This document shows positions 1 to 64,000 of a DNA stretch of 64,000 bases, piece after piece; position 1 is the stretch's first letter; the number at the start of each line of letters is the position of its first letter. This DNA is from an uncultured Phycisphaerae bacterium. GTDB lineage: Bacteria; Planctomycetota; Phycisphaerae; Sedimentisphaerales; Anaerohalosphaeraceae. The position numbers and the translations under genes were made by a program. Below the pieces are notes generated by a model. It was not told the origin of the DNA, did no database searches, and saw only the letters and a list, made by a program, of their open reading frames with translations. Location of the stretch: contig CALEDR010000021.1 in the NCBI GenBank assembly GCA_937949545.1, forward strand, positions 1-64,000. Reading direction: 5' to 3'.

Positions 1-143
1 ATCAAATCGCCCAGAGCGGACAGATTCGGCTGACCATTGAACGGCCGACGGGAATGAGCGGGTACGCAGAAGGCACCCTGGAACTCGATGGCGCCGGCCA
101 GAAGAAAACCATCTATCTGATCGCCCCGCCGCTGCAGCCATAA
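1..143 (+). CDS. 3' end of an unidentified protein (partial)
   Basis: An open frame enters from the left edge and stops at TAA 141-143. It gives 46 residues ending IYLIAPPLQP. The tail is rich in Thr, Gly and hydrophobic residues (EGTLELDG, KKTIYLI), which suggests a beta-rich secreted or surface domain. No motif names it, and the rest of the gene lies outside the window. It converges with the subtilase-like gene on the other strand, 38 bases away. Only the reading frame is certain. Confidence 0.6.
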   Translation, partial: QIAQSGQIRLTIERPTGMSGYAEGTLELDGAGQKKTIYLIAPPLQP

Positions 144-181
144 CAAAGCCCGGGACTGACAGAACTTTGCAAAGAAGGAAT

Positions 182-1864
182 TTACGGCAGGACACTGTAG
201 CGGGGATCGCGGGTTTTCCAAAGACCGGCCAGGATTTTCAAATCTCCCAAATCAATGAAATTATCGGCCAGCAAATCGAGCCGCTCGCAGCCGTCAAAGG
301 GAATCCCGCAGGGGTTCTGAAGCCAAGCCTGCAGGAGAATTTCCAAGTCGGCCTTATCCACAACGGAATCGAGATTCAAATCCGCCGCAAGGGGATCGAG
401 GATTTCATAAGCCAGTGCATATTCGGCTGATTCCGTCGAAGACTGATTGCGGATGCGGATGCGGTACAGCCCTGTCTGAGCAATCAGCAGGTCGGCTTTT
501 TTGAGGTTGTCGAGCGTGCCTGTATCTGAAAAAACGGTCCGGCCGGCGGAATCTTCCAAGAGCAAATCGAGGTTGGCCAGATAGCCGGTCAATTCCCCAT
601 TGTCGATGAGATTGTTGCGGGGCGGTTTATCCTGCCAGCGTACGCGCCGCTTCCACGTGAGAGCAAGAACCAGCCGGCTGCCAAAGGGGATGGACGTGAG
701 CGTGTAGATATGGGTCTGGCCTGGTGAAAGGGACTGAAAAGCCCAGCCGCGGGGCTGAGACGTCTCCTGGCCGACTGTGATTTTGGGGCTGCTCAAAATC
801 GAAAAGGCGCGGGCGGCATCCAGCCGACCATAGCCGCGTTGCGGATGCCAGAGCTGTCCGGTGGTTTCCCCGCCGGTTTTGTCCTGAACATTCGGAAAGG
901 CGGAATTGACCAAAACAGCCTTGAGGACGACGCTGCGGCCGTCATCCGGTTCGGGTGTGGTATCCGCATATTCCAACAGGACGGCGGCGGCACCGGCGGT
1001 ATGGGGAGCCGCCCAGCTGGTTTGGCCGCGTTCTGTACCCTCACTCCTCCAGGCGGTATCGCTTCCGTCCGTCGGAACCCATAAGTTCTGTGCGGGGGCG
1101 GTGGTTTCGGGTTTGCGCCGGCCGTCCAGCGTCGGGCCGGGATTGCTTGCTGAGCCGATGCGCCGATAGACGTCCGGTTCGGTCGTAATCAGACCCGCCG
1201 TCGTCAGACCGTTAAAGGCCGTGCCGAAAATCGTAATCGAGGAACTGTCATTGCCCGCGGCATTGGCAAAAAAGAGATCATAAGTATAAGCATAATAATC
1301 ATACAGCAGTGTCAAGGGGAATACCTGGTCATAATCCGTCCCCAGCTGGATGCCGGTAACGACGATTCGGCACTGGTTGGAGCGGAAATAATCCAGCGAT
1401 TTCTGAAACCACTGAAAATTCGTTGTGCGGTTAGGGTCGGTTTCGGAAACACGGCGGGTAACTTTGGCGCTGTAAATGTCCGCATCCGGTGCCATGCCTT
1501 TATGCTCAGGGAAATTTTTGCCGCCTCGGGAAGCGATGATGCCCGCCAGCGACGTGTCATGCCAGTAAGGTTCATAGGGCTGGAGGGCGTCCGAGGTCGG
1601 GTCATACCAAAAAGCGTGAGAATTGCCAATGGGATTGCCCTGCGGGTCTTTGTCAAAGAAGGCCTCGTGAGTTGTTCGGCAGTGCATTTGGGAAAGCACC
1701 CCCACTCGCACCCCTTTGCCCGTATAGCCCATTTGGCGGAGGACTTTGATATTGATTCCGTTGGGATCAGCGGATTCGGCCAAAGGATAAACGATTCGGC
1801 AGGCAAACAAGAAATAAAAGACACAAACTCCTGTAAAACTCCTTACTGTGTGCATCCCGCTCAT
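182..1864 (-). CDS. secreted S8 subtilase-like protein with dockerin-like C-terminus
   Basis: A 560-residue protein with an N-terminal hydrophobic export signal (about residues 8-28). The subtilase His region is WHDTSLAGIIAS (H102), the oxyanion Asn is in AAGN (N205), and the Ser region is GQTSWAAPHTAGAA (S283). The usual Asp position in the first strand reads VGVLSQ, so the Asp of the triad is not where expected. A beta-sandwich follows, then two dockerin-like EF-hand repeats at about 507-556 (DLNLDSVVDKADLEILLQ and FIDLGDLKILAGLWK). GGAGGAG lies 3 bases before ATG 1864 but 12 before ATG 1855, so 1855 may be the true start. Likely an extracellular, possibly surface-held, peptidase or pseudopeptidase. 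Confidence 0.8.
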   Translation of the reverse strand: MSGMHTVRSFTGVCVFYFLFACRIVYPLAESADPNGINIKVLRQMGYTGKGVRVGVLSQMHCRTTHEAFFDKDPQGNPIGNSHAFWYDPTSDALQPYEPYWHDTSLAGIIASRGGKNFPEHKGMAPDADIYSAKVTRRVSETDPNRTTNFQWFQKSLDYFRSNQCRIVVTGIQLGTDYDQVFPLTLLYDYYAYTYDLFFANAAGNDSSSITIFGTAFNGLTTAGLITTEPDVYRRIGSASNPGPTLDGRRKPETTAPAQNLWVPTDGSDTAWRSEGTERGQTSWAAPHTAGAAAVLLEYADTTPEPDDGRSVVLKAVLVNSAFPNVQDKTGGETTGQLWHPQRGYGRLDAARAFSILSSPKITVGQETSQPRGWAFQSLSPGQTHIYTLTSIPFGSRLVLALTWKRRVRWQDKPPRNNLIDNGELTGYLANLDLLLEDSAGRTVFSDTGTLDNLKKADLLIAQTGLYRIRIRNQSSTESAEYALAYEILDPLAADLNLDSVVDKADLEILLQAWLQNPCGIPFDGCERLDLLADNFIDLGDLKILAGLWKTRDPRYSVLP

Positions 1865-1936
1865 TCTCCTCCGCCATCCATTGTTCAGACCGAGACAACA
1901 GCATTATAGCAGAAAAAGCGGAAAAATCAATGCCGT

Positions 1937-2314
1937 TTACGAGACCGGCCAGCCGGCATAAACAATCAGGATTCCGAGCAAAACTGCCGCCACCGCCCAG
2001 AGGCGGTAAAACCAGAGGGGGCGGCTGCGACACCATTGAAACCAGACCCGAATTCGGGTAATCGGCAAGGAGGCAAAAAGGATGCTGCCGACCACGGTAA
2101 GAACTCCCAGAAGAATTACCACCAAGGGAATGCGGCATTCTCTGGCAAAAATCAAGAAAAGCACACCGACAATGATTTTCAAGACAACCGCTGCATAGGC
2201 CCGGCGCCCTTCGGCCAGAAAGCCCACAAGCGTCTTGTGCCAGAGCGGCTGAATCACAACAACAAGACCCCAGACCGCTGTCAGAAGACCGATGATGCTA
2301 ACGCTGTATTCCAT
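1937..2314 (-). CDS. small multi-pass membrane protein, function unknown
   Basis: A 125-residue protein with about four hydrophobic segments (residues 5-25, 40-58, 63-82, 103-122) separated by short Arg/Lys-containing loops. It starts at ATG 2314 behind a strong ribosome site (AAAGGAGG, 7 bases before). It sits in a same-strand run manA, NusG-like, this gene, subtilase, 45 bases after the NusG-like gene. I do not recognise a named family and can only call it an inner-membrane protein. Confidence 0.7.
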   Translation of the reverse strand: MEYSVSIIGLLTAVWGLVVVIQPLWHKTLVGFLAEGRRAYAAVVLKIIVGVLFLIFARECRIPLVVILLGVLTVVGSILFASLPITRIRVWFQWCRSRPLWFYRLWAVAAVLLGILIVYAGWPVS

Positions 2315-2359
2315 CAGGCACCTCCTTTCAGAAGGTCAGCAAAAAACACCGAATCCAGT

Positions 2360-2908
2360 TTACTCGATTCGTTCGACCATATCCATATCAATTTCGACAC
2401 TGGCGGCCTGGCCGAGCATTTGGACCTGAAGAACCAGTTTGGCCTTGCGCGGGGTCTGGACAATCAGCCCCTCGACCCCCATTAACGGCCCTGCAATGAC
2501 CCGACAGCGCTGCCCGACCTGCAGATATTCGTGCGGAACAACCGTCTGGCCGGCCTTCAGCACCTTTTCAATCGGCAGCAGCTCCTGAATCAGCTGCATC
2601 TGATTGCGCACCGTGAGAATATGGGCGGCGCGGTTGGTTTTGAGAACCTCCAGGCGGTCCTGGTCTGTTCCGCAGAAAAACAGATAGCCCGGAAAGACCG
2701 GCATCAGCGACCGCACCGTCCGACCGGTTCTTCGGCTGACTTTCCAGGACATCGGCAGAAAATAGGAAATCTCTTTCTGAATCAGCTGCCAGGCAAGGGC
2801 CTTTTCGTTGCGGCTTTTGGTGTGGGCTACCCACCAGACGCCGTCAAAGGAACTGATAGGCTGTCCCTCCGGCCAGACAATCGGGGGATTTTCGCTTTCC
2901 TTCAGCAT
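2360..2908 (-). CDS. NusG-family (UpxY/RfaH-like) transcription antiterminator paralog
   Basis: A 182-residue protein. The N-terminal NGN domain has the hallmark start WWVAHTKSRNEKALAWQL (about 26-43) and PVFPGYLFF (about 72-80), and a C-terminal KOW domain follows (GQRCRVIAGPLMGVEGLIV). NusG paralogs of this kind ride on RNA polymerase and favour read-through of particular long operons, often surface polysaccharide loci. The ribosome site GAGGGAG is 9 bases before ATG 2908. It begins 20 bases after manA, fitting a polysaccharide-linked role, but the operon it serves is not visible. It could be the housekeeping NusG, though no secE/rpl genes flank it. Confidence 0.82.
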   Translation of the reverse strand: MLKESENPPIVWPEGQPISSFDGVWWVAHTKSRNEKALAWQLIQKEISYFLPMSWKVSRRTGRTVRSLMPVFPGYLFFCGTDQDRLEVLKTNRAAHILTVRNQMQLIQELLPIEKVLKAGQTVVPHEYLQVGQRCRVIAGPLMGVEGLIVQTPRKAKLVLQVQMLGQAASVEIDMDMVERIE

Positions 2909-2928
2909 GGGTGTTTTCTCCCTCTTTT

Positions 2929-3873
2929 TTACACAGAGGCTGTCAGATACTCCGTTTCCTCCCGAAACAGGACAAACCCTTCGACGCCGGCGGGAATCAA
3001 AACCGTATCTCCTTTTCGGAAAGCAACGGGGTCAAAATGAGGCCCCTGAATAACCCCGGAACCACTTAAAAACAGGACGGCTTTGGGAATGGGGGATTCG
3101 AGAAGGAGCTCGCCTTTGGGCATTTGATGCCCTTTATCGAGTTTAAATTCAGGGGCATCGACCAGGCGGCCGACCGTAGTTACGGGAAGCTTGTCGGCGG
3201 ACACCCCAAAATGAATGCTTTCGAGCGCCTGTTCGATATGCAGGGCTCTGGGTTTTCCGGTCGATGGGTCGAGGCGGTTCCAGTCAAAGACACGATAGGT
3301 GGTATCGGAGGGCTGTTGGATTTCGGCGATGACCAGACCGGCGCCGATGGCGTGCGGGGTTCCGCCGGGCAGAAAATGGCACTGGCCGGGTTTAACCGGA
3401 ACAGCCGCCAGATACTCCGCACAGGTGCCCTCAGCAATGGCCCGGGCGAACTGCTCTCGGGTCGTGCCGGGTTTGAGTCCCTTGTAAATAATGCCGTCCG
3501 ACGCGGCATCCAGTATATACCAGCATTCGGTTTTGGGCTGTCCTGTCCCCATACGGCGGCACGTCAGCTCATCCGGGTGGACTTGAACGCTGAGAACCTC
3601 ACGGGCATCCAGCAGTTTTATCAGCAGCGGAAACGGACCGGGACGTCCTGTCTTGAGGGCCCGCCCAAATGAATGAATGGCCCGGTCGATAGTCTGTCCG
3701 GCCAGCGGACCGTTGGCAATCACGGACTTCTCCTCCGGCAAATCCGTCAATTCCCAGCTTTCCCCAATGAGCTTTCCGGCAGGCAGGTCTTTGCCGAACA
3801 AGTCCCGCAGACGCTGACCGCCCCAGATGCGTTCTTTAAAAATCGGTTTCAATTTTAATGGATAGAGATTCAT
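2929..3873 (-). CDS. manA: mannose-6-phosphate isomerase, class I
   Basis: A 314-residue cupin-fold enzyme that interconverts mannose 6-phosphate and fructose 6-phosphate. It carries the zinc-site motifs VQVHPDE (about 97-103), KTECWYIL and HFLPGGTPHAIGAG, then the substrate-site segment SDTTYRVFDWNR. The length matches the short bacterial type. It feeds mannose into glycolysis, or makes mannose 6-phosphate for GDP-sugars, which fits the downstream NusG paralog. The start ATG 3873 has no obvious ribosome site immediately upstream. Confidence 0.93.
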   Translation of the reverse strand: MNLYPLKLKPIFKERIWGGQRLRDLFGKDLPAGKLIGESWELTDLPEEKSVIANGPLAGQTIDRAIHSFGRALKTGRPGPFPLLIKLLDAREVLSVQVHPDELTCRRMGTGQPKTECWYILDAASDGIIYKGLKPGTTREQFARAIAEGTCAEYLAAVPVKPGQCHFLPGGTPHAIGAGLVIAEIQQPSDTTYRVFDWNRLDPSTGKPRALHIEQALESIHFGVSADKLPVTTVGRLVDAPEFKLDKGHQMPKGELLLESPIPKAVLFLSGSGVIQGPHFDPVAFRKGDTVLIPAGVEGFVLFREETEYLTASV

Positions 3874-3878
3874 AAGAA

Positions 3879-3907
3879 TTGACTGTACAATAAATCCTTT
3901 CTATTGT
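3879..3907 (+). promoter_or_regulatory. sigma70-like promoter for the hybrid kinase
   Basis: TTGACT at 3879-3884, a 17-base spacer, then TATTGT at 3902-3907. It points toward the kinase gene at 4121 and would give a leader of about 205 bases. The 3874-4120 interval otherwise holds only short GC dyads around 3938-3960 and no convincing gene. Confidence 0.45.
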
Positions 3908-4120
3908 CCAGTTAGATGCAGAATCTTTTCGGCCGGTTTATGCCCGGCCGCTGCGTCCGCAGCAAGTCCTATAAACGGCCGTTTGGGACCGTTCCGTCAA
4001 AGACCGAAGGCTTTTTCAGTACAAAATCAACAGCTTTATCGGACAAGACAAATTGCCCTCTTTTTTTGATGAATTGAGGGGACGCTCCGGTCGAAAAGCC
4101 AAAAGCGGATACAGTGCCCA

Positions 4121-6883
4121 ATGACGAAAAAAGGACTACAATCCGGTTTTCGACGGAGTGTCTATTCCCGCCGCACACTTGCGGTCGTGTTCCTGTTTTT
4201 TGCGCTGACCCTGTTGGGGATAGCCGCCGGAACCGGTGTCGTTTGGACGGTAAGCCGCTCGTTCGGACATTCTTTCTCACTGGACCGGCTTCCGCCGGCC
4301 TCGCTGATTCCGTGGCTTTTGTTGGCTAATTCCACCGGGATTGTCCTCTTTTGGCTCATCGCCCTGAGCGTCATCTATCTCATCCACCGGAAAAAGCGAC
4401 CTCTGCTGCTGTCGGTCCAACAGGACCTGCCGAGCCGAATCATCGATGATTTGTCCGTCCCGATGTTTGTGGTGAACCAGAACCACGTTGTGACGCACTG
4501 GAACCGGGCCTGTGAAAAACTGACCGGCATCCACGCCGGCAGGATTCTCGGCACGCAGCGGCATGGACAATACCTCGGCGATGAAAAGGGCTGGACTCTG
4601 GCGGACTGGATTCTTCGGGAAGCTTCTGCGGAAGAAATCCAGGCTGTCTATGGCCCCTCATTCAAAAGCAGCAATGTGCTGAAAGGAGCTTATGAAGCGG
4701 AGCGGTTTTTCCCGCATCTGGGCCCTTCCGGCAAGTGGCTGTCTATGACGGCCGGACCGCTTCGCGACCCGCAGGGCGCCCTGACGGGCGCCGTCCAGAC
4801 CCTTCAGGACATCACCCGGGCCAAACAGCACGAGCAGCATCTGGAAGACACCCTGCATACGGTGGAAAAACTTTTCCAGCGGGCTCCGGTCGGTCTGTTC
4901 GTCGTGGACAAGACCCGCACCATTCGGCGCGCCAACAGCGCCGCTCTTCAGATTTTGGGAAAGAAAGCCGAGGAAATCATCGGCGGGACCTGCTGCGGAA
5001 TTCTCTGCGGTCAAAATCATACGTCCTGCCCTATTCTTCACGAGGGGCATACCTTCGAAGAAGAAAAAGTATCGTTGCCCGGTCCCGGGGGCAGGACGAT
5101 TACCATTCTGAAAAATGCGTTTCCCATCACCCTCGAAGGCCAGGAGGTACTGATTGAGGCCTTCATTGACATCACGGAAATCGAAAAGGCCCAGGATGCC
5201 ATTCGGCGGGAATCAGCCAAGCTGTCTGCCATGATTGCCGGGATGCAGGAAGGCGTTGTTTTCGCCGATGCCGAGGACACCATCGTGGAAGTCAATCCGT
5301 ACTTCCTGAAACTGGTCAACAAGAACCGGGAGGACCTGCTCGGCAAAAAATTAGCGGATGTTCACCCGCTTCAGATTCAGGCCCGAATCAAGCAGATGAT
5401 TCGCACATTTCGGGACAATCCCCACAGCGAGCCGGTGATGATTCGCCGGGAGTTATTCGGGCGAATGATCGAAATGCGGATTCAGCCGATTTACTGCCGC
5501 GACGGGCTTTATATGGGCATTCTGGCCAACCTGATTGACGTAACCGAGCTGGTCCGCGCCAAAGAAGCGGCCGAAAGCGCCAACAAAATCAAAAGCCAGT
5601 TTCTGGCGAATATGAGCCACGAAATCCGCACCCCGATGAATGCTGTTCTGGGCTTTTGTGAACTGCTGGCCGCCACAAATCTGGACGAAGAACAGAAAGA
5701 TTATGTGAACGTCATCAGCAGCAGCGGGCGAAATCTCCTGCAGATAATCAATGACATTCTCGATTTTACGAAAATCGAAGCCGGCAAGCTGACCATCGAT
5801 AAAACCCAGTTTGCGCTCGAGCCGTTCCTCTGTCATATCGAGCAGATGATGAGGCCGATTGCGGCCAAAAAGGGACTCGATTTTGAATTCCTCAAGGGCG
5901 ACAATCTGCCCGAAATTGTTGAAACAGACCCCATTCGGCTCAATCAGTGTCTGATTAATCTGATTGGAAATGCCATCAAATTTACGGAATCCGGATATGT
6001 CCATGTAACCGTCAGCTGGGAGGAGCGTCCCGGGGAAGACGGACGTTTGTGCATCGACATCGAAGACACCGGCATCGGGATTCCCAAGGAAAAGCAGAAA
6101 CTGATTTTTGAGTCGTTTACGCAGGCCGACGCCTCCACCACACGCAAATTCGGCGGAACAGGCCTGGGTCTGTCCATCACGCAAAAACTGATTCATCTGA
6201 TGGGCGGCGAACTTTTCCTCCACAGCCAGCCGGGTCAGGGGTCTGTCTTTACCGTCGTTCTGCCGGTCCGTTTGACCAATGCACCCTTCCAGAAAGAGCT
6301 GGACTTCAGCGCCGATACCCGGATGCCGGAGTATTCCGCCGGGATTCGCAGCGATCAGGTCTGGAGCAGTCAAGGCGAAGACGTCGTCCAGCCGGCGCGG
6401 ATTCTTGTAGCCGAAGACAGCCGGGCCAATCAGACACTTCTGAAAAAACTGCTCGAGCGATACGGGTTTGAGGTCACCCTGACCGCCAACGGCAAGGAAA
6501 CGGTCCGGATGGCAATGCGAAAAGAATACGATTTAATCCTGATGGATATGGAAATGCCGGTGATGACGGGGTATCAGGCCGCGGGCATCCTGCGCAAACA
6601 GCAGATTAAGACACCGATTGTGGCTCTGACCGCCAATGCGCTCCAGGGCGATCGCGAAAAATGCCTGGCCGCCGGGTGCGACGATTACCTCTCCAAACCC
6701 GTCAAAGCGGAAGAATTAGCCCGGATTCTCGAAAGATATCTGTCCCGCCGTGTTAAGGAACTGAAAGAGCAGACGGACAGCCTTCGCAGCCAGGCCGAAG
6801 ATTTGGCTCGGCAGGCAGACCCGTCTGTCCGGAAAGACCGGCCGTCCTCCTCCCCCGCTTCTCCGCAAAGCAGTCAGGACTGA
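4121..6883 (+). CDS. membrane hybrid sensor histidine kinase/response regulator with PAS domains
   Basis: A 920-residue two-component sensor. Two membrane segments (about 19-45 and 62-88) have only a short loop between them, so sensing is probably intracellular or in the membrane. Three PAS-type domains follow at about 105-235, 245-350 and 365-480; the second has a Cys-rich stretch ([16 protein letters not shown]) that may bind a metal or redox group. The HisKA phospho-site is in [10 protein letters not shown] (H500), the ATPase has [12 protein letters not shown] and [10 protein letters not shown], and the receiver has Asp809 in [11 protein letters not shown] plus the Lys of YLSKPV. The Ser/Gln-rich tail looks unstructured. 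No partner regulator is adjacent, so the output target is unknown. Confidence 0.93.
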
Positions 6884-6961
6884 GCCGGGCAGAAAAACCC
6901 ATCCAGTTTTTTTAAGGGCAATCCCTATCAGAAAGCCGCCGGAAGGGAAACGGCATTGCTC

Positions 6962-7888
6962 TTACAACGCCTCGAGAATGGCCTGGGCAATGGCTGAAGC
7001 AAGGCGGCTCTGGAATTCGCCGTCATACAGAATCGCCGCCTCCGACGGATTCGAGATATAGCCGCATTCAATCAAGACCGCCGGGCCGTTGGTCCGAACC
7101 AGAACGCGGTAATCGTTGGTTCGCAGGCCGTTGCTGGTCAAGCCCGTCTGAGTCAGGTACCGTTCAATCAGCCGCCCGGCACGCCGTGATTTCTCCGAAG
7201 CATTGGGAGAAATATAAACAGTAAACCCTCGATGGGCCCGGTTGGTGTGGGAGTTGTGGTGAATGCTGACAAACAAATCGGCCCCGGCTCGATTGGCAAT
7301 CTCAGGCCGCTCATTCAATTCAATGAAGGTGTCGTTATTGCGGGTCATAATCACATTGACCCCCTGCTTCTTCAGCAGCCAGGCAACTTTCTGAGCCACC
7401 TTCAGATTAACTTCCTTTTCATAGTATCCCAGATAGCTGGTTGCCCCCGGGTCTTTTCCGCCGTGGCCGGGGTCAATCACAACAGTCTGCCCGCCGCTCG
7501 GCCGTGAAGGAGTCGAGGGATATTGCGGCCGCGGCTTGACCGGGGCCGCCGTCTTCAGATACGCGCGAATCTGGGGCATGAGCATCTGAGAGACATAAAT
7601 CGTCTGGCCCTCGTAAATCACTGTGCCGGTCTGGCCGATATTCTGCCCATTGACATAAATACTGCCGCCGGGATGCGTAAAGATCACAACGCGGTTGGCG
7701 GCGTTGGTCAATTCGACATAGCGGCCGGCGGTAAATGACACCTGCAGGCCCAGCCGAGCGGCCAGCTGCTCGACGGAAATCATATAAGGCGGCGTCGAAG
7801 GGGCTGCCCGTTCCGGGGGCGCCTGACAGCCGCTCAGAATGAGTCCCAAGACACAAAAACCAACGATTCCAACCCAAATTCTCGGCAT
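6962..7888 (-). CDS. N-acetylmuramoyl-L-alanine amidase lipoprotein (AmiC type)
   Basis: A 308-residue enzyme that cuts the stem peptide from peptidoglycan. It has a lipoprotein signal with lipobox LILSGC at about 16-21. A copper-amine-oxidase-N-like domain follows (about 38-110, with VELTNAANRVVIF and IYVNGQNI), which is often a wall-binding module. The catalytic Amidase_3 domain shows VVIDPGHGGKDPG (zinc His), YEKEVNL (zinc Glu), VSIHHNSH (zinc His) and the catalytic Glu in LIECGYISNPSEA. It probably acts in daughter-cell separation or wall turnover in the periplasm. It stands alone, converging with the kinase gene. Confidence 0.92.
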   Translation of the reverse strand: MPRIWVGIVGFCVLGLILSGCQAPPERAAPSTPPYMISVEQLAARLGLQVSFTAGRYVELTNAANRVVIFTHPGGSIYVNGQNIGQTGTVIYEGQTIYVSQMLMPQIRAYLKTAAPVKPRPQYPSTPSRPSGGQTVVIDPGHGGKDPGATSYLGYYEKEVNLKVAQKVAWLLKKQGVNVIMTRNNDTFIELNERPEIANRAGADLFVSIHHNSHTNRAHRGFTVYISPNASEKSRRAGRLIERYLTQTGLTSNGLRTNDYRVLVRTNGPAVLIECGYISNPSEAAILYDGEFQSRLASAIAQAILEAL

Positions 7889-8013
7889 AGCGAGTCCGTT
7901 TTATGACTGTTTCCAGAAAATCACTTACGAATCTAATCGGTTGACCCCGTCATCCGGCTTCAAATATTCGGTTGTGTATCGGTCAGGCAAGAAGATGTCA
8001 ATGAAAAACAAAA

Positions 8014-8044
8014 GAAAAAAGGCCGCTGACACAGCGGCCTTTTT
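8014..8044 (-). terminator. rho-independent terminator, probably bidirectional
   Basis: A perfect 9-base stem, AGGCCGCTG (8020-8028) and CAGCGGCCT (8032-8040), with a three-base loop. It is flanked by an A run (8014-8019) and TTTT (8041-8044), so each strand ends in U's. It lies 23 bases beyond the stop of the PEP-CTERM gene, which it should terminate. Confidence 0.85.
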
Positions 8045-8066
8045 GGAACTTGCAAATGAAAACCCC

Positions 8067-8789
8067 CTATCGTTTCCGCGCGGCCGTCAGGGCGCCGACT
8101 GTCAAAAGCAGCATCGAAGCCGGTTCGGGAACCACTCGAAAAGCAAAGACTGCTGAAGCGGATATGGGGGTTTGGTCTGCCAAAAATGCCTCCGCCGTCC
8201 ATTCGATTTCATAAAGCCCCGGAGCCGAAAAGCCCCAATTGTAATGGCCGTGCAGACCCGCCCGCACAACCAGTTCATAGGCCGATGCCGGGTCAAACGT
8301 GGAGACGTACACTACCGGCATCCCGAAGGCATCCATCTGCCACAAGCTGAAATGTCCAGGACCGTTCACGACAGCCGCCCTGATGGCGACAGTGTCATTC
8401 AGCAGCAGCTCCAGCGGAATCTCCTCCGTGCCCAATCCGAGGAGGGGAATCTCCTCGTGACCGCCGTCTCCATGATGGTGATGCTGAGGAAGAACCCAAA
8501 GAGGCATACCGGCGCCTGTGCCAACAAAGTTCCATTCGGAACCGTCGGGCCGGAGTAACACCGCATGATCCGGCACAACAATCAAAACGGCATCCGGCTC
8601 GAATTCTCCCGATACGTCGGGAACCCCTCCGATGCAAGCATCTTCGGCGTGAAAATGAAACTCCGGTCCGCCGTCGTGAAATCCCAGCCCGATATCCGCA
8701 TGACCGGACGTGTATAGGAGGGCTCCCTGTGCATTTGAAAAAACCAACATCATTCCTGCATACAAGAAACAATACATCCAACATTTCAT
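8067..8789 (-). CDS. PEP-CTERM sorting-domain protein, function unknown
   Basis: A 240-residue exported protein with an N-terminal signal peptide (about 1-22) and a C-terminal PEP-CTERM tag: VPEPASMLLLTVGALTAARKR (motif, hydrophobic helix, basic tail). That tag is recognised by exosortase and usually directs proteins to the surface or into an extracellular matrix. The body has repeated Gly-His-rich loops (PQHHHHGDGGHEEI) and WNFVGTGAGMPLWVLPQ. A choice-of-anchor or metal-binding role is possible but unproven. Its middle resembles the neighbouring dockerin protein (HFSLWQ, LHGHYNWGFSAPGLYEI), so the two are likely paralogs with different anchors. AAAGGA is 7 bases before ATG 8789. Confidence 0.85.
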   Translation of the reverse strand: MKCWMYCFLYAGMMLVFSNAQGALLYTSGHADIGLGFHDGGPEFHFHAEDACIGGVPDVSGEFEPDAVLIVVPDHAVLLRPDGSEWNFVGTGAGMPLWVLPQHHHHGDGGHEEIPLLGLGTEEIPLELLLNDTVAIRAAVVNGPGHFSLWQMDAFGMPVVYVSTFDPASAYELVVRAGLHGHYNWGFSAPGLYEIEWTAEAFLADQTPISASAVFAFRVVPEPASMLLLTVGALTAARKR

Positions 8790-8846
8790 GGTTTGTTCCT
8801 TTTCTGTGAGTAGGGTTTTTTGTTTTTTTTACACATACAACTTTTT

Positions 8847-9797
8847 TTACAGACACTCAGACGGAAAAGGGCTCCCGCAGAAAAGCCACTGGTCGGCCAA
8901 GCTAGAAAGGTCGGCCGGATCGACCCGTCCGGACTGATTCAAATCGGCCCCGCCGCAACTGTTGGGGTCTGTACAGCCGCTTTGCAGCCAATAGGCGGCA
9001 ATGACGGCGGCATCCGAGAGATTGACCCGACAGTCGCCGGTCATATCCGCCGTCAAAGCCGAGGAGCACTGATAAAAGGTGCTCAGCTGCAAATCAACTT
9101 CGTAAAGACCGGGTTTTGTAAATCCCCAGTTCAGATGAGTATGGGCACCGGCCTGATAATAATACACATCCTGCTCGGTAATCCCGCCGTCATACGTGGA
9201 GAAAAAAACCCGCGGCTGTCCGAAGGAGCCGGTCTGCCAAAGAGAAAAATGGCCCCCCTGCGGCCCGCGGACATCCAGCAGCCGGACCCGAAGCCAGCGG
9301 GCGGGCGTATCAGCCCTTCCGGCATCCTGCGGATTCCACAGACAAAGCCCGCTGAGCACATCCGCGGTCATCTGTCCGGAATTGAACCCCAGCCAGAGCA
9401 CGCCGCTCAGATAGTTCTGCGGGAGGACCCAGATGGTTTGACCGGGGGAGGCGCCGAGAAAGGCAAAAGCCGGCGAGGAGGGCATCGTCATCCGAGCCAG
9501 CGGATTTACAAAAAGCACAGCCCGCTGCGGCGGGATTCGGCGTGCTCCGCCGCCCGGCAGGTCATTCGGCGAAACGGCGAAATCCCATCTGCACAGGCCT
9601 TCGCCGCACAGGTACGGTGTGCTCAAATCCGTATGGAAGCCGTCGATGACCTCCATCTGGTTGGGGTCCGGAAAGGCCGTTTCCACTCCGAAATAAAACG
9701 TAACAACCGGGCTGTCCATCCGCACGCAGTGCGTCCCGGCCGCCTGGACCGCCAGACTCAGCCACCCGGCAATCATCAGACCTGTATGACTGTTCAT
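8847..9797 (-). CDS. secreted dockerin-type protein, paralog of the PEP-CTERM neighbour
   Basis: A 316-residue protein from ATG 9797, chosen because AGGAAAGG lies about 8-12 bases before it; an upstream in-frame TTG at 9827 lacks a site. It has an N-terminal signal, and a body sharing HFSLWQTGSFGQPRVF and HTHLNWGFTKPGLYEVDL with the gene at 8067. The C-terminus holds two dockerin-like calcium repeats (DCRVNLSDAAVIAAYWLQ and DLNQSGRVDPADLSSLAD). This suggests a shared body fold joined to two different surface-attachment modules. It is followed 57 bases later by the PEP-CTERM gene on the same strand. Confidence 0.82.
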   Translation of the reverse strand: MNSHTGLMIAGWLSLAVQAAGTHCVRMDSPVVTFYFGVETAFPDPNQMEVIDGFHTDLSTPYLCGEGLCRWDFAVSPNDLPGGGARRIPPQRAVLFVNPLARMTMPSSPAFAFLGASPGQTIWVLPQNYLSGVLWLGFNSGQMTADVLSGLCLWNPQDAGRADTPARWLRVRLLDVRGPQGGHFSLWQTGSFGQPRVFFSTYDGGITEQDVYYYQAGAHTHLNWGFTKPGLYEVDLQLSTFYQCSSALTADMTGDCRVNLSDAAVIAAYWLQSGCTDPNSCGGADLNQSGRVDPADLSSLADQWLFCGSPFPSECL

Positions 9798-9836
9798 ACG
9801 TGCTATCCTTTCCTGATTCAAAAACAATCCGTCACC

Positions 9837-10550
9837 CTATTCCGGCGGTTTGGCAAAATCGACGCCAGCCTGCGCCTTTTGATGAAGCTGTGCGGCCGAA
9901 ATCGTCTCTACATGGGCATCTGCAAACAGATAATTGGCTGAACCCCGTGTCTGGTCAGGCACTGAAAAGCCGGTTCGATGACGGTCGGGCTGAATATCCC
10001 GACAGATGCGGTCCCACGCCCGCCCGTCCTGTACGGAAAACCACTGCCGACTGTGCGTATGATCGGAGGTGATGCTGACGGCGGCCTGGTCAGAGATTTC
10101 AAAGGCCGTCATCGTTTTGGAGGCCAGTTTGAGCTGATACAGATTCGTGTAGGACTTCAGCGGACGCCCGAAAGGGTCCGCATGGTCCACAGCCACGTAC
10201 TCATTGAGGATGTAGGAACTGAGCTGCTCACGTAGGCGCTCCGTCCGTTTGGCATCCGCCGGACAAATTCGCACGGCATCGACCTCCTGAAGAAAGCCGG
10301 CCAGCGTGTAAATCCAGCTTTTGTCCGCCGTCTGACCATGCGTCGTTTCCGGGAAACGTCCCCGATTGGCCTGCGCGTAAAGAATGACGGCCGTTCCAAT
10401 CTGGTGCAGATTCGAAGCGCAGGACAATCGCCCCGCCAGCATCCGGGCGGCACGCAGCCCCGGTAAAAGCAGAGAAATCAGCAAGGCCAACACCGCCATT
10501 ACCGCCAGCAGTTCAAGCAGCGTAAAGGCGCTCCGGCATTGTTCGCGCAT
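9837..10550 (-). CDS. type II pseudopilin-like protein (prepilin-type N-terminus)
   Basis: A 237-residue protein from ATG 10550. It has the prepilin cleavage signature SAFTLLELLAVMAVLALLIS and SCASNLHQIGTAVILYAQ, the common Phycisphaerae pseudopilin arrangement. The C-terminal SANYLFADAHVETI matches the H-X9-DG-like ending, with DA in place of DG. Such proteins are processed by prepilin peptidase and are numerous in planctomycetes; their individual roles are unknown. It lies 39 bases upstream of the dockerin gene on the same strand and is probably co-transcribed with it. Confidence 0.85.
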   Translation of the reverse strand: MREQCRSAFTLLELLAVMAVLALLISLLLPGLRAARMLAGRLSCASNLHQIGTAVILYAQANRGRFPETTHGQTADKSWIYTLAGFLQEVDAVRICPADAKRTERLREQLSSYILNEYVAVDHADPFGRPLKSYTNLYQLKLASKTMTAFEISDQAAVSITSDHTHSRQWFSVQDGRAWDRICRDIQPDRHRTGFSVPDQTRGSANYLFADAHVETISAAQLHQKAQAGVDFAKPPE

Positions 10551-10712
10551 ATGGGAATCATCCGCCGAAACAAATTCTTTTAGATTCCGACAGAACAGAA
10601 AAGCCCTTAAACACTCCCCTGCCGCAGAGAGTTCACGGATTTCCGGCTTCACGAGCAGCAAAGATCCGGCACGGTCGGTTTGGCGAACGGCGGCAGGGTT
10701 TGTTAAAAGGCC

Positions 10713-11060
10713 CTAAAATGCGAAGGGGTCACAAGCCGGCGGACCGCGTCGGGTTAGACAGGACGGAACCGTTTGAAAAAAGAACCCGTCGTTTGCAAGA
10801 AGAAAAATATTCTGCAGAAATCGGATTCCGGAGAAAGCGGAGCTGCTCTCCGCCAAGCAGGAAGCCAAATTGCAAAAAAGAATCTGACAAGTCCGGCAGG
10901 AGCGGCTTTCATGTTTCTGATTGGAAGGGTCGGACGGCCCGGACTCCTCGGCCGAACAGACATTGTGGGAACACTGCCAGCGATGAAGGGCCATCAGTCC
11001 GCCGGACACAAGACCGATGTGAATCACCAGACAAAGCCGGACCAGGCGGGTTCTATTCAT
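10713..11060 (-). CDS. small Cys/His-rich membrane-anchored protein in a metal-regulated operon
   Basis: A 115-residue protein from ATG 11060, supported by GGAGGG about 9 bases upstream and an 8-base overlap with the Fur-family gene. A hydrophobic N-terminus (about 5-25) is followed by a Cys/His segment (HRWQCSHNVC, then KHESRSCRTCQILFCNLASC). CxxC plus His spacing of this kind suggests metal binding at the outer face of the membrane. The C-terminal half is less structured. I know of no named family. Operon position implies a role in handling the metal sensed by the regulator. Confidence 0.6.
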   Translation of the reverse strand: MNRTRLVRLCLVIHIGLVSGGLMALHRWQCSHNVCSAEESGPSDPSNQKHESRSCRTCQILFCNLASCLAESSSAFSGIRFLQNIFLLANDGFFFQTVPSCLTRRGPPACDPFAF

Positions 11061-11496
11061 CCCCAAATCCCTCCGTTCGGCAGTTCGGGCAAATGCCCTC
11101 CAAACGAGTCTGCCGATGCAGCACAAGATATCCGGCCGGCAGATTCTGGACAGCCGGCACAACGGCCTGATAAAGACAGACCGTCCGGCCGCAATCCCGA
11201 CACGTAAAATGAGGATGGCAATGATCGGGCTTGCAGTGATGGGCAAGTTCAAAATGCCGGATGCGGTTTCGCAGATAGGCATGGTGGACAATATCGTGCC
11301 GGAGCAAGAGCAGCAAAGTCCGATAGACCGTGGCCTTATCCACAGATGCCGGCGTTATCCGGTCAAAAATCTGCTCCCCCGTCAGCGGACTGTCCGCTGC
11401 CAGAAGAACACACAGAATCTCCAGACGAGGCCGGGTCTTCCGCAGCCTGCTTTGCTCAAGCAGCTGTTCAGCTTTTTGGAGGTGTTCTTCCGTCAT
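11053..11496 (-). CDS. Fur-family metal-responsive repressor (possibly Zur-like)
   Basis: A 147-residue regulator from ATG 11496, which overlaps the stop of the upstream gene as ATGA. The N-terminal winged helix contains KATVYRTLLLLLRHDIVH. The metal-sensing part has HHCKPDHCHPHFTCRDCG, and a second CxxC comes in ICPNC, giving the structural four-Cys zinc site of the family. The His/Cys-rich sensing loop and the His-rich transporter-like partner favour zinc or a similar metal over iron, but this is inference. It probably represses its own operon through the palindrome at 12311-12337. Confidence 0.9.
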   Translation of the reverse strand: MTEEHLQKAEQLLEQSRLRKTRPRLEILCVLLAADSPLTGEQIFDRITPASVDKATVYRTLLLLLRHDIVHHAYLRNRIRHFELAHHCKPDHCHPHFTCRDCGRTVCLYQAVVPAVQNLPAGYLVLHRQTRLEGICPNCRTEGFGDE

Positions 11497-12257
11497 CCCA
11501 GAGTCCGTTCCGGTGAATCCGAGGAAATCGGATTTTCTTTGCGGCCGCAGAGAATACACTGATGCCCGAGATGAGCCCCGTCGGCCCGGACAAACAAAAG
11601 CGGAAACACAATGTCGCTGATGCAGCAGGGAATCCAGACAGCAATAAAAAGAGCCAGAAACATCCCGACCAGCAGCGTAACGCTCCAGTCGGCGTGTGTG
11701 TTCATCAGCATATGACTGGACGAGGCCCAGGTGCTGACCAGGACATGAAGAGCATGCGGGTATTTGGTCTTGGGGACAAAATACGCAATCACAATCCCCA
11801 GAATGGCGGCGGGATTGACCAGCCACCATTCCTCGATAAAGCCCAGATGTAGCCGGGGCTTGTGGTCATGGTCCTGATGGTCTTCACAGACGCCCTCTTC
11901 GTGAATATGTGCATGAACAGCGGCTTCCGTCGGAACCGCAACCCCAAGAATGCTTTCCCCGAAAAACGGAATCACACTGTCGCTGATGGTGGCCACTCCA
12001 ATAGACCCAAGATAGCCGATCAGCAGAATCAGAAGGAAATTTTCGGCTTTTCGATGCAGCTGAAAAAGGGCCGCCGTGACCATCGCACTCAGGAACACAT
12101 GCAGCGGATGAAAAATCGAGAAAAGGACATGCCCTCCCTCCACCCCAAACCGGCGAAACAGAAGCATAAAGACAATCCCGGTGAGGGCACCGAAAATGGT
12201 AAAAGGAGAATGCTCCCTGAGTTCCCGAACGATTAAACGCAGTTTTTCGTACCTCAT
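11493..12257 (-). CDS. multi-pass membrane protein with His-rich loop, putative metal transporter
   Basis: A 254-residue protein with about six hydrophobic segments (19-38, 43-66, 73-96, 145-160, 165-185, 192-222). A hydrophilic loop is packed with His, Glu and Asp (VHAHIHEEGVC, EDHQDHDHKPRLH; about 112-135). Membrane His and Cys (HPLHVF, WIPCCISDIVFP) could line a path. The arrangement resembles predicted heavy-metal exporters, though it is shorter than the 10-helix type. GAGGAG is 9 bases before ATG 12257. As the first gene after a Fur-type operator it is probably induced by metal shortage or excess. Substrate and direction are unknown. Confidence 0.75.
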   Translation of the reverse strand: MRYEKLRLIVRELREHSPFTIFGALTGIVFMLLFRRFGVEGGHVLFSIFHPLHVFLSAMVTAALFQLHRKAENFLLILLIGYLGSIGVATISDSVIPFFGESILGVAVPTEAAVHAHIHEEGVCEDHQDHDHKPRLHLGFIEEWWLVNPAAILGIVIAYFVPKTKYPHALHVLVSTWASSSHMLMNTHADWSVTLLVGMFLALFIAVWIPCCISDIVFPLLFVRADGAHLGHQCILCGRKENPISSDSPERTLG

Positions 12258-12310
12258 AAGAACGTTCTCCTCGAAAAGACCCCATTAAACAACCGAAAGC
12301 AGAAGGATAC

Positions 12311-12337
12311 TCTTTTTGCAAATGATTTGCAAGAAGA
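12311..12337. promoter_or_regulatory. Fur/Zur-type operator palindrome
   Basis: A perfect inverted repeat TTGCAAATGATTTGCAA (12316-12332: 8 bases, one central base, 8 bases) extends to 13-1-13 with a single mismatch. The size and odd central base are typical of Fur-superfamily boxes, and the sequence is close to Zur boxes of other bacteria. It lies 54-80 bases upstream of the membrane protein start at 12257, and 19 bases before the -35 of the divergent promoter at 12356-12383, so both directions could be controlled. Confidence 0.72.
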
Positions 12338-12355
12338 ATTTCCGTTTTTTGTTAC

Positions 12356-12383
12356 TTGAAAGCGATATATTTTGTCGTATAAT
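12356..12383 (+). promoter_or_regulatory. strong sigma70-like promoter for the lipoprotein gene
   Basis: TTGAAA at 12356-12361, a 16-base spacer, and a perfect TATAAT at 12378-12383. Transcription would begin near 12390, about 30 bases before ATG 12420, which has AAAGGAG just upstream. This supports 12420 rather than the upstream in-frame codon at 12372, which would sit inside the promoter. Confidence 0.75.
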
Positions 12384-12419
12384 AACGATGGACAACAAGA
12401 GGGAAAAAAAGGAGCAGTT

Positions 12420-12971
12420 ATGACTTCTATTCGTATGGGTTTACTTTGCTTCTGCTTTTGTGCCGCGGGGTGCGGGTTCGTCAAAGATATGCGGCAGCAG
12501 ATTGCCGACAGTTCAGCCGCCGTCCAGGAGAATATTCAAGCCATACAGGCCAGCACCCAGGTGGTGGAAAAGAATCGGGCGGTTCTTGAGGAAACCACCT
12601 TCGCTCTTCGAGAAGCATCCGAGGCAATGGAAGAAATATCCCGGGCGCTGCGTCAAAGTGCTGAGGCTCTGCGCGCGGCCAATGAGGCCATCCTGGCCAA
12701 CCAAAAAACGATTGAGGACAGCACACAGGCCATACAAGCCAATTGGGAAGCCGTAGAACAAAGCACAAAAGCGATTGAACAGACCCGGCAGAAACTGCAC
12801 GCCGTCCTGACGCCGCTCAAATCGATAAAGGTCCCGCAGACACTCTTTGCCGCGGCAGGAGGTTTTCTGCTCGTTGTGCTCGTTTTGCCCTCTATTCTCC
12901 TGCTGCTTTTGGTTCTTCGGACAGGCCGAACATCACCGCCCCCCGCAGCTTCATCCAGTCAAAAAAGCTGA
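12420..12971 (+). CDS. coiled-coil lipoprotein with C-terminal membrane helix
   Basis: A 183-residue protein. The signal ends in a lipobox (FCAAGC, Cys15). A long Ala/Glu/Gln-rich coiled coil follows (about 20-135) with repeats of the form AIQASTQVVEKN, AILANQKTIEDSTQAIQAN and AVEQSTKAIEQT, roughly heptad-based. The protein ends in a hydrophobic helix (about 142-168) and a short Pro/Ser tail. It may bridge membrane and wall or line the periplasm as a filament, but I do not recognise a family. Its promoter neighbours the Fur-type operator, so it may share that control. Confidence 0.8.
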   Translation: MTSIRMGLLCFCFCAAGCGFVKDMRQQIADSSAAVQENIQAIQASTQVVEKNRAVLEETTFALREASEAMEEISRALRQSAEALRAANEAILANQKTIEDSTQAIQANWEAVEQSTKAIEQTRQKLHAVLTPLKSIKVPQTLFAAAGGFLLVVLVLPSILLLLLVLRTGRTSPPPAASSSQKS

Positions 12972-12983
12972 GTCTTGGTCCGC

Positions 12984-13610
12984 TTAATTGAGCAGGCTTT
13001 TGGCCAAATCGACGGCGGAGGCGGCATCAGGAGCATAGCCGTCAGCGCCGATTTTGTCGGCAAAGTTTTGGGTGACGGGCGCTCCGCCGACCATTACCTT
13101 GCAGGACAATCCCGCTTCGCGAATGGCCTGAATGGTTTTGTCCATGGCGGTCATCGTTGTGGTTAAAAGGGCGCTGAGGCCGACAATCTGGGCATTGGTG
13201 CTTTTGGCCTTTTCGACAAAGGTTTCCGGGTCCACATCGACGCCGAGGTCCTCCACTTTAAATCCGGCGCCTTTGAGCATCATGGCCACAAGGTTTTTGC
13301 CGATGTCATGCAAATCCCCCTGGACCGTTCCGATCACGGCCTTGCCGATGGGGGCCACGCCGGCGGCAGCCAGTTTGGGCTCGAGCAGCTCCATCGCCAT
13401 TTTCATCGCCCGTCCGGCAATCACCACCTGCGGGATGTAGATTTCATTGGCTTTGAAGCGGACTCCGACCACATCCATTCCGGCGATCAGTCCTTCATTC
13501 AGGATAGTCTTCGGAGAAAGGCCCTCCTCGAGGGCTTCTTTTGTCAGACGAACCGATTCCGTCGGATTGCCGTCAATGACGGCCTGCGCCAGTGCCTTCA
13601 AATCTGCCAT
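12984..13610 (-). CDS. methyltransferase-cognate corrinoid protein
   Basis: A 208-residue B12-binding protein with an N-terminal helical cap (about 1-88) and a C-terminal Rossmann-like cobalamin domain. The lower axial His motif is DLHDIGKNLVAMMLKGAGF (DxHxxG, about 100-118), followed by GLSALLTTTM and GGAPVT. Such proteins carry a methyl group on cobalt between two methyltransferases in anaerobic methanol, methylamine or O-demethylation pathways. AGGAG is 7 bases before ATG 13610. It lies 66 bases after the zinc methyltransferase gene, its likely partner. Confidence 0.92.
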   Translation of the reverse strand: MADLKALAQAVIDGNPTESVRLTKEALEEGLSPKTILNEGLIAGMDVVGVRFKANEIYIPQVVIAGRAMKMAMELLEPKLAAAGVAPIGKAVIGTVQGDLHDIGKNLVAMMLKGAGFKVEDLGVDVDPETFVEKAKSTNAQIVGLSALLTTTMTAMDKTIQAIREAGLSCKVMVGGAPVTQNFADKIGADGYAPDAASAVDLAKSLLN

Positions 13611-13676
13611 AGCTGACTCCTGAAAGAACGCTGTAAAGAAGGTATTATATCTCCTGCAGGTCTGCTTTTCAATGCA

Positions 13677-14762
13677 TCATTTTCGGTTTTTTGAAGGATT
13701 CTGCCGCCAGCAGCGGGCTGTTTCCATAAAAGCAAGAAGATTCTCCAGAGGGACCGTCGGCGGCAAATCGCAGCCGGTGCCCAGGATAAAATTCGGATAA
13801 TCCTGCATCTGTTCGAGCAGTTCCAGACAAGCCGTACGCACCTGGTCCGGGGTTCCATCCTGCATCACGGCTACCGGATTGATATTGCCGATGACGAGCA
13901 CATCCGGGCCGGCTTTCTGGGCCGCCAGCGGAAGATTGACACCGATTTGCGGGGAATCGAGGTTGAGCGCGGATACGCCGGAGCGGGCCATGGCTTCAAT
14001 CAGATGCATGGAATTGCCGCAAATATGGTAAATGGTATCTGCACCGGTATGGCGGACCGAGTCGATGATTTGCCGGACATAAGCGGCACTGAACCGCTCG
14101 AATTCAGCGGGGCCGATAATCGCCGCTGTCGGTTCAAGAATGCACAGCAGATCCGCCCCGGCATGAACCAGCGCTCTGGCGTAGGGCTGGATGACACCGG
14201 TTGAAAACTGACAAAGGGTTTCCACCTTCTCGGGGTCCAGAATGGTATCGGCGGCAATCGATTCGGCTCCGGCCAGCAATCCCGACAGCGTAAAGGGTCC
14301 GATGACATAGGCCCCGACCAGCACCTCCTCCGGAAGACCCGTGCGAAGCATCTCAATGGTCTTAATATAAGAACAGATGCGGGAGTCCTGCAGGATATTG
14401 ATTGGGCGGAAGGGGCGGAGGTCTTCAATCGTTTGAACCGGGTGATATTCGACGGTGCTCGAATCGTGAACGGGAAATCGAACCGGAAGACCGAGGGCGT
14501 TGGCCTCTACGGACAGGTCCATCATCATAAAGGCGGCATCGGGACGAAGTTTTTCAACCATGGCGGCAATGCATTTGTAGTGGATGCCGTAATTCTGCTG
14601 GGCTACTTTGATGGACACGCTCATCCAGCTGCAGGCCGGAAAGCCCACCAGCGGAGCGGCCAGCCGACGGCCCTGCTGATAAGCCTGCCGCACCCGCCGC
14701 CGCAGAGCCCCCTCTGCAGAAGGGGCTCTTTGCGGCTCTTTGGACAAAACAGATGTCGCCAT
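13677..14762 (-). CDS. UroD-fold corrinoid methyltransferase (MtaA/MtbA-like)
   Basis: A 361-residue protein of the uroporphyrinogen decarboxylase superfamily. It has the zinc-ligand pattern of cobalamin methyltransferases: HxC in IYHICGNSMHL (about 246-248) and a distal Cys in ILGTGCDLPP (about 329). True heme-pathway UroD lacks these ligands. The partner corrinoid protein follows on the same strand, supporting methyl transfer rather than porphyrin synthesis. AGGAGG is 4 bases before ATG 14762. The methyl donor or acceptor cannot be read from the sequence. Confidence 0.85.
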   Translation of the reverse strand: MATSVLSKEPQRAPSAEGALRRRVRQAYQQGRRLAAPLVGFPACSWMSVSIKVAQQNYGIHYKCIAAMVEKLRPDAAFMMMDLSVEANALGLPVRFPVHDSSTVEYHPVQTIEDLRPFRPINILQDSRICSYIKTIEMLRTGLPEEVLVGAYVIGPFTLSGLLAGAESIAADTILDPEKVETLCQFSTGVIQPYARALVHAGADLLCILEPTAAIIGPAEFERFSAAYVRQIIDSVRHTGADTIYHICGNSMHLIEAMARSGVSALNLDSPQIGVNLPLAAQKAGPDVLVIGNINPVAVMQDGTPDQVRTACLELLEQMQDYPNFILGTGCDLPPTVPLENLLAFMETARCWRQNPSKNRK

Positions 14763-14945
14763 TAAACCTCCTGAATATTCACAGTCACCTTGGGATTAAA
14801 TCGCTCAGGTATTCAATCAAATTCAGAAACACAATGCTTTGCTTATTTTCTTATTTATTTGTACTATATTGCTGTTTCTTATTTCGAAATAACGTGTTAT
14901 AACCGAAGAATACATATTTTCGATTTATAATTATATTATCTTGCT
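14763..14945. promoter_or_regulatory. AT-rich divergent control region with palindromes
   Basis: This gap between the divergent methyltransferase and regulator genes is far richer in A and T than its surroundings (14815-14945). It holds a perfect 14-base palindrome TTATTTCGAAATAA (14879-14892) and an 8-base palindrome GTTATAAC (14896-14903), candidate binding sites for the PocR-AraC regulator. A TATTAT at 14934-14939 lies six bases before the regulator's ATG. Confidence 0.5.
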
Positions 14946-16256
14946 ATGACCGAAAACAAGACAATCGATGTCTGCAAAATATCTTCCTTCATCCGACGGG
15001 ACCTGTTTGATTCCATTCACGAACGGTTTCGGAGGCATTACGGCCTCAGCATCGAAACAATCGGGACAGACGGCAGACGAATCCCTGGATTGTGTTCGGA
15101 CTCTTGCGAGCCGACTTTTTGCTCTTATATCCGGAAAAATCCCGCGGCGCGAAAACGCTGTCTGCAGGAGCGGCTGCGCAGTCTGCATATGGCTTTTGAG
15201 ACGGGTCAATCCTATACAGCGCTGTGCCATGCCGGGATTTTATTCAGCTGTATCCCGATTATGCATCGAGAGACCCCATTGGGCGGGATGCTGACGGGCA
15301 AATGCCTTTCCGAACCGTTCAATGAAACCATCGGGCAGGATATGCTCAAACGGCTGGCCGGACTTCGCTTTTCCGCCGAGCGGCTCTTCGAAGAGGCCCG
15401 GTCTCTGCCGATTACCAGCGGACGGCTCCTCCATGAGGCGGTCGAGTTTCTTTTTATCCTGGTCTATGAAACGGCAAAACTGGACCCGCATGTGATCGAA
15501 TGGAGACAGCGGCAGACCGCCCAGCAGGCCCACATCGGGGAACTCATTCAGGAACACAAACAGGCCGGCTTGGAGCAGGGGTACCCTTTTGAACTGGAAA
15601 AGCGGCTGATTGCCAAGGTCCAACTTGCCGACAAATCCGCCGACGACCTCTTGAACACGCTTTTGGCAGGCATACTCTTCCACTCTCCCGGGCAGGTCAA
15701 CATTCTGAAGATTCGTCTGACGGAGCTGCTGGGGATTTTGAGCCGGGCGGCGGCAGAGGCCGGAGCGGACGCCGAAACGCTGCTGGAAAAAAACGCTTCC
15801 TATATCAGCAAAGTCATCTCCCTGCAGAGCCAGGAGGAAATCTGTCTTTGGTTCAGCGTGGCGGTTCGGGAGCTGATTGACTGTGTTTCGGCCGCCAAAA
15901 AACCGAGCCGCCTGGAACGGCTGCAGCCGGCCCTGGAGTTTCTCCAGCAGCACTTTCGCGAACGAATCACGCTGGAGCAGATTGCCCGCTCGGCCCATTT
16001 GAGCGTATCCCGACTGTGTCATCTGTTTCAGGAACGTTTGCAGACAACCGCCGTCGCCTATCTGAATGAGCTTCGCATCAACTGGGCCAAGCGGCTGCTT
16101 TCAACCACAGAGAAAACCTGTCTGGAGATTTGTTATGAATCAGGATTTGAGAATCTGAGTTATTTTAACCGAACTTTTAAAAAACTGACTGGGCTTACGC
16201 CCAGCCAGTTTCGCAAACAATATCATCCGGCTGCCTCAATGCCGGCGCGGGCATAA
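14946..16256 (+). CDS. AraC-family activator with PocR sensory domain
   Basis: A 436-residue regulator. The N-terminal PocR-type domain (about 10-165) has the Cys pattern LCSDSCEPTFCSYIRKNP, KRCLQE and ALCHAGI, thought to hold a metal or ligand in the family. A linker of about 150 residues follows, then two AraC helix-turn-helices (about 330-430): ITLEQIARSAHLSVSRLCHLF and YESGFENLSYFNRTFKKLTG. PocR-AraC proteins typically turn on B12-dependent or diol catabolic genes. It is divergent from the corrinoid methyltransferase pair. No Shine-Dalgarno precedes ATG 14946, and an in-frame stop at 14928 excludes an earlier start. Confidence 0.9.
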   Translation: MTENKTIDVCKISSFIRRDLFDSIHERFRRHYGLSIETIGTDGRRIPGLCSDSCEPTFCSYIRKNPAARKRCLQERLRSLHMAFETGQSYTALCHAGILFSCIPIMHRETPLGGMLTGKCLSEPFNETIGQDMLKRLAGLRFSAERLFEEARSLPITSGRLLHEAVEFLFILVYETAKLDPHVIEWRQRQTAQQAHIGELIQEHKQAGLEQGYPFELEKRLIAKVQLADKSADDLLNTLLAGILFHSPGQVNILKIRLTELLGILSRAAAEAGADAETLLEKNASYISKVISLQSQEEICLWFSVAVRELIDCVSAAKKPSRLERLQPALEFLQQHFRERITLEQIARSAHLSVSRLCHLFQERLQTTAVAYLNELRINWAKRLLSTTEKTCLEICYESGFENLSYFNRTFKKLTGLTPSQFRKQYHPAASMPARA

Positions 16257-16265
16257 AACACCGTC

Positions 16266-17777
16266 CTAATCAATTTCCGCCGGCGTCAGGAAGTCGTAGC
16301 ATTCAAACGGAATATTCATCTCTTCCGCCAGGGCCTTCAAATCCGCCAGATAATCACCGAAGACGGTCATCGGATGGTTCGTGTTGACCTTCCATTCGAT
16401 CCGTCCGCACAGTTTGAGATACCACTGCGGCCAGTCGCGGCTGCACCGCTCGGTGCGCCGGAGCCATTCTTCCTCCGACGGAACATCCGTCTTGCCGCGC
16501 CCGGCGCACAGATACAGCTGATGATTGCGATAGCTGAACCGGGCCCAGGTGACCACGCCGGGCTTGCGGACTACGACGGAACAGGTGCCGCCGCCGGCTT
16601 TGAAGTACATCGGGGTCTGGCGCTCGGACCAGGCGCCTTCGAGCGAATCGTCGCGTCCGTAAGCAAAATAGGGAGCCAAGGCGCCGGAGTTGACAAACCA
16701 GTAAAGCATTGTATCGGGCTGCCAGTACCGCAGGTCGTTAAAGCCGACGGGTTTTCCGCCGGTGAGCAGTTTGAGCACCTGCATAGTCAGAGCGGCCCCG
16801 TCATCGGCCTCGGTGGCGGCGACAAAGGTCGTGCCGTCCCCTTCCGGACGAAGGCGGTTGTTCAGGATACCCAGCGTTAAATCGGTCGTCGGATAATGTT
16901 CAATCCAGTCCAGCTGGTCCTGCACCCCGATAAAATCCAGTCCAAACTGCTTTTTAAGCTCCAGCAGGGCACAGTACACCTTCATCTGAAACAGAACCAT
17001 CTCTTTGGTCAATTCAGTTTCGGGATTGGTGCCGAGGACAAAACGCATTTTATTCTGCACGAGAAAATCGAAGGCCTGCTGCGCCCGCTCATCGGGGATG
17101 CGTTCGGCCATCTTCAGCAGACGCAGGCCGTCAAAGCCGAGTTTGGCAATGCCGAAATAGCGGAGGAAATCGGCCTCGGATATCTTGTTCCACATCTCCA
17201 TCGAGCGGGGACCGACGGTTCCGTACACCATACCGGACAGCTGTTTTTTGACTTTTTGGGCCTTTTTGCGGCTGGCATCGGTGACCTTGATTTCGATAGA
17301 CTTGGGATACTTAGGGGCATATCGGCCCTTGGTCAGAAAGATATCGAGGGCCTCTCGATAGGTATCGTACTCCTCAAACTTCTCCACAAACAGCCGGCTG
17401 GTTTTGATGCCGACATGCTCGGTGCCGCCTGCGGCCGCCAAAAGCCCCACAGCGCCGGGAAAATCCGGAATGGCACTGCCCAAAAGGAGCTTGGGGGTGT
17501 CTTTGGGGAGCTGCCACATTGGACTGACGGAAAAATCCGGATAGGCCCAGCCGGCCATAAAATTGATAAAGCGGCTGCCTTTGGCCTTTCGGATCACCCG
17601 CAGCCCTTCGGCTACACTCGAAACCGGCTTGTCAGGATTAAGGATATTCGGCTGCCAGCCCAAACTGCGAATGACCTTTTTCAGATGCTCCAGCTGAGGT
17701 TTGGCAACCGCCATGACGACTTCGTTGGGTTTTTCCCGTGCATCCAGAGGAATGTAGATATCCACTACCTTTTTCAT
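16266..17777 (-). CDS. L-fucose/L-arabinose isomerase-family sugar isomerase
   Basis: A 503-residue protein from ATG 17777 (AAAGGA about 8 bases upstream). The fold is that of fucose/arabinose isomerases, with GPRSMEMWNKISEAD in the middle and the metal-site segment ATEADDGAALTMQ, plus KPVGFNDLRYWQ. It is shorter than typical FucI (about 590 residues), so the substrate may be a different aldose. The neighbouring GH95 fucosidase and KDPG/KHG aldolase favour a deoxy-sugar or uronate role. It is convergent with the PocR regulator (9 bases apart) and divergent from the phosphoesterase. Confidence 0.75.
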   Translation of the reverse strand: MKKVVDIYIPLDAREKPNEVVMAVAKPQLEHLKKVIRSLGWQPNILNPDKPVSSVAEGLRVIRKAKGSRFINFMAGWAYPDFSVSPMWQLPKDTPKLLLGSAIPDFPGAVGLLAAAGGTEHVGIKTSRLFVEKFEEYDTYREALDIFLTKGRYAPKYPKSIEIKVTDASRKKAQKVKKQLSGMVYGTVGPRSMEMWNKISEADFLRYFGIAKLGFDGLRLLKMAERIPDERAQQAFDFLVQNKMRFVLGTNPETELTKEMVLFQMKVYCALLELKKQFGLDFIGVQDQLDWIEHYPTTDLTLGILNNRLRPEGDGTTFVAATEADDGAALTMQVLKLLTGGKPVGFNDLRYWQPDTMLYWFVNSGALAPYFAYGRDDSLEGAWSERQTPMYFKAGGGTCSVVVRKPGVVTWARFSYRNHQLYLCAGRGKTDVPSEEEWLRRTERCSRDWPQWYLKLCGRIEWKVNTNHPMTVFGDYLADLKALAEEMNIPFECYDFLTPAEID

Positions 17778-17944
17778 CGCCGCTTCCTTTCTGCTTCTAT
17801 CGATGTTCGTACAAAAGGCCTGTGCCCCCCTTGCGGAGGCGCTGCCGGACTGAAAGCTATTTTCTGCGACGAGCAGCGGCCCGTCCAGAGTTTTTTTTTC
17901 TGACCTGCTGTTCAACAAATCAAGGACTGTATCGGCCTTTGAGA

Positions 17945-17974
17945 TTGATAAACTTCCCTTCGCCGGTCTATACT
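17945..17974 (+). promoter_or_regulatory. sigma70-like promoter for the phosphoesterase gene
   Basis: TTGATA at 17945-17950, an 18-base spacer, and TATACT at 17969-17974. The predicted start is near 17981, giving a 30-base leader that contains AAAGGAG at 17994-18000. It lies in the 233-base divergent gap between the isomerase and phosphoesterase genes. Confidence 0.65.
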
Positions 17975-18010
17975 GCGGAGCAAATAAAAACACAAAGGAG
18001 ACCAAAGAAA

Positions 18011-19066
18011 ATGGGACACAGTTTATTCTGCTGTTTGGGAGTGCTTGGAACCATGCTTTCAGCCCAGTGGACTATCCGGACGGAAAACGTCGCAATTCCA
18101 ACTTCTTTTGAAGACTCCTGGTCGCTGGTCATTCTGCCGGACGTACAGTATTACAACGAAACATATCCAGGGCTTTTTGAGCTCCAGACCCAGTGGGTCC
18201 GCAATCAGGCCCGTTCGCTCCGGATTCAATATGTGCTGCTGCCGGGCGATATTACGAATACCAACAGCAAAAAAGAATGGGAGAACGCCTCCAGTGCACT
18301 GGGAATCCTCGACGGCTGCGTCCCGTATGCCCTGTGTACAGGCAATCACGACTGCGGTCCCGGCGGCAATGCGGCCGAGCGAAGCACCAGGCTGGATGCC
18401 TTCTTTCCGTATGAACGGCTGTCCGGCTGGACCGGCTTGGCGGGCGTGAAAACCGCCGGCCAAACGGCAAATTCCTATCACCTTTTTGAAGCGCCAGGCC
18501 CCAGCCGCTGGCTGATTCTGACCCTCGAATGGGCCCCGACGGATGAAACCCTGCAGTGGGCCTCGGAGATTCTCGCACGATATCCGGAGCGAAACGCCAT
18601 CATTCTGGTACACGCCTATTTGTACCACGATGACAGCCGGTATGACTGGAAAACCAAAGGCGACAAACAGAACTGGAATCCTCACGTTTACCCGACTCAG
18701 CCGGCGGGCAATGACGGGCAGGAAATCTGGGACAAACTGGTCCGCAAACACGACAATGTCTTTCTGGTTGTCAGCGGACACGTCATAGGCGACGGGACGG
18801 GGCTTTTGATTTCCCAAACCGACGGCGGACAACCCGTCATCCAAATGCTGGTCAATTACCAAACCCCGATTCATGATATAGGCGGTCAGGCGTGGCTGCG
18901 GGTGATGACGTTTCGCAGCGATTTGAAAAAGATTCTCTGCTGGTCCTACAGCCCCCTTTTGAAGCAATACCGTTCAGAGCCGGACCAGCTGTTTGAGCTG
19001 AGCCGCCGTGAATCCTCCTCCGTCTCGACCGAGAGAAAAAACGGAAAAGAAGACAAACCGCGTTAG
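18011..19066 (+). CDS. secreted calcineurin-like metallophosphoesterase
   Basis: A 351-residue protein with a short signal peptide (about 1-18, ending near MLSAQ). The metallophosphoesterase motifs are in order: LPDVQYY (metal Asp and Gln in place of His), LLPGDITN, CTGNHD (about 117-122), ILVHAYLYHD and VVSGHV. ATG 18011 is set by the promoter and AAAGGAG. The family hydrolyses phosphomono- or diesters; here it would act outside the cytoplasm, perhaps on phosphorylated glycans, nucleotides or phospholipids. The Lys/Arg tail is disordered. Confidence 0.88.
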   Translation: MGHSLFCCLGVLGTMLSAQWTIRTENVAIPTSFEDSWSLVILPDVQYYNETYPGLFELQTQWVRNQARSLRIQYVLLPGDITNTNSKKEWENASSALGILDGCVPYALCTGNHDCGPGGNAAERSTRLDAFFPYERLSGWTGLAGVKTAGQTANSYHLFEAPGPSRWLILTLEWAPTDETLQWASEILARYPERNAIILVHAYLYHDDSRYDWKTKGDKQNWNPHVYPTQPAGNDGQEIWDKLVRKHDNVFLVVSGHVIGDGTGLLISQTDGGQPVIQMLVNYQTPIHDIGGQAWLRVMTFRSDLKKILCWSYSPLLKQYRSEPDQLFELSRRESSSVSTERKNGKEDKPR

Positions 19067-19084
19067 TCGTTTTCTGTTTGGGTT

Positions 19085-19771
19085 CTATTTTTTCGGAGGC
19101 TGACAACGGATTTCCTGGACAAGGTCGAGGGTCTGGCGGACGGCCTTTGTAATGCCGACAAAATTTTTGGCCTCCACGAGGGCCTTGGTAATCAGGTTGG
19201 ATCCCATTCCTACGCAGACGGTTCCGGCATTGAACCAGGCAGACAGGCTTTCCTTCGTCGGGGAGACACCGCCGGTGGGCATCAGTTCGGCCCAGGGGCA
19301 GGGACCGCGAACGGCCTTGACAAATTCGGGTCCGCCGACCTGACCGCCCGGGAAGATTTTGCAGATTTCTACGCCCAACTGATGGGCCCGGTGAATCTCC
19401 GTGACGGAACCGCAGCCGGGCATATAGGGGATCTTGCGGCTGTTGCACAGTTTGGCTGTGTCCTCATCGAGCAGCGGTCCGACAACAAAATCCGCTCCGG
19501 CCGCGATGTACAGGGCGGCGGTGGGCGCATCTACGATAGAACCAACCCCCAAAATGACGTCCGGTTTCTGCTCATCCCGCCAGCGCGTCAATTCCTCAAA
19601 GACTCTGACGGCCCGATCGCCGCGGTTGGTAAACTCAATACAGCGAGCCCCGCCCTCCGCACAGGCCTGCGCTATCTGAACCGCCGTTTCAGCATCGCCC
19701 TGATAAAAAACGGGTATCAGACCGATTTCTTTTATCGCACAAAGCACATCCAGCCGCGAATGACGAGCCAT
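19085..19771 (-). CDS. eda: 2-keto-3-deoxy-6-phosphogluconate/4-hydroxy-2-oxoglutarate aldolase
   Basis: A 228-residue class I aldolase that splits KDPG (or the hydroxy-oxoglutarate analog) to pyruvate plus an aldehyde. The Schiff-base Lys is in ICKIFPGGQVGG (about 138-149), the catalytic Glu in CIEFTNRG, and the phosphate loop in LMPTGGVSP. It is slightly longer than usual at both ends. AAAGGGG lies 6 bases before ATG 19771, and a TATAAT (minus strand, 19825-19830) lies upstream. It works with the neighbouring sugar genes to turn deoxy-sugar acids into pyruvate. Confidence 0.88.
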   Translation of the reverse strand: MARHSRLDVLCAIKEIGLIPVFYQGDAETAVQIAQACAEGGARCIEFTNRGDRAVRVFEELTRWRDEQKPDVILGVGSIVDAPTAALYIAAGADFVVGPLLDEDTAKLCNSRKIPYMPGCGSVTEIHRAHQLGVEICKIFPGGQVGGPEFVKAVRGPCPWAELMPTGGVSPTKESLSAWFNAGTVCVGMGSNLITKALVEAKNFVGITKAVRQTLDLVQEIRCQPPKK

Positions 19772-19861
19772 CGAAATCCCCTTTCTCTGCCGAAAGTCTC
19801 TCGTTTGTCTGTCCTGATTCGGCTATTATACCGGCACCGTCCGGTTTGAAAAGATGTTTTC

Positions 19862-19890
19862 TTGAAAGCCCAAAGACGGTCGGGTAGGAT
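19862..19890 (+). promoter_or_regulatory. sigma70-like promoter for the fucosidase operon
   Basis: TTGAAA at 19862-19867, a 17-base spacer, and TAGGAT at 19885-19890. It lies about 44 bases before ATG 19934, which has a perfect AGGAGG at 19921-19926. It sits in the 162-base divergent gap shared with the aldolase gene. Confidence 0.55.
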
Positions 19891-19933
19891 AGATTCACCG
19901 TGAATTCGAAAAAAATAACGAGGAGGTCTCTGA

Positions 19934-22672
19934 ATGAAACCCGCACTTTTTTTGCTGCTGTGCTTCAGCCTGCCACTGGGAGCTGAAGAATTAACGCTGT
20001 GGTATTCCCAGCCCGCGGAGGAATGGACGGAAGCCCTGCCGGTGGGCAACGGCCGGCTGGGGGCGATGGTCTTCGGCGGGACGGTTGAGGAACGGCTTCA
20101 GCTCAATGAAGAAACTGTCTGGGCAGGTCCTCCGGTACCGCAGGCCAAAGAGGGCTTTCGGGAAGCGGTGGAAAAGGCCCGGGCTCTCTGGTTTGAAGGC
20201 CGATACGCCGAAGCCCAGCGTGTCGTTCAGTCTGTGATGGGCGACCCGATTGAACCGCGAAGCTACCAGACGCTCGGAGATCTCTGGCTGCGAATGAACA
20301 GCACGCCGCAGCCGACAGTGCCTCCTTTGTCTATCAAGGGCTGGAAGCGGGGACCGGTGCTGGACGGAGTTGATTCCTCCCAATTAGCCGAAACGTTTGA
20401 CGACAGCAGCTGGCCGGCGGCTTCGTCGCCGGAGGTGCCGGAGGGAAAAACCGTTGTCTTCCGCACCCGCTTTTCTCTGACGGCTGATCAGCTCGAAAAA
20501 GGGCTGACTCGTCTGGAGCTGGAGCCGATTGACGACCGAGGTCTCCTTTACCTGAACGGCAAAGAGCTGGGCCGCACCAGCCAATGGAACAAACCGTATG
20601 CGTTCGATGCCGGCCGTCTGCTTCGGGAGGGAGAGAATGTTCTGGCGGCAGCCGTAACCAACTACTACGGCCCCGGACAGATGGCCCAGGAGGTTCGTCT
20701 GGCCCAGCAGCGGCGAATCCCGGTGGAGAACTACCGCCGGCAACTGTGCCTGGATACCGCCGCGGCGACAACCCGTTTTATGTATGAAGGCGTAGGCTAC
20801 ACGCGAGAGGTTTTTTCATCGCCTGCCGCCGATGTACTGGTCATTCGAATATCGGCTGACCGGCCCGGACGACTGAATCTGAAAGCGGCTCTGGAACGAC
20901 CCGCCGACTTTACCACCGCCGCCGCAGGACCGGATGCAATCGAAATGTATGGACAGGCCCAACACGGAGGCCGGCAGTTGGGGGTCAAGTGGCATTGTCT
21001 GCTGAAAGGACGGACGGAAGGAGGACGCATCCGCACGGAAAACAACCAGCTGGTGATTGAAGAGGCGGATGCGGCGACCTTGTATCTTGCCGCCGCCACG
21101 GACTACAATCCGAAAAACCCCGCCAGGCCGCTGACACGAGACCGCCGGCAGGTCTGCCGACAACAGATTGAGGCTGCCTGCAGGAAACCCTATGAACAGC
21201 TCAAGGCCGAGCATATCACCGAACACCAGCGGCTTTTCCGACGGTGTCTCCTCGATTTGGCCGGACCGGATTCTTCCGACAAGCCGACGGATGTGCGGCT
21301 TCAGGCGGTCCGAGACGGGGCTGATGACCCCGGTCTGGCAACTCTGTATTTTCATTTCGGCAGGTATTTGTTGATCAGCTCATCCCGCCCGGGCTGTATG
21401 CCCGCCAATCTGCAGGGAATCTGGAACGACAACATTCGAGCCCCGTGGAACAGCGATTATCATATCAACATCAATATCCAAATGAATTACTGGCCTGCGG
21501 AGGTGACGAACCTGTCGGAGTGTCATATTCCCTTTTTGGATTTCATTGAGCGGCTGGTGCCGAACGGACGCCGGACAGCGCAACGGCTTTATGGAGCCCG
21601 AGGTTTCTGTGCATCGTTTACGACGGACGCCTGGCTGTACACCGACCCGTTCGGAAATGTCCAGTACGGGCTGTGGCCGCATGGAGGCGGCTGGGCCGGC
21701 CAGCATTTTATGGAGCATTACCGGTTCACGCAGGATAAGGATTTTCTGCGGAAACGCGCCTATCCGCTTTTGAAGGAGGCGGCACTGTTTTATCTGGACT
21801 ATCTGACGCTGCATCCGCAAACGGGGCTTTTGACGGCCGGGCCGGATACCTCTCCGGAAAATCTGTACCTGAGCCCCGACAAACAGAAAATCGCTGTTTC
21901 TATGGGCGCTGCGATGAGTCAGCAGATTATCTGGGACGTGTTCAGCAACACTCTGGAGGCGGCAGAGATTCTGGGCATTCAGGATGAATTCACACAGCAG
22001 GTTCAAGCAACTCTGGGAAAACTGGCCCCGACGCAAATCGGCTCGGACGGACGCCTGATGGAGTGGGCCCTGCCGTTTGAAGAGGCCGAGCCGGGCCATC
22101 GGCATATGTCGCACTTGTTTGCGCTGCATCCGGGCCGCCAGTACAATGTCTATGACCATCCGGACTTCACGCAGGCGGCCCAAAAAACGATTGAAACCCG
22201 GCTGTCACACGGCGGCGGACACACGGGCTGGTCGCGGGCCTGGATGATTCTTTTCTGGGCGCGTCTCCATGAGCCGCAAAAGGCCTATGAAAACTTTCAG
22301 ACTCTCCTGGCCAAAAGCACCCTGGCAAATCTGTTCGACACCCATCCGCCGTTTCAAATTGACGGCAATTTCGGAGGAACGGCGGCCATTGCCGAGATGC
22401 TGCTGCAGTCTCATGTCCGCACACCGGACGGGGCGGTTCTCCTTGAGCTGCTGCCGGCCCTGCCCGCTGAATGGCCGCAGGGGCGCATTCAAGGGCTGCG
22501 GGCACGGGGCGGTTTTGAAATTGACCTTGCCTGGAAAGAAAACCGTCTCGAAAAGGCCGTCATTCGGGCGGGGGCGGACAATGCCTGCCGAATTCGATAC
22601 CGGAATCAAACACTGAACAGAACATTCAAATCCGGGGAATCTCTGACTTTGACCGCCAAAGAGTTTGAATAA
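19934..22672 (+). CDS. secreted GH95 alpha-L-fucosidase with an inserted beta-sandwich domain
   Basis: A 912-residue exported enzyme with a signal peptide (1-17). The GH95 start is LTLWYSQPAEEWTEALPVGN, and the central catalytic barrel includes NINIQMNYWPAEVTNLS (the paired Asn residues), a Glu near GPDTSPENLY, and the base Asp in FQIDGNFGGTAAIAEM. The N-terminal domain is interrupted at about 122-263 by a galactose-binding-like beta-sandwich (FDDSSWP, LYLNGKELGR, EGENVLAAAV). Standard GH95 runs from the LGDLWL-type strand straight to ENYRRQLCLDTA. It releases terminal fucose (or galactose in some members). Its stop is 3 bases before the next gene. Confidence 0.92.
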   Translation: MKPALFLLLCFSLPLGAEELTLWYSQPAEEWTEALPVGNGRLGAMVFGGTVEERLQLNEETVWAGPPVPQAKEGFREAVEKARALWFEGRYAEAQRVVQSVMGDPIEPRSYQTLGDLWLRMNSTPQPTVPPLSIKGWKRGPVLDGVDSSQLAETFDDSSWPAASSPEVPEGKTVVFRTRFSLTADQLEKGLTRLELEPIDDRGLLYLNGKELGRTSQWNKPYAFDAGRLLREGENVLAAAVTNYYGPGQMAQEVRLAQQRRIPVENYRRQLCLDTAAATTRFMYEGVGYTREVFSSPAADVLVIRISADRPGRLNLKAALERPADFTTAAAGPDAIEMYGQAQHGGRQLGVKWHCLLKGRTEGGRIRTENNQLVIEEADAATLYLAAATDYNPKNPARPLTRDRRQVCRQQIEAACRKPYEQLKAEHITEHQRLFRRCLLDLAGPDSSDKPTDVRLQAVRDGADDPGLATLYFHFGRYLLISSSRPGCMPANLQGIWNDNIRAPWNSDYHININIQMNYWPAEVTNLSECHIPFLDFIERLVPNGRRTAQRLYGARGFCASFTTDAWLYTDPFGNVQYGLWPHGGGWAGQHFMEHYRFTQDKDFLRKRAYPLLKEAALFYLDYLTLHPQTGLLTAGPDTSPENLYLSPDKQKIAVSMGAAMSQQIIWDVFSNTLEAAEILGIQDEFTQQVQATLGKLAPTQIGSDGRLMEWALPFEEAEPGHRHMSHLFALHPGRQYNVYDHPDFTQAAQKTIETRLSHGGGHTGWSRAWMILFWARLHEPQKAYENFQTLLAKSTLANLFDTHPPFQIDGNFGGTAAIAEMLLQSHVRTPDGAVLLELLPALPAEWPQGRIQGLRARGGFEIDLAWKENRLEKAVIRAGADNACRIRYRNQTLNRTFKSGESLTLTAKEFE

Positions 22673-22675
22673 AAC

Positions 22676-23932
22676 ATGAAAACAGAACTGTGCATCATCG
22701 GAGCCGGGCCGGCGGGCCTGACAGCGGCGATTTTTGCCGCTCAGCAAAACGCTCAAGTCCTGCTGGTCGAGCGCAACACCACGGCCGGACGGAAACTGCT
22801 GAAAACCGGACGGGGACGGTGCAATCTGACACATACGGGAAGCATCGAAGAGTTTGTGCGGGCTTACGGCTCCTGCGGGCGCTTTCTGAAACCGGCTTTG
22901 TATGCTTTTTCGCCGCAGCAGGTTCGGGAGTTTTTTCACAGCCGAAATGTGCCGACGCAGGAGGAAAAAGACGGCTGCGTGTTTCCGGTCAGCAGCAAAG
23001 CTTCGGATATCTGCCAATGCCTGCTGGAAACGGCCCGCAAGCTGGGGGTTTCATTTCTATACGGGCGCCGGGCCGAACATATGGCCGCCAACCATCAGAG
23101 GTTTGAGGTTCGCATCGACAAAGAGACGATTATCAGCCGGGCGGTCATTTTGGCCACAGGCGGAGCCAGCTGGCCTATGACCGGCTCCACCGGCGACGGA
23201 TACCGTCTGGCGGCGAACTTCGGCCATTCCATCATCGCCCCCAAACCGGCCCTCTGTCCGCTGGTTACAGAGGAAAAGTGGCCCGGCTGCTTACAGGGGG
23301 TGGGAATCCCGCACGTTCGGATTCGGGCCGCCGCCGAAGGACGCCGGTGGGAATCAGAAGGGCCTTTGATGTTCACCGCAGACGGAATCGGCGGTCCGGC
23401 CGTCTTCGACCTGAGCCGCCATCTGACGGATATCCTCTCGCCCAACGAAAAACCGGTTCCGGCCCACATAGACTGGCTGCCGGACCTGGACTTTCAAACG
23501 CTCGAAAACCGACTGCTGGCAGAAATGACCGCTCACCCCAAAAAAGAGCCGGCCGGAATCCTGTCTGCCTTCCTGCCGCGCCAGCTGGCCCAGCAGATGC
23601 AGTCTCTGCTGTGGGGGAATGAAAAGGTTCCAGCTTCTCATATCAGCCGTTCGCAGCGAAAAGACCTCCTGAATCTCCTCAAATCCTGTTCCTTAACTAT
23701 CGTGAAGACAGCACCAATCGAACAGGCCACGATTACGCGGGGCGGTGTGAGCCGAAATGAAATCGATCCTTCGACAATGGAATCTCGCCTTCGCGCGAAT
23801 CTGTTTTTCGCCGGAGAGGTGATTGATGCCGACGGCCCCTGCGGCGGATATAATCTGCAAATTGCCTGGTCCACCGGTGCATTGGCCGGTTTGTCTGCCG
23901 CCCAGAAAAACAGACAAAAATGGTCTTGTTAA
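22676..23932 (+). CDS. FAD-dependent oxidoreductase, HI0933/BaiN family
   Basis: A 418-residue flavoprotein with an N-terminal FAD fold (CIIGAGPAGLTAAIFAAQ, 6-23), the family signature GRKLLKTGRGRCNLTH (about 38-53) and ILATGGASWPMTGSTGDGY. It ends with the second FAD contact, FAGEVIDADGPCGGYNLQIA. The length is normal. Cellular substrates of this family are poorly known; members reduce enoate or other double bonds. It starts 3 bases after the fucosidase stop and is probably translated with it, though no functional link is evident. Confidence 0.9.
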   Translation: MKTELCIIGAGPAGLTAAIFAAQQNAQVLLVERNTTAGRKLLKTGRGRCNLTHTGSIEEFVRAYGSCGRFLKPALYAFSPQQVREFFHSRNVPTQEEKDGCVFPVSSKASDICQCLLETARKLGVSFLYGRRAEHMAANHQRFEVRIDKETIISRAVILATGGASWPMTGSTGDGYRLAANFGHSIIAPKPALCPLVTEEKWPGCLQGVGIPHVRIRAAAEGRRWESEGPLMFTADGIGGPAVFDLSRHLTDILSPNEKPVPAHIDWLPDLDFQTLENRLLAEMTAHPKKEPAGILSAFLPRQLAQQMQSLLWGNEKVPASHISRSQRKDLLNLLKSCSLTIVKTAPIEQATITRGGVSRNEIDPSTMESRLRANLFFAGEVIDADGPCGGYNLQIAWSTGALAGLSAAQKNRQKWSC

Positions 23933-24088
23933 TAAGACCCGATAATACCGCTCTTTAGGCCATTGTTTTGCCCATCTTAATTTTTGGTCCAGTTTGATTT
24001 GTGAACTTTTGAGGAAATTGCCGATAATAAAAGAATGAGCAGGGGCTCAAAATATCCCTTGCTTGTCCTGAATCAAGTCAAAAAGCCT

Positions 24089-24117
24089 TTGACAGGCCGT
24101 ATCTATAGTGATAAGGT
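24089..24117 (+). promoter_or_regulatory. possible sigma70-like promoter for the SH3 protein
   Basis: A perfect TTGACA at 24089-24094 with a 17-base spacer to a poor TAAGGT at 24112-24117. The 23933-24190 gap otherwise shows no gene and no clear terminator for the upstream flavoprotein. Confidence 0.4.
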
Positions 24118-24190
24118 GAAAAACAAGATAATGGAATAAAAACCTCCGGTTTTTAGAGACAAAGGATTGGTTTTGGACGGAGACAAAACT

Positions 24191-25507
24191 ATGGTCATCG
24201 GAACAAATTCGATTGTTTATATGATTGGGCTTTTGTGGAGTCTGTCAGCCGCTGCGGCCGCAACGGAACCGGCGGTTCAGCCGTCCGGCGGAACTCTGTT
24301 GGAAAAACTGGCCCAAATGGAATTTCCGCAAATTGCGGAGGTAACAGGCACCGATGTCAATATTCGTTCCGGCCCGGGAACCAGTTATTATCGATGCGGA
24401 AAATTAAACCCCGGAGACAAAATCACTGTTGTGGATATTCTACACAATACGTGGGCCAAGATCGTCCCTCCGGAGGGAAGTTATTCGTGGATTTCCAAGA
24501 CCTATGTGCAGCTGAACCCGAACAATCCCAAAATCGGCGTGCTGACCGGCGACGATGTGCGCGTCTGGGCGGGATCCGACTTTGTCGAACCTCTTCATTC
24601 CCATTCTCAACAGACAAAGCTGTACAAAGGAGATATTGTAGAATTGGCGGGACCTGCGGATTTGGATGCGGACTATTATAAGATTAAACCGCCGGCGGAT
24701 GCCTATCTGTGGGTGAGCATGGACTATCTGAAACTGCTGGGCCCGGTTTCCGCCCTCAAATCCGCTCAGCCGACTCCGGCGGCTCCGCAAGAAGCCCCGA
24801 CCGCACCGCAGCCCAGCCCTGCGGCTCTTACTCCGCCGACTGTCCCGCCGAGCACCCCGGCAGCCCCTGCCGCAGAGCCGCCCGCGGCTCCTGCCCCGGA
24901 GGCGGTACAGCCTCAGCCAACCCCTCCGGTTCCGGCGGCTCCGTCTGCGGACAGTTTGGCTTTGCAAAAATGCTCCCAGCTGCGGACGGAAATCGAAGAA
25001 CAGCTGAAAAAGCCGCTTCCGGAGCAGGATTACAGATCTGTCAAAGATGAGTTAAACAAAATCCTTCAGTCCCCGGATGTTGACCGGGCGAAAATCTATG
25101 CCGAATCGCTCCTCAAGCAGATTGCCAGCTATGAATTGGCCGTGGAAGCCCATAAACAAATCCAGCTTCAGGACAAAATGCTGGAAGAAACCAAGGCCAA
25201 AATCGCCGCCGCCCATCAGGCCCAGCTCCAGCAGGCCATTCCGGCGGAGGCCCAATATCTGTTCGTGGGAGTCCTGAAGCCCTCGTATATCTACACCGGA
25301 CGTGTGGGGCCCCGACGGTTTATCATCATGGATCAGAATACCCGCATTCTCTGCTACCTGATGACCCGAGACCCCGCTCAGCAGTCAAAAATGGAAACTC
25401 TGACGGACAAAATCGTCGGCGTCAAGGGCACAATTCTGGACGCTCCGAACGCACTGATTCCGGTGGTCATGGTTGATGAGGTTGTGGGAATATTTGAACA
25501 GAAATAG
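24191..25507 (+). CDS. exported SH3-domain protein with Pro/Ala-rich linker
   Basis: A 438-residue protein from ATG 24191 (GGAG 8 bases upstream; an in-frame TTG at 24167 is less likely). A signal peptide ends near residue 22. Two bacterial SH3 domains follow at about 45-110 (ADVNIRSGPGTSYY-like: TDVNIRSGPGTSYYRCG and YSWISKTYVQL) and about 118-180 (DDVRVWAGSDFVEP and YLWVSMDYLKL). A Pro/Ala-rich linker of about 70 residues leads to a coiled coil and a C-terminal small beta domain ending VVMVDEVVGIF. Probably a periplasmic wall- or peptide-binding protein; its partner is unknown. Confidence 0.85.
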   Translation: MVIGTNSIVYMIGLLWSLSAAAAATEPAVQPSGGTLLEKLAQMEFPQIAEVTGTDVNIRSGPGTSYYRCGKLNPGDKITVVDILHNTWAKIVPPEGSYSWISKTYVQLNPNNPKIGVLTGDDVRVWAGSDFVEPLHSHSQQTKLYKGDIVELAGPADLDADYYKIKPPADAYLWVSMDYLKLLGPVSALKSAQPTPAAPQEAPTAPQPSPAALTPPTVPPSTPAAPAAEPPAAPAPEAVQPQPTPPVPAAPSADSLALQKCSQLRTEIEEQLKKPLPEQDYRSVKDELNKILQSPDVDRAKIYAESLLKQIASYELAVEAHKQIQLQDKMLEETKAKIAAAHQAQLQQAIPAEAQYLFVGVLKPSYIYTGRVGPRRFIIMDQNTRILCYLMTRDPAQQSKMETLTDKIVGVKGTILDAPNALIPVVMVDEVVGIFEQK

Positions 25508-25540
25508 CCGTCGGAACGAGCCCAAAAACTGCTGCTGAAA

Positions 25541-25569
25541 ATTCTGGATTCCCGCTTTCGCGGGAATGA
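25541..25569. repeat. REP-like palindrome in a convergent gap
   Basis: ATTCCCGC (25548-25555), loop TTTC, GCGGGAAT (25560-25567) is a perfect 8-base stem preceded by CTGG. The same sequence occurs as dispersed REP-type elements in many bacteria. It lies between the convergent SH3 and AsmA-like genes and may act as a terminator for one of them, although no U run follows. The rest of 25508-25645 shows nothing recognisable. Confidence 0.6.
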
Positions 25570-25645
25570 AGGGGAAACGGCAGGGAATAACCTGTCGATT
25601 CGTGTTTGCGGAAAGTAACGGGGGATGGAAGATTGGCCCGACAGA

Positions 25646-28600
25646 CTAAAAAGGCCTCGGCAGCAGCGGAAGCGGGATTTGGGTAATCACAGGGTGAGCG
25701 AGTGTGCCGCTGATTTCAACCCGGGCCAGGGCTGCACCGAGATTTTCCGCCAGTCCCGTCAAAAGACCGGGTTCCTGGCTTCGGCGTCTTCCGAATGCCG
25801 TCAAAGCCATCTGAACAGTTCCATCGGCTAAATTCAGGCGCCCCTGTCCCTGATAGACATCATTTCTCCCGGCCAGAAGAATCCGCTCACAGAGGACTGT
25901 GCGCCCCTTCAGGACAGCCTCTGCAAACAGCTGATTAAAAAGATATTCCTCCGCCTGGCGCAGCTGCATCACCATCAGCGCCTTGCCCAGCAGAGACTCC
26001 CGTCCAATCTTCATCTGGTCGGCTTCCAGTGTGATTCGCCCCTCACTTTCTTCGAGGGCGCCGACTTTCCCCCGAATGCCTGCCGCCCCGCGAATCCATC
26101 CGGAGGTTTCCTGCCGGTTTTCTGAAGGCGCCTTCAAAAGCCAGGACAGAGGCACCTCTTCAAAAACCGCCTCTGTTTCAAACGGCAGCCGGGAATCCAG
26201 CAGATTCAGACGCAGGCCGCCTGCAAAACGGCCCTCCTGACCGCATCGTCCCCGAACCTCCTGTATCTGCAGGAACCCGCTGTTGGGGTCTGCCGCCCAG
26301 AGACCTTCCAGCTCGAACAAAGAACGGCCGAGCACATCGGCTGAATCAAACCGAAAGCGTCCGCCGCCCTGCGGCAGGCGGGCCTGCGGCGGCCAGTTCA
26401 GCACACCTTCCAGAAACCCGTGCGCCCCGGAGGCGGCCAGGCCGGTTATTCCGCTCTGATGAAACTGCACCCGCCCTGCTATCTGCCGCAGCGGAGGAGA
26501 CAGATGCGGATTCCACTGAAGCGAATCGATGTGTACATCCGCCAGCCCAAACGGCTTCAGGTCGGTCAGCGTTTTGAGAGCCTGCCAGCGAGGAGCAGAC
26601 AGGACTTCATGAATAGGCACAGCCGAAATGCGCCAGTCGTCGAGGGTCAAACGACCGTTCTCAAAAATCAGAGTGCCCGAGGCCGAGCCGCTTCGCCATC
26701 GGCCGTCGGGTCGGCACAGCACCCCTTCCTTCAGACGCAGGGTCAGAAAACTGTGTTCGCAAGCTGCGGTACGGTCATTCGGCTCCGGCGCATTGAAGGA
26801 AAAACGTCCGTCCGCCTGGCTGATTCCCTCCGCCTGCACTTCCGAAAGCAGTTCCCGGTACAGCCCGGTCTGTTCCATCGCCTTCCAGACCGCCGCAGAG
26901 AGCGCAACGCCGTCCGCTGCAAAGGCGATTTGAAGCCCCGGCTGATTGGGTTCTCTGCCGCTCCCCCAAAAGCAGCCTTTCAGCCGACCGCTTCCGCCGT
27001 CCGGAAAAAGGGCCGCCGCCTGCCATTCGGCGCTTCCATTCTCCGCCGTGCCCTGAACGGAAACGCTTTGAAAATCAAGTGGAAACGGCTTCCATCGCAA
27101 ACGCCCCGCTCTTCCGGCAAACGAGGCTCGATACGGCAGCGGTTTATCCTCCTCATAGATTCCCTGCACCCGAATCTGCAAATCCACAACGCCGTCTGTG
27201 TCAAACTCGGATAAAATGCGCCGAGTTCGGGCAGGAAAAACGCGGCGAAATGCCGCATCCAGAGGAAGATTTCGTGCACGGATGCTCAAATCGCAGAACG
27301 GAGAAGCCGTCCGCAGATTTCTGACGGTCCCGTCGATTCGAATCTCCTCCCCCCGATCCGATCGAGCGGCGATGTCCTGCAAAGTCAGACTGTCGGGCTC
27401 AACCACTGCGGTTCCGGTCAGATTGTTCAGCGGATACGGAAAGCGGTCATACAGGCAGCTGAGTCCATCAAGCCGGATTACCGATTTATAGAAACGCTCT
27501 GCATTCGGGTATCGCGTAAACTGATAATCGAATCCGCAGGTTCCGGCGGGGGCAAACTCAAACCATTTCCGCTGCAGGGACTCCGGCAGAGCCTGTTTAA
27601 TTTCTTCCGTCAGAAACACTTTTTCAGAGGCGACTTGAACCTGAATCTCGGCATCCGGCCCGAAATTTGTGATTTGTCCGCGGATGGTAAATTGCGAAAA
27701 ACCGTTCTGCGCCTGCAAATCCTTTAGATGCAGATTCCGGCCCGTTAATTCAATATCACCCCGGATATGTTCAAGCCGATAGGGAAACTGCCGGTCCAGA
27801 ATTGCAATATCCCGGCAGACAATCTTTCCCTCGAGCCGGCTTTGAGCCAAATCCGAAAGCGGTCCGGTGATTCGGACAAACGCATCCGCCGTCCCTTCAG
27901 GCTGATAGCGCCGCAGAAACCGCTCCAGCCCGCCTGCCATCATCCGAAGGATCGGTTCAGAATAAACAATTCGGTCCGGATGAGACGCTGCAGATAAATA
28001 CAAATTTTCCAGCTCCGTCTCCAAAGACAGATTCCGGCGGCCTGCCTGCCTGCTGATCTGACCGCGAAGAAGAATCCGACCGTCCCCCAGTCCGCAGGAA
28101 AATTGCTCCATCCGGAATTGCTCCCGGTCATACCTGCATGCAAAGCGGATATTGTTCAGATTCCATGCATTTCCCCAGATATAAATCAGCGGCATCCGAA
28201 TCTGTCCGCTTCCTTCAAAACGGCCCTGACTGCCTTCGGGCTGCCAAATCCCCTCCAGGCGGCTTCCGGCAAATAGTCCGGTCGGCAAAGCCTCCAGAAG
28301 CACCCGATATTCTCCTGCATCCTGCTTCATCTGACCCTGGAAATCGACAGATGCCAGCGTCTGCCGTCTTCCGTTTTCGATTCGCTGAACGGCCAGTCGG
28401 CCTGTTTGTATAATGATGCCAGGAATCCGAACAGGCCGCTTCCTTTTTCCGGCAGGTTTCAGGCGGTTCAGATTCCACTGTCTGGAATCGGCGTCGTACC
28501 GCAGTTCCGCCGCCGCCCTTTTGATTCGAATCAGCTCGGGCTGAACATCCAGCCGCAGCAGCCGCTTCCAGGACAAGACACAATCCGCCTGGTCCGCCCA

Positions 28601-28879
28601 GAAAAGCAGTGCTTCCCGAGGATGAGCGGCGTCTTCCGCCAGGATCAACCCGGTCAGCCGCAGAGTGAATGGGCTCTGCCATCGAACATGCTCCAGACAG
28701 ACCGTCATACCGGTCCCGGATTCCAACATCTGCTTCAGTTTCGGGGTTAGAATCCGGTCGGAAGTCAAATAAAACAAAAACAGAAAACCGATTCCCAGTC
28801 CCCCTATCCATGCAATTCGTTCGGCCAATCGGCTGACCCGCCGCGGGTGAAGCCATCGGATATAGGTCTTGACCTTCAT
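25646..28879 (-). CDS. AsmA/TamB-like giant protein with N-terminal membrane anchor
   Basis: A 1077-residue protein from ATG 28879; an in-frame TTG at 28963 would overlap purD and is less likely. One membrane helix lies near the start (about 22-42). The long remainder is rich in short beta strands, with repeated DUF3971/AsmA-like elements: LTLQDIAARSDRG, DVHIDSLQWNPH, and a terminal LARVEISGTLAHPVITQIPL. That end is typical of AsmA-family lipid-transport bridges of the Gram-negative envelope. It probably spans the periplasm and moves lipid between membranes. It is 34 bases after purD on the same strand. Confidence 0.8.
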   Translation of the reverse strand: MKVKTYIRWLHPRRVSRLAERIAWIGGLGIGFLFLFYLTSDRILTPKLKQMLESGTGMTVCLEHVRWQSPFTLRLTGLILAEDAAHPREALLFWADQADCVLSWKRLLRLDVQPELIRIKRAAAELRYDADSRQWNLNRLKPAGKRKRPVRIPGIIIQTGRLAVQRIENGRRQTLASVDFQGQMKQDAGEYRVLLEALPTGLFAGSRLEGIWQPEGSQGRFEGSGQIRMPLIYIWGNAWNLNNIRFACRYDREQFRMEQFSCGLGDGRILLRGQISRQAGRRNLSLETELENLYLSAASHPDRIVYSEPILRMMAGGLERFLRRYQPEGTADAFVRITGPLSDLAQSRLEGKIVCRDIAILDRQFPYRLEHIRGDIELTGRNLHLKDLQAQNGFSQFTIRGQITNFGPDAEIQVQVASEKVFLTEEIKQALPESLQRKWFEFAPAGTCGFDYQFTRYPNAERFYKSVIRLDGLSCLYDRFPYPLNNLTGTAVVEPDSLTLQDIAARSDRGEEIRIDGTVRNLRTASPFCDLSIRARNLPLDAAFRRVFPARTRRILSEFDTDGVVDLQIRVQGIYEEDKPLPYRASFAGRAGRLRWKPFPLDFQSVSVQGTAENGSAEWQAAALFPDGGSGRLKGCFWGSGREPNQPGLQIAFAADGVALSAAVWKAMEQTGLYRELLSEVQAEGISQADGRFSFNAPEPNDRTAACEHSFLTLRLKEGVLCRPDGRWRSGSASGTLIFENGRLTLDDWRISAVPIHEVLSAPRWQALKTLTDLKPFGLADVHIDSLQWNPHLSPPLRQIAGRVQFHQSGITGLAASGAHGFLEGVLNWPPQARLPQGGGRFRFDSADVLGRSLFELEGLWAADPNSGFLQIQEVRGRCGQEGRFAGGLRLNLLDSRLPFETEAVFEEVPLSWLLKAPSENRQETSGWIRGAAGIRGKVGALEESEGRITLEADQMKIGRESLLGKALMVMQLRQAEEYLFNQLFAEAVLKGRTVLCERILLAGRNDVYQGQGRLNLADGTVQMALTAFGRRRSQEPGLLTGLAENLGAALARVEISGTLAHPVITQIPLPLLPRPF

Positions 28880-28913
28880 CGGAAACCGGCTCTCTGCTTT
28901 GCTGCAGCCCACC

Positions 28914-30182
28914 CTACCGCAGGGCCTTATCGGCAATATCTCTGCGGTAATAAGCCCCCTCAAAATGAATCAAAGACACGGCCTGATAGGCACGCTTTTT
29001 GGCTTCGGCAATGGTCTGCCCCACCGCCGTCACCCCTAGTACCCGCCCGCCGGCCGTGACGATTTGCCCATCGCGTTTGGCCGTACCCGCGTGAAAGACC
29101 TTGACATCTTTCAGCCGAGACGCCTCCTCCAGACCGGTAATCACCTTGCCTTTTTCATAGGCATCCGGGTACCCCCCAGAGGCCATCACAACACACACAG
29201 CCGGCCGTGGATCCCACTCTATCGTAACGTCTGACAGACGGCCCCGGCAGACAGCCTCCATCACCTCCAGAAGGTCGCTTTTCATCCGCATCAGAATGGG
29301 CTGGGTCTCCGGGTCGCCGAAACGTGCGTTGAATTCGAGCACGCGCGGTCCGCCCGGAGTAATCATCAGCCCCGCATAAAGCACCCCCTTATAGGGCGTT
29401 TCGTTGCGATTCATTCCGTCGACGAGGGGCACAAGAATTTCCCGGATAATCTGGTCCATCAGCGCATCCGTGACAATCGGGGCCGGACTGTAGGCCCCCA
29501 TGCCGCCGGTATTGGGACCGGTATCCTGCTCTCCGATGGGTTTGTGGTCCTGCGCGCTTTCCATCACGTAAATCGTCCGCCCGTCCACGAAAGCCAGAAT
29601 CGAGGCCTCCTGCCCAAGCAGCTTATCTTCCACCACAATGGTATTTCCGGCATCGCCGAAGATTTTATTGACCATAATCTTCTCAGCGGCCAGGATTCCG
29701 TCGGCGGGGTCATCGCAGACAAAAACTCCCTTGCCTTTGGCCAGACCCGCCGCTTTGACGACGACGGGTTCATCCCGGCTGGCAATATACACTTTGGCGT
29801 CTTCAAAATGCGTAAAGATTCTGGCTTCGGCGGTCGGAATGCTGTTGGCCCGCATAATCTGTTTAGCAAACGCCTTATCGGACTCCAGCCGTGCGGCTTC
29901 CTGAGTGGGTCCAAAAGCCAAAATGCCTTCTGCTTCCAGTCGGTTCACAAGTCCGGCAGCCAGCGGGTCCTCCGGTCCAACCACCGCCAGGTCTATCCGC
30001 TTGTCCTTGGCAAAGGAAACCAAGCCGTCAAGATTGGTGTCGGCAATGTCTACATTGGTACCGACTTCCGCTGTGCCGGGATTGCCAGGGGCGATATACA
30101 GCTGCTTGAGCTGTTTGGATTGACTGAGTTTCCAGGCGATTGCGTGTTCCCGTCCCCCGCTGCCGACCAGCAAAACTTTCAT
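28914..30182 (-). CDS. purD: phosphoribosylamine--glycine ligase
   Basis: A 422-residue ATP-grasp enzyme for the second step of purine synthesis (phosphoribosylamine plus glycine to GAR). It starts MKVLLVGSGGREHAIAWKL, then PGNPGTAEVG, KAAGLAKGKGVFVC, the ATP-grasp segment FNARFGDPETQPIL, and GGYPDAYEKGKVI. The length matches E. coli PurD. ATG 30182 is chosen because the canonical N-terminus begins there. It heads a two-gene run with the AsmA-like gene. Confidence 0.97.
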   Translation of the reverse strand: MKVLLVGSGGREHAIAWKLSQSKQLKQLYIAPGNPGTAEVGTNVDIADTNLDGLVSFAKDKRIDLAVVGPEDPLAAGLVNRLEAEGILAFGPTQEAARLESDKAFAKQIMRANSIPTAEARIFTHFEDAKVYIASRDEPVVVKAAGLAKGKGVFVCDDPADGILAAEKIMVNKIFGDAGNTIVVEDKLLGQEASILAFVDGRTIYVMESAQDHKPIGEQDTGPNTGGMGAYSPAPIVTDALMDQIIREILVPLVDGMNRNETPYKGVLYAGLMITPGGPRVLEFNARFGDPETQPILMRMKSDLLEVMEAVCRGRLSDVTIEWDPRPAVCVVMASGGYPDAYEKGKVITGLEEASRLKDVKVFHAGTAKRDGQIVTAGGRVLGVTAVGQTIAEAKKRAYQAVSLIHFEGAYYRRDIADKALR

Positions 30183-30247
30183 AAAATCCCTCAATTCCGG
30201 ACCTTGTTTTTTTCTGTACTCTGCCAGCCGGCAATCTACCAAAAAAG

Positions 30248-30267
30248 ACCTTGTTCGACAAGGTTTT
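30248..30267. terminator. hairpin terminator between purD and the pseudogene
   Basis: ACCTTGT (30248-30254), loop TCG, ACAAGGT (30258-30264) followed by TTT, and preceded by an A run at 30241-30246 that gives U's on the minus strand. It lies 66 bases upstream of purD, so it should stop transcripts arriving from the pseudogene region. Confidence 0.6.
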
Positions 30268-30283
30268 CTGAAACAAATGCCGA

Positions 30284-30320
30284 TATAAAAAAAGAGGTTC
30301 CTTGCTGCAAGAAACTTCTT
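30284..30320 (-). terminator. terminator of the decayed PEP-CTERM gene
   Basis: A 14-base imperfect stem, AAGAGGTTCCTTGC (about 30292-30305) with GCAAGAAACTTCTT (30307-30320). On the minus strand it is followed by a run of U's (complement of 30287-30293). It lies about 50 bases beyond the stop of the PEP-CTERM remnant and supports the view that this was once a real gene. Confidence 0.55.
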
Positions 30321-30368
30321 TCCCGGACGAATCCCTGCCTGAAACGTTTATTTTTTACGCCCGACCAT

Positions 30369-30788
30369 TCAAAGTCCCAGTCCAATCAAGCCGAGACCGG
30401 CAGGTTCGGGAATCGGGAACATATCAATGTGATACCTGTCCGGATTCGAGGGATTATTCGGCGACCAATACGGATACTCATCCATATTGGCTCCAACCTG
30501 GAATCTGATGTTGGTTACAGATGTGACTTTCTATGACTTCCGTCCATTCCAAAAGAACAAAAGACCGCTTTGACGGTTCCTCCTCAACCGGATTCAAAAG
30601 GGGATTTTCGACTGCGGAAACTTTTCCTTCCGGGCACGCCGCTGACAAAATTGACCTGGGTCGCGTATAGGTTCTCCTCTCCGATCTCTTCGGTGATATC
30701 TTCTGCCAAAAGAACCCTTGGGAGGTGAATTTTCCAATGAAGCATCCTTCTTTATTGCAAAAAACCAAGCCCAAAACGTCAACCCCAA
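30369..30788 (-). pseudogene. decayed PEP-CTERM protein gene with several frameshifts
   Basis: Three frames carry protein-like stretches in the right order. The first (minus strand, about 30610-30740) reads VLLAEDITEEIGEENLYATQ, then VNFVSGVPGRKSF. The second (about 30535-30605) reads PVEEEPSKRSFVLLEWTEV. The third (30369-30530) reads VTNIRFQVGANMDEYPYWSP and ends VPIPEPAGLGLIGLGL-like (read here as FPIPEPAGLGLIGLGL) before TGA 30369. The PEP motif is present, but the hydrophobic helix is cut short and the Arg tail is missing. No signal peptide is visible before the neighbouring gene at 30789. Sequencing errors cannot be excluded. Confidence 0.65.
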
Positions 30789-31433
30789 TTATAACAGGGT
30801 GAGAATTTCTTGAGGGTGATTTAAAATCCTCGCAGCCCCGGCTTCTTTGAGCCGTTCAACAGGACGAAACCCCCAGCTGACGCCGACTGGCTCTATGCCG
30901 GCGGCATGAGCCGTCAGGATGTCCATATCGCTGTCCCCGACAAGGAGGGTCTGCGGCGGGGTTAACGAGAGGGCCTTCAGGACCGCCAGAGCCATATCCG
31001 GGGCGGGTTTGGGACGAAAGCCATCCGACATCCCGCAGATAAAATCAAAGGTATTCGGGCCGAAATAATACTCGACAATCTTGACCGTTTGCGGATGGTT
31101 TTTATTGGAGATGACCGCCAACCGCACCCCCTCCTGTTTCAAACGAGACAAAACCTCGTGCAATCCGTCGTATGGACGAGTCTTCTCCAGACAATGATGG
31201 TGATAATACTTCAGCATCCAGGACTGGAGCCGTTCGGTCAAATGTTCCTGCCCGGCCGGCAAAGCCCTGCGTGCGAATTCGCGTGTACCGTAGCCGATCA
31301 TCTCTCGGCACGCCTGCGGCGCATGCGTCGGAAGACCGAGCTGCCGGAGCGCCCAATTCATCGCATCCGTCAAATCCTCGAGCGTATCGACCAGGGTACC
31401 GTCCAAATCAAACAGGATTCCTTTGTATTTCAT
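30789..31433 (-). CDS. gph: HAD-family phosphatase, phosphoglycolate phosphatase-like
   Basis: A 214-residue HAD hydrolase with the nucleophile motif LFDLDGTLVDT (8-18), the helical cap (about 20-80), the motif II Ser/Thr in AVISNKN and the motif III acids in LLVGDSDMDILTA. It fits phosphoglycolate phosphatase or a pyrophosphatase (PpaX) of the same subfamily; the substrate is not decided by sequence. It stands between the PEP-CTERM remnant and msrA on the same strand, 33 bases after msrA. Confidence 0.87.
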   Translation of the reverse strand: MKYKGILFDLDGTLVDTLEDLTDAMNWALRQLGLPTHAPQACREMIGYGTREFARRALPAGQEHLTERLQSWMLKYYHHHCLEKTRPYDGLHEVLSRLKQEGVRLAVISNKNHPQTVKIVEYYFGPNTFDFICGMSDGFRPKPAPDMALAVLKALSLTPPQTLLVGDSDMDILTAHAAGIEPVGVSWGFRPVERLKEAGAARILNHPQEILTLL

Positions 31434-31466
31434 GGCCGCAAATTGAACGGCACCGCTGCCAAAAAG

Positions 31467-32180
31467 TCAATCTTCCTTTTTTGGCGGAACCTGATTGGGC
31501 TCTGCAGGGAGCCTTTTCTTCATTTCTTCGATAACAGGAACCGGGAAGGGAATATGGCAATAACCTGCCGGATTTTTTTCCAGATAACGCTGATGTGATT
31601 CGGGGCCGGGCCAGAATGTGCCGGCCGGAACGATTTCTGTGACAATCGGCCGGCGGTACCGGCCGCTTTTGTTTAAATCGGCGGCGGCTGTCCGGGCGGC
31701 TTTTTCCTGTTCCGGTGTATGGGTAAAAATGACCGAGCGATACTGCGTGCCGATGTCGCTGCCCTGCCGATTTTTCAGGGTGGGATTATGGATTTCGAAA
31801 AAGACCGTCAGCAGCTGCGTATAAGAAACCCTGTTGGGGTCATAGCGCAGCCGGACAACTTCTGCATGGCCGGTATCTCCGCAGCAGACCCGCTCATACG
31901 TCGGATTTTCGATTCGTCCGCCCATATACCCAACGGCTGTCGCCGTTACGCCGGGCACCTCGCGGAAGGCCTGTTCCACTCCCCAATAGCAGCCGGCCCC
32001 GAAAGTTGCCTCCGGCAGCGAAAGGAGCTGATTCGGATCCGTGAGTTTCAGGACTGTTTGTGCGTATTTTGTCAGCGAATAGGGAATCATTGGGGCCTCT
32101 CTGCGGGCGTGTGCCGACGCAGCCGTCGGCCAAACACAACACAACCATACAAACCATTCTTTTGTTTTCGCATTTTTCAC
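31467..32180 (-). CDS. msrA: peptide-methionine (S)-S-oxide reductase, exported form
   Basis: A 237-residue enzyme that repairs oxidised methionine. The catalytic Cys is in FGAGCYWGVEQAF (usual GCFWG), followed by VGYMGG, ERVCCGDTGHAE and GTQYRSVIF. If translation starts at GTG 32180 it has a signal peptide (WFVWLCCVWPTAASA, about 9-23), which would put it in the periplasm. An alternative ATG at 32090 has a better ribosome site (AGAGG 7 bases upstream) and would give a cytoplasmic protein of 207 residues. The catalytic part is secure either way. Confidence 0.92.
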   Translation of the reverse strand: MKNAKTKEWFVWLCCVWPTAASAHARREAPMIPYSLTKYAQTVLKLTDPNQLLSLPEATFGAGCYWGVEQAFREVPGVTATAVGYMGGRIENPTYERVCCGDTGHAEVVRLRYDPNRVSYTQLLTVFFEIHNPTLKNRQGSDIGTQYRSVIFTHTPEQEKAARTAAADLNKSGRYRRPIVTEIVPAGTFWPGPESHQRYLEKNPAGYCHIPFPVPVIEEMKKRLPAEPNQVPPKKED

Positions 32181-32289
32181 AATATACTTTTACGATCCCT
32201 GTCCGGCCGCAGTTCTCGAAAAAAGCCGTCCGAAGCAGCCGATAAAAAAACTTGAAATTTTGTGGTTCGCCGGTACCATAAAAATCAAG

Positions 32290-33798
32290 ATGGCCAAATC
32301 AGAAACAGCCATGAATGATGTTCAAGAACTGCTCCGGCTGGTGGAAGGCGGGGTCAGCAGCCTTTCGATTGTCACATACGAAGAACATCAGGCCCTTGAG
32401 CTCATTCGCAAGGCCGCTCAAATCCTGGATTGGAAAATGCGGATTTGGTCCGCCGGACGCGGAAGCCGAGATGGGCTGCATCCGGTGCTGGGGGGAAAAA
32501 CGGAAAACCCGTCTCCGGAAGAGGGACTCAAAGAGTTCTGCAATCTGCCCTCCCGGACCTTTTGTGTCGCACTCGATTTGGGCAAATACCTCCAGTCCTT
32601 TCTGATCCTGAGGATGCTTCGCGATACCATTCACCGGATTGAACTGAATCAAAATGTGCTGGTGCTGATTGACAGCGAAGATTGTCTGCCGGAATGTATC
32701 CGCACCTGCTGCCGACGGTTTGACCTGTCGCTGCCCAGCGAAGAAGAACTGGAAAATGTCTTTCGGAACACCCTGCGACAAATTCATAACAAAACCCCGC
32801 TGGAAATCGGCTTAAGCAAAGAAGGGCTAAAGGCCATCATTCGGAATCTGCGGGGGCTTTCCATCCGCCAGGCCCGCCGGGTACTGGAGGAGGCCGTGGC
32901 GGGCGACCGTCGGCTGGATGATGAGGATGTCAACCGGATTATCGCAGGCAAACGCCGCCTGCTGGAGGCCGATGCTCTGCTTGAATACGTCGAAGCCCCC
33001 CTGACCCTGGACGAAATCGGAGGGATGAAAAACTTAAAACAGTGGCTGGCAACCCGAGAAAAGGCCTTCAGCCCTCAGGCGGCTGAATTTGGGCTTCCTC
33101 CGCCGCGGGGGGTTCTTATCCTCGGTGTGCAGGGAGCAGGGAAAAGTTTGTGTGCCAAAGCCATCGCGGCAGCCTGGCGTCAGCCGCTCTTTCGGCTCGA
33201 CTGCGGAACCCTTTACAACAAGTATATCGGGGAATCGGAAAACAACCTGCGAAAGGCGCTGCGTCAGATTGAGGCGATGTCGCCGGCGATTCTGTGGATT
33301 GATGAGATTGAAAAGGCGTTTGCCTCCGCCGCCAGCCAAAGTACGGACGGCGGACTGAGCAAACGGATGTTTGCGACGCTGCTGACCTGGATGCAGGAAC
33401 ACAAGCAGCCGGTGTTTCTGGTGGCTACGGCCAATGATATTGAGGCCCTGCCGCCGGAACTGCTGCGAAAGGGTCGCTTTGATGAAATCTTCTTTGTCGG
33501 CCTGCCCGGCAAGGAGGTGCGGCAGGAGATTTTTGCGATTCATCTGAAAAAACGCAAACGGAAGCCGGAAGAGTTTGAGCTGGAGGCCCTGGCGGACGCG
33601 GCCGAAGGATTCACCGGCTCAGAGATTGAGCAGGCTGTCCTGTCCGCTCTGTACAAGGCCTTTCACCAGAAAAAAGATGTGGATACAGACCTCCTCCTCG
33701 AATCGGTACGCAATACAGTTCCGCTGTCGGTCACGATGCGGGAGCGGATGGAAGCCCTTTATCAATGGGCGCAGGGGCGTGTGATTTGGGCGGATTGA
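32290..33798 (+). CDS. Ycf46-like AAA+ ATPase
   Basis: A 502-residue protein from ATG 32290; a TTG at 32260 and an ATG at 32311 are also possible because no site has a good ribosome signal. The N-terminal half (about 1-215) matches the Ycf46 type of helical and Rossmann-like region, with NVLVLIDSEDCLPE and RGLSIRQARRVLEEAV. The AAA+ core has Walker A GVQGAGKS (about 276-283), Walker B ILWIDEIEKAFA (about 334-345), an Arg-rich sensor KGRFDEIFFV, and the C-terminal lid. Ycf46 homologs are linked to inorganic carbon use in cyanobacteria; the role here is unknown. One base separates it from acyP. Confidence 0.85.
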   Translation: MAKSETAMNDVQELLRLVEGGVSSLSIVTYEEHQALELIRKAAQILDWKMRIWSAGRGSRDGLHPVLGGKTENPSPEEGLKEFCNLPSRTFCVALDLGKYLQSFLILRMLRDTIHRIELNQNVLVLIDSEDCLPECIRTCCRRFDLSLPSEEELENVFRNTLRQIHNKTPLEIGLSKEGLKAIIRNLRGLSIRQARRVLEEAVAGDRRLDDEDVNRIIAGKRRLLEADALLEYVEAPLTLDEIGGMKNLKQWLATREKAFSPQAAEFGLPPPRGVLILGVQGAGKSLCAKAIAAAWRQPLFRLDCGTLYNKYIGESENNLRKALRQIEAMSPAILWIDEIEKAFASAASQSTDGGLSKRMFATLLTWMQEHKQPVFLVATANDIEALPPELLRKGRFDEIFFVGLPGKEVRQEIFAIHLKKRKRKPEEFELEALADAAEGFTGSEIEQAVLSALYKAFHQKKDVDTDLLLESVRNTVPLSVTMRERMEALYQWAQGRVIWAD

Positions 33799-33799
33799 G

Positions 33800-34075
33800 A
33801 TGGAACCGATTGCCGAACATGTGATCTTCTCCGGACGGGTGCAGGGAGTCGGGTTTCGCTATACCACCCGTCGGATTGCCGAGCGGTACAACCTGACCGG
33901 CTGGGTGAGAAACCTGCCCGACGGAACGGTGGAAGCGGTCTTTCAGGGCTCCCCTGAAGCTGTTCAGGGCTGTCTGGATGAAATCAGCGAGCATTTCGGG
34001 GGTTATCTGCGGGACAAGCAAATCAGCCCGATGGTTTACAATCCGAACTGGAAAGATTTTCGCATCACATACTGA
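33800..34075 (+). CDS. acyP: acylphosphatase
   Basis: A 91-residue enzyme that hydrolyses acyl phosphates such as carbamoyl phosphate. It has the phosphate loop VIFSGRVQGVGFRYTTR (catalytic Arg in the loop) and the catalytic Asn in GWVRNLPDGTVEAV. The length is normal for the family. ATG 33800 is 1 base after the stop of the AAA+ gene, so the two are translated together. Confidence 0.95.
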   Translation: MEPIAEHVIFSGRVQGVGFRYTTRRIAERYNLTGWVRNLPDGTVEAVFQGSPEAVQGCLDEISEHFGGYLRDKQISPMVYNPNWKDFRITY

Positions 34076-34077
34076 AA

Positions 34078-34527
34078 TCAAAAAAGCCGGCGGCTGTCCA
34101 GCAGAATCGTCACCGGCCCATCCTGAATGCAGTCGATTTCCATCATGGCCGCAAAGACGCCGGTCTGAACCGTCAGGCCTTTCGCCCGAAGCCGTTCGAT
34201 GAATTGTTCATATCTCTGCCGGGCCTTCTCCGGACCCGCGGCGGCGGTAAAATCCGGCCGGCGGCCTTTCCGACAGTCGCCGTACAGCGTAAACTGACTG
34301 ATCAGAAGCACGCCGCCGCCGACCTGCTGCACATCCCGATTCATCCGTCCGTCAGCATCTTCAAACACGCGAAGATGTGCAATCTTGTCGGCCAGATAAA
34401 CGGCATCCGCCTCGGCATCCTCCGCCCCGATGCCGACAAAGACCAAAAGCCCCCGCTGAATCTGTCCGGTGATTTGCCCGTCCACCCGGCAGACGGCCCG
34501 CTGAACACGCTGAACAACCGCACGCAT
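34078..34527 (-). CDS. dtd: D-aminoacyl-tRNA deacylase
   Basis: A 149-residue proofreading enzyme that removes D-amino acids from tRNA. ATG 34527 has AGGAG 6 bases upstream. It begins MRAVVQRVQRAVCRVDG and contains the catalytic loops LLISQFTLYGDCRKGRRP and the cross-dimer Gly-cisPro-like segment, here TAAAGPEKARQRYEQF (usual NxAxxPxxA, so AAGPEKA is close). It converges with acyP, their stops separated by 2 bases. Confidence 0.95.
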   Translation of the reverse strand: MRAVVQRVQRAVCRVDGQITGQIQRGLLVFVGIGAEDAEADAVYLADKIAHLRVFEDADGRMNRDVQQVGGGVLLISQFTLYGDCRKGRRPDFTAAAGPEKARQRYEQFIERLRAKGLTVQTGVFAAMMEIDCIQDGPVTILLDSRRLF

Positions 34528-34600
34528 TGTCTTCTCCTGAAAAGAACGAACGGACAGATTATCCGCTTTGGAGAAAAGAAACAAGAGAGGAAAAAACATA

Positions 34601-35644
34601 TCAGGCCTGCGGCTGCAGACCGCTCAAGAGGACATAAATGCGAAGGGAGGGGTCCTGGTCCTCATAAATGCCTCGATGGACACGGGCTCGTCCGAGCAGA
34701 GCTGTCAGGACATCGAAACCATACAGCAGCACATTGGGCAGCCCCGGCGTCTCGGCCGTCATCTCCTGTCCGCCGACCATCAGACAGGCCGCCGCCTGCG
34801 TCTGCTTCAGGGGGAATCGGCCGCCGAGCGTGCATTGTTCGAGTGCCTGCCGAACCGCTCGGGAAATGCCGGCTCGGTCAGGCGGTTCAGACAGCCGGCT
34901 TTCCCCCATCACCGTCCAGCCGCCCGCCGTCAGGACATCCAGATAATCCATCGAATCAAATGTCAGATAAGGCGTCGGCTCAGCGCTGAGCCGATTGAAC
35001 AGGGCAAACAGTTCCGCACAGCGCCGGAGAAAATCCTCATTCGCCTGTCTGCGTCCGCCGCCGACTTGCGAACCGGCCGCTACCATAGGCCGGATTATTC
35101 CCTGAAGGCTGTTTCGAAGATGCTGCGATTCGAGTAAAAAAATACCCGCGGTCCGACCCGGACGTCGGAAACTGAGCAAACGAGCATAACTGTTCACCAC
35201 ATCCATCAGGGAAGAAACCAAACCGCCCTTTTCCGATTCCTCCTCTGAGAGGCACAGCATCAGAAAATCCGCATCTTCCCCAAAAACCTCTTCCATTCTC
35301 CCGAATAAATCCCGCCCGATGGTGCGGCAGGATTCCTTCGGACTGCTGAAACGAAGGTGTTTGGGAAGAGCGGCGGGCCACAGACATTTTTGGCCGTCCG
35401 GAAGGTCGAGTGTTCTGAGATGCTTTTCATCCGCGCTGACGGCAATCGTCTTAAGATAGCCGAGCCGATAAAACCATTCGGCCAGACGGCAGCCGGCCTC
35501 CCCGGCCCCCACCCATCCAAATTGAACGGAGCCGACCGGAAGGCGAACCGGACCAGCCTCCGAAACCGGCGGCTGAAAATGTTCCAGTTCCAGCTCCGGA
35601 ATCAGAATCGGTCCTGTTCGAGATGAACGGCTTACGGCGGCCAT
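34601..35644 (-). CDS. divergent FtsZ/tubulin-superfamily protein
   Basis: A 347-residue protein. The tubulin/FtsZ layout is visible: a nucleotide-fold start FGWVGAGEAGCRLAEWFY (42-59), a mid strand-loop FLMLCLSEEESEKGGLVSS (127-145) where FtsZ has GGGTG(S/T)G, and the later beta element TPYLTFDSMDYLDVLTAGGW (224-243) plus TVMGESRLSEPPDRAGIS, which lines up with the FtsZ VDFADVxTVM...AMMG stretch. The T4 glycine loop is degenerate, so GTP binding may be weak or altered. Neighbours are dtd and hisF; there are no division genes. Function unknown. Confidence 0.55.
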   Translation of the reverse strand: MAAVSRSSRTGPILIPELELEHFQPPVSEAGPVRLPVGSVQFGWVGAGEAGCRLAEWFYRLGYLKTIAVSADEKHLRTLDLPDGQKCLWPAALPKHLRFSSPKESCRTIGRDLFGRMEEVFGEDADFLMLCLSEEESEKGGLVSSLMDVVNSYARLLSFRRPGRTAGIFLLESQHLRNSLQGIIRPMVAAGSQVGGGRRQANEDFLRRCAELFALFNRLSAEPTPYLTFDSMDYLDVLTAGGWTVMGESRLSEPPDRAGISRAVRQALEQCTLGGRFPLKQTQAAACLMVGGQEMTAETPGLPNVLLYGFDVLTALLGRARVHRGIYEDQDPSLRIYVLLSGLQPQA

Positions 35645-35800
35645 ATCCGAAATATCTTACTCCTCAAAACGATGTTCCGATAAAGTCCTTCAGCTTCGAA
35701 GTCTCTATCCATCCATCGGCACAAAAAGAATCCCGGATAATCTGTTTTCCCAGCCCTGCTCTCGAATAGCCGCCGGCAATCATTTCCGTCCGATAATGCT

Positions 35801-36574
35801 CTATTTTTCCGGCAGAATGACAGGTACACCCTTGCCTTTTAAATACTGTTTTAACTGGGGAATATCGATTATGTGAAAATGGAAGACGGAAGCCGCCAGA
35901 AGAATGTCGGCGCCGGCCTGGACGGCCTGGTAGAAATGTTCCATCGTGCCCGCTCCGCCGGAGGCAACGACTTCGGCGGAACAATTCTGTGCGATCGCTT
36001 CGATAAGCGGCAAATCATATCCGGTTTTGGCTCCGTCAGCGGCCTTGCTGGTCGGCAGGATGACAGATACGCCGAAGCCGTCCACACGTTTGGCCCATTC
36101 GAGCGCATCGGTTCCGGTGGCGGTGCGGCCGCCGTCAATATAGACCTCATAACCGGAAGGCAAAGCGGGATTTCGGTCCACGTCGATGGCTGCGGTGATG
36201 CGCTCGGGACCGAACTCTTTGACCATCTCCCCGATGACGGACGGCTTTCGGAAGGCCGCACTGCTGACGGAGATTTTGTCCGCCCCCGCCTCCAGAACCG
36301 CCTCCGCTGAAGCCGTATCCGTAATGCCGCCGCCAACCGTAAAAGGAACCGTCACCGCCTGTGCCGTGCGGCGGACAACCTCCAGCAGCGTGGGGCGGTT
36401 TTCCACCGTTGCGGTGATATCGAGCATGGCCAGCTCATCGGCCCCGGCCTCACAGTAGGCCCGTGCACAGGCGACCGGGTCGCCGGCATCGCGAATATTG
36501 ACAAAATGCACACCTTTCACGACGCGTCCGTTCTGCATGTCCAGACAGGGCATAATTCGAACCGGCTTTTTCAT
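35801..36574 (-). CDS. hisF: imidazole glycerol phosphate synthase, cyclase subunit
   Basis: A 257-residue TIM-barrel enzyme of histidine synthesis that uses ammonia from HisH to close the imidazole ring. Catalytic Asp in IMPCLDMQNGRVVKGV (about 11) and in AAIDVDRNP (about 130), with the phosphate loops FTVGGGI and SGGAGTMEHF. ATG 36574 overlaps the PrsW stop as ATGA. HisH and other his genes are not adjacent. The 156 bases between it and the FtsZ-like gene hold nothing I recognise. Confidence 0.96.
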   Translation of the reverse strand: MKKPVRIMPCLDMQNGRVVKGVHFVNIRDAGDPVACARAYCEAGADELAMLDITATVENRPTLLEVVRRTAQAVTVPFTVGGGITDTASAEAVLEAGADKISVSSAAFRKPSVIGEMVKEFGPERITAAIDVDRNPALPSGYEVYIDGGRTATGTDALEWAKRVDGFGVSVILPTSKAADGAKTGYDLPLIEAIAQNCSAEVVASGGAGTMEHFYQAVQAGADILLAASVFHFHIIDIPQLKQYLKGKGVPVILPEK

Positions 36575-38253
36575 GACTGCTCTCCTGCAACAAGATTCTG
36601 TGTGGGCAACTGCGATTTTCGGAACCACGGAAGCCAGAAGCCCCGCCGCAGATTGTAGGTTCCCAGCGACGAAGCAAAGAAGAAAACCAGCACCCACGTA
36701 AACGAAACGGTTCTACGAAACGGTTCATAGGCCAGCGACGGCCCGACTGCAAGAGCCGCCGCCAGATACTCAAACATCACCGCCCCAACCAGTCCGGCAC
36801 CGAGCCGTTCGCGCAGATGAAGAAGTCGAGACGCCTGCGCCTCATCAAAATACTCCGACTGATTGAGCGCATTGTTCAGCATCCGCACATACAAAAGCAC
36901 TTCCAGAAAAACCAGCCCGACCGAAATCAGCCGGGCCTCTTTCCCGACAAATCGACTTATCAGAAAGAAATCATAGACTCCGTGGAGGAAAGATGCCAGC
37001 AGAAAACAGAACAGAACATTGCGCCGGACAGCGCCTGTCCCTCCGTAGCGGGCCAAAACGACGCCATACATCACCAAAGAAGTATAGAACATATGCCCCA
37101 CACAGCAAATCATCGCCCGTGCCTTGACGGCCGTCAGTCCGGATCGGTCAAAATAAAGAATATTCTCCAGAAAGGCAAACCCGAGGGCTCCCAGCGAGGC
37201 ATAAATAAGATAGTCAATCGATTCATTGATTTCCTTGGTAAAACGCAGAATGACCAGCACCGGCAGCAGCTTAACGGCCTCCTCCGCCAGGCCGATCACC
37301 ACGATACAATACAGCAAATCTCTTCCAGCACTGACATTCAGCTTGAGTGAAAACAGAATCTCAAGCAGATCTCTGATGGGAAATACCACTAAGGCGGCGG
37401 CCGTTCCCATCAGCACAGTCAGAATGACCCATTGAATTTTTTCCGGTTCAAACAAATCGAGACGCCGCAGAAAAGCAATCCAGAGCAGCAAAATGAAAAA
37501 CGCGGCCAAGATTCCGAGCAGATGAGCCGCCTGCCGAAACGGCCTAAGGACAGCCGCAGCATAGACAAGGGGCTGTCCGCTGCGGAGGGCCAGACGGCGG
37601 ACGGTGGGGACGGGCAGAAAAGCTCGGAAACGCGGATTCTCGCAAAGATGACGAAGGGAATGGATATCGCGGCTTTTCTCAAACAGGTCAGCCAGTTCTT
37701 TAACAGCCGCCGCTGTATTTCCTCCATTCAGAATTTCCGCTTCGAACGCTGCCTGGGCTTGCGGATAGTGTCCCTGCCCGGCCAGGGCCTGCCCCAGAAA
37801 AAGATGCACATACGGCCAATGCAGATTTTCAATCTGCTGCAGATATGCGGATGCCTGAACAAACTGACCGGTTTTTATATAAATCAAGGCATAAACCAGC
37901 CGTCCGATGTCGCGGCGGTTCGGCTCTGAATGCTCCAGCCAGCCGGCATATTCTTCGAAAAGCACCGAGGCAGGAGCGGACCTGCCCTCCTCCTGAAAAA
38001 ATGTATTCGCATAAATCACATGATACGACAGCGAGGTCATGCTTTCCGTGCACAGCCGCTTGGCAGCCGCCCGGACGGCTTCCGGATTGTGCGTCTTCAC
38101 GGCAGCGGCCAGCCGAGACGCGTCATCCGGCGGTTCCGGAACAAAGCGGTTGACCAGCCAAACCACTGCCAGAGGCGGCAGAACTACCATCAAAAGAAAT
38201 ACCGGCGAAACAGAATGGCGGGGCTGTACCGGATTGTCTGTCTGCGCCTCCAT
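36571..38253 (-). CDS. TPR-PrsW intramembrane protease fusion
   Basis: A 560-residue protein. An N-terminal membrane helix (about 16-34) is followed by a helical-repeat region of about 170 residues (YALIYIKTGQFVQASAYLQQ, HLFLGQALAGQGHYPQAQ; TPR-like). The PrsW domain (about 230-510) has the active EExxK in LAEEAVKLLPVLV, FLENILYF, a third-helix His in VGHMFYTSLVMYG and a fourth in SFLHGVYDFF. PrsW proteins are glutamic-type membrane proteases that cut anti-sigma factors. Here the repeats may recruit the substrate. Its stop overlaps the hisF start. Confidence 0.88.
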   Translation of the reverse strand: MEAQTDNPVQPRHSVSPVFLLMVVLPPLAVVWLVNRFVPEPPDDASRLAAAVKTHNPEAVRAAAKRLCTESMTSLSYHVIYANTFFQEEGRSAPASVLFEEYAGWLEHSEPNRRDIGRLVYALIYIKTGQFVQASAYLQQIENLHWPYVHLFLGQALAGQGHYPQAQAAFEAEILNGGNTAAAVKELADLFEKSRDIHSLRHLCENPRFRAFLPVPTVRRLALRSGQPLVYAAAVLRPFRQAAHLLGILAAFFILLLWIAFLRRLDLFEPEKIQWVILTVLMGTAAALVVFPIRDLLEILFSLKLNVSAGRDLLYCIVVIGLAEEAVKLLPVLVILRFTKEINESIDYLIYASLGALGFAFLENILYFDRSGLTAVKARAMICCVGHMFYTSLVMYGVVLARYGGTGAVRRNVLFCFLLASFLHGVYDFFLISRFVGKEARLISVGLVFLEVLLYVRMLNNALNQSEYFDEAQASRLLHLRERLGAGLVGAVMFEYLAAALAVGPSLAYEPFRRTVSFTWVLVFFFASSLGTYNLRRGFWLPWFRKSQLPTQNLVAGEQS

Positions 38254-38289
38254 CAAGTCTGATTCATCCGTCAGGGCAGAATTCTCTGC

Positions 38290-39816
38290 CTATAGTTTTC
38301 GATCCAGTTTCCGATAGCCGACGGCTTCGGCAATATGGACCGGCTGAATAGTTTCCGTACCCTCCAAATCCGCAATGGTTCGGGCGACTTTGCAGATTTT
38401 ATCGTGGGCTCGGGCCGAAAGGGCAAACTCGGTCATCGCCTGACGAAGCATCATCTCGGAGGTCGAATCGAGCGTGCAGAACTGCTCAACCTGCTTATGG
38501 CCCATCGCCGCATTGGTCATAAAGGGATGCCCGAACCGCCGCCGCTGAATCTGCCGAGCCTGCTGAACCTGAAGGCGGATTTGGGCAGAGCCGTCGCCGC
38601 TGCGGCGGGAGCGGAGTTTCCGAAACTCCACCGGCGGCACATCAATATGAATATCCATCCGGTCCATCAGGGGGCCGGAAATTTTCGCCATATACCGTTC
38701 AATCTGGGTCGGACTGCAGCGGCACCGCCGCATCGACGTGCCGAAATACCCGCACGGACAGGGATTCATCGCGGCAATCAGGATAAATCGAGCCGGAAAC
38801 CGGAGCGTCCCCTTGGCACGCGAAACCGTTACCTGCCCTTCTTCAAGAGGCTGGCGAATCATTTCGAGCACATGACGGGGAAATTCGGCAAACTCATCGA
38901 GGAATAAAATGCCGTGATGAGCCAGCGACAGCTCGCCGGGCCGCGGATGGGTGCCGCCGCCCACCAGAGAAGGCCCGGAGGCGGTATGATGAGGAGCCCG
39001 CACAGGCCGGGCAGCAATCAGCGCCTTGTCTTTGGGCAGAAGGCCCACCGCCGAATAAATCTGCGTGGTCTCCAGCGACTCCGGCAGGGTCATCGACGGC
39101 AGAATGGTGGCCATTCGCTGGGCCAGCATGGTCTTGCCGGCCCCGGGCGGCCCAATCATCATCAGGTTATGTCCGCCCGCCGCGGCAATGGTCAGGGCCC
39201 GTTTGACCGATTCCTGCCCTTTGACATCGGCAAAATCCGTCTCATAGGTGCCACATTCTTCAAACAGGGCCTCCAAATCCACGGTCGTCGGCTCAACAGG
39301 AATCTGACCGCTCAGCAGGGCCGCTGTCTGGGCCAGCGAGCCGACCGGAAAGACCTCGATATCCTTGACTACAGCGGCCTCGCGGGCATTGTCCAGCGGC
39401 ACAATCATTTTGGAAAACCCTCCGGCAACCGCCGTCATCGCCATACTCAAAACGCCGGTCACCGGACGCACACGCCCGTCGAGGGCCAGTTCCCCGATGA
39501 CGACATAATCCCGCAGCGCATCCGGCGAAAGGGCTCCGCTACAGGCCAGTATACCCAGCGCAATCGGCAAATCAAAAGCTGGGCCGACCTTTTTGACATC
39601 CGCCGGCGCCAGGTTAATCAGAGACTGGGTATCCGGATAGCGAAAACCGGAGTTGATGACGGCACTGCGGACCCGCTCGATGCTCTCTTTGACCGCTGTA
39701 TCGGGCAGCCCCACAATCACCGGCCGCTCAAAACCGCCGCGGGAGACATCCACCTCCACCTCACAAAGCACCCCCTCAATTCCCTCGACCGTCACCGAAT
39801 ACAATCGTGATAACAT
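38290..39816 (-). CDS. comM: YifB/ComM-family Mg chelatase-like AAA+ ATPase
   Basis: A 508-residue protein. The N-terminal Lon-like S5 fold begins MLSRLYSVTVEGIEGVL; the AAA+ core has Walker A GPPGAGKTMLAQRMA (about 216-230) and Walker B GILFLDEFAEFPRHVLE; a Cys-rich MNPCPCGYFG segment precedes IERYMAKISGPLMDRMDI. ComM-type proteins are hexameric DNA branch-migration helicases acting in natural transformation and recombination. GGAG is 7 bases before ATG 39816. It is 36 bases upstream of the PrsW gene on the same strand. Confidence 0.93.
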   Translation of the reverse strand: MLSRLYSVTVEGIEGVLCEVEVDVSRGGFERPVIVGLPDTAVKESIERVRSAVINSGFRYPDTQSLINLAPADVKKVGPAFDLPIALGILACSGALSPDALRDYVVIGELALDGRVRPVTGVLSMAMTAVAGGFSKMIVPLDNAREAAVVKDIEVFPVGSLAQTAALLSGQIPVEPTTVDLEALFEECGTYETDFADVKGQESVKRALTIAAAGGHNLMMIGPPGAGKTMLAQRMATILPSMTLPESLETTQIYSAVGLLPKDKALIAARPVRAPHHTASGPSLVGGGTHPRPGELSLAHHGILFLDEFAEFPRHVLEMIRQPLEEGQVTVSRAKGTLRFPARFILIAAMNPCPCGYFGTSMRRCRCSPTQIERYMAKISGPLMDRMDIHIDVPPVEFRKLRSRRSGDGSAQIRLQVQQARQIQRRRFGHPFMTNAAMGHKQVEQFCTLDSTSEMMLRQAMTEFALSARAHDKICKVARTIADLEGTETIQPVHIAEAVGYRKLDRKL

Positions 39817-39896
39817 AGGCAAACTCCTCTCCAAGCCCCGATTCTTCCCTGAGACGCGAGAGCGAGTATAGCCGCGGGAAAAACAGAAAGCAAAAA

Positions 39897-41210
39897 CTAT
39901 TTTGACGGCTGAGCGGGCAGCCAGGACAAATCCATCTTCTCCGGCGCCACGAGGTCTTCATAGGTCTGGCGTCGGCGGATGACGGCGAATCGATCGCCGT
40001 CCACCAGCACTTCCGCACAGAGAGGACGGGCATTGTAGTTGCTGGCCATTGTGAAACCATAAGCACCTGCCGTGAAAATCGACAGATAATGGTCTCGCTC
40101 CACCGGCGGCAAAAATCGATCTTTGGCAAAGTAATCCGTGCCTTCGCAGATGGGGCCGACAACATCGACCTTTTCCATTCCGGGCATGGCGGGTTCTTTG
40201 ACGCGGGCGGGCGGCACCAGACGTTCCGGCACCGATGTCGGCCAGATGAAATGAAACGCCTCATACAGACAGGGACGAATCAGGTCATTCATTCCCGCAT
40301 CGACAATTACAAAGGTTTTCTGTCCGCCGACCTTCTTGTACAGCACCTTCGTCAGCAGGATCGCCGCATTGGCAATGATGCTCTTGCCCGGTTCCAGAAT
40401 CAGCTTCAGGCCCGCTTTTTTCAGCAGCAGCACCAGACCAGCGGCATAATCCGCCGCCGAAGGCACCGTATCGCTTTCATAATCGGCCCCGTAGCCGCCG
40501 CCCAAATCGAGTGTGTCAATTCGAAACCCCTCCACGCGAAGCTGTTCAATCAGCGGCAGAATCTTCTGGACGGCAATCACATAGGGGTCGATGGTTTTAC
40601 CGCCGGAACCCAAATGTACGTGAATGGCCGACAATTCCACCGCCCCATTGCGTCCGTACTCGGCGAAAACCTTCTTGGCCCGTTCAATATCGACGCCGAA
40701 TTTGGTTTCCTTCACGCCGGTCGTAATATGCTTATGCGAATCATACTGGATATCGGGATTCACCCGCAGGGCGCCTTTGGCCTTTTTGCCGTGCTTTTTG
40801 CACAGGTCAATCAGGTTCTGCAGCTCCGCTTCCGATTCAATATTAAAATAAGCAATGCCCGCCTCGAGGGCCTCCAGAATTTCCCGATCGGTCTTGCCGA
40901 CGCCGGCAAAAACGATTTTGGACGGGTCAGCCCCGGCCTGCCGGGCACGGTACAGTTCCCCGCCGGAGACAATGTCAAAGCCGCTGCCGGCCTGTGCCAG
41001 CAGGCGGAGAATATGAATATTCCCGCAGGCCTTAATCGAGTAGCAAATCAGGGTCTCCAGTCCTGCGTAGGCCTTCTGAATCTTGGTAAAATGGTCCAGA
41101 ATCGTCGCTTTGCTGTAAATATAGACCGGTGTGCCGACGGCCTGAGCAACGACCTCCACGGGCACTTCTTCCGCAAATAAACGACCTTTTCTATATTGAA
41201 AACTGTCCAT
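39897..41210 (-). CDS. lysA: diaminopimelate decarboxylase
   Basis: A 437-residue PLP enzyme for the last step of lysine synthesis (meso-diaminopimelate to lysine). PLP Lys is in ICYSIKACGNIHIL, the Gly-rich phosphate loop in LDLGGGYGADYES, EPGKSIIANA, and the substrate Cys/Glu in VGPICEGTDYFAKDR. ATG 41210 starts at the family's normal N-terminus. It stands 61 bases after hypB on the same strand, with no obvious lysine riboswitch in that gap. Confidence 0.96.
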   Translation of the reverse strand: MDSFQYRKGRLFAEEVPVEVVAQAVGTPVYIYSKATILDHFTKIQKAYAGLETLICYSIKACGNIHILRLLAQAGSGFDIVSGGELYRARQAGADPSKIVFAGVGKTDREILEALEAGIAYFNIESEAELQNLIDLCKKHGKKAKGALRVNPDIQYDSHKHITTGVKETKFGVDIERAKKVFAEYGRNGAVELSAIHVHLGSGGKTIDPYVIAVQKILPLIEQLRVEGFRIDTLDLGGGYGADYESDTVPSAADYAAGLVLLLKKAGLKLILEPGKSIIANAAILLTKVLYKKVGGQKTFVIVDAGMNDLIRPCLYEAFHFIWPTSVPERLVPPARVKEPAMPGMEKVDVVGPICEGTDYFAKDRFLPPVERDHYLSIFTAGAYGFTMASNYNARPLCAEVLVDGDRFAVIRRRQTYEDLVAPEKMDLSWLPAQPSK

Positions 41211-41271
41211 AACTGCCTTTCGAATAATTCTGCTTTCGTCTGAATGATAGTTCGGACGGGGTACTATAGCC

Positions 41272-41928
41272 CTACGGCTGCTTTTTTTCAAGATGCCGCC
41301 GGAGCCAGTCATACCAGGCGTCTATCCCTTCGCCGGTAGCGGCCGACAGCTGCAGAACCGGCGCCTGGGGATTGACGGTGTGAATATCCGCCAGCACACG
41401 CGAAAGGTCGAAGGGAACGTAGGGAAGCAAATCAATCTTGTTCAGGACAATTACAGAGGCACCGGCAAATGTTCCGGGGTATTTAGCGGGCTTGTCGTCC
41501 CCTTCCGGGACAGACAAAATAACCACCCGGCCGCTTTCGCCCAAATCAAAGGCGGACGGACAGACCAGATTGCCGACATTTTCGATGAATACAAGGTCCA
41601 GCGTCTGGGCGTCAATCATTTTGAGGGCATTCTGGACCTGTTCGGCGGACAAATGACAGGCCCCTTTGGTCTCGATTTGAAAGGCCCGGGCACCGGCAGC
41701 CTGAATCCGGCGGGCATCGTTATCCGTTTCAATATCCCCTTCGATTACGCCGATGGAAAATTGCTCTTTTAAATCCCGGATGGTTCGCTCAAGCAGTGCG
41801 GTCTTGCCGGCGCCGGGGGATGAGATGACATTCAGACAAAAAACCTTATGTTCAGCAAAAAACTGTCTGTTTTTGGCGGCCGCTTCCTCGTTGCGGCTTA
41901 AGATTTTCTGATTTAACGAGACCTTCAT
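41272..41928 (-). CDS. hypB: hydrogenase/urease nickel insertion GTPase
   Basis: A 218-residue SIMIBI GTPase that loads Ni into [NiFe] hydrogenase. P-loop SSPGAGKTALLERTI, switch region EGDIETDNDARRIQ, metal-site residues in ETKGACHLSAEQVQ, and the base motif VLNKIDLLPYV. The N-terminal His-rich Ni-storage stretch of some HypB proteins is absent. ATG 41928 overlaps the hypA stop as ATGA. Confidence 0.95.
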   Translation of the reverse strand: MKVSLNQKILSRNEEAAAKNRQFFAEHKVFCLNVISSPGAGKTALLERTIRDLKEQFSIGVIEGDIETDNDARRIQAAGARAFQIETKGACHLSAEQVQNALKMIDAQTLDLVFIENVGNLVCPSAFDLGESGRVVILSVPEGDDKPAKYPGTFAGASVIVLNKIDLLPYVPFDLSRVLADIHTVNPQAPVLQLSAATGEGIDAWYDWLRRHLEKKQP

Positions 41929-42272
41929 TGTTTGTCCTCAAACTCGATTTCTTCCAGCAGAAGCGGGGCATCCGGTTCAATGTCAAAATCCTCACTGCGG
42001 CACTGCGGACAAAGCGGGGTCATCAGGTTCAGCTCAAAAACCGTTCGACACGGCCGACAGACCGCCCGAAGCGGAATCTGACGGATTTGCAGGAGCATTC
42101 CCTGACAGACTGTGCCCGCCGCCGCCGTTTCGAACGCAAACTTCATCGCCTCTTCATTGAGGGCGTTAAACTGCCCGCAGGAAACCAGCGCCCGGACCGG
42201 TCTGGCCTTCAGTTTCTCAGCATGCTCAAGGATGGTGCGCAGGACATTTTCGGCGACAACCGTTTCGTGCAT
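41925..42272 (-). CDS. hypA: hydrogenase nickel metallochaperone
   Basis: A 115-residue Ni chaperone. The N-terminal Ni site starts MHETVVAENVLRTIL (His2), and the zinc site has paired Cys motifs CRPCRTVFEL and CPQCRSEDF. It works with HypB to insert nickel. ATG 42272 shares one base with the stop of hypE, and its own stop overlaps hypB, so the three genes form a tight unit. Confidence 0.95.
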   Translation of the reverse strand: MHETVVAENVLRTILEHAEKLKARPVRALVSCGQFNALNEEAMKFAFETAAAGTVCQGMLLQIRQIPLRAVCRPCRTVFELNLMTPLCPQCRSEDFDIEPDAPLLLEEIEFEDKQ

Positions 42273-43288
42273 CAGCAAATCCTCGGCAAATCGCGTCCAT
42301 AGGGCATCGGCACAATCCGCCGTCCGCCGATGCGGGTACACAGCTCCACCATCGGAGCCCCGTCGGATTTGCAGACTCGTCCAATCAGGGCCGCCCGTTT
42401 GCCCAGCGGATGCTTTCGGCAAACCTCGAGGGCCGCACCGGCCGCCTCTTCGGACACCACAACCGCCGCCTTGCCCTCATTAGCGATATGGAGGATGTCC
42501 AGCCCGAGCATCTCCGCGGCAGCACGAACCGCCGGCTCAACCGGCAGCGCCGCTTCCTCAATTTCGATCGACACCCCAGCGCCGGAGGCAATTTCATTCA
42601 AAACGGCCGCCAGCCCGCCGCGTGTCGGGTCGCGCAGAAACTTAATCTCTTGGCCGCAGGCTTCAATCAGCTGTTCAATCAGGCCGTTCAGACAGGCACA
42701 ATCGCTTTGAAGACCGCCGTCAAACGGAATATCGCCGCGTTTGGACAGAATCGTCATTCCATGGTCGCCGAGCGTACCGTTAATCAAAATCCGATCGCCC
42801 TGGGCTATCCGCTCAAACCCCAGCCGGGCCTTCTCCCACGGCAGCCCGATGCCCGCGGTATTGATAAACAAGCCGTCGGCGGCTCCTTTTTCGACCACTT
42901 TGGTATCGCCGGTCACAATGGATACGCCCGCCTGCTGCGCCGCCTGAGCGACCCCGGCCAAAACGGCCTGCAAATCGGCCACAGGGAACCCCTCTTCGAT
43001 AATCAGGGCCAAACTGAGAGCCAGCGGCCGTGCCCCGGATACGGCCAAATCATTGACAGTGCCGCAGACAGCCAGCTTGCCGATGTCGCCGCCCGGGAAA
43101 AACAGAGGCCGCACGACAAAACTGTCGGTCGTAAAGCAGAGCGGCTGGGTACCGGCCGACACTCGAGCCGCATCCAGAAGCGGCTTGTTCGGCTGTCCGA
43201 AATGGGGCACAATCACCCGCCGGATGAGGTCCTCCATCAGACGGCCGCCGCCGCCATGCGCCAGCAGAATGGTTACAGTTTCATCCAT
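42272..43288 (-). CDS. hypE: hydrogenase maturation carbamoyl dehydratase
   Basis: A 338-residue PurM-like enzyme that converts carbamate on its C-terminal Cys to the cyano ligand of [NiFe] hydrogenase. ATG 43288 (MDETVTILLAHGGGGRLMED) gives the normal N-terminus; the ATP-site segments RDPTRGGLAAVLNEIA and GTLGDHGMTIL follow; the C-terminus ends GRDLPRIC, the active Cys. hypF, hypC and hypD and the hydrogenase itself are not in the window, so they must be elsewhere. Confidence 0.96.
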   Translation of the reverse strand: MDETVTILLAHGGGGRLMEDLIRRVIVPHFGQPNKPLLDAARVSAGTQPLCFTTDSFVVRPLFFPGGDIGKLAVCGTVNDLAVSGARPLALSLALIIEEGFPVADLQAVLAGVAQAAQQAGVSIVTGDTKVVEKGAADGLFINTAGIGLPWEKARLGFERIAQGDRILINGTLGDHGMTILSKRGDIPFDGGLQSDCACLNGLIEQLIEACGQEIKFLRDPTRGGLAAVLNEIASGAGVSIEIEEAALPVEPAVRAAAEMLGLDILHIANEGKAAVVVSEEAAGAALEVCRKHPLGKRAALIGRVCKSDGAPMVELCTRIGGRRIVPMPYGRDLPRIC

Positions 43289-43334
43289 TCCGAAGATTGT
43301 AGCAGACACCGCCGGGCAATTCAATCCGAGAATC

Positions 43335-44117
43335 TCAGTTGCCGGACAGGTCAAATTCATCCGCCAGCTCGAACCGCTTGAGGATTTCCTCGAGGGCATC
43401 ATACGGCCGGGCGCCGACATCAACCGTAAAGCGGTCGTCGGAATTGTCGGCGGAACGGACGGTCCCGTCCGCATAGAGCAAATTCACCGTTTTACGCAGA
43501 TGACTGGTTCGTGTGAAGACTCCAAAAGCCTCCAGCGACGGATGCACCAGAAACTGTACATCCATCACCAGGGCCCGAATGCGGCGGCCGTTGCGGTTTT
43601 TCCCCAGGTCGCTGAGCCGAATGTAAAATGCATCCGGTTTGCCGCTCAGCAGGGCAGCCGAGGCGTGGCGGTAATAATAATCGCTCTGGGCCTGCCGGTG
43701 CCCGACATTGGCCAGCTGCCTGTCGGCCTCGGAGGGCTGGTCAGCTCCAGGACAGAACAGCACCTTGGGCTGCTCGGACAAATAGCCGTTCAGCAAAAGC
43801 CCCAGACCAACGGGACGGCCGTCCAGCAGCGACAGAAGACTGGTGACATTGCCGGTGGCCGTATAGAAATTATGGCCCATAATCGGCAGCCCTTCGGGGC
43901 CGAAAGGAATCGTGTCGTTATAATCGTGGGCATAGGCCCGTATCGCCAGCCCCACCTGGCGCAGATTGGACAGACACACCGTTTTTTGGGCTTTCTGACG
44001 AGCGGCGCGAAGCGAAGGCAGCAACATAGAAACCAGCAGAACCACGACCCCCACTACGGTCAGCAGTTCCAGCAGTGTAAAACCACACCTGCCCCGTTGA
44101 AGCCGCTGTCTTTTCAT
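43335..44117 (-). CDS. type II pseudopilin-like protein (prepilin-type N-terminus)
   Basis: A 260-residue protein with the prepilin cleavage region RCGFTLLELLTVVGVVVLLV, TVCLSNLRQVGLAIRAYAHD, and near the end NLLYADGTVRSAD, an H-X9-DG-like ending. Start ATG 44117 overlaps the dockerin stop as ATGA. With the gene at 9837 this is the second such protein in the window, each adjacent to a dockerin protein. Confidence 0.85.
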   Translation of the reverse strand: MKRQRLQRGRCGFTLLELLTVVGVVVLLVSMLLPSLRAARQKAQKTVCLSNLRQVGLAIRAYAHDYNDTIPFGPEGLPIMGHNFYTATGNVTSLLSLLDGRPVGLGLLLNGYLSEQPKVLFCPGADQPSEADRQLANVGHRQAQSDYYYRHASAALLSGKPDAFYIRLSDLGKNRNGRRIRALVMDVQFLVHPSLEAFGVFTRTSHLRKTVNLLYADGTVRSADNSDDRFTVDVGARPYDALEEILKRFELADEFDLSGN

Positions 44118-44923
44118 TCTGCATCCTGCTGCAGCCACAGATCCGTCAAAAGAATTAAGTCGTCCAAATCCACAAATCCGTCGCCGGTCAAGTCGCTCAT
44201 CGACCAGGTTTGTTTGAGCCAGTCGGCCGAGAGCACGGCAAAGTCTTCCAGATTCACAAGTCCGTCCCCGGTCAGGTCCGGATGGTGAGGATATTCATAG
44301 ACCCGTACGTTGTCCAAATCCCAGTATCCGCCGCCCTGCCCGACCGACCGCAACGCGATGCCGACGGCTTTGCCGGCCCAGGGGTCGCTTTCCTGAACCG
44401 TCGGCAGATACAGGGTAAACGTTCGCAGGTAGTTGGGGACAATCGCAGAGCCCGGAACCAGGACCGTATGAAAATCATTGGCATCGGCACCAGCATAGAA
44501 GCCGATGCTCAGATAATCCATCGGCTCTTCAGCCCGCGGCGGAAAACGCGTAGAAGGACAGACATCCACCAGCAGCCGATAGGACCGGCCGACCTGAAAA
44601 ACCGAAGAAAGCGTCTGAAGAAATGCATTGCCGGAAGCCGTATTCAGAAAGGCCAGCTGAGCCCCGTGTGCATTGACGATATGGTCCCCCGCCGGACTGT
44701 TGGGTTCGGTGTTAAGAAAGGTTCCCGTATTGGAACTATAAAGAGGGTCCAAATCCAGTTCCACCCAAAATGGGGCCGCTGGGATGGCATAGAAAGGGTT
44801 TTGCACCGGGTCGATTGTCGGGATTTCAAACGAATGATTGGCCACAAAAAGCGAGGCCCCCTGAGCCGTCATTAAAAGTCCTGCAAGAATCCCCAGCCCT
44901 GTCAGACAACGAAGCGAAGTCAT
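44114..44923 (-). CDS. secreted dockerin-type protein of unknown body fold
   Basis: A 269-residue exported protein from ATG 44923 (GGGAGG about 11 bases upstream). A signal peptide (about 1-22) precedes a beta-rich body beginning LFVANHSFEIPTIDPV, with strand motifs SIGFYAGADANDF and YWDLDNVRVYEYP, similar to choice-of-anchor C-like modules. Two dockerin-like calcium repeats close the protein: DLTGDGLVNLEDFAVLSADW and DLTGDGFVDLDDLILLTDLW. It probably binds a glycan or surface structure. Confidence 0.82.
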   Translation of the reverse strand: MTSLRCLTGLGILAGLLMTAQGASLFVANHSFEIPTIDPVQNPFYAIPAAPFWVELDLDPLYSSNTGTFLNTEPNSPAGDHIVNAHGAQLAFLNTASGNAFLQTLSSVFQVGRSYRLLVDVCPSTRFPPRAEEPMDYLSIGFYAGADANDFHTVLVPGSAIVPNYLRTFTLYLPTVQESDPWAGKAVGIALRSVGQGGGYWDLDNVRVYEYPHHPDLTGDGLVNLEDFAVLSADWLKQTWSMSDLTGDGFVDLDDLILLTDLWLQQDAE

Positions 44924-44977
44924 TTCACCATATCCTCCCAAACATATCCTTTTCTAATGAATCCGAACCCTGCGGAA

Positions 44978-47455
44978 TCAACCCTTAACGAACGCTCTTT
45001 TTTGAGAATCTTGGCGGATAGAATACACCATCAGCGTATTGCCGCGCCGCACAAAAAGCCGCCCATGGCTGATGACCGGATGCGTCCAGTGCTGCTTGTC
45101 GCCGAGCGTGACGGTCATTTCGCTGACGGGCACAAATTCTTTCGGGTCGGCCTTGATCAGGCCGATGACGCCGGGTTTTTCCGCATAGGCATAAAAAAGC
45201 CCGTCCGCCCAGAGAATCGAGCCCTTGTTGTGCCACCGCTGGGCATACATCAGCTCGCCGGTTTTCCAATCCACACAGGCCCAAAGGCCGTCTTCGTTAT
45301 TTTTCCAGGTCGAGCCGTACACAAAGCCGTCCTGCAAAACGACACCGCCGTGATGGCAGTCGAACTCCTGATTGGTCCATTCGCGCTGGAGCGACCAACC
45401 GTCCTGTGTAAACGTAAACTTAATCGAGCCCATATCATAGCCGCTGACAAACAGGAGCCCCCCTTCATAAAAAATCGGGGTATTGGGATGCACGCCCCAG
45501 TTGCGGCCTTTGATATAGTCTTTCATCGGATATTTCCAGAACATCTGTCCGGAGGCGGCCTCAACGGCAAAAAGAAAGTTTTCCGTCATTCCGGCCAGAA
45601 TCGTTCGTCCGGCCCAGCGGAAAATCGCCGGCGTGCAGTACGATGCCGTATCATTCAAACTTTCCGTTGTCCAGACCACATGTCCCTTTTGGGCATCGAC
45701 CGCCGCCATTGTGGTTTTCGGGCCGCCGATAGTCACAAAGACTTTTCCTTCCGCCACAACCGGCGCCATCGACACACCCCAGCGAGGCATCGGCCCCTGA
45801 AACTCGCTGTACAGCTCCGCCGCCCATTTTTCCCGGCCGCTCTCGGGGGAAAAACATGCAAGCCGACCCTGACCGCTGAGGACATAGAGCAGGCCATCGG
45901 CCGCAACAGGAGCCCCGCGTACACCCGGAAAAGAACCGGTCCACTCCGGGCCGTAGTCGGCGGTCCAGAGCCGATTGCCGTCCCAATCCAGACAAGTCAG
46001 AATGCCGCGTTTGTCTTTCAGTCCTGTAACAAAAATCTTCTGCTGAGCCACGCAGACCGATGAATACCCGTCGCCCAAATCGTCGGCTTTCCAGAGCAGC
46101 TGCGGACCTTCGGCGGGCCATTCCTTCAGCAAACCGGTTTCGGGACTTCGATTGTCCCGATTTGGGCCACGCCAGCAGGCCCAGTCGCTGCCCTCCTCCG
46201 GAGCGGCCATCTCGACGGCGGCAATGACCGGCGGCGAATCCAGCAGCAATGCAGCCGGTTTGCGGCGGACATCGATGCAGACCAAATCGCCCTTGGCGTT
46301 GCGGGCATAAATCAGACCGTTGGACAACACCGGCATTGTCCAGCAGCGGCCCTTAAGAATCGGGGCCGAGGCAATCACAGAAAACTCTTTCGGAGAGGCG
46401 GGAGCAATCATCAGACGGCCGTTTTCGCTCAAAACAATCAGCTTGCCCGCCGCCGCCTTCAGCGTGCCCTTGCCGACGCTTTTTTCTGTCCACTGCACCT
46501 GGCCGGTCTTCCAGTCCAGGCAAACCAGCTGATTGTCATCAATCCCGTACACATAGCCGTCCAGCAGAATCGGACCGGAAAGCTGCGAACGGAGGTTTTT
46601 GTTTTCCCAGATTTTTTTCGGCCCTTCCGGCGTCACCTTCAGAACCGAAGCCCCCCGATTGTAGCCGGAGGTAATCAGGATTTCATCGCCCCAGACAAGC
46701 GGGTCGGAGGCATTGACATCCCAGCTGGTCTTCCACGGATACGCCCACAAAATGCGCCCGTCCTCCGGGGCGACACTGTACAAATGGTCTTTGCTGAACA
46801 GGAGAACTTCAAACCGGTCCTGTCGGGGAAAAATCACGGCGGTCGCATATCCGCAGGGTTCCTTCTGGCTTTGCCAAAGGACGGCGCCGGTCTCTTTGTG
46901 CAGGGCTACACCCGTCGAACCGGCATTCAAAAAAATGCGGTCGCCTGCAATCAGCGGAGACCCCGCATAGCCCCACTCCGGCTTTTGGAGGTCGGCATTC
47001 TGCTGCCAAATCACCGCCCCGCTGTTGAGGTCCAGACAAAAAACTTTGCCGGTCTTGCTGATGGTATAGACCTTCCCCTGATGAATGGTCGGCGTCGCAT
47101 TCGGTCCCCCCTCATACAGATTGGGAGTCAGAGGTTCATCATAGGTATGCTTCCAGAGGAGTGTGCCGGTTTGAGCATCGAAACACCAGACCACATCGGT
47201 GTTTTTATTGATATTCCCCATCGTCACAGCTTTGCCGTCAGCCACAGAAACCGCTGAAAACCCCGTACCTGCAGAAGCCGTCCAAAGGGGCTTTACAGAA
47301 TCCCTGACAGCTGCAGGGTCCCACTCTGTTTCGGAAGAAATGCCGTCACGATTCGGCCCTCTCCAGCAGGGCCAGTCCGCCGCAAGTGCAGTCGAAATCA
47401 TTCCAAGAGAAATACAGACTGCTGCAAAAAAAATCTTTCTTTCAACCTGCATCAT
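44978..47455 (-). CDS. exported tandem BamB/PQQ-like propeller protein
   Basis: An 825-residue protein from ATG 47455 (GGAG about 9 bases upstream) with a signal peptide ending STALAAD. Two propeller halves each open with the planctomycete signature: DWPCWRGPNRDG at about 27 and DWACWRGPNRDN at about 423, each followed by blades with the AxDxxxGxxxW pattern (for example TPTIHQGKVYTIS and GVVLQDGFVYGSTW). No CxxCH heme site is present. Whether it binds PQQ is uncertain; most such proteins do not. It is the last gene of the redox operon, 20 bases after the flavoprotein. Confidence 0.87.
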   Translation of the reverse strand: MMQVERKIFFAAVCISLGMISTALAADWPCWRGPNRDGISSETEWDPAAVRDSVKPLWTASAGTGFSAVSVADGKAVTMGNINKNTDVVWCFDAQTGTLLWKHTYDEPLTPNLYEGGPNATPTIHQGKVYTISKTGKVFCLDLNSGAVIWQQNADLQKPEWGYAGSPLIAGDRIFLNAGSTGVALHKETGAVLWQSQKEPCGYATAVIFPRQDRFEVLLFSKDHLYSVAPEDGRILWAYPWKTSWDVNASDPLVWGDEILITSGYNRGASVLKVTPEGPKKIWENKNLRSQLSGPILLDGYVYGIDDNQLVCLDWKTGQVQWTEKSVGKGTLKAAAGKLIVLSENGRLMIAPASPKEFSVIASAPILKGRCWTMPVLSNGLIYARNAKGDLVCIDVRRKPAALLLDSPPVIAAVEMAAPEEGSDWACWRGPNRDNRSPETGLLKEWPAEGPQLLWKADDLGDGYSSVCVAQQKIFVTGLKDKRGILTCLDWDGNRLWTADYGPEWTGSFPGVRGAPVAADGLLYVLSGQGRLACFSPESGREKWAAELYSEFQGPMPRWGVSMAPVVAEGKVFVTIGGPKTTMAAVDAQKGHVVWTTESLNDTASYCTPAIFRWAGRTILAGMTENFLFAVEAASGQMFWKYPMKDYIKGRNWGVHPNTPIFYEGGLLFVSGYDMGSIKFTFTQDGWSLQREWTNQEFDCHHGGVVLQDGFVYGSTWKNNEDGLWACVDWKTGELMYAQRWHNKGSILWADGLFYAYAEKPGVIGLIKADPKEFVPVSEMTVTLGDKQHWTHPVISHGRLFVRRGNTLMVYSIRQDSQKRAFVKG

Positions 47456-47475
47456 AAAGCTGCACTCCATACGTT

Positions 47476-49038
47476 CTATCGATTTTTCAATGACCATGCA
47501 CCGGTCGGACAAACCTGCACACACAGACGAGCTGCTTGACCCGCCGCTTTGTCGGGGGCTTCATCCAGAGCAGCGGCAATCTGCATCCCAAACCCCCTGC
47601 CTCGAAAGGTCAACCCTTCCGTGAAACCGTTTCTATTTAAAACCTGTACACAAAGTCCGCATTGGATACATTTGCCGGATTCAAACACAACCTGCGGATG
47701 GGAGTCAGCACGCGCATATTGTCTACGTTGGCCCTTATACGAACCGATAAGGGGCTTGAGTTCAGTAGAAAGTTGACGTAATTTGCAGTTTTTTTTCTTC
47801 CGGCAGTCGCAGTGAAGACACCGACGGGCCTCCTGGACCGTTTCCTCTTCCGAAAAACCCGTTTCGGGCTCAGCTGGTTCCACTCGCGGTATTAAATCAG
47901 CGGAAGAGACAAATATCCGCCATTCTTCCTCCGTTAAGGTTCCTAAACGGCTGTGAAACTCCAACGGCCCTCCTGTCGTCCTGCCTTCCGTAAGATACTG
48001 ATGGATGGCCCTGGCAGCAAGCTTTCCGTCCGCAACGGCCTTGACACAAAGACGGCGGCTGCCGATAAGCCCCCCGCCTGCAAAGACCCCCCCTATCGAG
48101 GTTTGAAGGGTTGAATGGTCCGCTTCAACGTGTCCATCTTTCATTCGAAGCAGGGATGCCAAATGCTCATCCGCCGCCCCTTCCCCGAGAGCCAGAAAAA
48201 CCGCATCAAAATCCCGTCGCAGATTCTCCAGGAAAATCTCTCGTCCCAATCTCTGGTTTGGGCGGAAAGAAATGCCCAAATCAAAAATCATCTCAATTTC
48301 CCGCTCGAGAACCTCTTCAGGCAGTTTCTCTCGTAAATCGCTGCACCGAAGCATTCCCCCGACCGTGTCTTTCTGTTCAAAAATCACGCAGGAATGCCCC
48401 TGCCGGGCCAGATAATACGCCGCGGAAAGTCCGCATGGACCGGCTCCGACAACGGCAACTTTCTTTCCGCTGGAGGGCCTGCAAATGGGTCGATATGGTG
48501 TCGGGGACTGCAAATCCCTGTCAGCGGCAAACCGCTTGAGCAGGCAAATGGAAACGGCCTGATCCTGACGAGCACGCCGGCAGACCTTTTCGCAGGGAGC
48601 CGGACAAATGCGGCCCAAGACAGCGGGCAAAGCAAGGTCTCTTTTGACAATCTCCGTCGCTTTTGTCCATTCTCCGGCAGCCAGATATCGAATCATCCGC
48701 GGGATATCCATCCCCGCCGGACAGCCTGAACGGCACGGCCCCTCGCAGTCCCCGATGTGATCGCTTAACAGCAATTCGAGTGCAGCCCGGCGAGCCGCCA
48801 GAATCTGCGGGGTATCCGTCCGCACCCGCATCCCCTCCTCCGCGACCAACGCGCAGGAAGGCATCAGGCCGCTGAAGCCCTCCACCTCCACCACACACAC
48901 CATACAGCTGACTGACGGCTCAAAATCCCGGCGATAGCAAAGTGTGGGGATACGGATGCCGAGGGAATCGGCGGCCTGTAAAACCGTCGTCCCCGGCGGC
49001 ACCTGAACCGTTCGATTGTCAATAGTCAGTGTAATCAT
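47476..49038 (-). CDS. NuoG-N/GltD-like iron-sulfur flavoprotein lacking its NAD(P) domain
   Basis: A 520-residue protein. A NuoG-type [2Fe-2S] domain at 1-75 has Cys34, 45, 48 and 62. A GltD-type Fe-S helical domain follows (about 95-175: CEGPCRSGCPAGMD, GRICPAPCEKVCRR). The FAD fold has VAVVGAGPCGLSAAYYL (195-210) and SIGGVFAGGGLI. The NADPH-binding insert of about 130 residues that GltD has between these is missing. A C-terminal extension carries CLHCDC, CIQCGLC and CVQVCPTGA. Its start overlaps the NuoEF stop as ATGA. Likely it moves electrons between NuoF and ferredoxin-type clusters. Confidence 0.85.
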   Translation of the reverse strand: MITLTIDNRTVQVPPGTTVLQAADSLGIRIPTLCYRRDFEPSVSCMVCVVEVEGFSGLMPSCALVAEEGMRVRTDTPQILAARRAALELLLSDHIGDCEGPCRSGCPAGMDIPRMIRYLAAGEWTKATEIVKRDLALPAVLGRICPAPCEKVCRRARQDQAVSICLLKRFAADRDLQSPTPYRPICRPSSGKKVAVVGAGPCGLSAAYYLARQGHSCVIFEQKDTVGGMLRCSDLREKLPEEVLEREIEMIFDLGISFRPNQRLGREIFLENLRRDFDAVFLALGEGAADEHLASLLRMKDGHVEADHSTLQTSIGGVFAGGGLIGSRRLCVKAVADGKLAARAIHQYLTEGRTTGGPLEFHSRLGTLTEEEWRIFVSSADLIPRVEPAEPETGFSEEETVQEARRCLHCDCRKKKNCKLRQLSTELKPLIGSYKGQRRQYARADSHPQVVFESGKCIQCGLCVQVLNRNGFTEGLTFRGRGFGMQIAAALDEAPDKAAGQAARLCVQVCPTGAWSLKNR

Positions 49039-51398
49039 CGTCCTGATTCCACACAAACAGCATCCGCCGGACAAACCGCTTTGCAGGTGCCGCAACGAAC
49101 GCACTTCTCCGAGTCTATTTGATGCTGCTGATAGGGTTGCATTTCGATCGCCCCTGCCGGACAATGCTGGGCGCAGCGCGTACAGCCGATACAGCGGTCT
49201 GTAATGATATAATGGATTAATGCCCGACATCGCCCGGCCGGACAGCGGCCCTGCAGATGAGCATCATATTCATCTCGAAAATAACGAAGGGTCGAGAGCA
49301 CCGGATTGGGAGCCGTTGAACCCAGTCCGCACAGACTGCCGGCTTGAATCCAATGCCCCAGCCTTTCCAGTTTGTCCAAATCCGCCCCCGTTCCCTCTCC
49401 GCGGCAAATCCGCTCGAGAATCTCGAGCATCCGTTTGGTTCCCACCCGACAGAACGTACACCGTCCGCAGGAATGCCGCTGGGTAAATTCGAGAAAATAC
49501 CGGGCGATTTCCACCATACAGTCGCCATCCTCGAGCACGACCAGCCCGCCGGAGCCCATCATCGCCCCAGCCTGTGTGAGCGAATCATAGTCGATGGGAA
49601 TATTCGCCATAGACGCCGGAATACATCCGCCGGAGGGCCCTCCGATTTGCACGGCCTTGAACGGTTTGCCGGAGGCCGTCCCGCCGCCGATTTCCTCGAC
49701 AATCTGCCGAATGGTAATCCCCATTGGGACTTCCACCAGTCCGCCCCGCCTGACTTTTCCCGCCAGCGCAAAGACCTTGGTGCCGCGGCTTCCGGCCGTT
49801 CCGATGGAGGCCATCGATGCCGCGCCCTGCCGAACAATCGCCGGCACTAGGGAGAGAGTTTCGGCATTATGAATCAGAGTCGGCTTGCCCCAAAGGCCTT
49901 TTTCAGAAGGATACGGCGGACGAAGCCGCGGCATTGGACGCCGGCCTTCAATGCTGGCAATCAGCGCCGTTTCCTCACCGCAGACAAACGCCCCGGCGCC
50001 GGTGCAAATCTCCAGATGCAGGGAAAAATCCGTGCCGCCGATGTGCTCGCCCAGCCAGCCGTGCTGCGAAAAAATCTTCAGGGCCTCTTTCATCCGCTCT
50101 ACCGCCAGCGGGTACTCATCCCGGATATACAGATATCCCTGCGAGGCCCCGACGGTCCAGGCGGCAATCGCCATCCCCTCTAAAATCCGAAACGGGTACG
50201 ATTCCATCAGCATCCGATCCATGAAAGCGCCCGGGTCGCCTTCATCGCCGTTGCAGATGATGTATTTGGGCTTTTCGGGATTGTCCCGCACAGCCTGCCA
50301 TTTGCAAAAGGCCGGATAGCCGCCTCCGCCCCGTCCCCGCAAACCGCTTTGCTCAATTTCTTTTAAAACATCCTGCGGGCTTCTTTCAAAGAGACACTTT
50401 CGCAGAGCCTCCAGGCCGCCTTGTTTTTGAAAATCCTCCCAATCCAGCGGGCCGGATCGCCCGGCCCCGTCGGTTGCCATCGGCACCTGGGGCTTTACAT
50501 AGCCGCTTAAATCTTCATCCCGAATCGTCGTTTCGAATCGTACAGGCGGTTCTCCGATACGGTCTTCAATCAGCGTATCCAGGAACCGGCGGACCGCCGA
50601 ACCGATTCGAGCTGTGAGGGTTTGCGGGCGAAAATGCCGATGCAGAATCGCTTCGGCATCGAAGGGCTTCACACAGCCGTAGCGATAAATTTGTCCCTGC
50701 GCATCTGTCAACTCCACAAGCGGGGCCAGATAGGAAGCCCCATGACAGGACACATCACGCAGCCGCACAGCCAGACGGTCGCGCCGAATAAGCTCCTCAA
50801 ACGCTTCATAAACCCGATGGCTTCCCACCGCCCGACAGCTCGTATCCAGACAAATCCGCACTTCTCCGTCCCCGCCGGGAACCGCTTTTGGTTCAGCCTC
50901 GCCCGCGCCCGTCTGCGACTGGCTTAAAAAATCCCGCAGAACCGACGGGACTTTCTCCGGCGACAGATAGCCGTAAATCACATCATCAATCTGCACGGCC
51001 GGCGCCAGCATACAGCAGCCCAGACAGGCCACCTGTTCGACGGTAAACAGCCGCCGGGAATCGGTATCCTCCTCCCGCGGTATCTGCAGATGCCGCCGAA
51101 AGGCCTCAAACACCTCTCCGGCCCCCTTGACGTGACAAGCTGTCCCGACACAGACCCGAATGCGATGCCGTCCGGCGGGTTTGAATCGAAATTGGTCGTA
51201 AAAGGCCGCCACGCCCCACAGTTCAGCCAGCGAACGAGCCGTCCGTTTGCTGAGATGCCGCAGGGCCTCGGCGGGCAGATAGCCGTACTGCTTCTGAACG
51301 GCCTGAAGCAGCGGCAGTGTCTTGTCCGGGGTGCTGCCGATTTGCTCGACACACCGGTCCACAAACTCTCGGACTGAGGATTCCGTCAAAGCATTCAT
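49035..51398 (-). CDS. NuoE-NuoF fusion, NADH-oxidising iron-sulfur flavoprotein
   Basis: A 787-residue diaphorase. The NuoE-type domain (1-150) holds Cys83, 88, 125 and 129 (CVGTAC, CLGCC) for [2Fe-2S]. A second thioredoxin-like domain (about 175-235) keeps CLDTSC but has only one later Cys (VSCHGASYLAP), so its cluster is probably lost. The NuoF domain has the FMN/NADH loops GRGGGGYPAFCKW and CNGDEGDPGAFMDR, the 4Fe-4S site HSCGRCTFCRVGT, and the C-terminus is a ferredoxin with CIGCTRCAQHCPAGAIE and CVRCGTCKAVCPADA. Such HndA/HndC or HoxF-like units pass electrons between NADH and a partner. Confidence 0.93.
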   Translation of the reverse strand: MNALTESSVREFVDRCVEQIGSTPDKTLPLLQAVQKQYGYLPAEALRHLSKRTARSLAELWGVAAFYDQFRFKPAGRHRIRVCVGTACHVKGAGEVFEAFRRHLQIPREEDTDSRRLFTVEQVACLGCCMLAPAVQIDDVIYGYLSPEKVPSVLRDFLSQSQTGAGEAEPKAVPGGDGEVRICLDTSCRAVGSHRVYEAFEELIRRDRLAVRLRDVSCHGASYLAPLVELTDAQGQIYRYGCVKPFDAEAILHRHFRPQTLTARIGSAVRRFLDTLIEDRIGEPPVRFETTIRDEDLSGYVKPQVPMATDGAGRSGPLDWEDFQKQGGLEALRKCLFERSPQDVLKEIEQSGLRGRGGGGYPAFCKWQAVRDNPEKPKYIICNGDEGDPGAFMDRMLMESYPFRILEGMAIAAWTVGASQGYLYIRDEYPLAVERMKEALKIFSQHGWLGEHIGGTDFSLHLEICTGAGAFVCGEETALIASIEGRRPMPRLRPPYPSEKGLWGKPTLIHNAETLSLVPAIVRQGAASMASIGTAGSRGTKVFALAGKVRRGGLVEVPMGITIRQIVEEIGGGTASGKPFKAVQIGGPSGGCIPASMANIPIDYDSLTQAGAMMGSGGLVVLEDGDCMVEIARYFLEFTQRHSCGRCTFCRVGTKRMLEILERICRGEGTGADLDKLERLGHWIQAGSLCGLGSTAPNPVLSTLRYFRDEYDAHLQGRCPAGRCRALIHYIITDRCIGCTRCAQHCPAGAIEMQPYQQHQIDSEKCVRCGTCKAVCPADAVCVESGR

Positions 51399-53140
51399 CG
51401 CCGATTCTCAATGCAGTACAGATGCCGGCTGCCCCGCAGGTAGATGCGTCCGGGCGCAAAGGCAGGCGAGGCGGTAAACGATTCCGGCAGCTCATTTTGT
51501 CCGATCTGTTCAAACGTGCGGGCAGCCTTGACCAGAATCATCCGCCCCTTGGTGCTCAACAGATAAAGGATATCGCCGACCAGAACAGGAGAGGCCTGGA
51601 ACACGGCCTGAAGGTCCTGACTGTACAGCCGGCTGCCGTCCTGAACGTCGAAACATTCCAACACGCCTTCCGAATCAACCGTCCAGACTAATCGCCCGTC
51701 GCTGACAGGGCTGCAGATATCCGGGATGCTGCCTTCGGCTTTCCAAAGGAGCTCGGCCTGCATCTGCTCCGCAGGAGCCTGGGGCGGACGGACAGCAGCC
51801 AGATGAGTATAAGGATGAACAGCAAAGATTCGTCCGGCAGCGGCAATCTGCGTGGGTGCTACATCGCCGCCCAGACAATCCAGCCGCCACAATTCGCGGC
51901 CGTCCGTCGCATCATAAGCAATCAGCCAGGGAGAGCCGCTGGTTAAAATCTGCATCTGACCGCCCCACTCCACCACGGTGGGAGAGGTCCAGGAATTGGG
52001 CACCGGCCGCTCCCGCTCCCACAGTGTTTGACCGGTGGTTATATCCAGTGCGATCAGTTTGCTCCGGCCGGGCTCGTAATCCTGATCAAACTGAATAATC
52101 AGGCGGTTTTCATACACCGTCAAAGAAGAGGCGTATCCGTAGGCACTGGCGGGCACACCGAGAGAACGAACCCATTGTCTTCGCCCGTCAAAATCAAAAC
52201 AGCCGACCTGGCCGTCGGCAAAAATCGCCGCTACAAATACGCCATTTACGGCCGCCGTCGAGGCTGCATAGCCGGTGTCCTCCATAATGGTCATTTCCTC
52301 CCGCTGAGCCGCCGGCGCCAAGGGCACCTGCCCGGTCCACAGCAGTGTACCGTCCTCCGCGTTAAAGCAGTACACCTCCTGCCGTTTTGCATCCGCACCG
52401 GTCAGAAAAATCCGATTTTCCCAGACTACCGGCGAATTGTGGCCGGGCAGTTCCACCGGCACCTTCCAGCGAATATTTTTCCCCGAGGCCCCGTCCCACT
52501 CTGTCGGGATATTGTCAAACGGACAAATGCCGGCTCCCTGCGGACCGCGGAAGACCGGCCAGTTTTGGTTCATCTGCTCCCAAGAGGCAAAGGCCGGCCG
52601 GCTCTCGGAGGAATCTTCCGCACCCGCAGACTCCTGCGGAGTTTGAGACCCCTGAAACGACCAGAAAAGAACCGCGGAAGCCAGAACAGCCGTTCCGGCG
52701 GAAACTGCCCAGCGTGTCCGGCGGGCGGCCTGAATCTGTGCGGTCGTTCGGTCTTCGAGCGGCTCCGGATGCGGGGGCTTCTGATGGAAAGACCGCACCC
52801 AGAGAATCGTCCCGACAAAAACGGCCCCAAACAAAACGAACAACCCGCTGCCTCGATACAGGAACTGAAGGCGGGCCAGATGGTCTCGACGATAGTGAAC
52901 GTCGAGCTGACGAATCTCCTCTGCCAGCGATTCATCCGCCCCGCTGGTCTGGTACACATGCCGCAGGGCCTCCAGCTTTCGGCTGCGGCGTTCGTCCGTC
53001 ACCTTCAAATGATAAAATTGAACGGCCAGCAAAAGGCCCACAACCGCCCAAAATACCGCCGAAACAATCAGTGAACTGACCGCCGCCTGATAGCGAGGAT
53101 TCTGGGGAAGGAGATATTTGGACTCATCTCGACTGCTCAT
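51395..53140 (-). CDS. membrane-anchored BamB/PQQ-like propeller protein
   Basis: A 581-residue protein with three N-terminal hydrophobic helices (about 20-42, 95-115, 145-163) and a short linker, then a propeller that opens NWPVFRGPQGAG (about 200) and has VVWENRIFLTGAD, LYSQDLQAVFQASPVLV and RIYLRGSRHLYCIE. The first two helices bracket a charged stretch of about 50 residues that is probably a coiled coil. Blades are probably periplasmic. Start and stop both overlap neighbours as ATGA. No cofactor motif. Confidence 0.85.
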   Translation of the reverse strand: MSSRDESKYLLPQNPRYQAAVSSLIVSAVFWAVVGLLLAVQFYHLKVTDERRSRKLEALRHVYQTSGADESLAEEIRQLDVHYRRDHLARLQFLYRGSGLFVLFGAVFVGTILWVRSFHQKPPHPEPLEDRTTAQIQAARRTRWAVSAGTAVLASAVLFWSFQGSQTPQESAGAEDSSESRPAFASWEQMNQNWPVFRGPQGAGICPFDNIPTEWDGASGKNIRWKVPVELPGHNSPVVWENRIFLTGADAKRQEVYCFNAEDGTLLWTGQVPLAPAAQREEMTIMEDTGYAASTAAVNGVFVAAIFADGQVGCFDFDGRRQWVRSLGVPASAYGYASSLTVYENRLIIQFDQDYEPGRSKLIALDITTGQTLWERERPVPNSWTSPTVVEWGGQMQILTSGSPWLIAYDATDGRELWRLDCLGGDVAPTQIAAAGRIFAVHPYTHLAAVRPPQAPAEQMQAELLWKAEGSIPDICSPVSDGRLVWTVDSEGVLECFDVQDGSRLYSQDLQAVFQASPVLVGDILYLLSTKGRMILVKAARTFEQIGQNELPESFTASPAFAPGRIYLRGSRHLYCIENRR

Positions 53141-54438
53141 TGTTTTTCCCCGCTGCCGGTCTGTTTGCCGGCTTCCCAAATCCGCTGGCGCGGACAGAAT
53201 GCAAAACATCGTCCGCAGGCCAGACAGCCCGCCCGGTCGGCTTCATAATCCGTCCGTTTGAAATGAATGCTCATCTGAATCAGCTTAACGCCGGCGACGA
53301 AGCCGACAAAGATCCCCGCCGCAATCCCGCCCCAGGCAAATCTCTGAAAGACAGCGGCTTCCTGGTTCCAGAGACTCTGCAGCGTTCTGCCGGAGACTTC
53401 AAAGGCACGGACCGTATCCGTCGGTTCCGTCATCAGTCCGGCCTGCCGAAGACGGACCTGCCGGGCCAATTCCACAGTCGGATGGCCGGCGGCAAGTCCG
53501 GCGTGTACGCGGTACCCAAGCCAGCCGCCCAGGCCCATCAGAACCAACAGCAGCCCTGACAGAAACACCAGGCGCCGCCGCTCGGCGGGCCGCATCGATT
53601 CCGGCCAGGGTGCCGTCGGCGGCTGGATGGCTCCAAACGGACAGGCATCCTCACACAAACGGCACTGAATGCACTCATCCGGCGTAATCCGCACATGCCA
53701 AAAAGACAGACGGCCCGCCTGCCGCAGCAGCAGCCCGTACGGACAGACAAACCGGCAGTACGGACGGGCGATAAACACCCCCAGCCCCAAAAACAAAAGC
53801 CCCAAAAGCCACAGCGGCGTATTGAACCCCAGCCGGAAAAAAGCAATAAAGGGATCATATCGGCAAATGAGCAGCCCGGCCCCGACTGCCGCAAACAGCA
53901 CCGCGGCCGCCAGATACAGCCAGGCTCCGAGCCGGAAAGTTGTTTCCAGCCAGGCCGGAACGGCCAGCGGACGAAAGACCACCCAGTCCTGAATCGCCCC
54001 CAGCGGACAAACCGCCCCGCAGAAGACCCGCCCGAAAAACAGAGCGAATAGAATCGGCAGGAGGAAAAAGGCCGCGGCGGTCAGCGGCAGCACATAGGAA
54101 GAATCAAACAGAGACAGCACAACATTGCCCAGCGAACCGACCGAACAGATGCAGCCCTTTCGCCAAAAGCCGAAATACAGCAGACTAAAAATAGACAAGG
54201 CCGCAATCCCGTGCCGACTTCGCTTTCGAAAAATCAGCCAGGCAGCCAGTCCGAGGGCCGCCGCCAGCACGCCGACATCCACAAGCTCCCACACGGCGGC
54301 GCGCGGCGGCGGCGTGGTCAGCGTCGGCATCTGATAATCCGTCTCAAACTGCGGCGGCGGAAACCGCTGGGCCGCCTGCACCGCCGCAGCCGACAGAATC
54401 AACCCCATCCCAACTCCAGCCCGTCCCAAACGACTCAT
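53137..54438 (-). CDS. NapH-like membrane polyferredoxin
   Basis: A 433-residue protein with about six to seven membrane helices. Polyferredoxin hallmarks in order: an early Cys pair GCICSVGSLGNVVL, FFGRVFCGAVCPLGAIQDW, ARPYCRFVCPYGLLLRQ, two 4Fe-4S sets CIQCRLCEDACPFGA, and a C-terminal one GCLACGRCFAFCPRQRI. NapH, NosR and CcoG-type proteins take electrons from quinol or relay them across the membrane. Preceded on the same strand by a Tat-exported ferredoxin (a NapG counterpart), overlapping by 4 bases at each end. Confidence 0.9.
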   Translation of the reverse strand: MSRLGRAGVGMGLILSAAAVQAAQRFPPPQFETDYQMPTLTTPPPRAAVWELVDVGVLAAALGLAAWLIFRKRSRHGIAALSIFSLLYFGFWRKGCICSVGSLGNVVLSLFDSSYVLPLTAAAFFLLPILFALFFGRVFCGAVCPLGAIQDWVVFRPLAVPAWLETTFRLGAWLYLAAAVLFAAVGAGLLICRYDPFIAFFRLGFNTPLWLLGLLFLGLGVFIARPYCRFVCPYGLLLRQAGRLSFWHVRITPDECIQCRLCEDACPFGAIQPPTAPWPESMRPAERRRLVFLSGLLLVLMGLGGWLGYRVHAGLAAGHPTVELARQVRLRQAGLMTEPTDTVRAFEVSGRTLQSLWNQEAAVFQRFAWGGIAAGIFVGFVAGVKLIQMSIHFKRTDYEADRAGCLACGRCFAFCPRQRIWEAGKQTGSGEKQ

Positions 54439-55001
54439 GGATTGCGAACCTTCAATAAATAAGGAGACGAGGCCGGCACCCGAACAATCGCTTCGGACGG
54501 ACATACCCTCCCGATGGCGCACTCGTTGCAGTTCAGGCACCGGTCATGGCGAATCTGCAGAAACAGCGACCCATTGCCGAAGGCGGCACAGCCGACCACA
54601 CATTTGCCGCAGCCGATGCAGCGGCTTTCGTCAATCGTAAACTCAAAATACGGCTCTTCAATAAACCGCCGCCGAATCGCTCCGGTCGGGCACAACTGAT
54701 GTTCGGCACCGGTCTGAAGGGCTTTGGGGTCCGGACTGAAATAGCCCGTGCACAAATCGCAATAGCCGCACATTTCAAACGCATGCACACACTTGACCGC
54801 AGACTCGCTCAAGACACAATGCGTCGCACAGCGGCCGCAGCCGATGCATTTGTAGGGGTCAATCTGCCAGACCCATTCTTTCGCCCGGCTTCGCGAAGCC
54901 AAAGCCGCCACGGCCGCTCCTGCCGCAGCCAGCGAAACCGTCCAGAGGCCGTCTTTGAGAAAACGGCGGCGGCTGAGAAGTTCAGAAGGCGGAGGATTCA
55001 T
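54435..55001 (-). CDS. Tat-exported NapG-like 4Fe-4S ferredoxin
   Basis: A 188-residue protein with a twin-arginine signal SRRRFLKDGLWTVSLAAAG (10-28). It holds four 4Fe-4S Cys sets: CIGCGRCATHC, CGYCDLC plus LCPTGA, CIGCGKCVVGC, and CLNCNECAIGRVCPSEA. It is folded in the cytoplasm and exported, as for NapG. With NapH it would form a periplasmic electron carrier pair. It overlaps the small Tat protein by 20 bases and the NapH-like gene by 4. Confidence 0.9.
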   Translation of the reverse strand: MNPPPSELLSRRRFLKDGLWTVSLAAAGAAVAALASRSRAKEWVWQIDPYKCIGCGRCATHCVLSESAVKCVHAFEMCGYCDLCTGYFSPDPKALQTGAEHQLCPTGAIRRRFIEEPYFEFTIDESRCIGCGKCVVGCAAFGNGSLFLQIRHDRCLNCNECAIGRVCPSEAIVRVPASSPYLLKVRNP

Positions 55002-55248
55002 AGGATTTCTCCGAAGAGGGTTTTCTTTCCGCAGCTCGAACCAGGGAACAGGTTTGGAAAGAAGCGCACTGCCGACAATCTGCAGCCGCCGGATGGACGC
55101 ATCCGGTCCGGTCGGCTCGCCGGATTCGGGCCATCCAGAAAGCGGACAATACCCCCAAAGCCGTCCACACGCCTGCCCGAACCATTTGTTTCAAAAAAAG
55201 GCGTCGGGTCATTTTTGTGCTGCTGTCTGAAAGGCGGAAATGATTCAT
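54982..55248 (-). CDS. small twin-arginine protein with a four-Cys motif
   Basis: An 88-residue protein from ATG 55248, whose start overlaps the NHL gene's stop as ATGA. A Tat-type signal TRRLFLKQMVRAGVWTALG (about 13-31) precedes a hydrophobic stretch and a short domain with Cys spaced C-x8-C-x2-C-x5-C (GCVHPAAADCRQCASFQTC). That spacing could bind one iron-sulfur cluster or zinc. Small Tat/Cys proteins beside NapG/NapH-like pairs have been seen in other genomes. It is probably a required assembly or electron-carrier subunit. Confidence 0.72.
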   Translation of the reverse strand: MNHFRLSDSSTKMTRRLFLKQMVRAGVWTALGVLSAFWMARIRRADRTGCVHPAAADCRQCASFQTCSLVRAAERKPSSEKSYESSAF

Positions 55249-56282
55249 CCGTTCTTCTCGAAAATCAAAATAGTGTTTCGAACCTGTTCCAGCACATAAA
55301 TCCGCCCCTGCCCGTCTGCGGCCACATCGAGCCCCCGACTGCCGCATTCCTCCGGCGTTTCGCAAACTCGGACGGGCCCTTTCCAGCCCAGCTGCTGCGG
55401 CCCAGCCACAACGCCGAGCAGACGGCCATGGTCATCATAAACCTTCACGCGAACCAGCCCTTTCTCGCCGGTCACGAAGGTTCCGTCCGGCAGCTGAGCC
55501 AGGGCAATCGGATTGCAGCATCCGCTGAAGCCTTCCAGCTTCACAGACGGAATGCCCCAGTGCCATTCGAGATGCCCATCGAAGGTGTAGGCCTCGATGC
55601 GCTGACGTCCGGGATTGTTCACCCGCAAAAGGCCGTCGTGAGCAATCAGAACATCAAAATAGGGACTGGGAATCACAAACCCCTCGATGCCTCGTGACGG
55701 ATTCTTTTGTCCCAGCCGTCCGAGGGCATTCCCCTGCTTGTCGAAGCGATGAATCACCTTGCCGACAGCATCTGCCGCAAAAACATCCTCCGGCCCAACC
55801 GCAATCGAAGTGAACAGCGCCGTCTGTACCGGTGCCCAGGCGGACAATCGCTCGCCGGCTGGAGAATAGGTTTCAATTTGGTCTGTCATCGCCACATAAA
55901 GCACTCCATCGGCCGCTTTGACCGCGGTCGGTTTGGAGGGCAGGGAAATCTCTGTGTCTTTTCGGCCGTCCGAGGCAAACCGCAATATCTTCCGGTCCCC
56001 TGCGGCCCAAACCGCTCCGTCCGAATCCACGTCCAAAGCAACGGCCTCGAGAAGACCGGTTTCAATAGGCGGCCTGCTTTGTCGATAAATCAGCAAAGAC
56101 GGCTCAATTGTCGTCAATTCCTCTATGGAATACCGGTAGGCTCGCGGAACATTCTGTCGGACAAACCGGCGGTCCACAAACCAGTAAGCCAGAAAACCCG
56201 CCCCAAAGGCCGTCACGGCTAAAAACACGGCGACCAGCCCCCCATCGGCTTTGGCTGTCTGTTTGGGTAAATGTCGGCTCAT
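55245..56282 (-). CDS. membrane-anchored NHL-type propeller protein
   Basis: A 345-residue protein with one N-terminal membrane helix (about 14-36). The rest is a six-bladed NHL-like propeller with blades such as ALDVDSDGAVWAAGD, SIAVGPEDVFAADA, GRQRIEAYTFDGHLEWHWG and GLDVAADGQGRIYVLEQ. A distinctive Cys-Cys turn, EGFSGCCNPIALAQLPDG, and TPEECGSRG suggest a metal or cofactor contact. It sits between the first PQQ-like protein and the Tat proteins of the redox operon. Confidence 0.85.
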   Translation of the reverse strand: MSRHLPKQTAKADGGLVAVFLAVTAFGAGFLAYWFVDRRFVRQNVPRAYRYSIEELTTIEPSLLIYRQSRPPIETGLLEAVALDVDSDGAVWAAGDRKILRFASDGRKDTEISLPSKPTAVKAADGVLYVAMTDQIETYSPAGERLSAWAPVQTALFTSIAVGPEDVFAADAVGKVIHRFDKQGNALGRLGQKNPSRGIEGFVIPSPYFDVLIAHDGLLRVNNPGRQRIEAYTFDGHLEWHWGIPSVKLEGFSGCCNPIALAQLPDGTFVTGEKGLVRVKVYDDHGRLLGVVAGPQQLGWKGPVRVCETPEECGSRGLDVAADGQGRIYVLEQVRNTILIFEKNG

Positions 56283-56339
56283 TCAACCTCGTTATTGGGC
56301 TCTTGCGGATTGTTGTACTGTACTGTTAGTTCGTCTCAA

Positions 56340-57743
56340 TCATTCCTGCCTTCGCAAATCCAGACATTTCATCGTGGTAAAATCCCGAACAATCAAACGC
56401 CCTCCGACCAAAGCAGGCGGTGCCCAGCTTTCATGCCCGTCAAGGACTTTGACCCTGGCCAGCAAAACAAACTCATCCGGCCGGGCCTCAATTAAAGACA
56501 AAACTCCATCATCATTCAGGGCAATAATCTTTCCGTCTGCTAGGATATAGGGACCCAGGCCGAATTTGTTCTGCGGTCCGCTGGACCATCGGACTGTGCC
56601 GTCTGTATCCAGACATACCATCTCTTTATTAGGCCTGACACCATACAGAAAACCCTGATAATAAATCGGTGTCTGCTGATCAGAGCCAAACACCTCCGGC
56701 GGAAGAGCAAACAAGACCTCCGGTACAATTGTGTCCTGCTGTTTGACAAGACGCATCATCATGCTGCCTTTATTGTAACCGGCGGAAAAAAACAATCGGC
56801 CGTCGCCGAGCCAAACCGGCGTCGGAACATGGATGCGGAGCGTCCAGGCATCCGTTTCCCACAGAAGCGAACCGTCATCGGCGGCAATGCCAACGACCCC
56901 GCCGACGGCACAATAGACATACATTCGCCGGCCCTCAAATGGGATTGGGAGAATAGATGAATGCGTCATCTGCCAGCGGCGCGGATTAGGGGTTTTCCAG
57001 ACGACCTGCCCGCTTTCACAATCCACCGCCATCATCAGGACGTCTTTTCCAGCCGGGGCCAGAATGGCTTTTCCATCTTCAATTCGCGGGCACTGTCCGG
57101 CATACCAGAGCGGCTCCTGGGTCCCGTATTCCTTGACCAGGTCTATCGCCCAGCGAAACTGTCCTGTATCCGCATCCAGACAGGTTACGTCACAGCGCGG
57201 CCCAATCGTCACAACGTATCGGTCATCCACCGCCGGAATGGTTCGGCTCATTCCATGATTGCGCTTCACCGGAACGGGATAACTGTACCGCCAGATTTCC
57301 CGCCCATCCTCCAGAGAAAAACAGCGAATTGCATCGGCCTGACGGTCTATATCATAATCAATCAAGTAGACGCGTCCGTTTCGCACAGCGGGTCCTGCAT
57401 ATCCTTCCCCCAACGAAACCCGCCACAGTTCCTTCGGACCGCCGGGAGGAAACGAACGCATCAGGGGAACCGATTCGGTGCTGACGGCATCATAATGGAT
57501 ACCGCGAAAAGTCGGCCATACCCCAGCGGATTGGGAGGGAATCCCGTCGAATGTCTCCAGATGTCCCTGCTTGGTCGCGCCGGCAGCGGTTTGCGGTAAG
57601 GAAACATCCGGCCGCCCATCCTCTCCTGGCAGACGCATCGGAACCGACAGAGCATAATACGAATAAATCCAACCGGTCAGCAAGCCCGCTCCGGCGGCTG
57701 TCAGCATCAGGGGCACTAACCAAGACAGATAATATTTGCTCAT
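56340..57743 (-). CDS. membrane-anchored BamB/PQQ-like propeller protein, first gene of the redox operon
   Basis: A 467-residue protein with an N-terminal membrane helix (about 8-30). The propeller opens VWPTFRGIHYDAV and has blades with the typical GxVYLxD and AxDxxxGxxxW patterns: NGRVYLIDYDIDRQADAI, TCLDADTGQFRWAI, MMAVDCESGQVVWKT. It is the third propeller of this operon. No heme or PQQ-specific disulfide is visible. Gap to the NHL gene is 57 bases. Confidence 0.85.
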   Translation of the reverse strand: MSKYYLSWLVPLMLTAAGAGLLTGWIYSYYALSVPMRLPGEDGRPDVSLPQTAAGATKQGHLETFDGIPSQSAGVWPTFRGIHYDAVSTESVPLMRSFPPGGPKELWRVSLGEGYAGPAVRNGRVYLIDYDIDRQADAIRCFSLEDGREIWRYSYPVPVKRNHGMSRTIPAVDDRYVVTIGPRCDVTCLDADTGQFRWAIDLVKEYGTQEPLWYAGQCPRIEDGKAILAPAGKDVLMMAVDCESGQVVWKTPNPRRWQMTHSSILPIPFEGRRMYVYCAVGGVVGIAADDGSLLWETDAWTLRIHVPTPVWLGDGRLFFSAGYNKGSMMMRLVKQQDTIVPEVLFALPPEVFGSDQQTPIYYQGFLYGVRPNKEMVCLDTDGTVRWSSGPQNKFGLGPYILADGKIIALNDDGVLSLIEARPDEFVLLARVKVLDGHESWAPPALVGGRLIVRDFTTMKCLDLRRQE

Positions 57744-57841
57744 CGGTCGCCTGTTCCTGTTTGGACCCGAACGGCTGCGGCGGTCTGTGACATCTCACCC
57801 CCAGGCCGTTTTTTCTGCCATCCGACAGAACAACCCCCTTC

Positions 57842-57860
57842 TGCGAAAGCCCTTTTCGCA
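57842..57860. promoter_or_regulatory. palindrome upstream of the redox operon
   Basis: TGCGAAA (57842-57848), a 5-base loop, TTTCGCA (57854-57860) is a perfect 7-base stem 99 bases before the first operon gene and just past the LysM stop. There is no U run, so it may be an operator or attenuator rather than a terminator. The 57744-57884 gap holds no other clear element. Confidence 0.35.
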
Positions 57861-57884
57861 AGCCCTGACCGGCAGATCGGACCG

Positions 57885-58511
57885 CTATTTGGCCGGAATC
57901 CGAATTTTGCTCCCAACTTCCAGAGGCTTATTGGAAGAAAGATGCGGATTTAACTGGAGAATTTCCTTATATCGGGTTCCATTGCCCAATTGGGTGGCAG
58001 CAATCTTCCAGAGACTATCCCCTTCTTTAATCACATATTCACGCGTACCCGCCGGTCCCGCCGAGGAGGACGAGGAAGAAGAGGGGCTCGGTGCCGCCGC
58101 CACAGGGGAACCTGCTGCAGAAACCGAAGCCGAGGGGGCTGTCGGGGAGGAGGCGGAGGCGGCGGTTTTGTCCGCTTCTGCAGCGGGCTGGGGAGCCGAT
58201 CCCGAAGCCGCCATCTGTTCAAGGGCCATCTTCATCTGAGCCAAGTCTGTCCTGGCCTTGATTAAATCCGTATTGGCCCGCGTGAGGTCATTGCGGGTCC
58301 TCATTAATTCCGCCCTCAATTTGGCGATTTCATCGTCCGCCGCCCGCTGTTTTGCCTGGGACTGCAGCTCCAGATTCTGTAACTGTGTTCTGACTTCTTC
58401 TGTTTCCGCCCGAGCCGCATTGATTTTGGGTTTGGACGCCAGAAAACCGATCCCAAACCCCACTGCAGCGGCTGCTAATAACAGGATACCCATTATCGCT
58501 AATTGACGCAT
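57885..58511 (-). CDS. exported coiled-coil LysM protein
   Basis: A 208-residue protein with an N-terminal membrane anchor (about 5-25), a coiled coil (about 32-100: AELMRTRNDLTRANTDLIKA), an Ala/Ser/Pro-rich linker (about 104-150), and a C-terminal LysM domain (YVIKEGDSLWKIAATQLGNG, KEILQLNPHL, KIRIP). LysM binds peptidoglycan, so it tethers the inner membrane to the wall. It is divergent from secA and same-strand with the redox operon. Confidence 0.9.
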   Translation of the reverse strand: MRQLAIMGILLLAAAAVGFGIGFLASKPKINAARAETEEVRTQLQNLELQSQAKQRAADDEIAKLRAELMRTRNDLTRANTDLIKARTDLAQMKMALEQMAASGSAPQPAAEADKTAASASSPTAPSASVSAAGSPVAAAPSPSSSSSSSAGPAGTREYVIKEGDSLWKIAATQLGNGTRYKEILQLNPHLSSNKPLEVGSKIRIPAK

Positions 58512-58604
58512 TTTCGTTCCCTTAAAAAATAAAACTCGAGTAATTTACCGTTTTAAAGTCTGCAATGCAAGCAAGATTCTCAAGGTGAACGGACCGGATT
58601 GAAG

Positions 58605-58633
58605 TTGCCGTGTTCAGAAGAATCCATTATAAA
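58605..58633 (+). promoter_or_regulatory. sigma70-like promoter for secA
   Basis: TTGCCG at 58605-58610, a 17-base spacer, and TATAAA at 58628-58633. It lies about 51 bases before ATG 58685, which has AGGA about 8 bases upstream. Confidence 0.5.
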
Positions 58634-58684
58634 GGAATCAAAATATTACTGAGAAAGTGAACCGACAATATCAGGATATATGGT

Positions 58685-61600
58685 ATGGCAATCACAAGTC
58701 TGAATCGATGGCTTCTGAAACTTTTCGGCTCCCGCAACGAACGTCTGGTACGGGCTTATATGCAGACGGCCAAAGCCGCCGGGGAATATGAACAGGCCGT
58801 TCAGACCCTTACGGATGAAGAATTGAAAAATAAAACTGCCGAATTCAAGCAGCGGCTCCAAAACGGTTCCCGTCCGGAAGAGATTCTGCCGGAGGCCTTT
58901 GCAGTGGTGCGGGAGGCCGCCCGACGGACCGTAAAGATGCGGCATTTTGATGTCCAGCTGGTCGGCGGAAACGTCCTTTATGAAGGGAAAATTGCTGAAA
59001 TGGCCACCGGCGAAGGAAAAACACTTGTGGCTACGCTGGCGGCCTATCTGGTCCACCTGACCGGAAAACACGTTCACATTGTTACCGTCAATGATTACCT
59101 GGCCAAACGGGATGCGGAATGGATGGGCCCCATCTATCGAGCCCTGGGCCTGACAATCGGCGCCATTCAGGCCGATATGGACACCGTCGGCCCCGAACGG
59201 CGGAACCAGTACGCCTGCGATATCACCTACGGCACCAACAATGAATTCGGCTTTGACTACCTTCGCGACAATATGAAGCTGTCGCTGGAACAGATGGTGC
59301 AGGGGCCGCTCGAATATGCCGTCATTGACGAGGTTGACTCCATTCTGATTGATGAGGCCCGGACCCCTCTGATTATCTCCGGCCCGGCCTTCGACGATGT
59401 ATCGCGTTATAAAAAAGCCGACTCGGTCGCCCGCCAGCTGGTCAGCAAACAAAAACAGATTTATTCCTCGATGCTCAGCCGGCTCGGAGACCAGGACTAT
59501 CTGCGGCAGCGGGCGGCATCGGCCGGAAAATCCGAAAAAGACCTGTCCGAAATGCTCGCTAAGTTTCGCTATGACCCGTTTGACCTTGACGAAGAAGAGG
59601 CGGAACTTTTGGGCATTCCGCAGCTGTTTGTCGTCAAAAAAGATTCCAAATCCGTCCACCTGACCCACGAAGGCATCGGGACGGCGCAGGATTTGGCCGG
59701 CGTCGGCTCATTCTTTACCGGCTCCAATATGGACTGGCCCCACATGCTCGAGCAGGCCCTGCGGGCCCACGTGGTCTTTGAGCGGGAAAAGGACTATGTA
59801 GTTCTGGACGGCAAAGTCATTATCGTCGATGAGTTCACCGGGCGCCTGATGCACGGCCGGCAGTGGTCGGACGGGCTTCATCAGGCTGTCGAGGCCAAAG
59901 AAAACGTCCAGATTAAGGAAGAAACCCAAACACTGGCCACCATCACGCTGCAGAACTTTTTTAAATTGTACGAAAAAATCGCCGGAATGACCGGTACCGC
60001 CGCCACGGAAGCGGAGGAATTCCTGAAGATTTACAAACTGGAGGTGATTGTCATCCCGACCAACCGTCCCTGCATCCGTGAAGACCGCGATGACCTGATT
60101 TACAAGACCGAACGCGAGAAATTCAATGCCATCGTAGAGGAGATTTACCGAACGAGCACGGCGGGCCGTCCGGTTCTGGTCGGCACGGTCAGCATTGAAA
60201 AAAGCGAGGCCCTTTCGGCAGCGCTGTCCCGACGGCACGGTCTGGAGCACGAGGTCCTGAATGCCAAGCAGCACGCCCGCGAAGCAGCCATCGTCGAAAA
60301 AGCCGGCCAGCAGCATACCGCCCCGGACGGCTCCAAACGCGGCAACATCACCATCGCCACCAACATGGCCGGACGCGGCACCGACATCAAACTGGCTCCT
60401 GAAGTCCTTTGGGAAGTCCTTCGTTCCGAGCCGAGTTCTGAAGAAAAAGGCATTCAGATTTATACCCTTCGCCAGAACGGAACCGGCAAAACACTTACCG
60501 TCAAATCGAATGAGCCCTTAGCAGAGGTTTTCCAATTGCGCCGCGGCGACCGGTGGGTCGGCGGACTGCATATCATCGGCACCGAACGCCACGAGGCTCG
60601 CCGCATCGACAACCAGCTGCGGGGACGTGCCGGACGTCAGGGCGACCCGGGCTCAAGCGTCTTTTTCCTGAGTTTTGATGACGACCTGCTGCGGATTTTT
60701 TCTCCGGAATGGGTCATCAAGGCCCTCTCAATGCCGATTATGGGCTGGGAAGAGGGAATGCCGATTCAGCACCGGCGCATCAGCAAAGGTATTGAAAAGG
60801 CGCAAAAGAAGGTCGAGGAACGCAACTTTGAAATCCGCAAAAACCTGCTCGAATACGATGAGGTGATGGATTATCAGCGAAAGATTTTTTATGCCCGACG
60901 CCGCAGCCTGCTCAAAGGCGAAGACCTTCAGGGCATTATTGAGACCATGCTCGAAGCCGTCATCGACAAGGCGCTGCATATCATGCTCGACCCGCTGTAT
61001 CCGTACCGATGTATCGCGGAATGGGCCAAAAATGAATTCTCCGTCGAGCTGGACGCTCGTCAAATCCAGGGGATGGAGGCAGAGGAAATCGAGGAGCGAA
61101 TCAAAGAAGCCGCCTGCAAAAACCTCTCCAGCGAAATTTCCATCGCCTTGGGCGAATACCTCGAGGATTATACAGACCCGACCACCTGGAAACTGGATGC
61201 CCTGACCCGCTGGGCTATGAGCGCCTTTAAGGTCAATCTGTCGGCCTCCAAACTGCGGCAGATGTCCGCCGAAGAAATCGAAGAAACGCTGATTGACTCG
61301 GCCTGCCAGCTGGTTCGAAAGAAAGACGCCGCCCGCCTGGCCGATTTCCTCCGGGAGGATTTTGCCCCGCAGAGCCTGCGGATCTGGACCCGAAACAAGT
61401 TTGACATCGACCTGCCGGCCGAGGGGCTTGGAGAGAGGAAAAAAGAGCAGATTCGTTCGCTCCTGCTCGAGAAGGTTCGGGAAAAATACATCCGCCGCCA
61501 AATCGAATACCCGGTGGAATTTGCCATGAATATGGCCTTCGGACCGCAGGGGCCGAATGTATACGGGATGGAAGCCCTCGTCGAATGGGCCAACCGCCGA

Positions 61601-62314
61601 TACCAAATCAGTCTGACCCTCGAAGAAGTCCAGGCTACCAAACCGCAGGACCTTTACCAGAAACTGCTGGCCTGCAGCGAGCGGTATCATCAGGGCGGTC
61701 TGGAGGAAGACATCGCCCGGATGACGGAACAGGCCGCCTCCCTCGAACAGCTGGCAAAGCAGGCCGCCGAGCGGTTCGCAGTTCCCTTTGACCCGAACCA
61801 GTGGTCTGACAAACAACAGGCCCAGGCGGACATCCTGACAGCTGCACGGGCTTTCCTTCGCCGCGAATTGACCGAGCTGGAAAAATATGTGCTGCTGCAG
61901 ATTCACGATGCGGCTTGGAAAGACCACCTGTATGCGATGGATCGGCTGAAAGAAAGCATCATGCTGCGCGCTTACGCAGAGAAAGACCCCAAAATTGAAT
62001 ACAAACACGAGGGCTATCAGATGTTCGAGCAGATGCTCGAATCGATTGATGACAAGGTGACGGATGTGATTTTCCGGGTGCGGCTGGTCGAACCGGCGGC
62101 CCAGCGGCGCAGCGTCTGGACCATCAGCCAGGCCCAGCATGACCAGGTCGGCCAGTTCGAGATGGCCCAGCGTCAGCAGGCCGCCGCCCAGGCTCCGCAG
62201 GGGGAAGTCAAGGTCAAAACCATCCGTCTTGAACAGCCCAAAGTCGGACGCAACGACCCCTGCCCGTGCGGCAGCGGCAAAAAATACAAAAAATGCTGCG
62301 GACAGAATGTCTGA
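58685..62314 (+). CDS. secA: preprotein translocase ATPase SecA with an enlarged helical-wing insertion
   Basis: A 1209-residue motor protein, longer than the usual 830-900. NBD1 Walker A region [22 protein letters not shown]-type [14 protein letters not shown], preprotein-crosslinking region, NBD2 with [12 protein letters not shown] and [13 protein letters not shown], helical scaffold with [18 protein letters not shown], and the zinc tail [16 protein letters not shown]. The extra length lies mainly at about 770-1030, where four copies of a 58-67-residue unit occur ([32 protein letters not shown]). It drives Sec export of unfolded proteins. Start is ATG 58685. Confidence 0.97.
61010..61700 (+). 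repeat. four-fold repeat inside secA (about residues 776-1005)
   Basis: Each copy begins with a W-containing helix and a short beta-like turn: [20 protein letters not shown] (W780), [20 protein letters not shown] (W843), [18 protein letters not shown] (W901), [18 protein letters not shown] (W968). Spacings are 63, 58 and 67 residues. Each is followed by a Glu/Lys-rich helix ([22 protein letters not shown] and so on). The copies differ too much at DNA level to be a recent expansion. Confidence 0.75.
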
Positions 62315-62349
62315 CGCAATCCGGGGAACTCTTAGATTTCAGGAGCCAG

Positions 62350-64000
62350 ATGAACACAAATCAGTCCAAAACAAAAACCGCTGCCCAACGGCTGTTTCTC
62401 TTTCTGCTGCCGTTCATTTCGTTCGGTCCTGAAAAGGCGAAAGCAGACGCATCGCCCCGAATCGTCCTGGACTTTGACTGGGAATGGAAATTTCTCCAGG
62501 AAGACGCCGCCGGGGCGCAGCAGACCGATTTTGACGACAGCGCCTGGCGGGCGGTCAACCTGCCCCACGACTGGAGCATTGAGGGTCCGTACAGCCAGCA
62601 ATGGGCCAGCGGCACCGGCTATCTGCCCGGCGGCATCGGCTGGTACCGCAAGACCTTCACCGCCCCGTCGGACTGGAAAAACAAGACCATTCTGGTTGAA
62701 TTTGACGGCGTCTATAAGAACTCGCAAGTCTGGCTGAACGGACAGTTTCTCGGCAAACGTCCCTTCGGCTATATCGGCTTTCAGTACGACCTAACGGGCC
62801 ATCTGTTCTTTGATAAGCCCAATGTGCTGGCCGTCCGCGTCGATCATTCGGACTTTGCCGACTCACGCTGGTACACCGGCTCCGGCATTTACCGCCATGT
62901 GCGGTTGCTCATCACCGATAAACTCCGCATCCTGCCCTGGGGCGTTTTTATCCAGTCCAAACCGCTGGAGGGCGGAAAGGCCGCCGTGTCCATCGAAACC
63001 GCCCTGTTCAACGGCCGAGCGGAACCCGCCCGCATCCAAATCGTTTCTTCCATCTTTGATGCCAAAAATCAGCGCCTCACCCAGCAGCGAGACTCGGAAA
63101 CCATTCAGCCCGGCAAGCAAATCATCCACCGCCGGCATTTCACCCTCGAAAACATCCGGCTCTGGTCGCCGGACAACCCGGTTCTGTATCGGCTGGAAAC
63201 CGCTATCGAACTAGACGGCCAACTCGTTGACCAAATCGATACTCCCTTCGGTATTCGTTCGATTCGTTTTGACCCGAATGAAGGATTCTTCCTGAACGGT
63301 CAAAATCTGAAAATCAAAGGGGTTTGCGTGCACCACGACGGCGGCCCGATCGGGGCGGCTGTGCCGGAAAAACTCTGGCGGTTCCGCCTGGCACAGCTGA
63401 AGGAAATCGGCTGCAACGCCATCCGCACAAGCCACAATCCGCCGGCCCCGGAACTGCTGGACCTGTGCGACCAAATGGGATTTCTGGTGATGGATGAGGC
63501 CTTTGATGAATACACGCCGCCCAAGAAGAAATGGATAGAGGGCTGGAACAAAGGCACACCGGGCTTCGACGGCTACGGCAACGTTTTCGAAGAATGGGCC
63601 GTTCGCGATATTCAGGACATGGTTCGCCGCGACCGCAATCACCCGTCGATTATCCTCTGGAGCATCGGCAACGAGATTGATTTCGCCAATGACCCCTTCT
63701 CCCATCCGTCGATGGGAGCGGAGTATAAACCCGACCGGCCGCCGGCGGAAAACCTGACCAAGCTGGCCCGCCCGCTGGCAGACGCCGTCCGTGCCCTCGA
63801 CAGCACCCGGCCCATTACAGCCGCCATGGCCAACGCCGCCGTATCCAACCTCGTCGGATTTGCCGACCTGCTGGATGTCGTCGGCTACAATTATCAGGAG
63901 CAGCGGTATGCCCAGGACCATCAGCAGTATCCCAGCCGCTGCATCATCGGCAGCGAAAACAGCCTGTCCTTTGCCGCCTGGAAAGCCGTGCTGGATAATC
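62350..64000 (+). CDS. secreted GH2 family glycosidase (partial, runs off the window)
   Basis: The first 550 residues of a GH2 enzyme (beta-galactosidase, glucuronidase or related). Signal peptide (about 10-33), then the sugar-binding jelly roll (IVLDFDWEWKFLQ, NLPHDWSIEGPY, GGIGWYRKTF), the immunoglobulin-like domain, and the barrel with NGQNLKIKGVCVHHDGGP, RTSHNPPAPELLDLCDQMG, the acid/base Glu in ILWSIGNEIDFAN, and a probable nucleophile in IIGSENSLSF. AGGAG lies 5 bases before ATG 62350. It is 35 bases after secA. The substrate cannot be set from this part; the C-terminal domains are outside. Confidence 0.9.
   Translation, partial: MNTNQSKTKTAAQRLFLFLLPFISFGPEKAKADASPRIVLDFDWEWKFLQEDAAGAQQTDFDDSAWRAVNLPHDWSIEGPYSQQWASGTGYLPGGIGWYRKTFTAPSDWKNKTILVEFDGVYKNSQVWLNGQFLGKRPFGYIGFQYDLTGHLFFDKPNVLAVRVDHSDFADSRWYTGSGIYRHVRLLITDKLRILPWGVFIQSKPLEGGKAAVSIETALFNGRAEPARIQIVSSIFDAKNQRLTQQRDSETIQPGKQIIHRRHFTLENIRLWSPDNPVLYRLETAIELDGQLVDQIDTPFGIRSIRFDPNEGFFLNGQNLKIKGVCVHHDGGPIGAAVPEKLWRFRLAQLKEIGCNAIRTSHNPPAPELLDLCDQMGFLVMDEAFDEYTPPKKKWIEGWNKGTPGFDGYGNVFEEWAVRDIQDMVRRDRNHPSIILWSIGNEIDFANDPFSHPSMGAEYKPDRPPAENLTKLARPLADAVRALDSTRPITAAMANAAVSNLVGFADLLDVVGYNYQEQRYAQDHQQYPSRCIIGSENSLSFAAWKAVLDN

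Follow-up and report, generated by a model that had tools for sequence, protein, structure and literature searches.

The locus considered here raises two questions: which metal is sensed by a Fur-family regulator encoded in a tight operon, and what is done by the histidine-rich membrane protein whose gene stands in front of it. The window, i.e., the whole stretch of 64,000 nucleotides that was analysed, carries the operon on its minus strand, as six genes that run from 12257 to 8067, are preceded by a palindrome and end at a terminator-like hairpin. Quite probably, the six genes make up a Zur-repressed zinc-acquisition operon, in which the membrane protein is most likely an inner-membrane zinc carrier and a surface set probably captures zinc. 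Zinc uptake is poorly annotated in uncultured planctomycetes and related phyla, which gives the locus its wider interest.

Operon layout and candidate promoter

The features of the operon, from the predicted operator to the terminator-like hairpin, are:

12316-12332, no strand: predicted Zur operator, perfect 17-bp palindrome TTGCAAATGATTTGCAA (8-1-8)
12304-12309, minus: candidate -10 hexamer TATCCT (4/6), 6 bp past the operator
11493-12257, minus: membrane protein gene, 254 aa, 18 His
11053-11496, minus: Fur-family regulator gene, 147 aa, overlapping the membrane gene by 4 bp
10713-11060, minus: small Cys/His protein gene, 115 aa, 9 Cys and 4 His, with an 8-bp overlap with the regulator gene
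9837-10550, minus: pilin-like gene (pseudopilin, DUF1559/SBP_bac_10-type) with an N-terminal methylation motif
8847-9797, minus: secreted choice-of-anchor M gene with a C-terminal dockerin domain (NF038134, 104.6 bits)
8067-8789, minus: secreted His-rich choice-of-anchor M gene with a PEP-CTERM anchor (NF038134, 96.6 bits)
8016-8044, minus: terminator-like hairpin, 13-bp stem and T-rich tail, the probable operon end

The first-pass annotation had reported a 17-base perfect palindrome, extensible to 13-1-13 with one mismatch, upstream of three coupled genes, and both observations hold. The 27-bp form occupies 12311-12337, is centred on base 12324 and has exactly one mismatch; the membrane gene's start codon follows the palindrome at a distance of 58 bp, and the three genes are joined by the two overlaps given above. 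Perfect 17-bp palindromes are not rare per se, with four in the window; 27-bp palindromes with one mismatch are rare, and the second of the two found in the window is the operon's own terminator-like hairpin, at 8030. The operon extends beyond the three named genes to six. Genes four, five and six are preceded by gaps of 162, 39 and 57 bp and are all co-directional, and the interval 6800-10800 yielded no promoter-like site on the minus strand. Searches for Rfam RNA elements in 6000-16000 and for tRNA genes within the window returned none.

An amidase-like gene (named by eye, 6962-7888) comes next after the operon. In two relatives of the same genus (L015 and L043) the amidase-like gene directly follows the regulator, so that the small protein, pilin and surface-protein genes look like a cassette inserted between regulator and amidase in the lineage of the window. 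Choice-of-anchor M genes are likewise located between regulator and amidase in another relative, G004.

On the other side, a divergent plus-strand gene (12372-12971), coiled-coil lipoprotein-like, adjoins the operator; a strong promoter-like site of its own (TTGAAA-16-TATAAT, 12356-12383) lies 24 bp from the operator, and the gene might share operator control. Next to it, the region 12984-18005 encodes a corrinoid (B12-binding) methyltransferase-type protein, a uroporphyrinogen-decarboxylase/MtaA-like protein, an AraC-type regulator and a large isomerase-like protein, and looks like a B12-dependent methyl-transfer cluster. The labels PerR-like, RibF, UreH-like, CbiM-like and corrinoid cluster were given to neighbouring genes from their sequences, partly without a family search.

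Within the candidate promoter, the distal half-site TTGCAA of the palindrome falls in the -35 position relative to TATCCT, with a 17-bp spacer, and relatives show the same geometry. A TATAAT-like hexamer (at least 5 of 6 matching) begins the stretch's promoter pattern in 36 of 57 boxed loci (L094 left out), where it occurs in the first 30 bp past the box, as compared with 4/57 in the next 30 bp beyond. In 31 of these 36 the hexamer begins 5, 6, 15, 16 or 17 bp past the box, which puts one or other half-site (TTGCAA/T) in the -35 position. The window's own candidate, TATCCT, is weaker. Half-sites at -35 fit with repression, and a repressor covering the -35 element would be the simple reading. 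When zinc is plentiful, the Zur-type repressor would thus occupy the palindrome and block the -35 region, turning off the regulator itself together with all six genes; when zinc is scarce, it would leave the palindrome, and the zinc-acquisition set would be made.

Conservation of the box, the regulator and the metal

Upstream of orthologous operons the palindrome recurs as TGCAACTNAGTTGCA. The membrane gene is present in 113 of 148 relatives, many of whose genomes are incomplete; the species-genome collection yielded 114 stretches with the gene, of which 80 were retained, and boxes were counted over 103 non-redundant loci with the membrane gene, a box being defined as no more than one mismatch from TGCAA-N5-TTGCA at most 300 bp upstream. 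The first-pass annotation had staked its reading on conservation of the palindrome in front of orthologous operons, and the palindrome is indeed conserved there: a box precedes 56 of 57 loci with a fur-like gene downstream versus 1 of 38 without (eight loci were too short to judge), these rows not being independent, because the regulator-less loci come mostly from other phyla. Random 300-bp control windows contained a box in 14 of 1,521 cases. Loci with neither box nor regulator are found within planctomycetes too (e.g., L052, L057 and L060). The two exceptional loci are L118, unboxed in spite of a regulator, whose Fur-family protein differs from the rest and lacks the CHPHF motif, and L094, boxed and without a regulator, whose palindrome is poor. 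In L103 and L104 (Tritonobacter, deltaproteobacteria) the regulator precedes the membrane gene, and the box is upstream of the regulator.

Exact copies of TGCAACTNAGTTGCA were found in 73 of the 148 relatives, and the reversed pattern in none. Of the 75 exact sites listed (the per-genome counts total 81), 61 stand in front of the membrane gene, at distances of 24-228 bp. What relatives conserve is the 17-bp core; the 27-bp extension is not part of the conserved unit. Within the genus of the window the inner bases AACTNAGTT have changed to AAATNATTT on both arms (L013, L014 and L043, compared with L016 and L017), and the L016 box is an asymmetric intermediate between the two forms. Joint change of both arms is as expected under selection on operator symmetry, and this drift inside one genus offers a natural test of a change in Zur specificity.

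The first-pass annotation suggested looking for the same palindrome at other genes of this genome, and none turned up. The pattern TTGCAAATNATTTGCAA occurs once in the 2.84-Mb genome, with no second box at two or fewer mismatches. The remaining eight matches carry three mismatches (the reversed-pattern control gave three matches), several of them lie inside open frames (L006, L007, L009, L011 and L012), and reading the flanks of all eight revealed no recognisable zinc gene. Zinc specificity therefore rests on the relatives, in which the box does stand at zinc genes.

The 14 of the 75 listed TGCAACTNAGTTGCA sites that are outside membrane-gene promoters were fetched and read individually. One box (L155) precedes a gene for ZnuA (PF01297, 227 bits) followed by ABC-transporter genes, i.e., znuABC. 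Three others (L157, L158 and L160) precede a ZIP transporter gene, with PF02535 over its cut-off in all three genomes; the membrane gene was searched for in these genomes (G135, G085 and G071) and not found, and a regulator of the same subfamily follows the ZIP gene in L157 and L158. At L154 (G121:C332) the box precedes a DUF2946-like gene and then a ZepA-family protein (173 bits), the only above-cut-off ZepA among the 148 genomes. A pilin gene and two choice-of-anchor M genes follow the box in L153, a DUF2946-like gene and a secreted protein in L161, and the regulator and a DUF2946-like protein in L165. The sites L156, L159, L162 and L166 have no clear target, three of them being at contig edges. 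As side observations, the boxes of L163 and L164 are upstream of OprB-type porins, near Ni/Co-type transporter-like genes (neighbours named by eye), and the porins are possibly a zinc-regulated outer-membrane entry; and in L165 and L166 the box precedes a C4 zinc-ribbon coiled-coil protein (CT398/CdsZ-like), which may be one more Zur target.

Operon context in relatives points the same way as these separate targets. Two operons (L063 and L084) read membrane gene, regulator, DUF2946-like gene, coiled-coil/porin-like gene and ZnuA gene, with one further short gene in between in L063 and an ABC-3 gene too in L084; on seven contigs, an ABC-3 gene and the membrane gene are no more than about 6 kb apart. 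The consensus box also equals the predicted Desulfovibrio Zur box ATGCAACnnnGTTGCAT described in PMC545781, and, as literal strings in open-licence PMC papers, TGCAACNNNGTTGCA was matched by PMC545781 alone and TTGCAAATNATTTGCAA by none. Given the box at znuABC, ZIP and ZepA genes, the operons with ZnuA and ABC-3, and the Desulfovibrio box, zinc is by far the best reading of the metal of this operon, judged from sequence comparison.

The regulator has the Fur-family domain PF01475 (48.9 bits, cut-off 23.1). Its structural Cys4 site (C99, C102, C136 and C139) is invariant in an alignment of 27 sequences. Of the residues considered for a Cys/His sensory site at the domain interface, C88 is conserved in 72 of 74 regulators, and H94, H96 and H71 are nearly invariant. 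The C88-C99 spacing of 11 is that of C79-C90 of ScZur in the numbering used in PMC6103462, and in the HMMER alignment C88 falls off the C88 of EcZur. The E. coli-type Zur equivalog NF008646 scores 35.5 bits on the regulator against a cut-off of 167, which suggests a Zur-like regulator of another subfamily. None of the NCBIfam equivalog models reaches its cut-off on the regulator, and its best matches among solved structures are a mixture of Fur, PerR and Zur, the closest-scoring chains being named Fur; the metal is therefore not fixed by the regulator sequence alone. In relatives, however, the box is upstream of known zinc-uptake genes, and on this ground Zur is the best reading of the regulator, and zinc acquisition that of the operon. 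The genome's two other Fur-family genes have rubrerythrin-, ferritin- or peroxidase-like genes as neighbours (named by eye), and their products look PerR-like.

The membrane protein and the surface proteins

The first-pass annotation placed the membrane protein outside the well-known transporter families, and our searches agree, with no significant relative in Pfam, NCBIfam or PDB. There is no match to PF02535 (ZIP) at E-values up to 1 and none to PF00950 (ABC-3/ZnuB); a single-sequence search against solved structures found no relatives, and a profile search of the family gave one chance-level match (E 0.44). Titles and abstract openings found in searches of the open-licence PMC literature contained no description of the family. 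Its members occur in Planctomycetota, Omnitrophota, Elusimicrobiota and deltaproteobacteria.

In an alignment of 74 family members, H16, H50, H53, D93, H168, H171, C211, C212 and D215 are invariant, the conserved motifs are HxxHVxxS, SDxxxP and PCCISD, and the conserved His, Asp and Cys residues are located within the membrane. AlphaFold2 predicts six long helices both for the window protein (pLDDT 84.3, pTM 0.80) and for a short homologue (pLDDT 89.3, pTM 0.86). HxxHVxxS is on helices 2 and 5, and SDxxxP on helices 3 and 6, the latter pairing having been read from sequence. An internal repeat is likely, with moderate statistical support: a home-made profile alignment scored 12.3 and beat 300 of 300 shuffles (mean 7.4, sd 1.2, maximum 11.8), and hhalign gave P 0.005, yet its 60 column shuffles included at least one with a higher score. 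Foldseek found no significant match for either model. In VIA, for which a Z of roughly 13 is the level of trust for helical bundles, TRIC cation channels came clearly top, though below that level, for both models, with Z 8.0-9.1 over 132-143 residues (rmsd 3.2-3.7 A) for the first and Z 8.5-10.3 over 130-133 residues (2.8-3.2 A) for the second. Comparison with BbZIP gave Z 5.2 for 8j1m (149 residues aligned, 3.9 A) and Z 4.8 for 7z6m (135 aligned, 4.2 A).

A pattern-defined loop of the protein varies with the regulator. With a regulator downstream it is mostly 22-94 residues long and has several histidines (50 loci measured), versus mostly 10-11 residues without one (42 loci); a large number of homologues, from Omnitrophota and other phyla, combine the short loop with the absence of both zur and box. 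Judging from family, context and residues, the six-helix protein most likely moves zinc across the inner membrane, with the intramembrane His, Asp and Cys as ligands along the path and the His-rich loop as a collector. It is likely a new kind of zinc importer. As to the genome itself, no ABC-3 (PF00950) or ZnuA gene was found, ABC-3 being present in 84 of the 148 relatives. A ZIP gene is located elsewhere in the genome, away from the box, so that the membrane protein is not the only candidate importer; the idea that it is the sole importer, argued from absence of ZIP, was rejected on this ground.

The small protein has one N-terminal hydrophobic helix, a CxxC and a C-terminal GPPA tail. It resembles, below Pfam cut-offs, the DUF2946-like proteins found in the same place in relatives; it has no match to DUF2946 (PF11162) itself, and those proteins score 15.5-20.6 bits, under the gathering score of 23.7. 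The pilin-like protein matches PF07596 (28.1 bits), and a similar gene lies beside the surface-protein genes in L153. Both window surface proteins are above the NF038134 domain cut-off of 55 bits and have no match to the ZepA model NF040463 (cut-off 75 bits) at E-values up to 0.01; no ZepA was found in the genome. Choice-of-anchor M proteins, for which searches of the open-licence PMC literature found no description of function, occur in 13 of the 148 relatives (over cut-off in 10). Ten of the 13 have their nearest copy 0.4-2.0 kb from a membrane gene or box, on its downstream side; the distance is about 20 kb on one contig in G146, in G115 the copy is on a different contig, and G042 has weak matches in very long frames and no membrane gene. 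Two other types of secreted protein flank the pilin-like gene in the same place in L046, L059, L067 and L068. These unnamed His-containing types of the zur operon (L067, 5613-6515 and 7347-8180; L046, 5197-5943), with the sequences HTHIGINPTW... and CPLDHLIIGCNRDG..., gave weak dockerin or PEP-CTERM signals and no other family in Pfam and NCBIfam.

The membrane-anchored CxxC protein, the pilin-like protein and the choice-of-anchor M proteins most likely catch zinc outside the inner membrane and hand it on. We give about equal weight for and against the broader proposal that the membrane protein founds a new class of inner-membrane zinc importers with a 3+3-helix pseudo-repeat, each half having HxxHVxxS and SDxxxP as ligand motifs, and that in this lineage it forms the inner end of a capture relay of pilin, choice-of-anchor M and CxxC proteins under one Zur switch.

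Alternative readings and known systems

The first-pass annotation spoke of an autoregulated metal uptake or export unit, of which the autoregulated metal unit is supported and the evidence favours zinc uptake over export. Both CxxC and His-rich loops are known in exporters too. It is nevertheless highly improbable that the membrane protein exports or detoxifies zinc and is turned on by Zn-Zur as an activator, since the membrane gene shares operons with ZnuA and ABC-3 genes and is replaced by ZIP in relatives. The precedent for such an arrangement is Caulobacter, in which Zur activates a zinc export operon headed by a DUF2946 gene, from a site upstream of -35 (PMC4176598); here the box is on the -35, and 31 of 36 loci have a -10 at the distance expected of a promoter. 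A unit for another metal (Mn, Fe, Ni or Co) sensed by the Fur-family protein appears comparably improbable. It could draw on the ambiguity of the regulator sequence, whose best solved relatives are Fur, and on the porin boxes near Ni/Co-type transporter genes, but it must account for a box that in relatives is common to znuABC, ZIP and ZepA genes and that is identical to the published predicted Zur box (PMC545781). The other two Fur-family genes of the window's genome look PerR-like.

Unlikely, too, is a Zur operon in which the membrane protein is not a transporter and, for instance, acts as a membrane chaperone for zinc, helps to assemble the surface proteins or stands in for another protein so as to spare zinc. 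The protein has no family name or confident fold match, and in some operons its gene is alongside those for ZnuABC, where an accessory role may apply. Against this stand its six-helix polytopic build with invariant H50, H53, D93, H168, H171, C211, C212 and D215, and the relatives in which a ZIP transporter takes its position in the operon. With zinc import by the membrane protein as the preferred reading, an orphan, strongly conserved membrane family becomes tied to the Zur response, and the consensus box becomes usable for mapping planctomycete zinc regulons.

As a probable Zur operon the unit is ordinary in kind; it is unusual in content, in its multi-phylum membrane family, a probable zinc importer, and its proposed capture set of pilin-like and choice-of-anchor M proteins. 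The predicted Zur regulon of Desulfovibrio (PMC545781) shares operator architecture and half-site with the window, and likewise has a Fur-family gene in a transporter operon; there, ATGCAACnnnGTTGCAT is upstream of znuABC-zur, whereas here the box, TTGCAAATGATTTGCAA in the genus, precedes the unnamed six-helix protein. ZIP importers (ZupT) take the same place behind the box in three relatives, with the regulator next in two, but differ in conserved motifs, and the membrane protein has neither their PF02535 domain nor more than a VIA Z of about 5 to BbZIP. Any likeness to TRIC channels would be one of fold alone, at VIA scores below about 13, with no significant Foldseek match and no sequence relationship shown.

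Extracellular zinc capture also has precedents. ZepA (All3515) represents an experimentally supported family of Zur-repressed zinc exoproteins (PMC10957091), and both systems have secreted PEP-CTERM proteins that are linked to Zur and encoded near an amidase and a Fur-family gene; in relative G121, one true ZepA lies behind an identical box. The window differs in that its surface proteins are NF038134, not NF040463, and in that their genes stand together with those for a pilin-like and the new membrane protein. The idea of protein-based zinc scavenging outside the cell would thereby be extended from ZepA to choice-of-anchor M proteins. In C. diphtheriae, Zur represses an anchored-repeat ABC importer along with surface-anchored proteins (PMC6711530), a combination of importer and surface proteins like the one proposed here; anchoring there is by Gram-positive sortase and the importer is ABC-type, in contrast to PEP-CTERM or dockerin and a non-ABC membrane protein in the window. 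The related models TIGR03769, TIGR03772 and TIGR03773 are matched by the window surface proteins.
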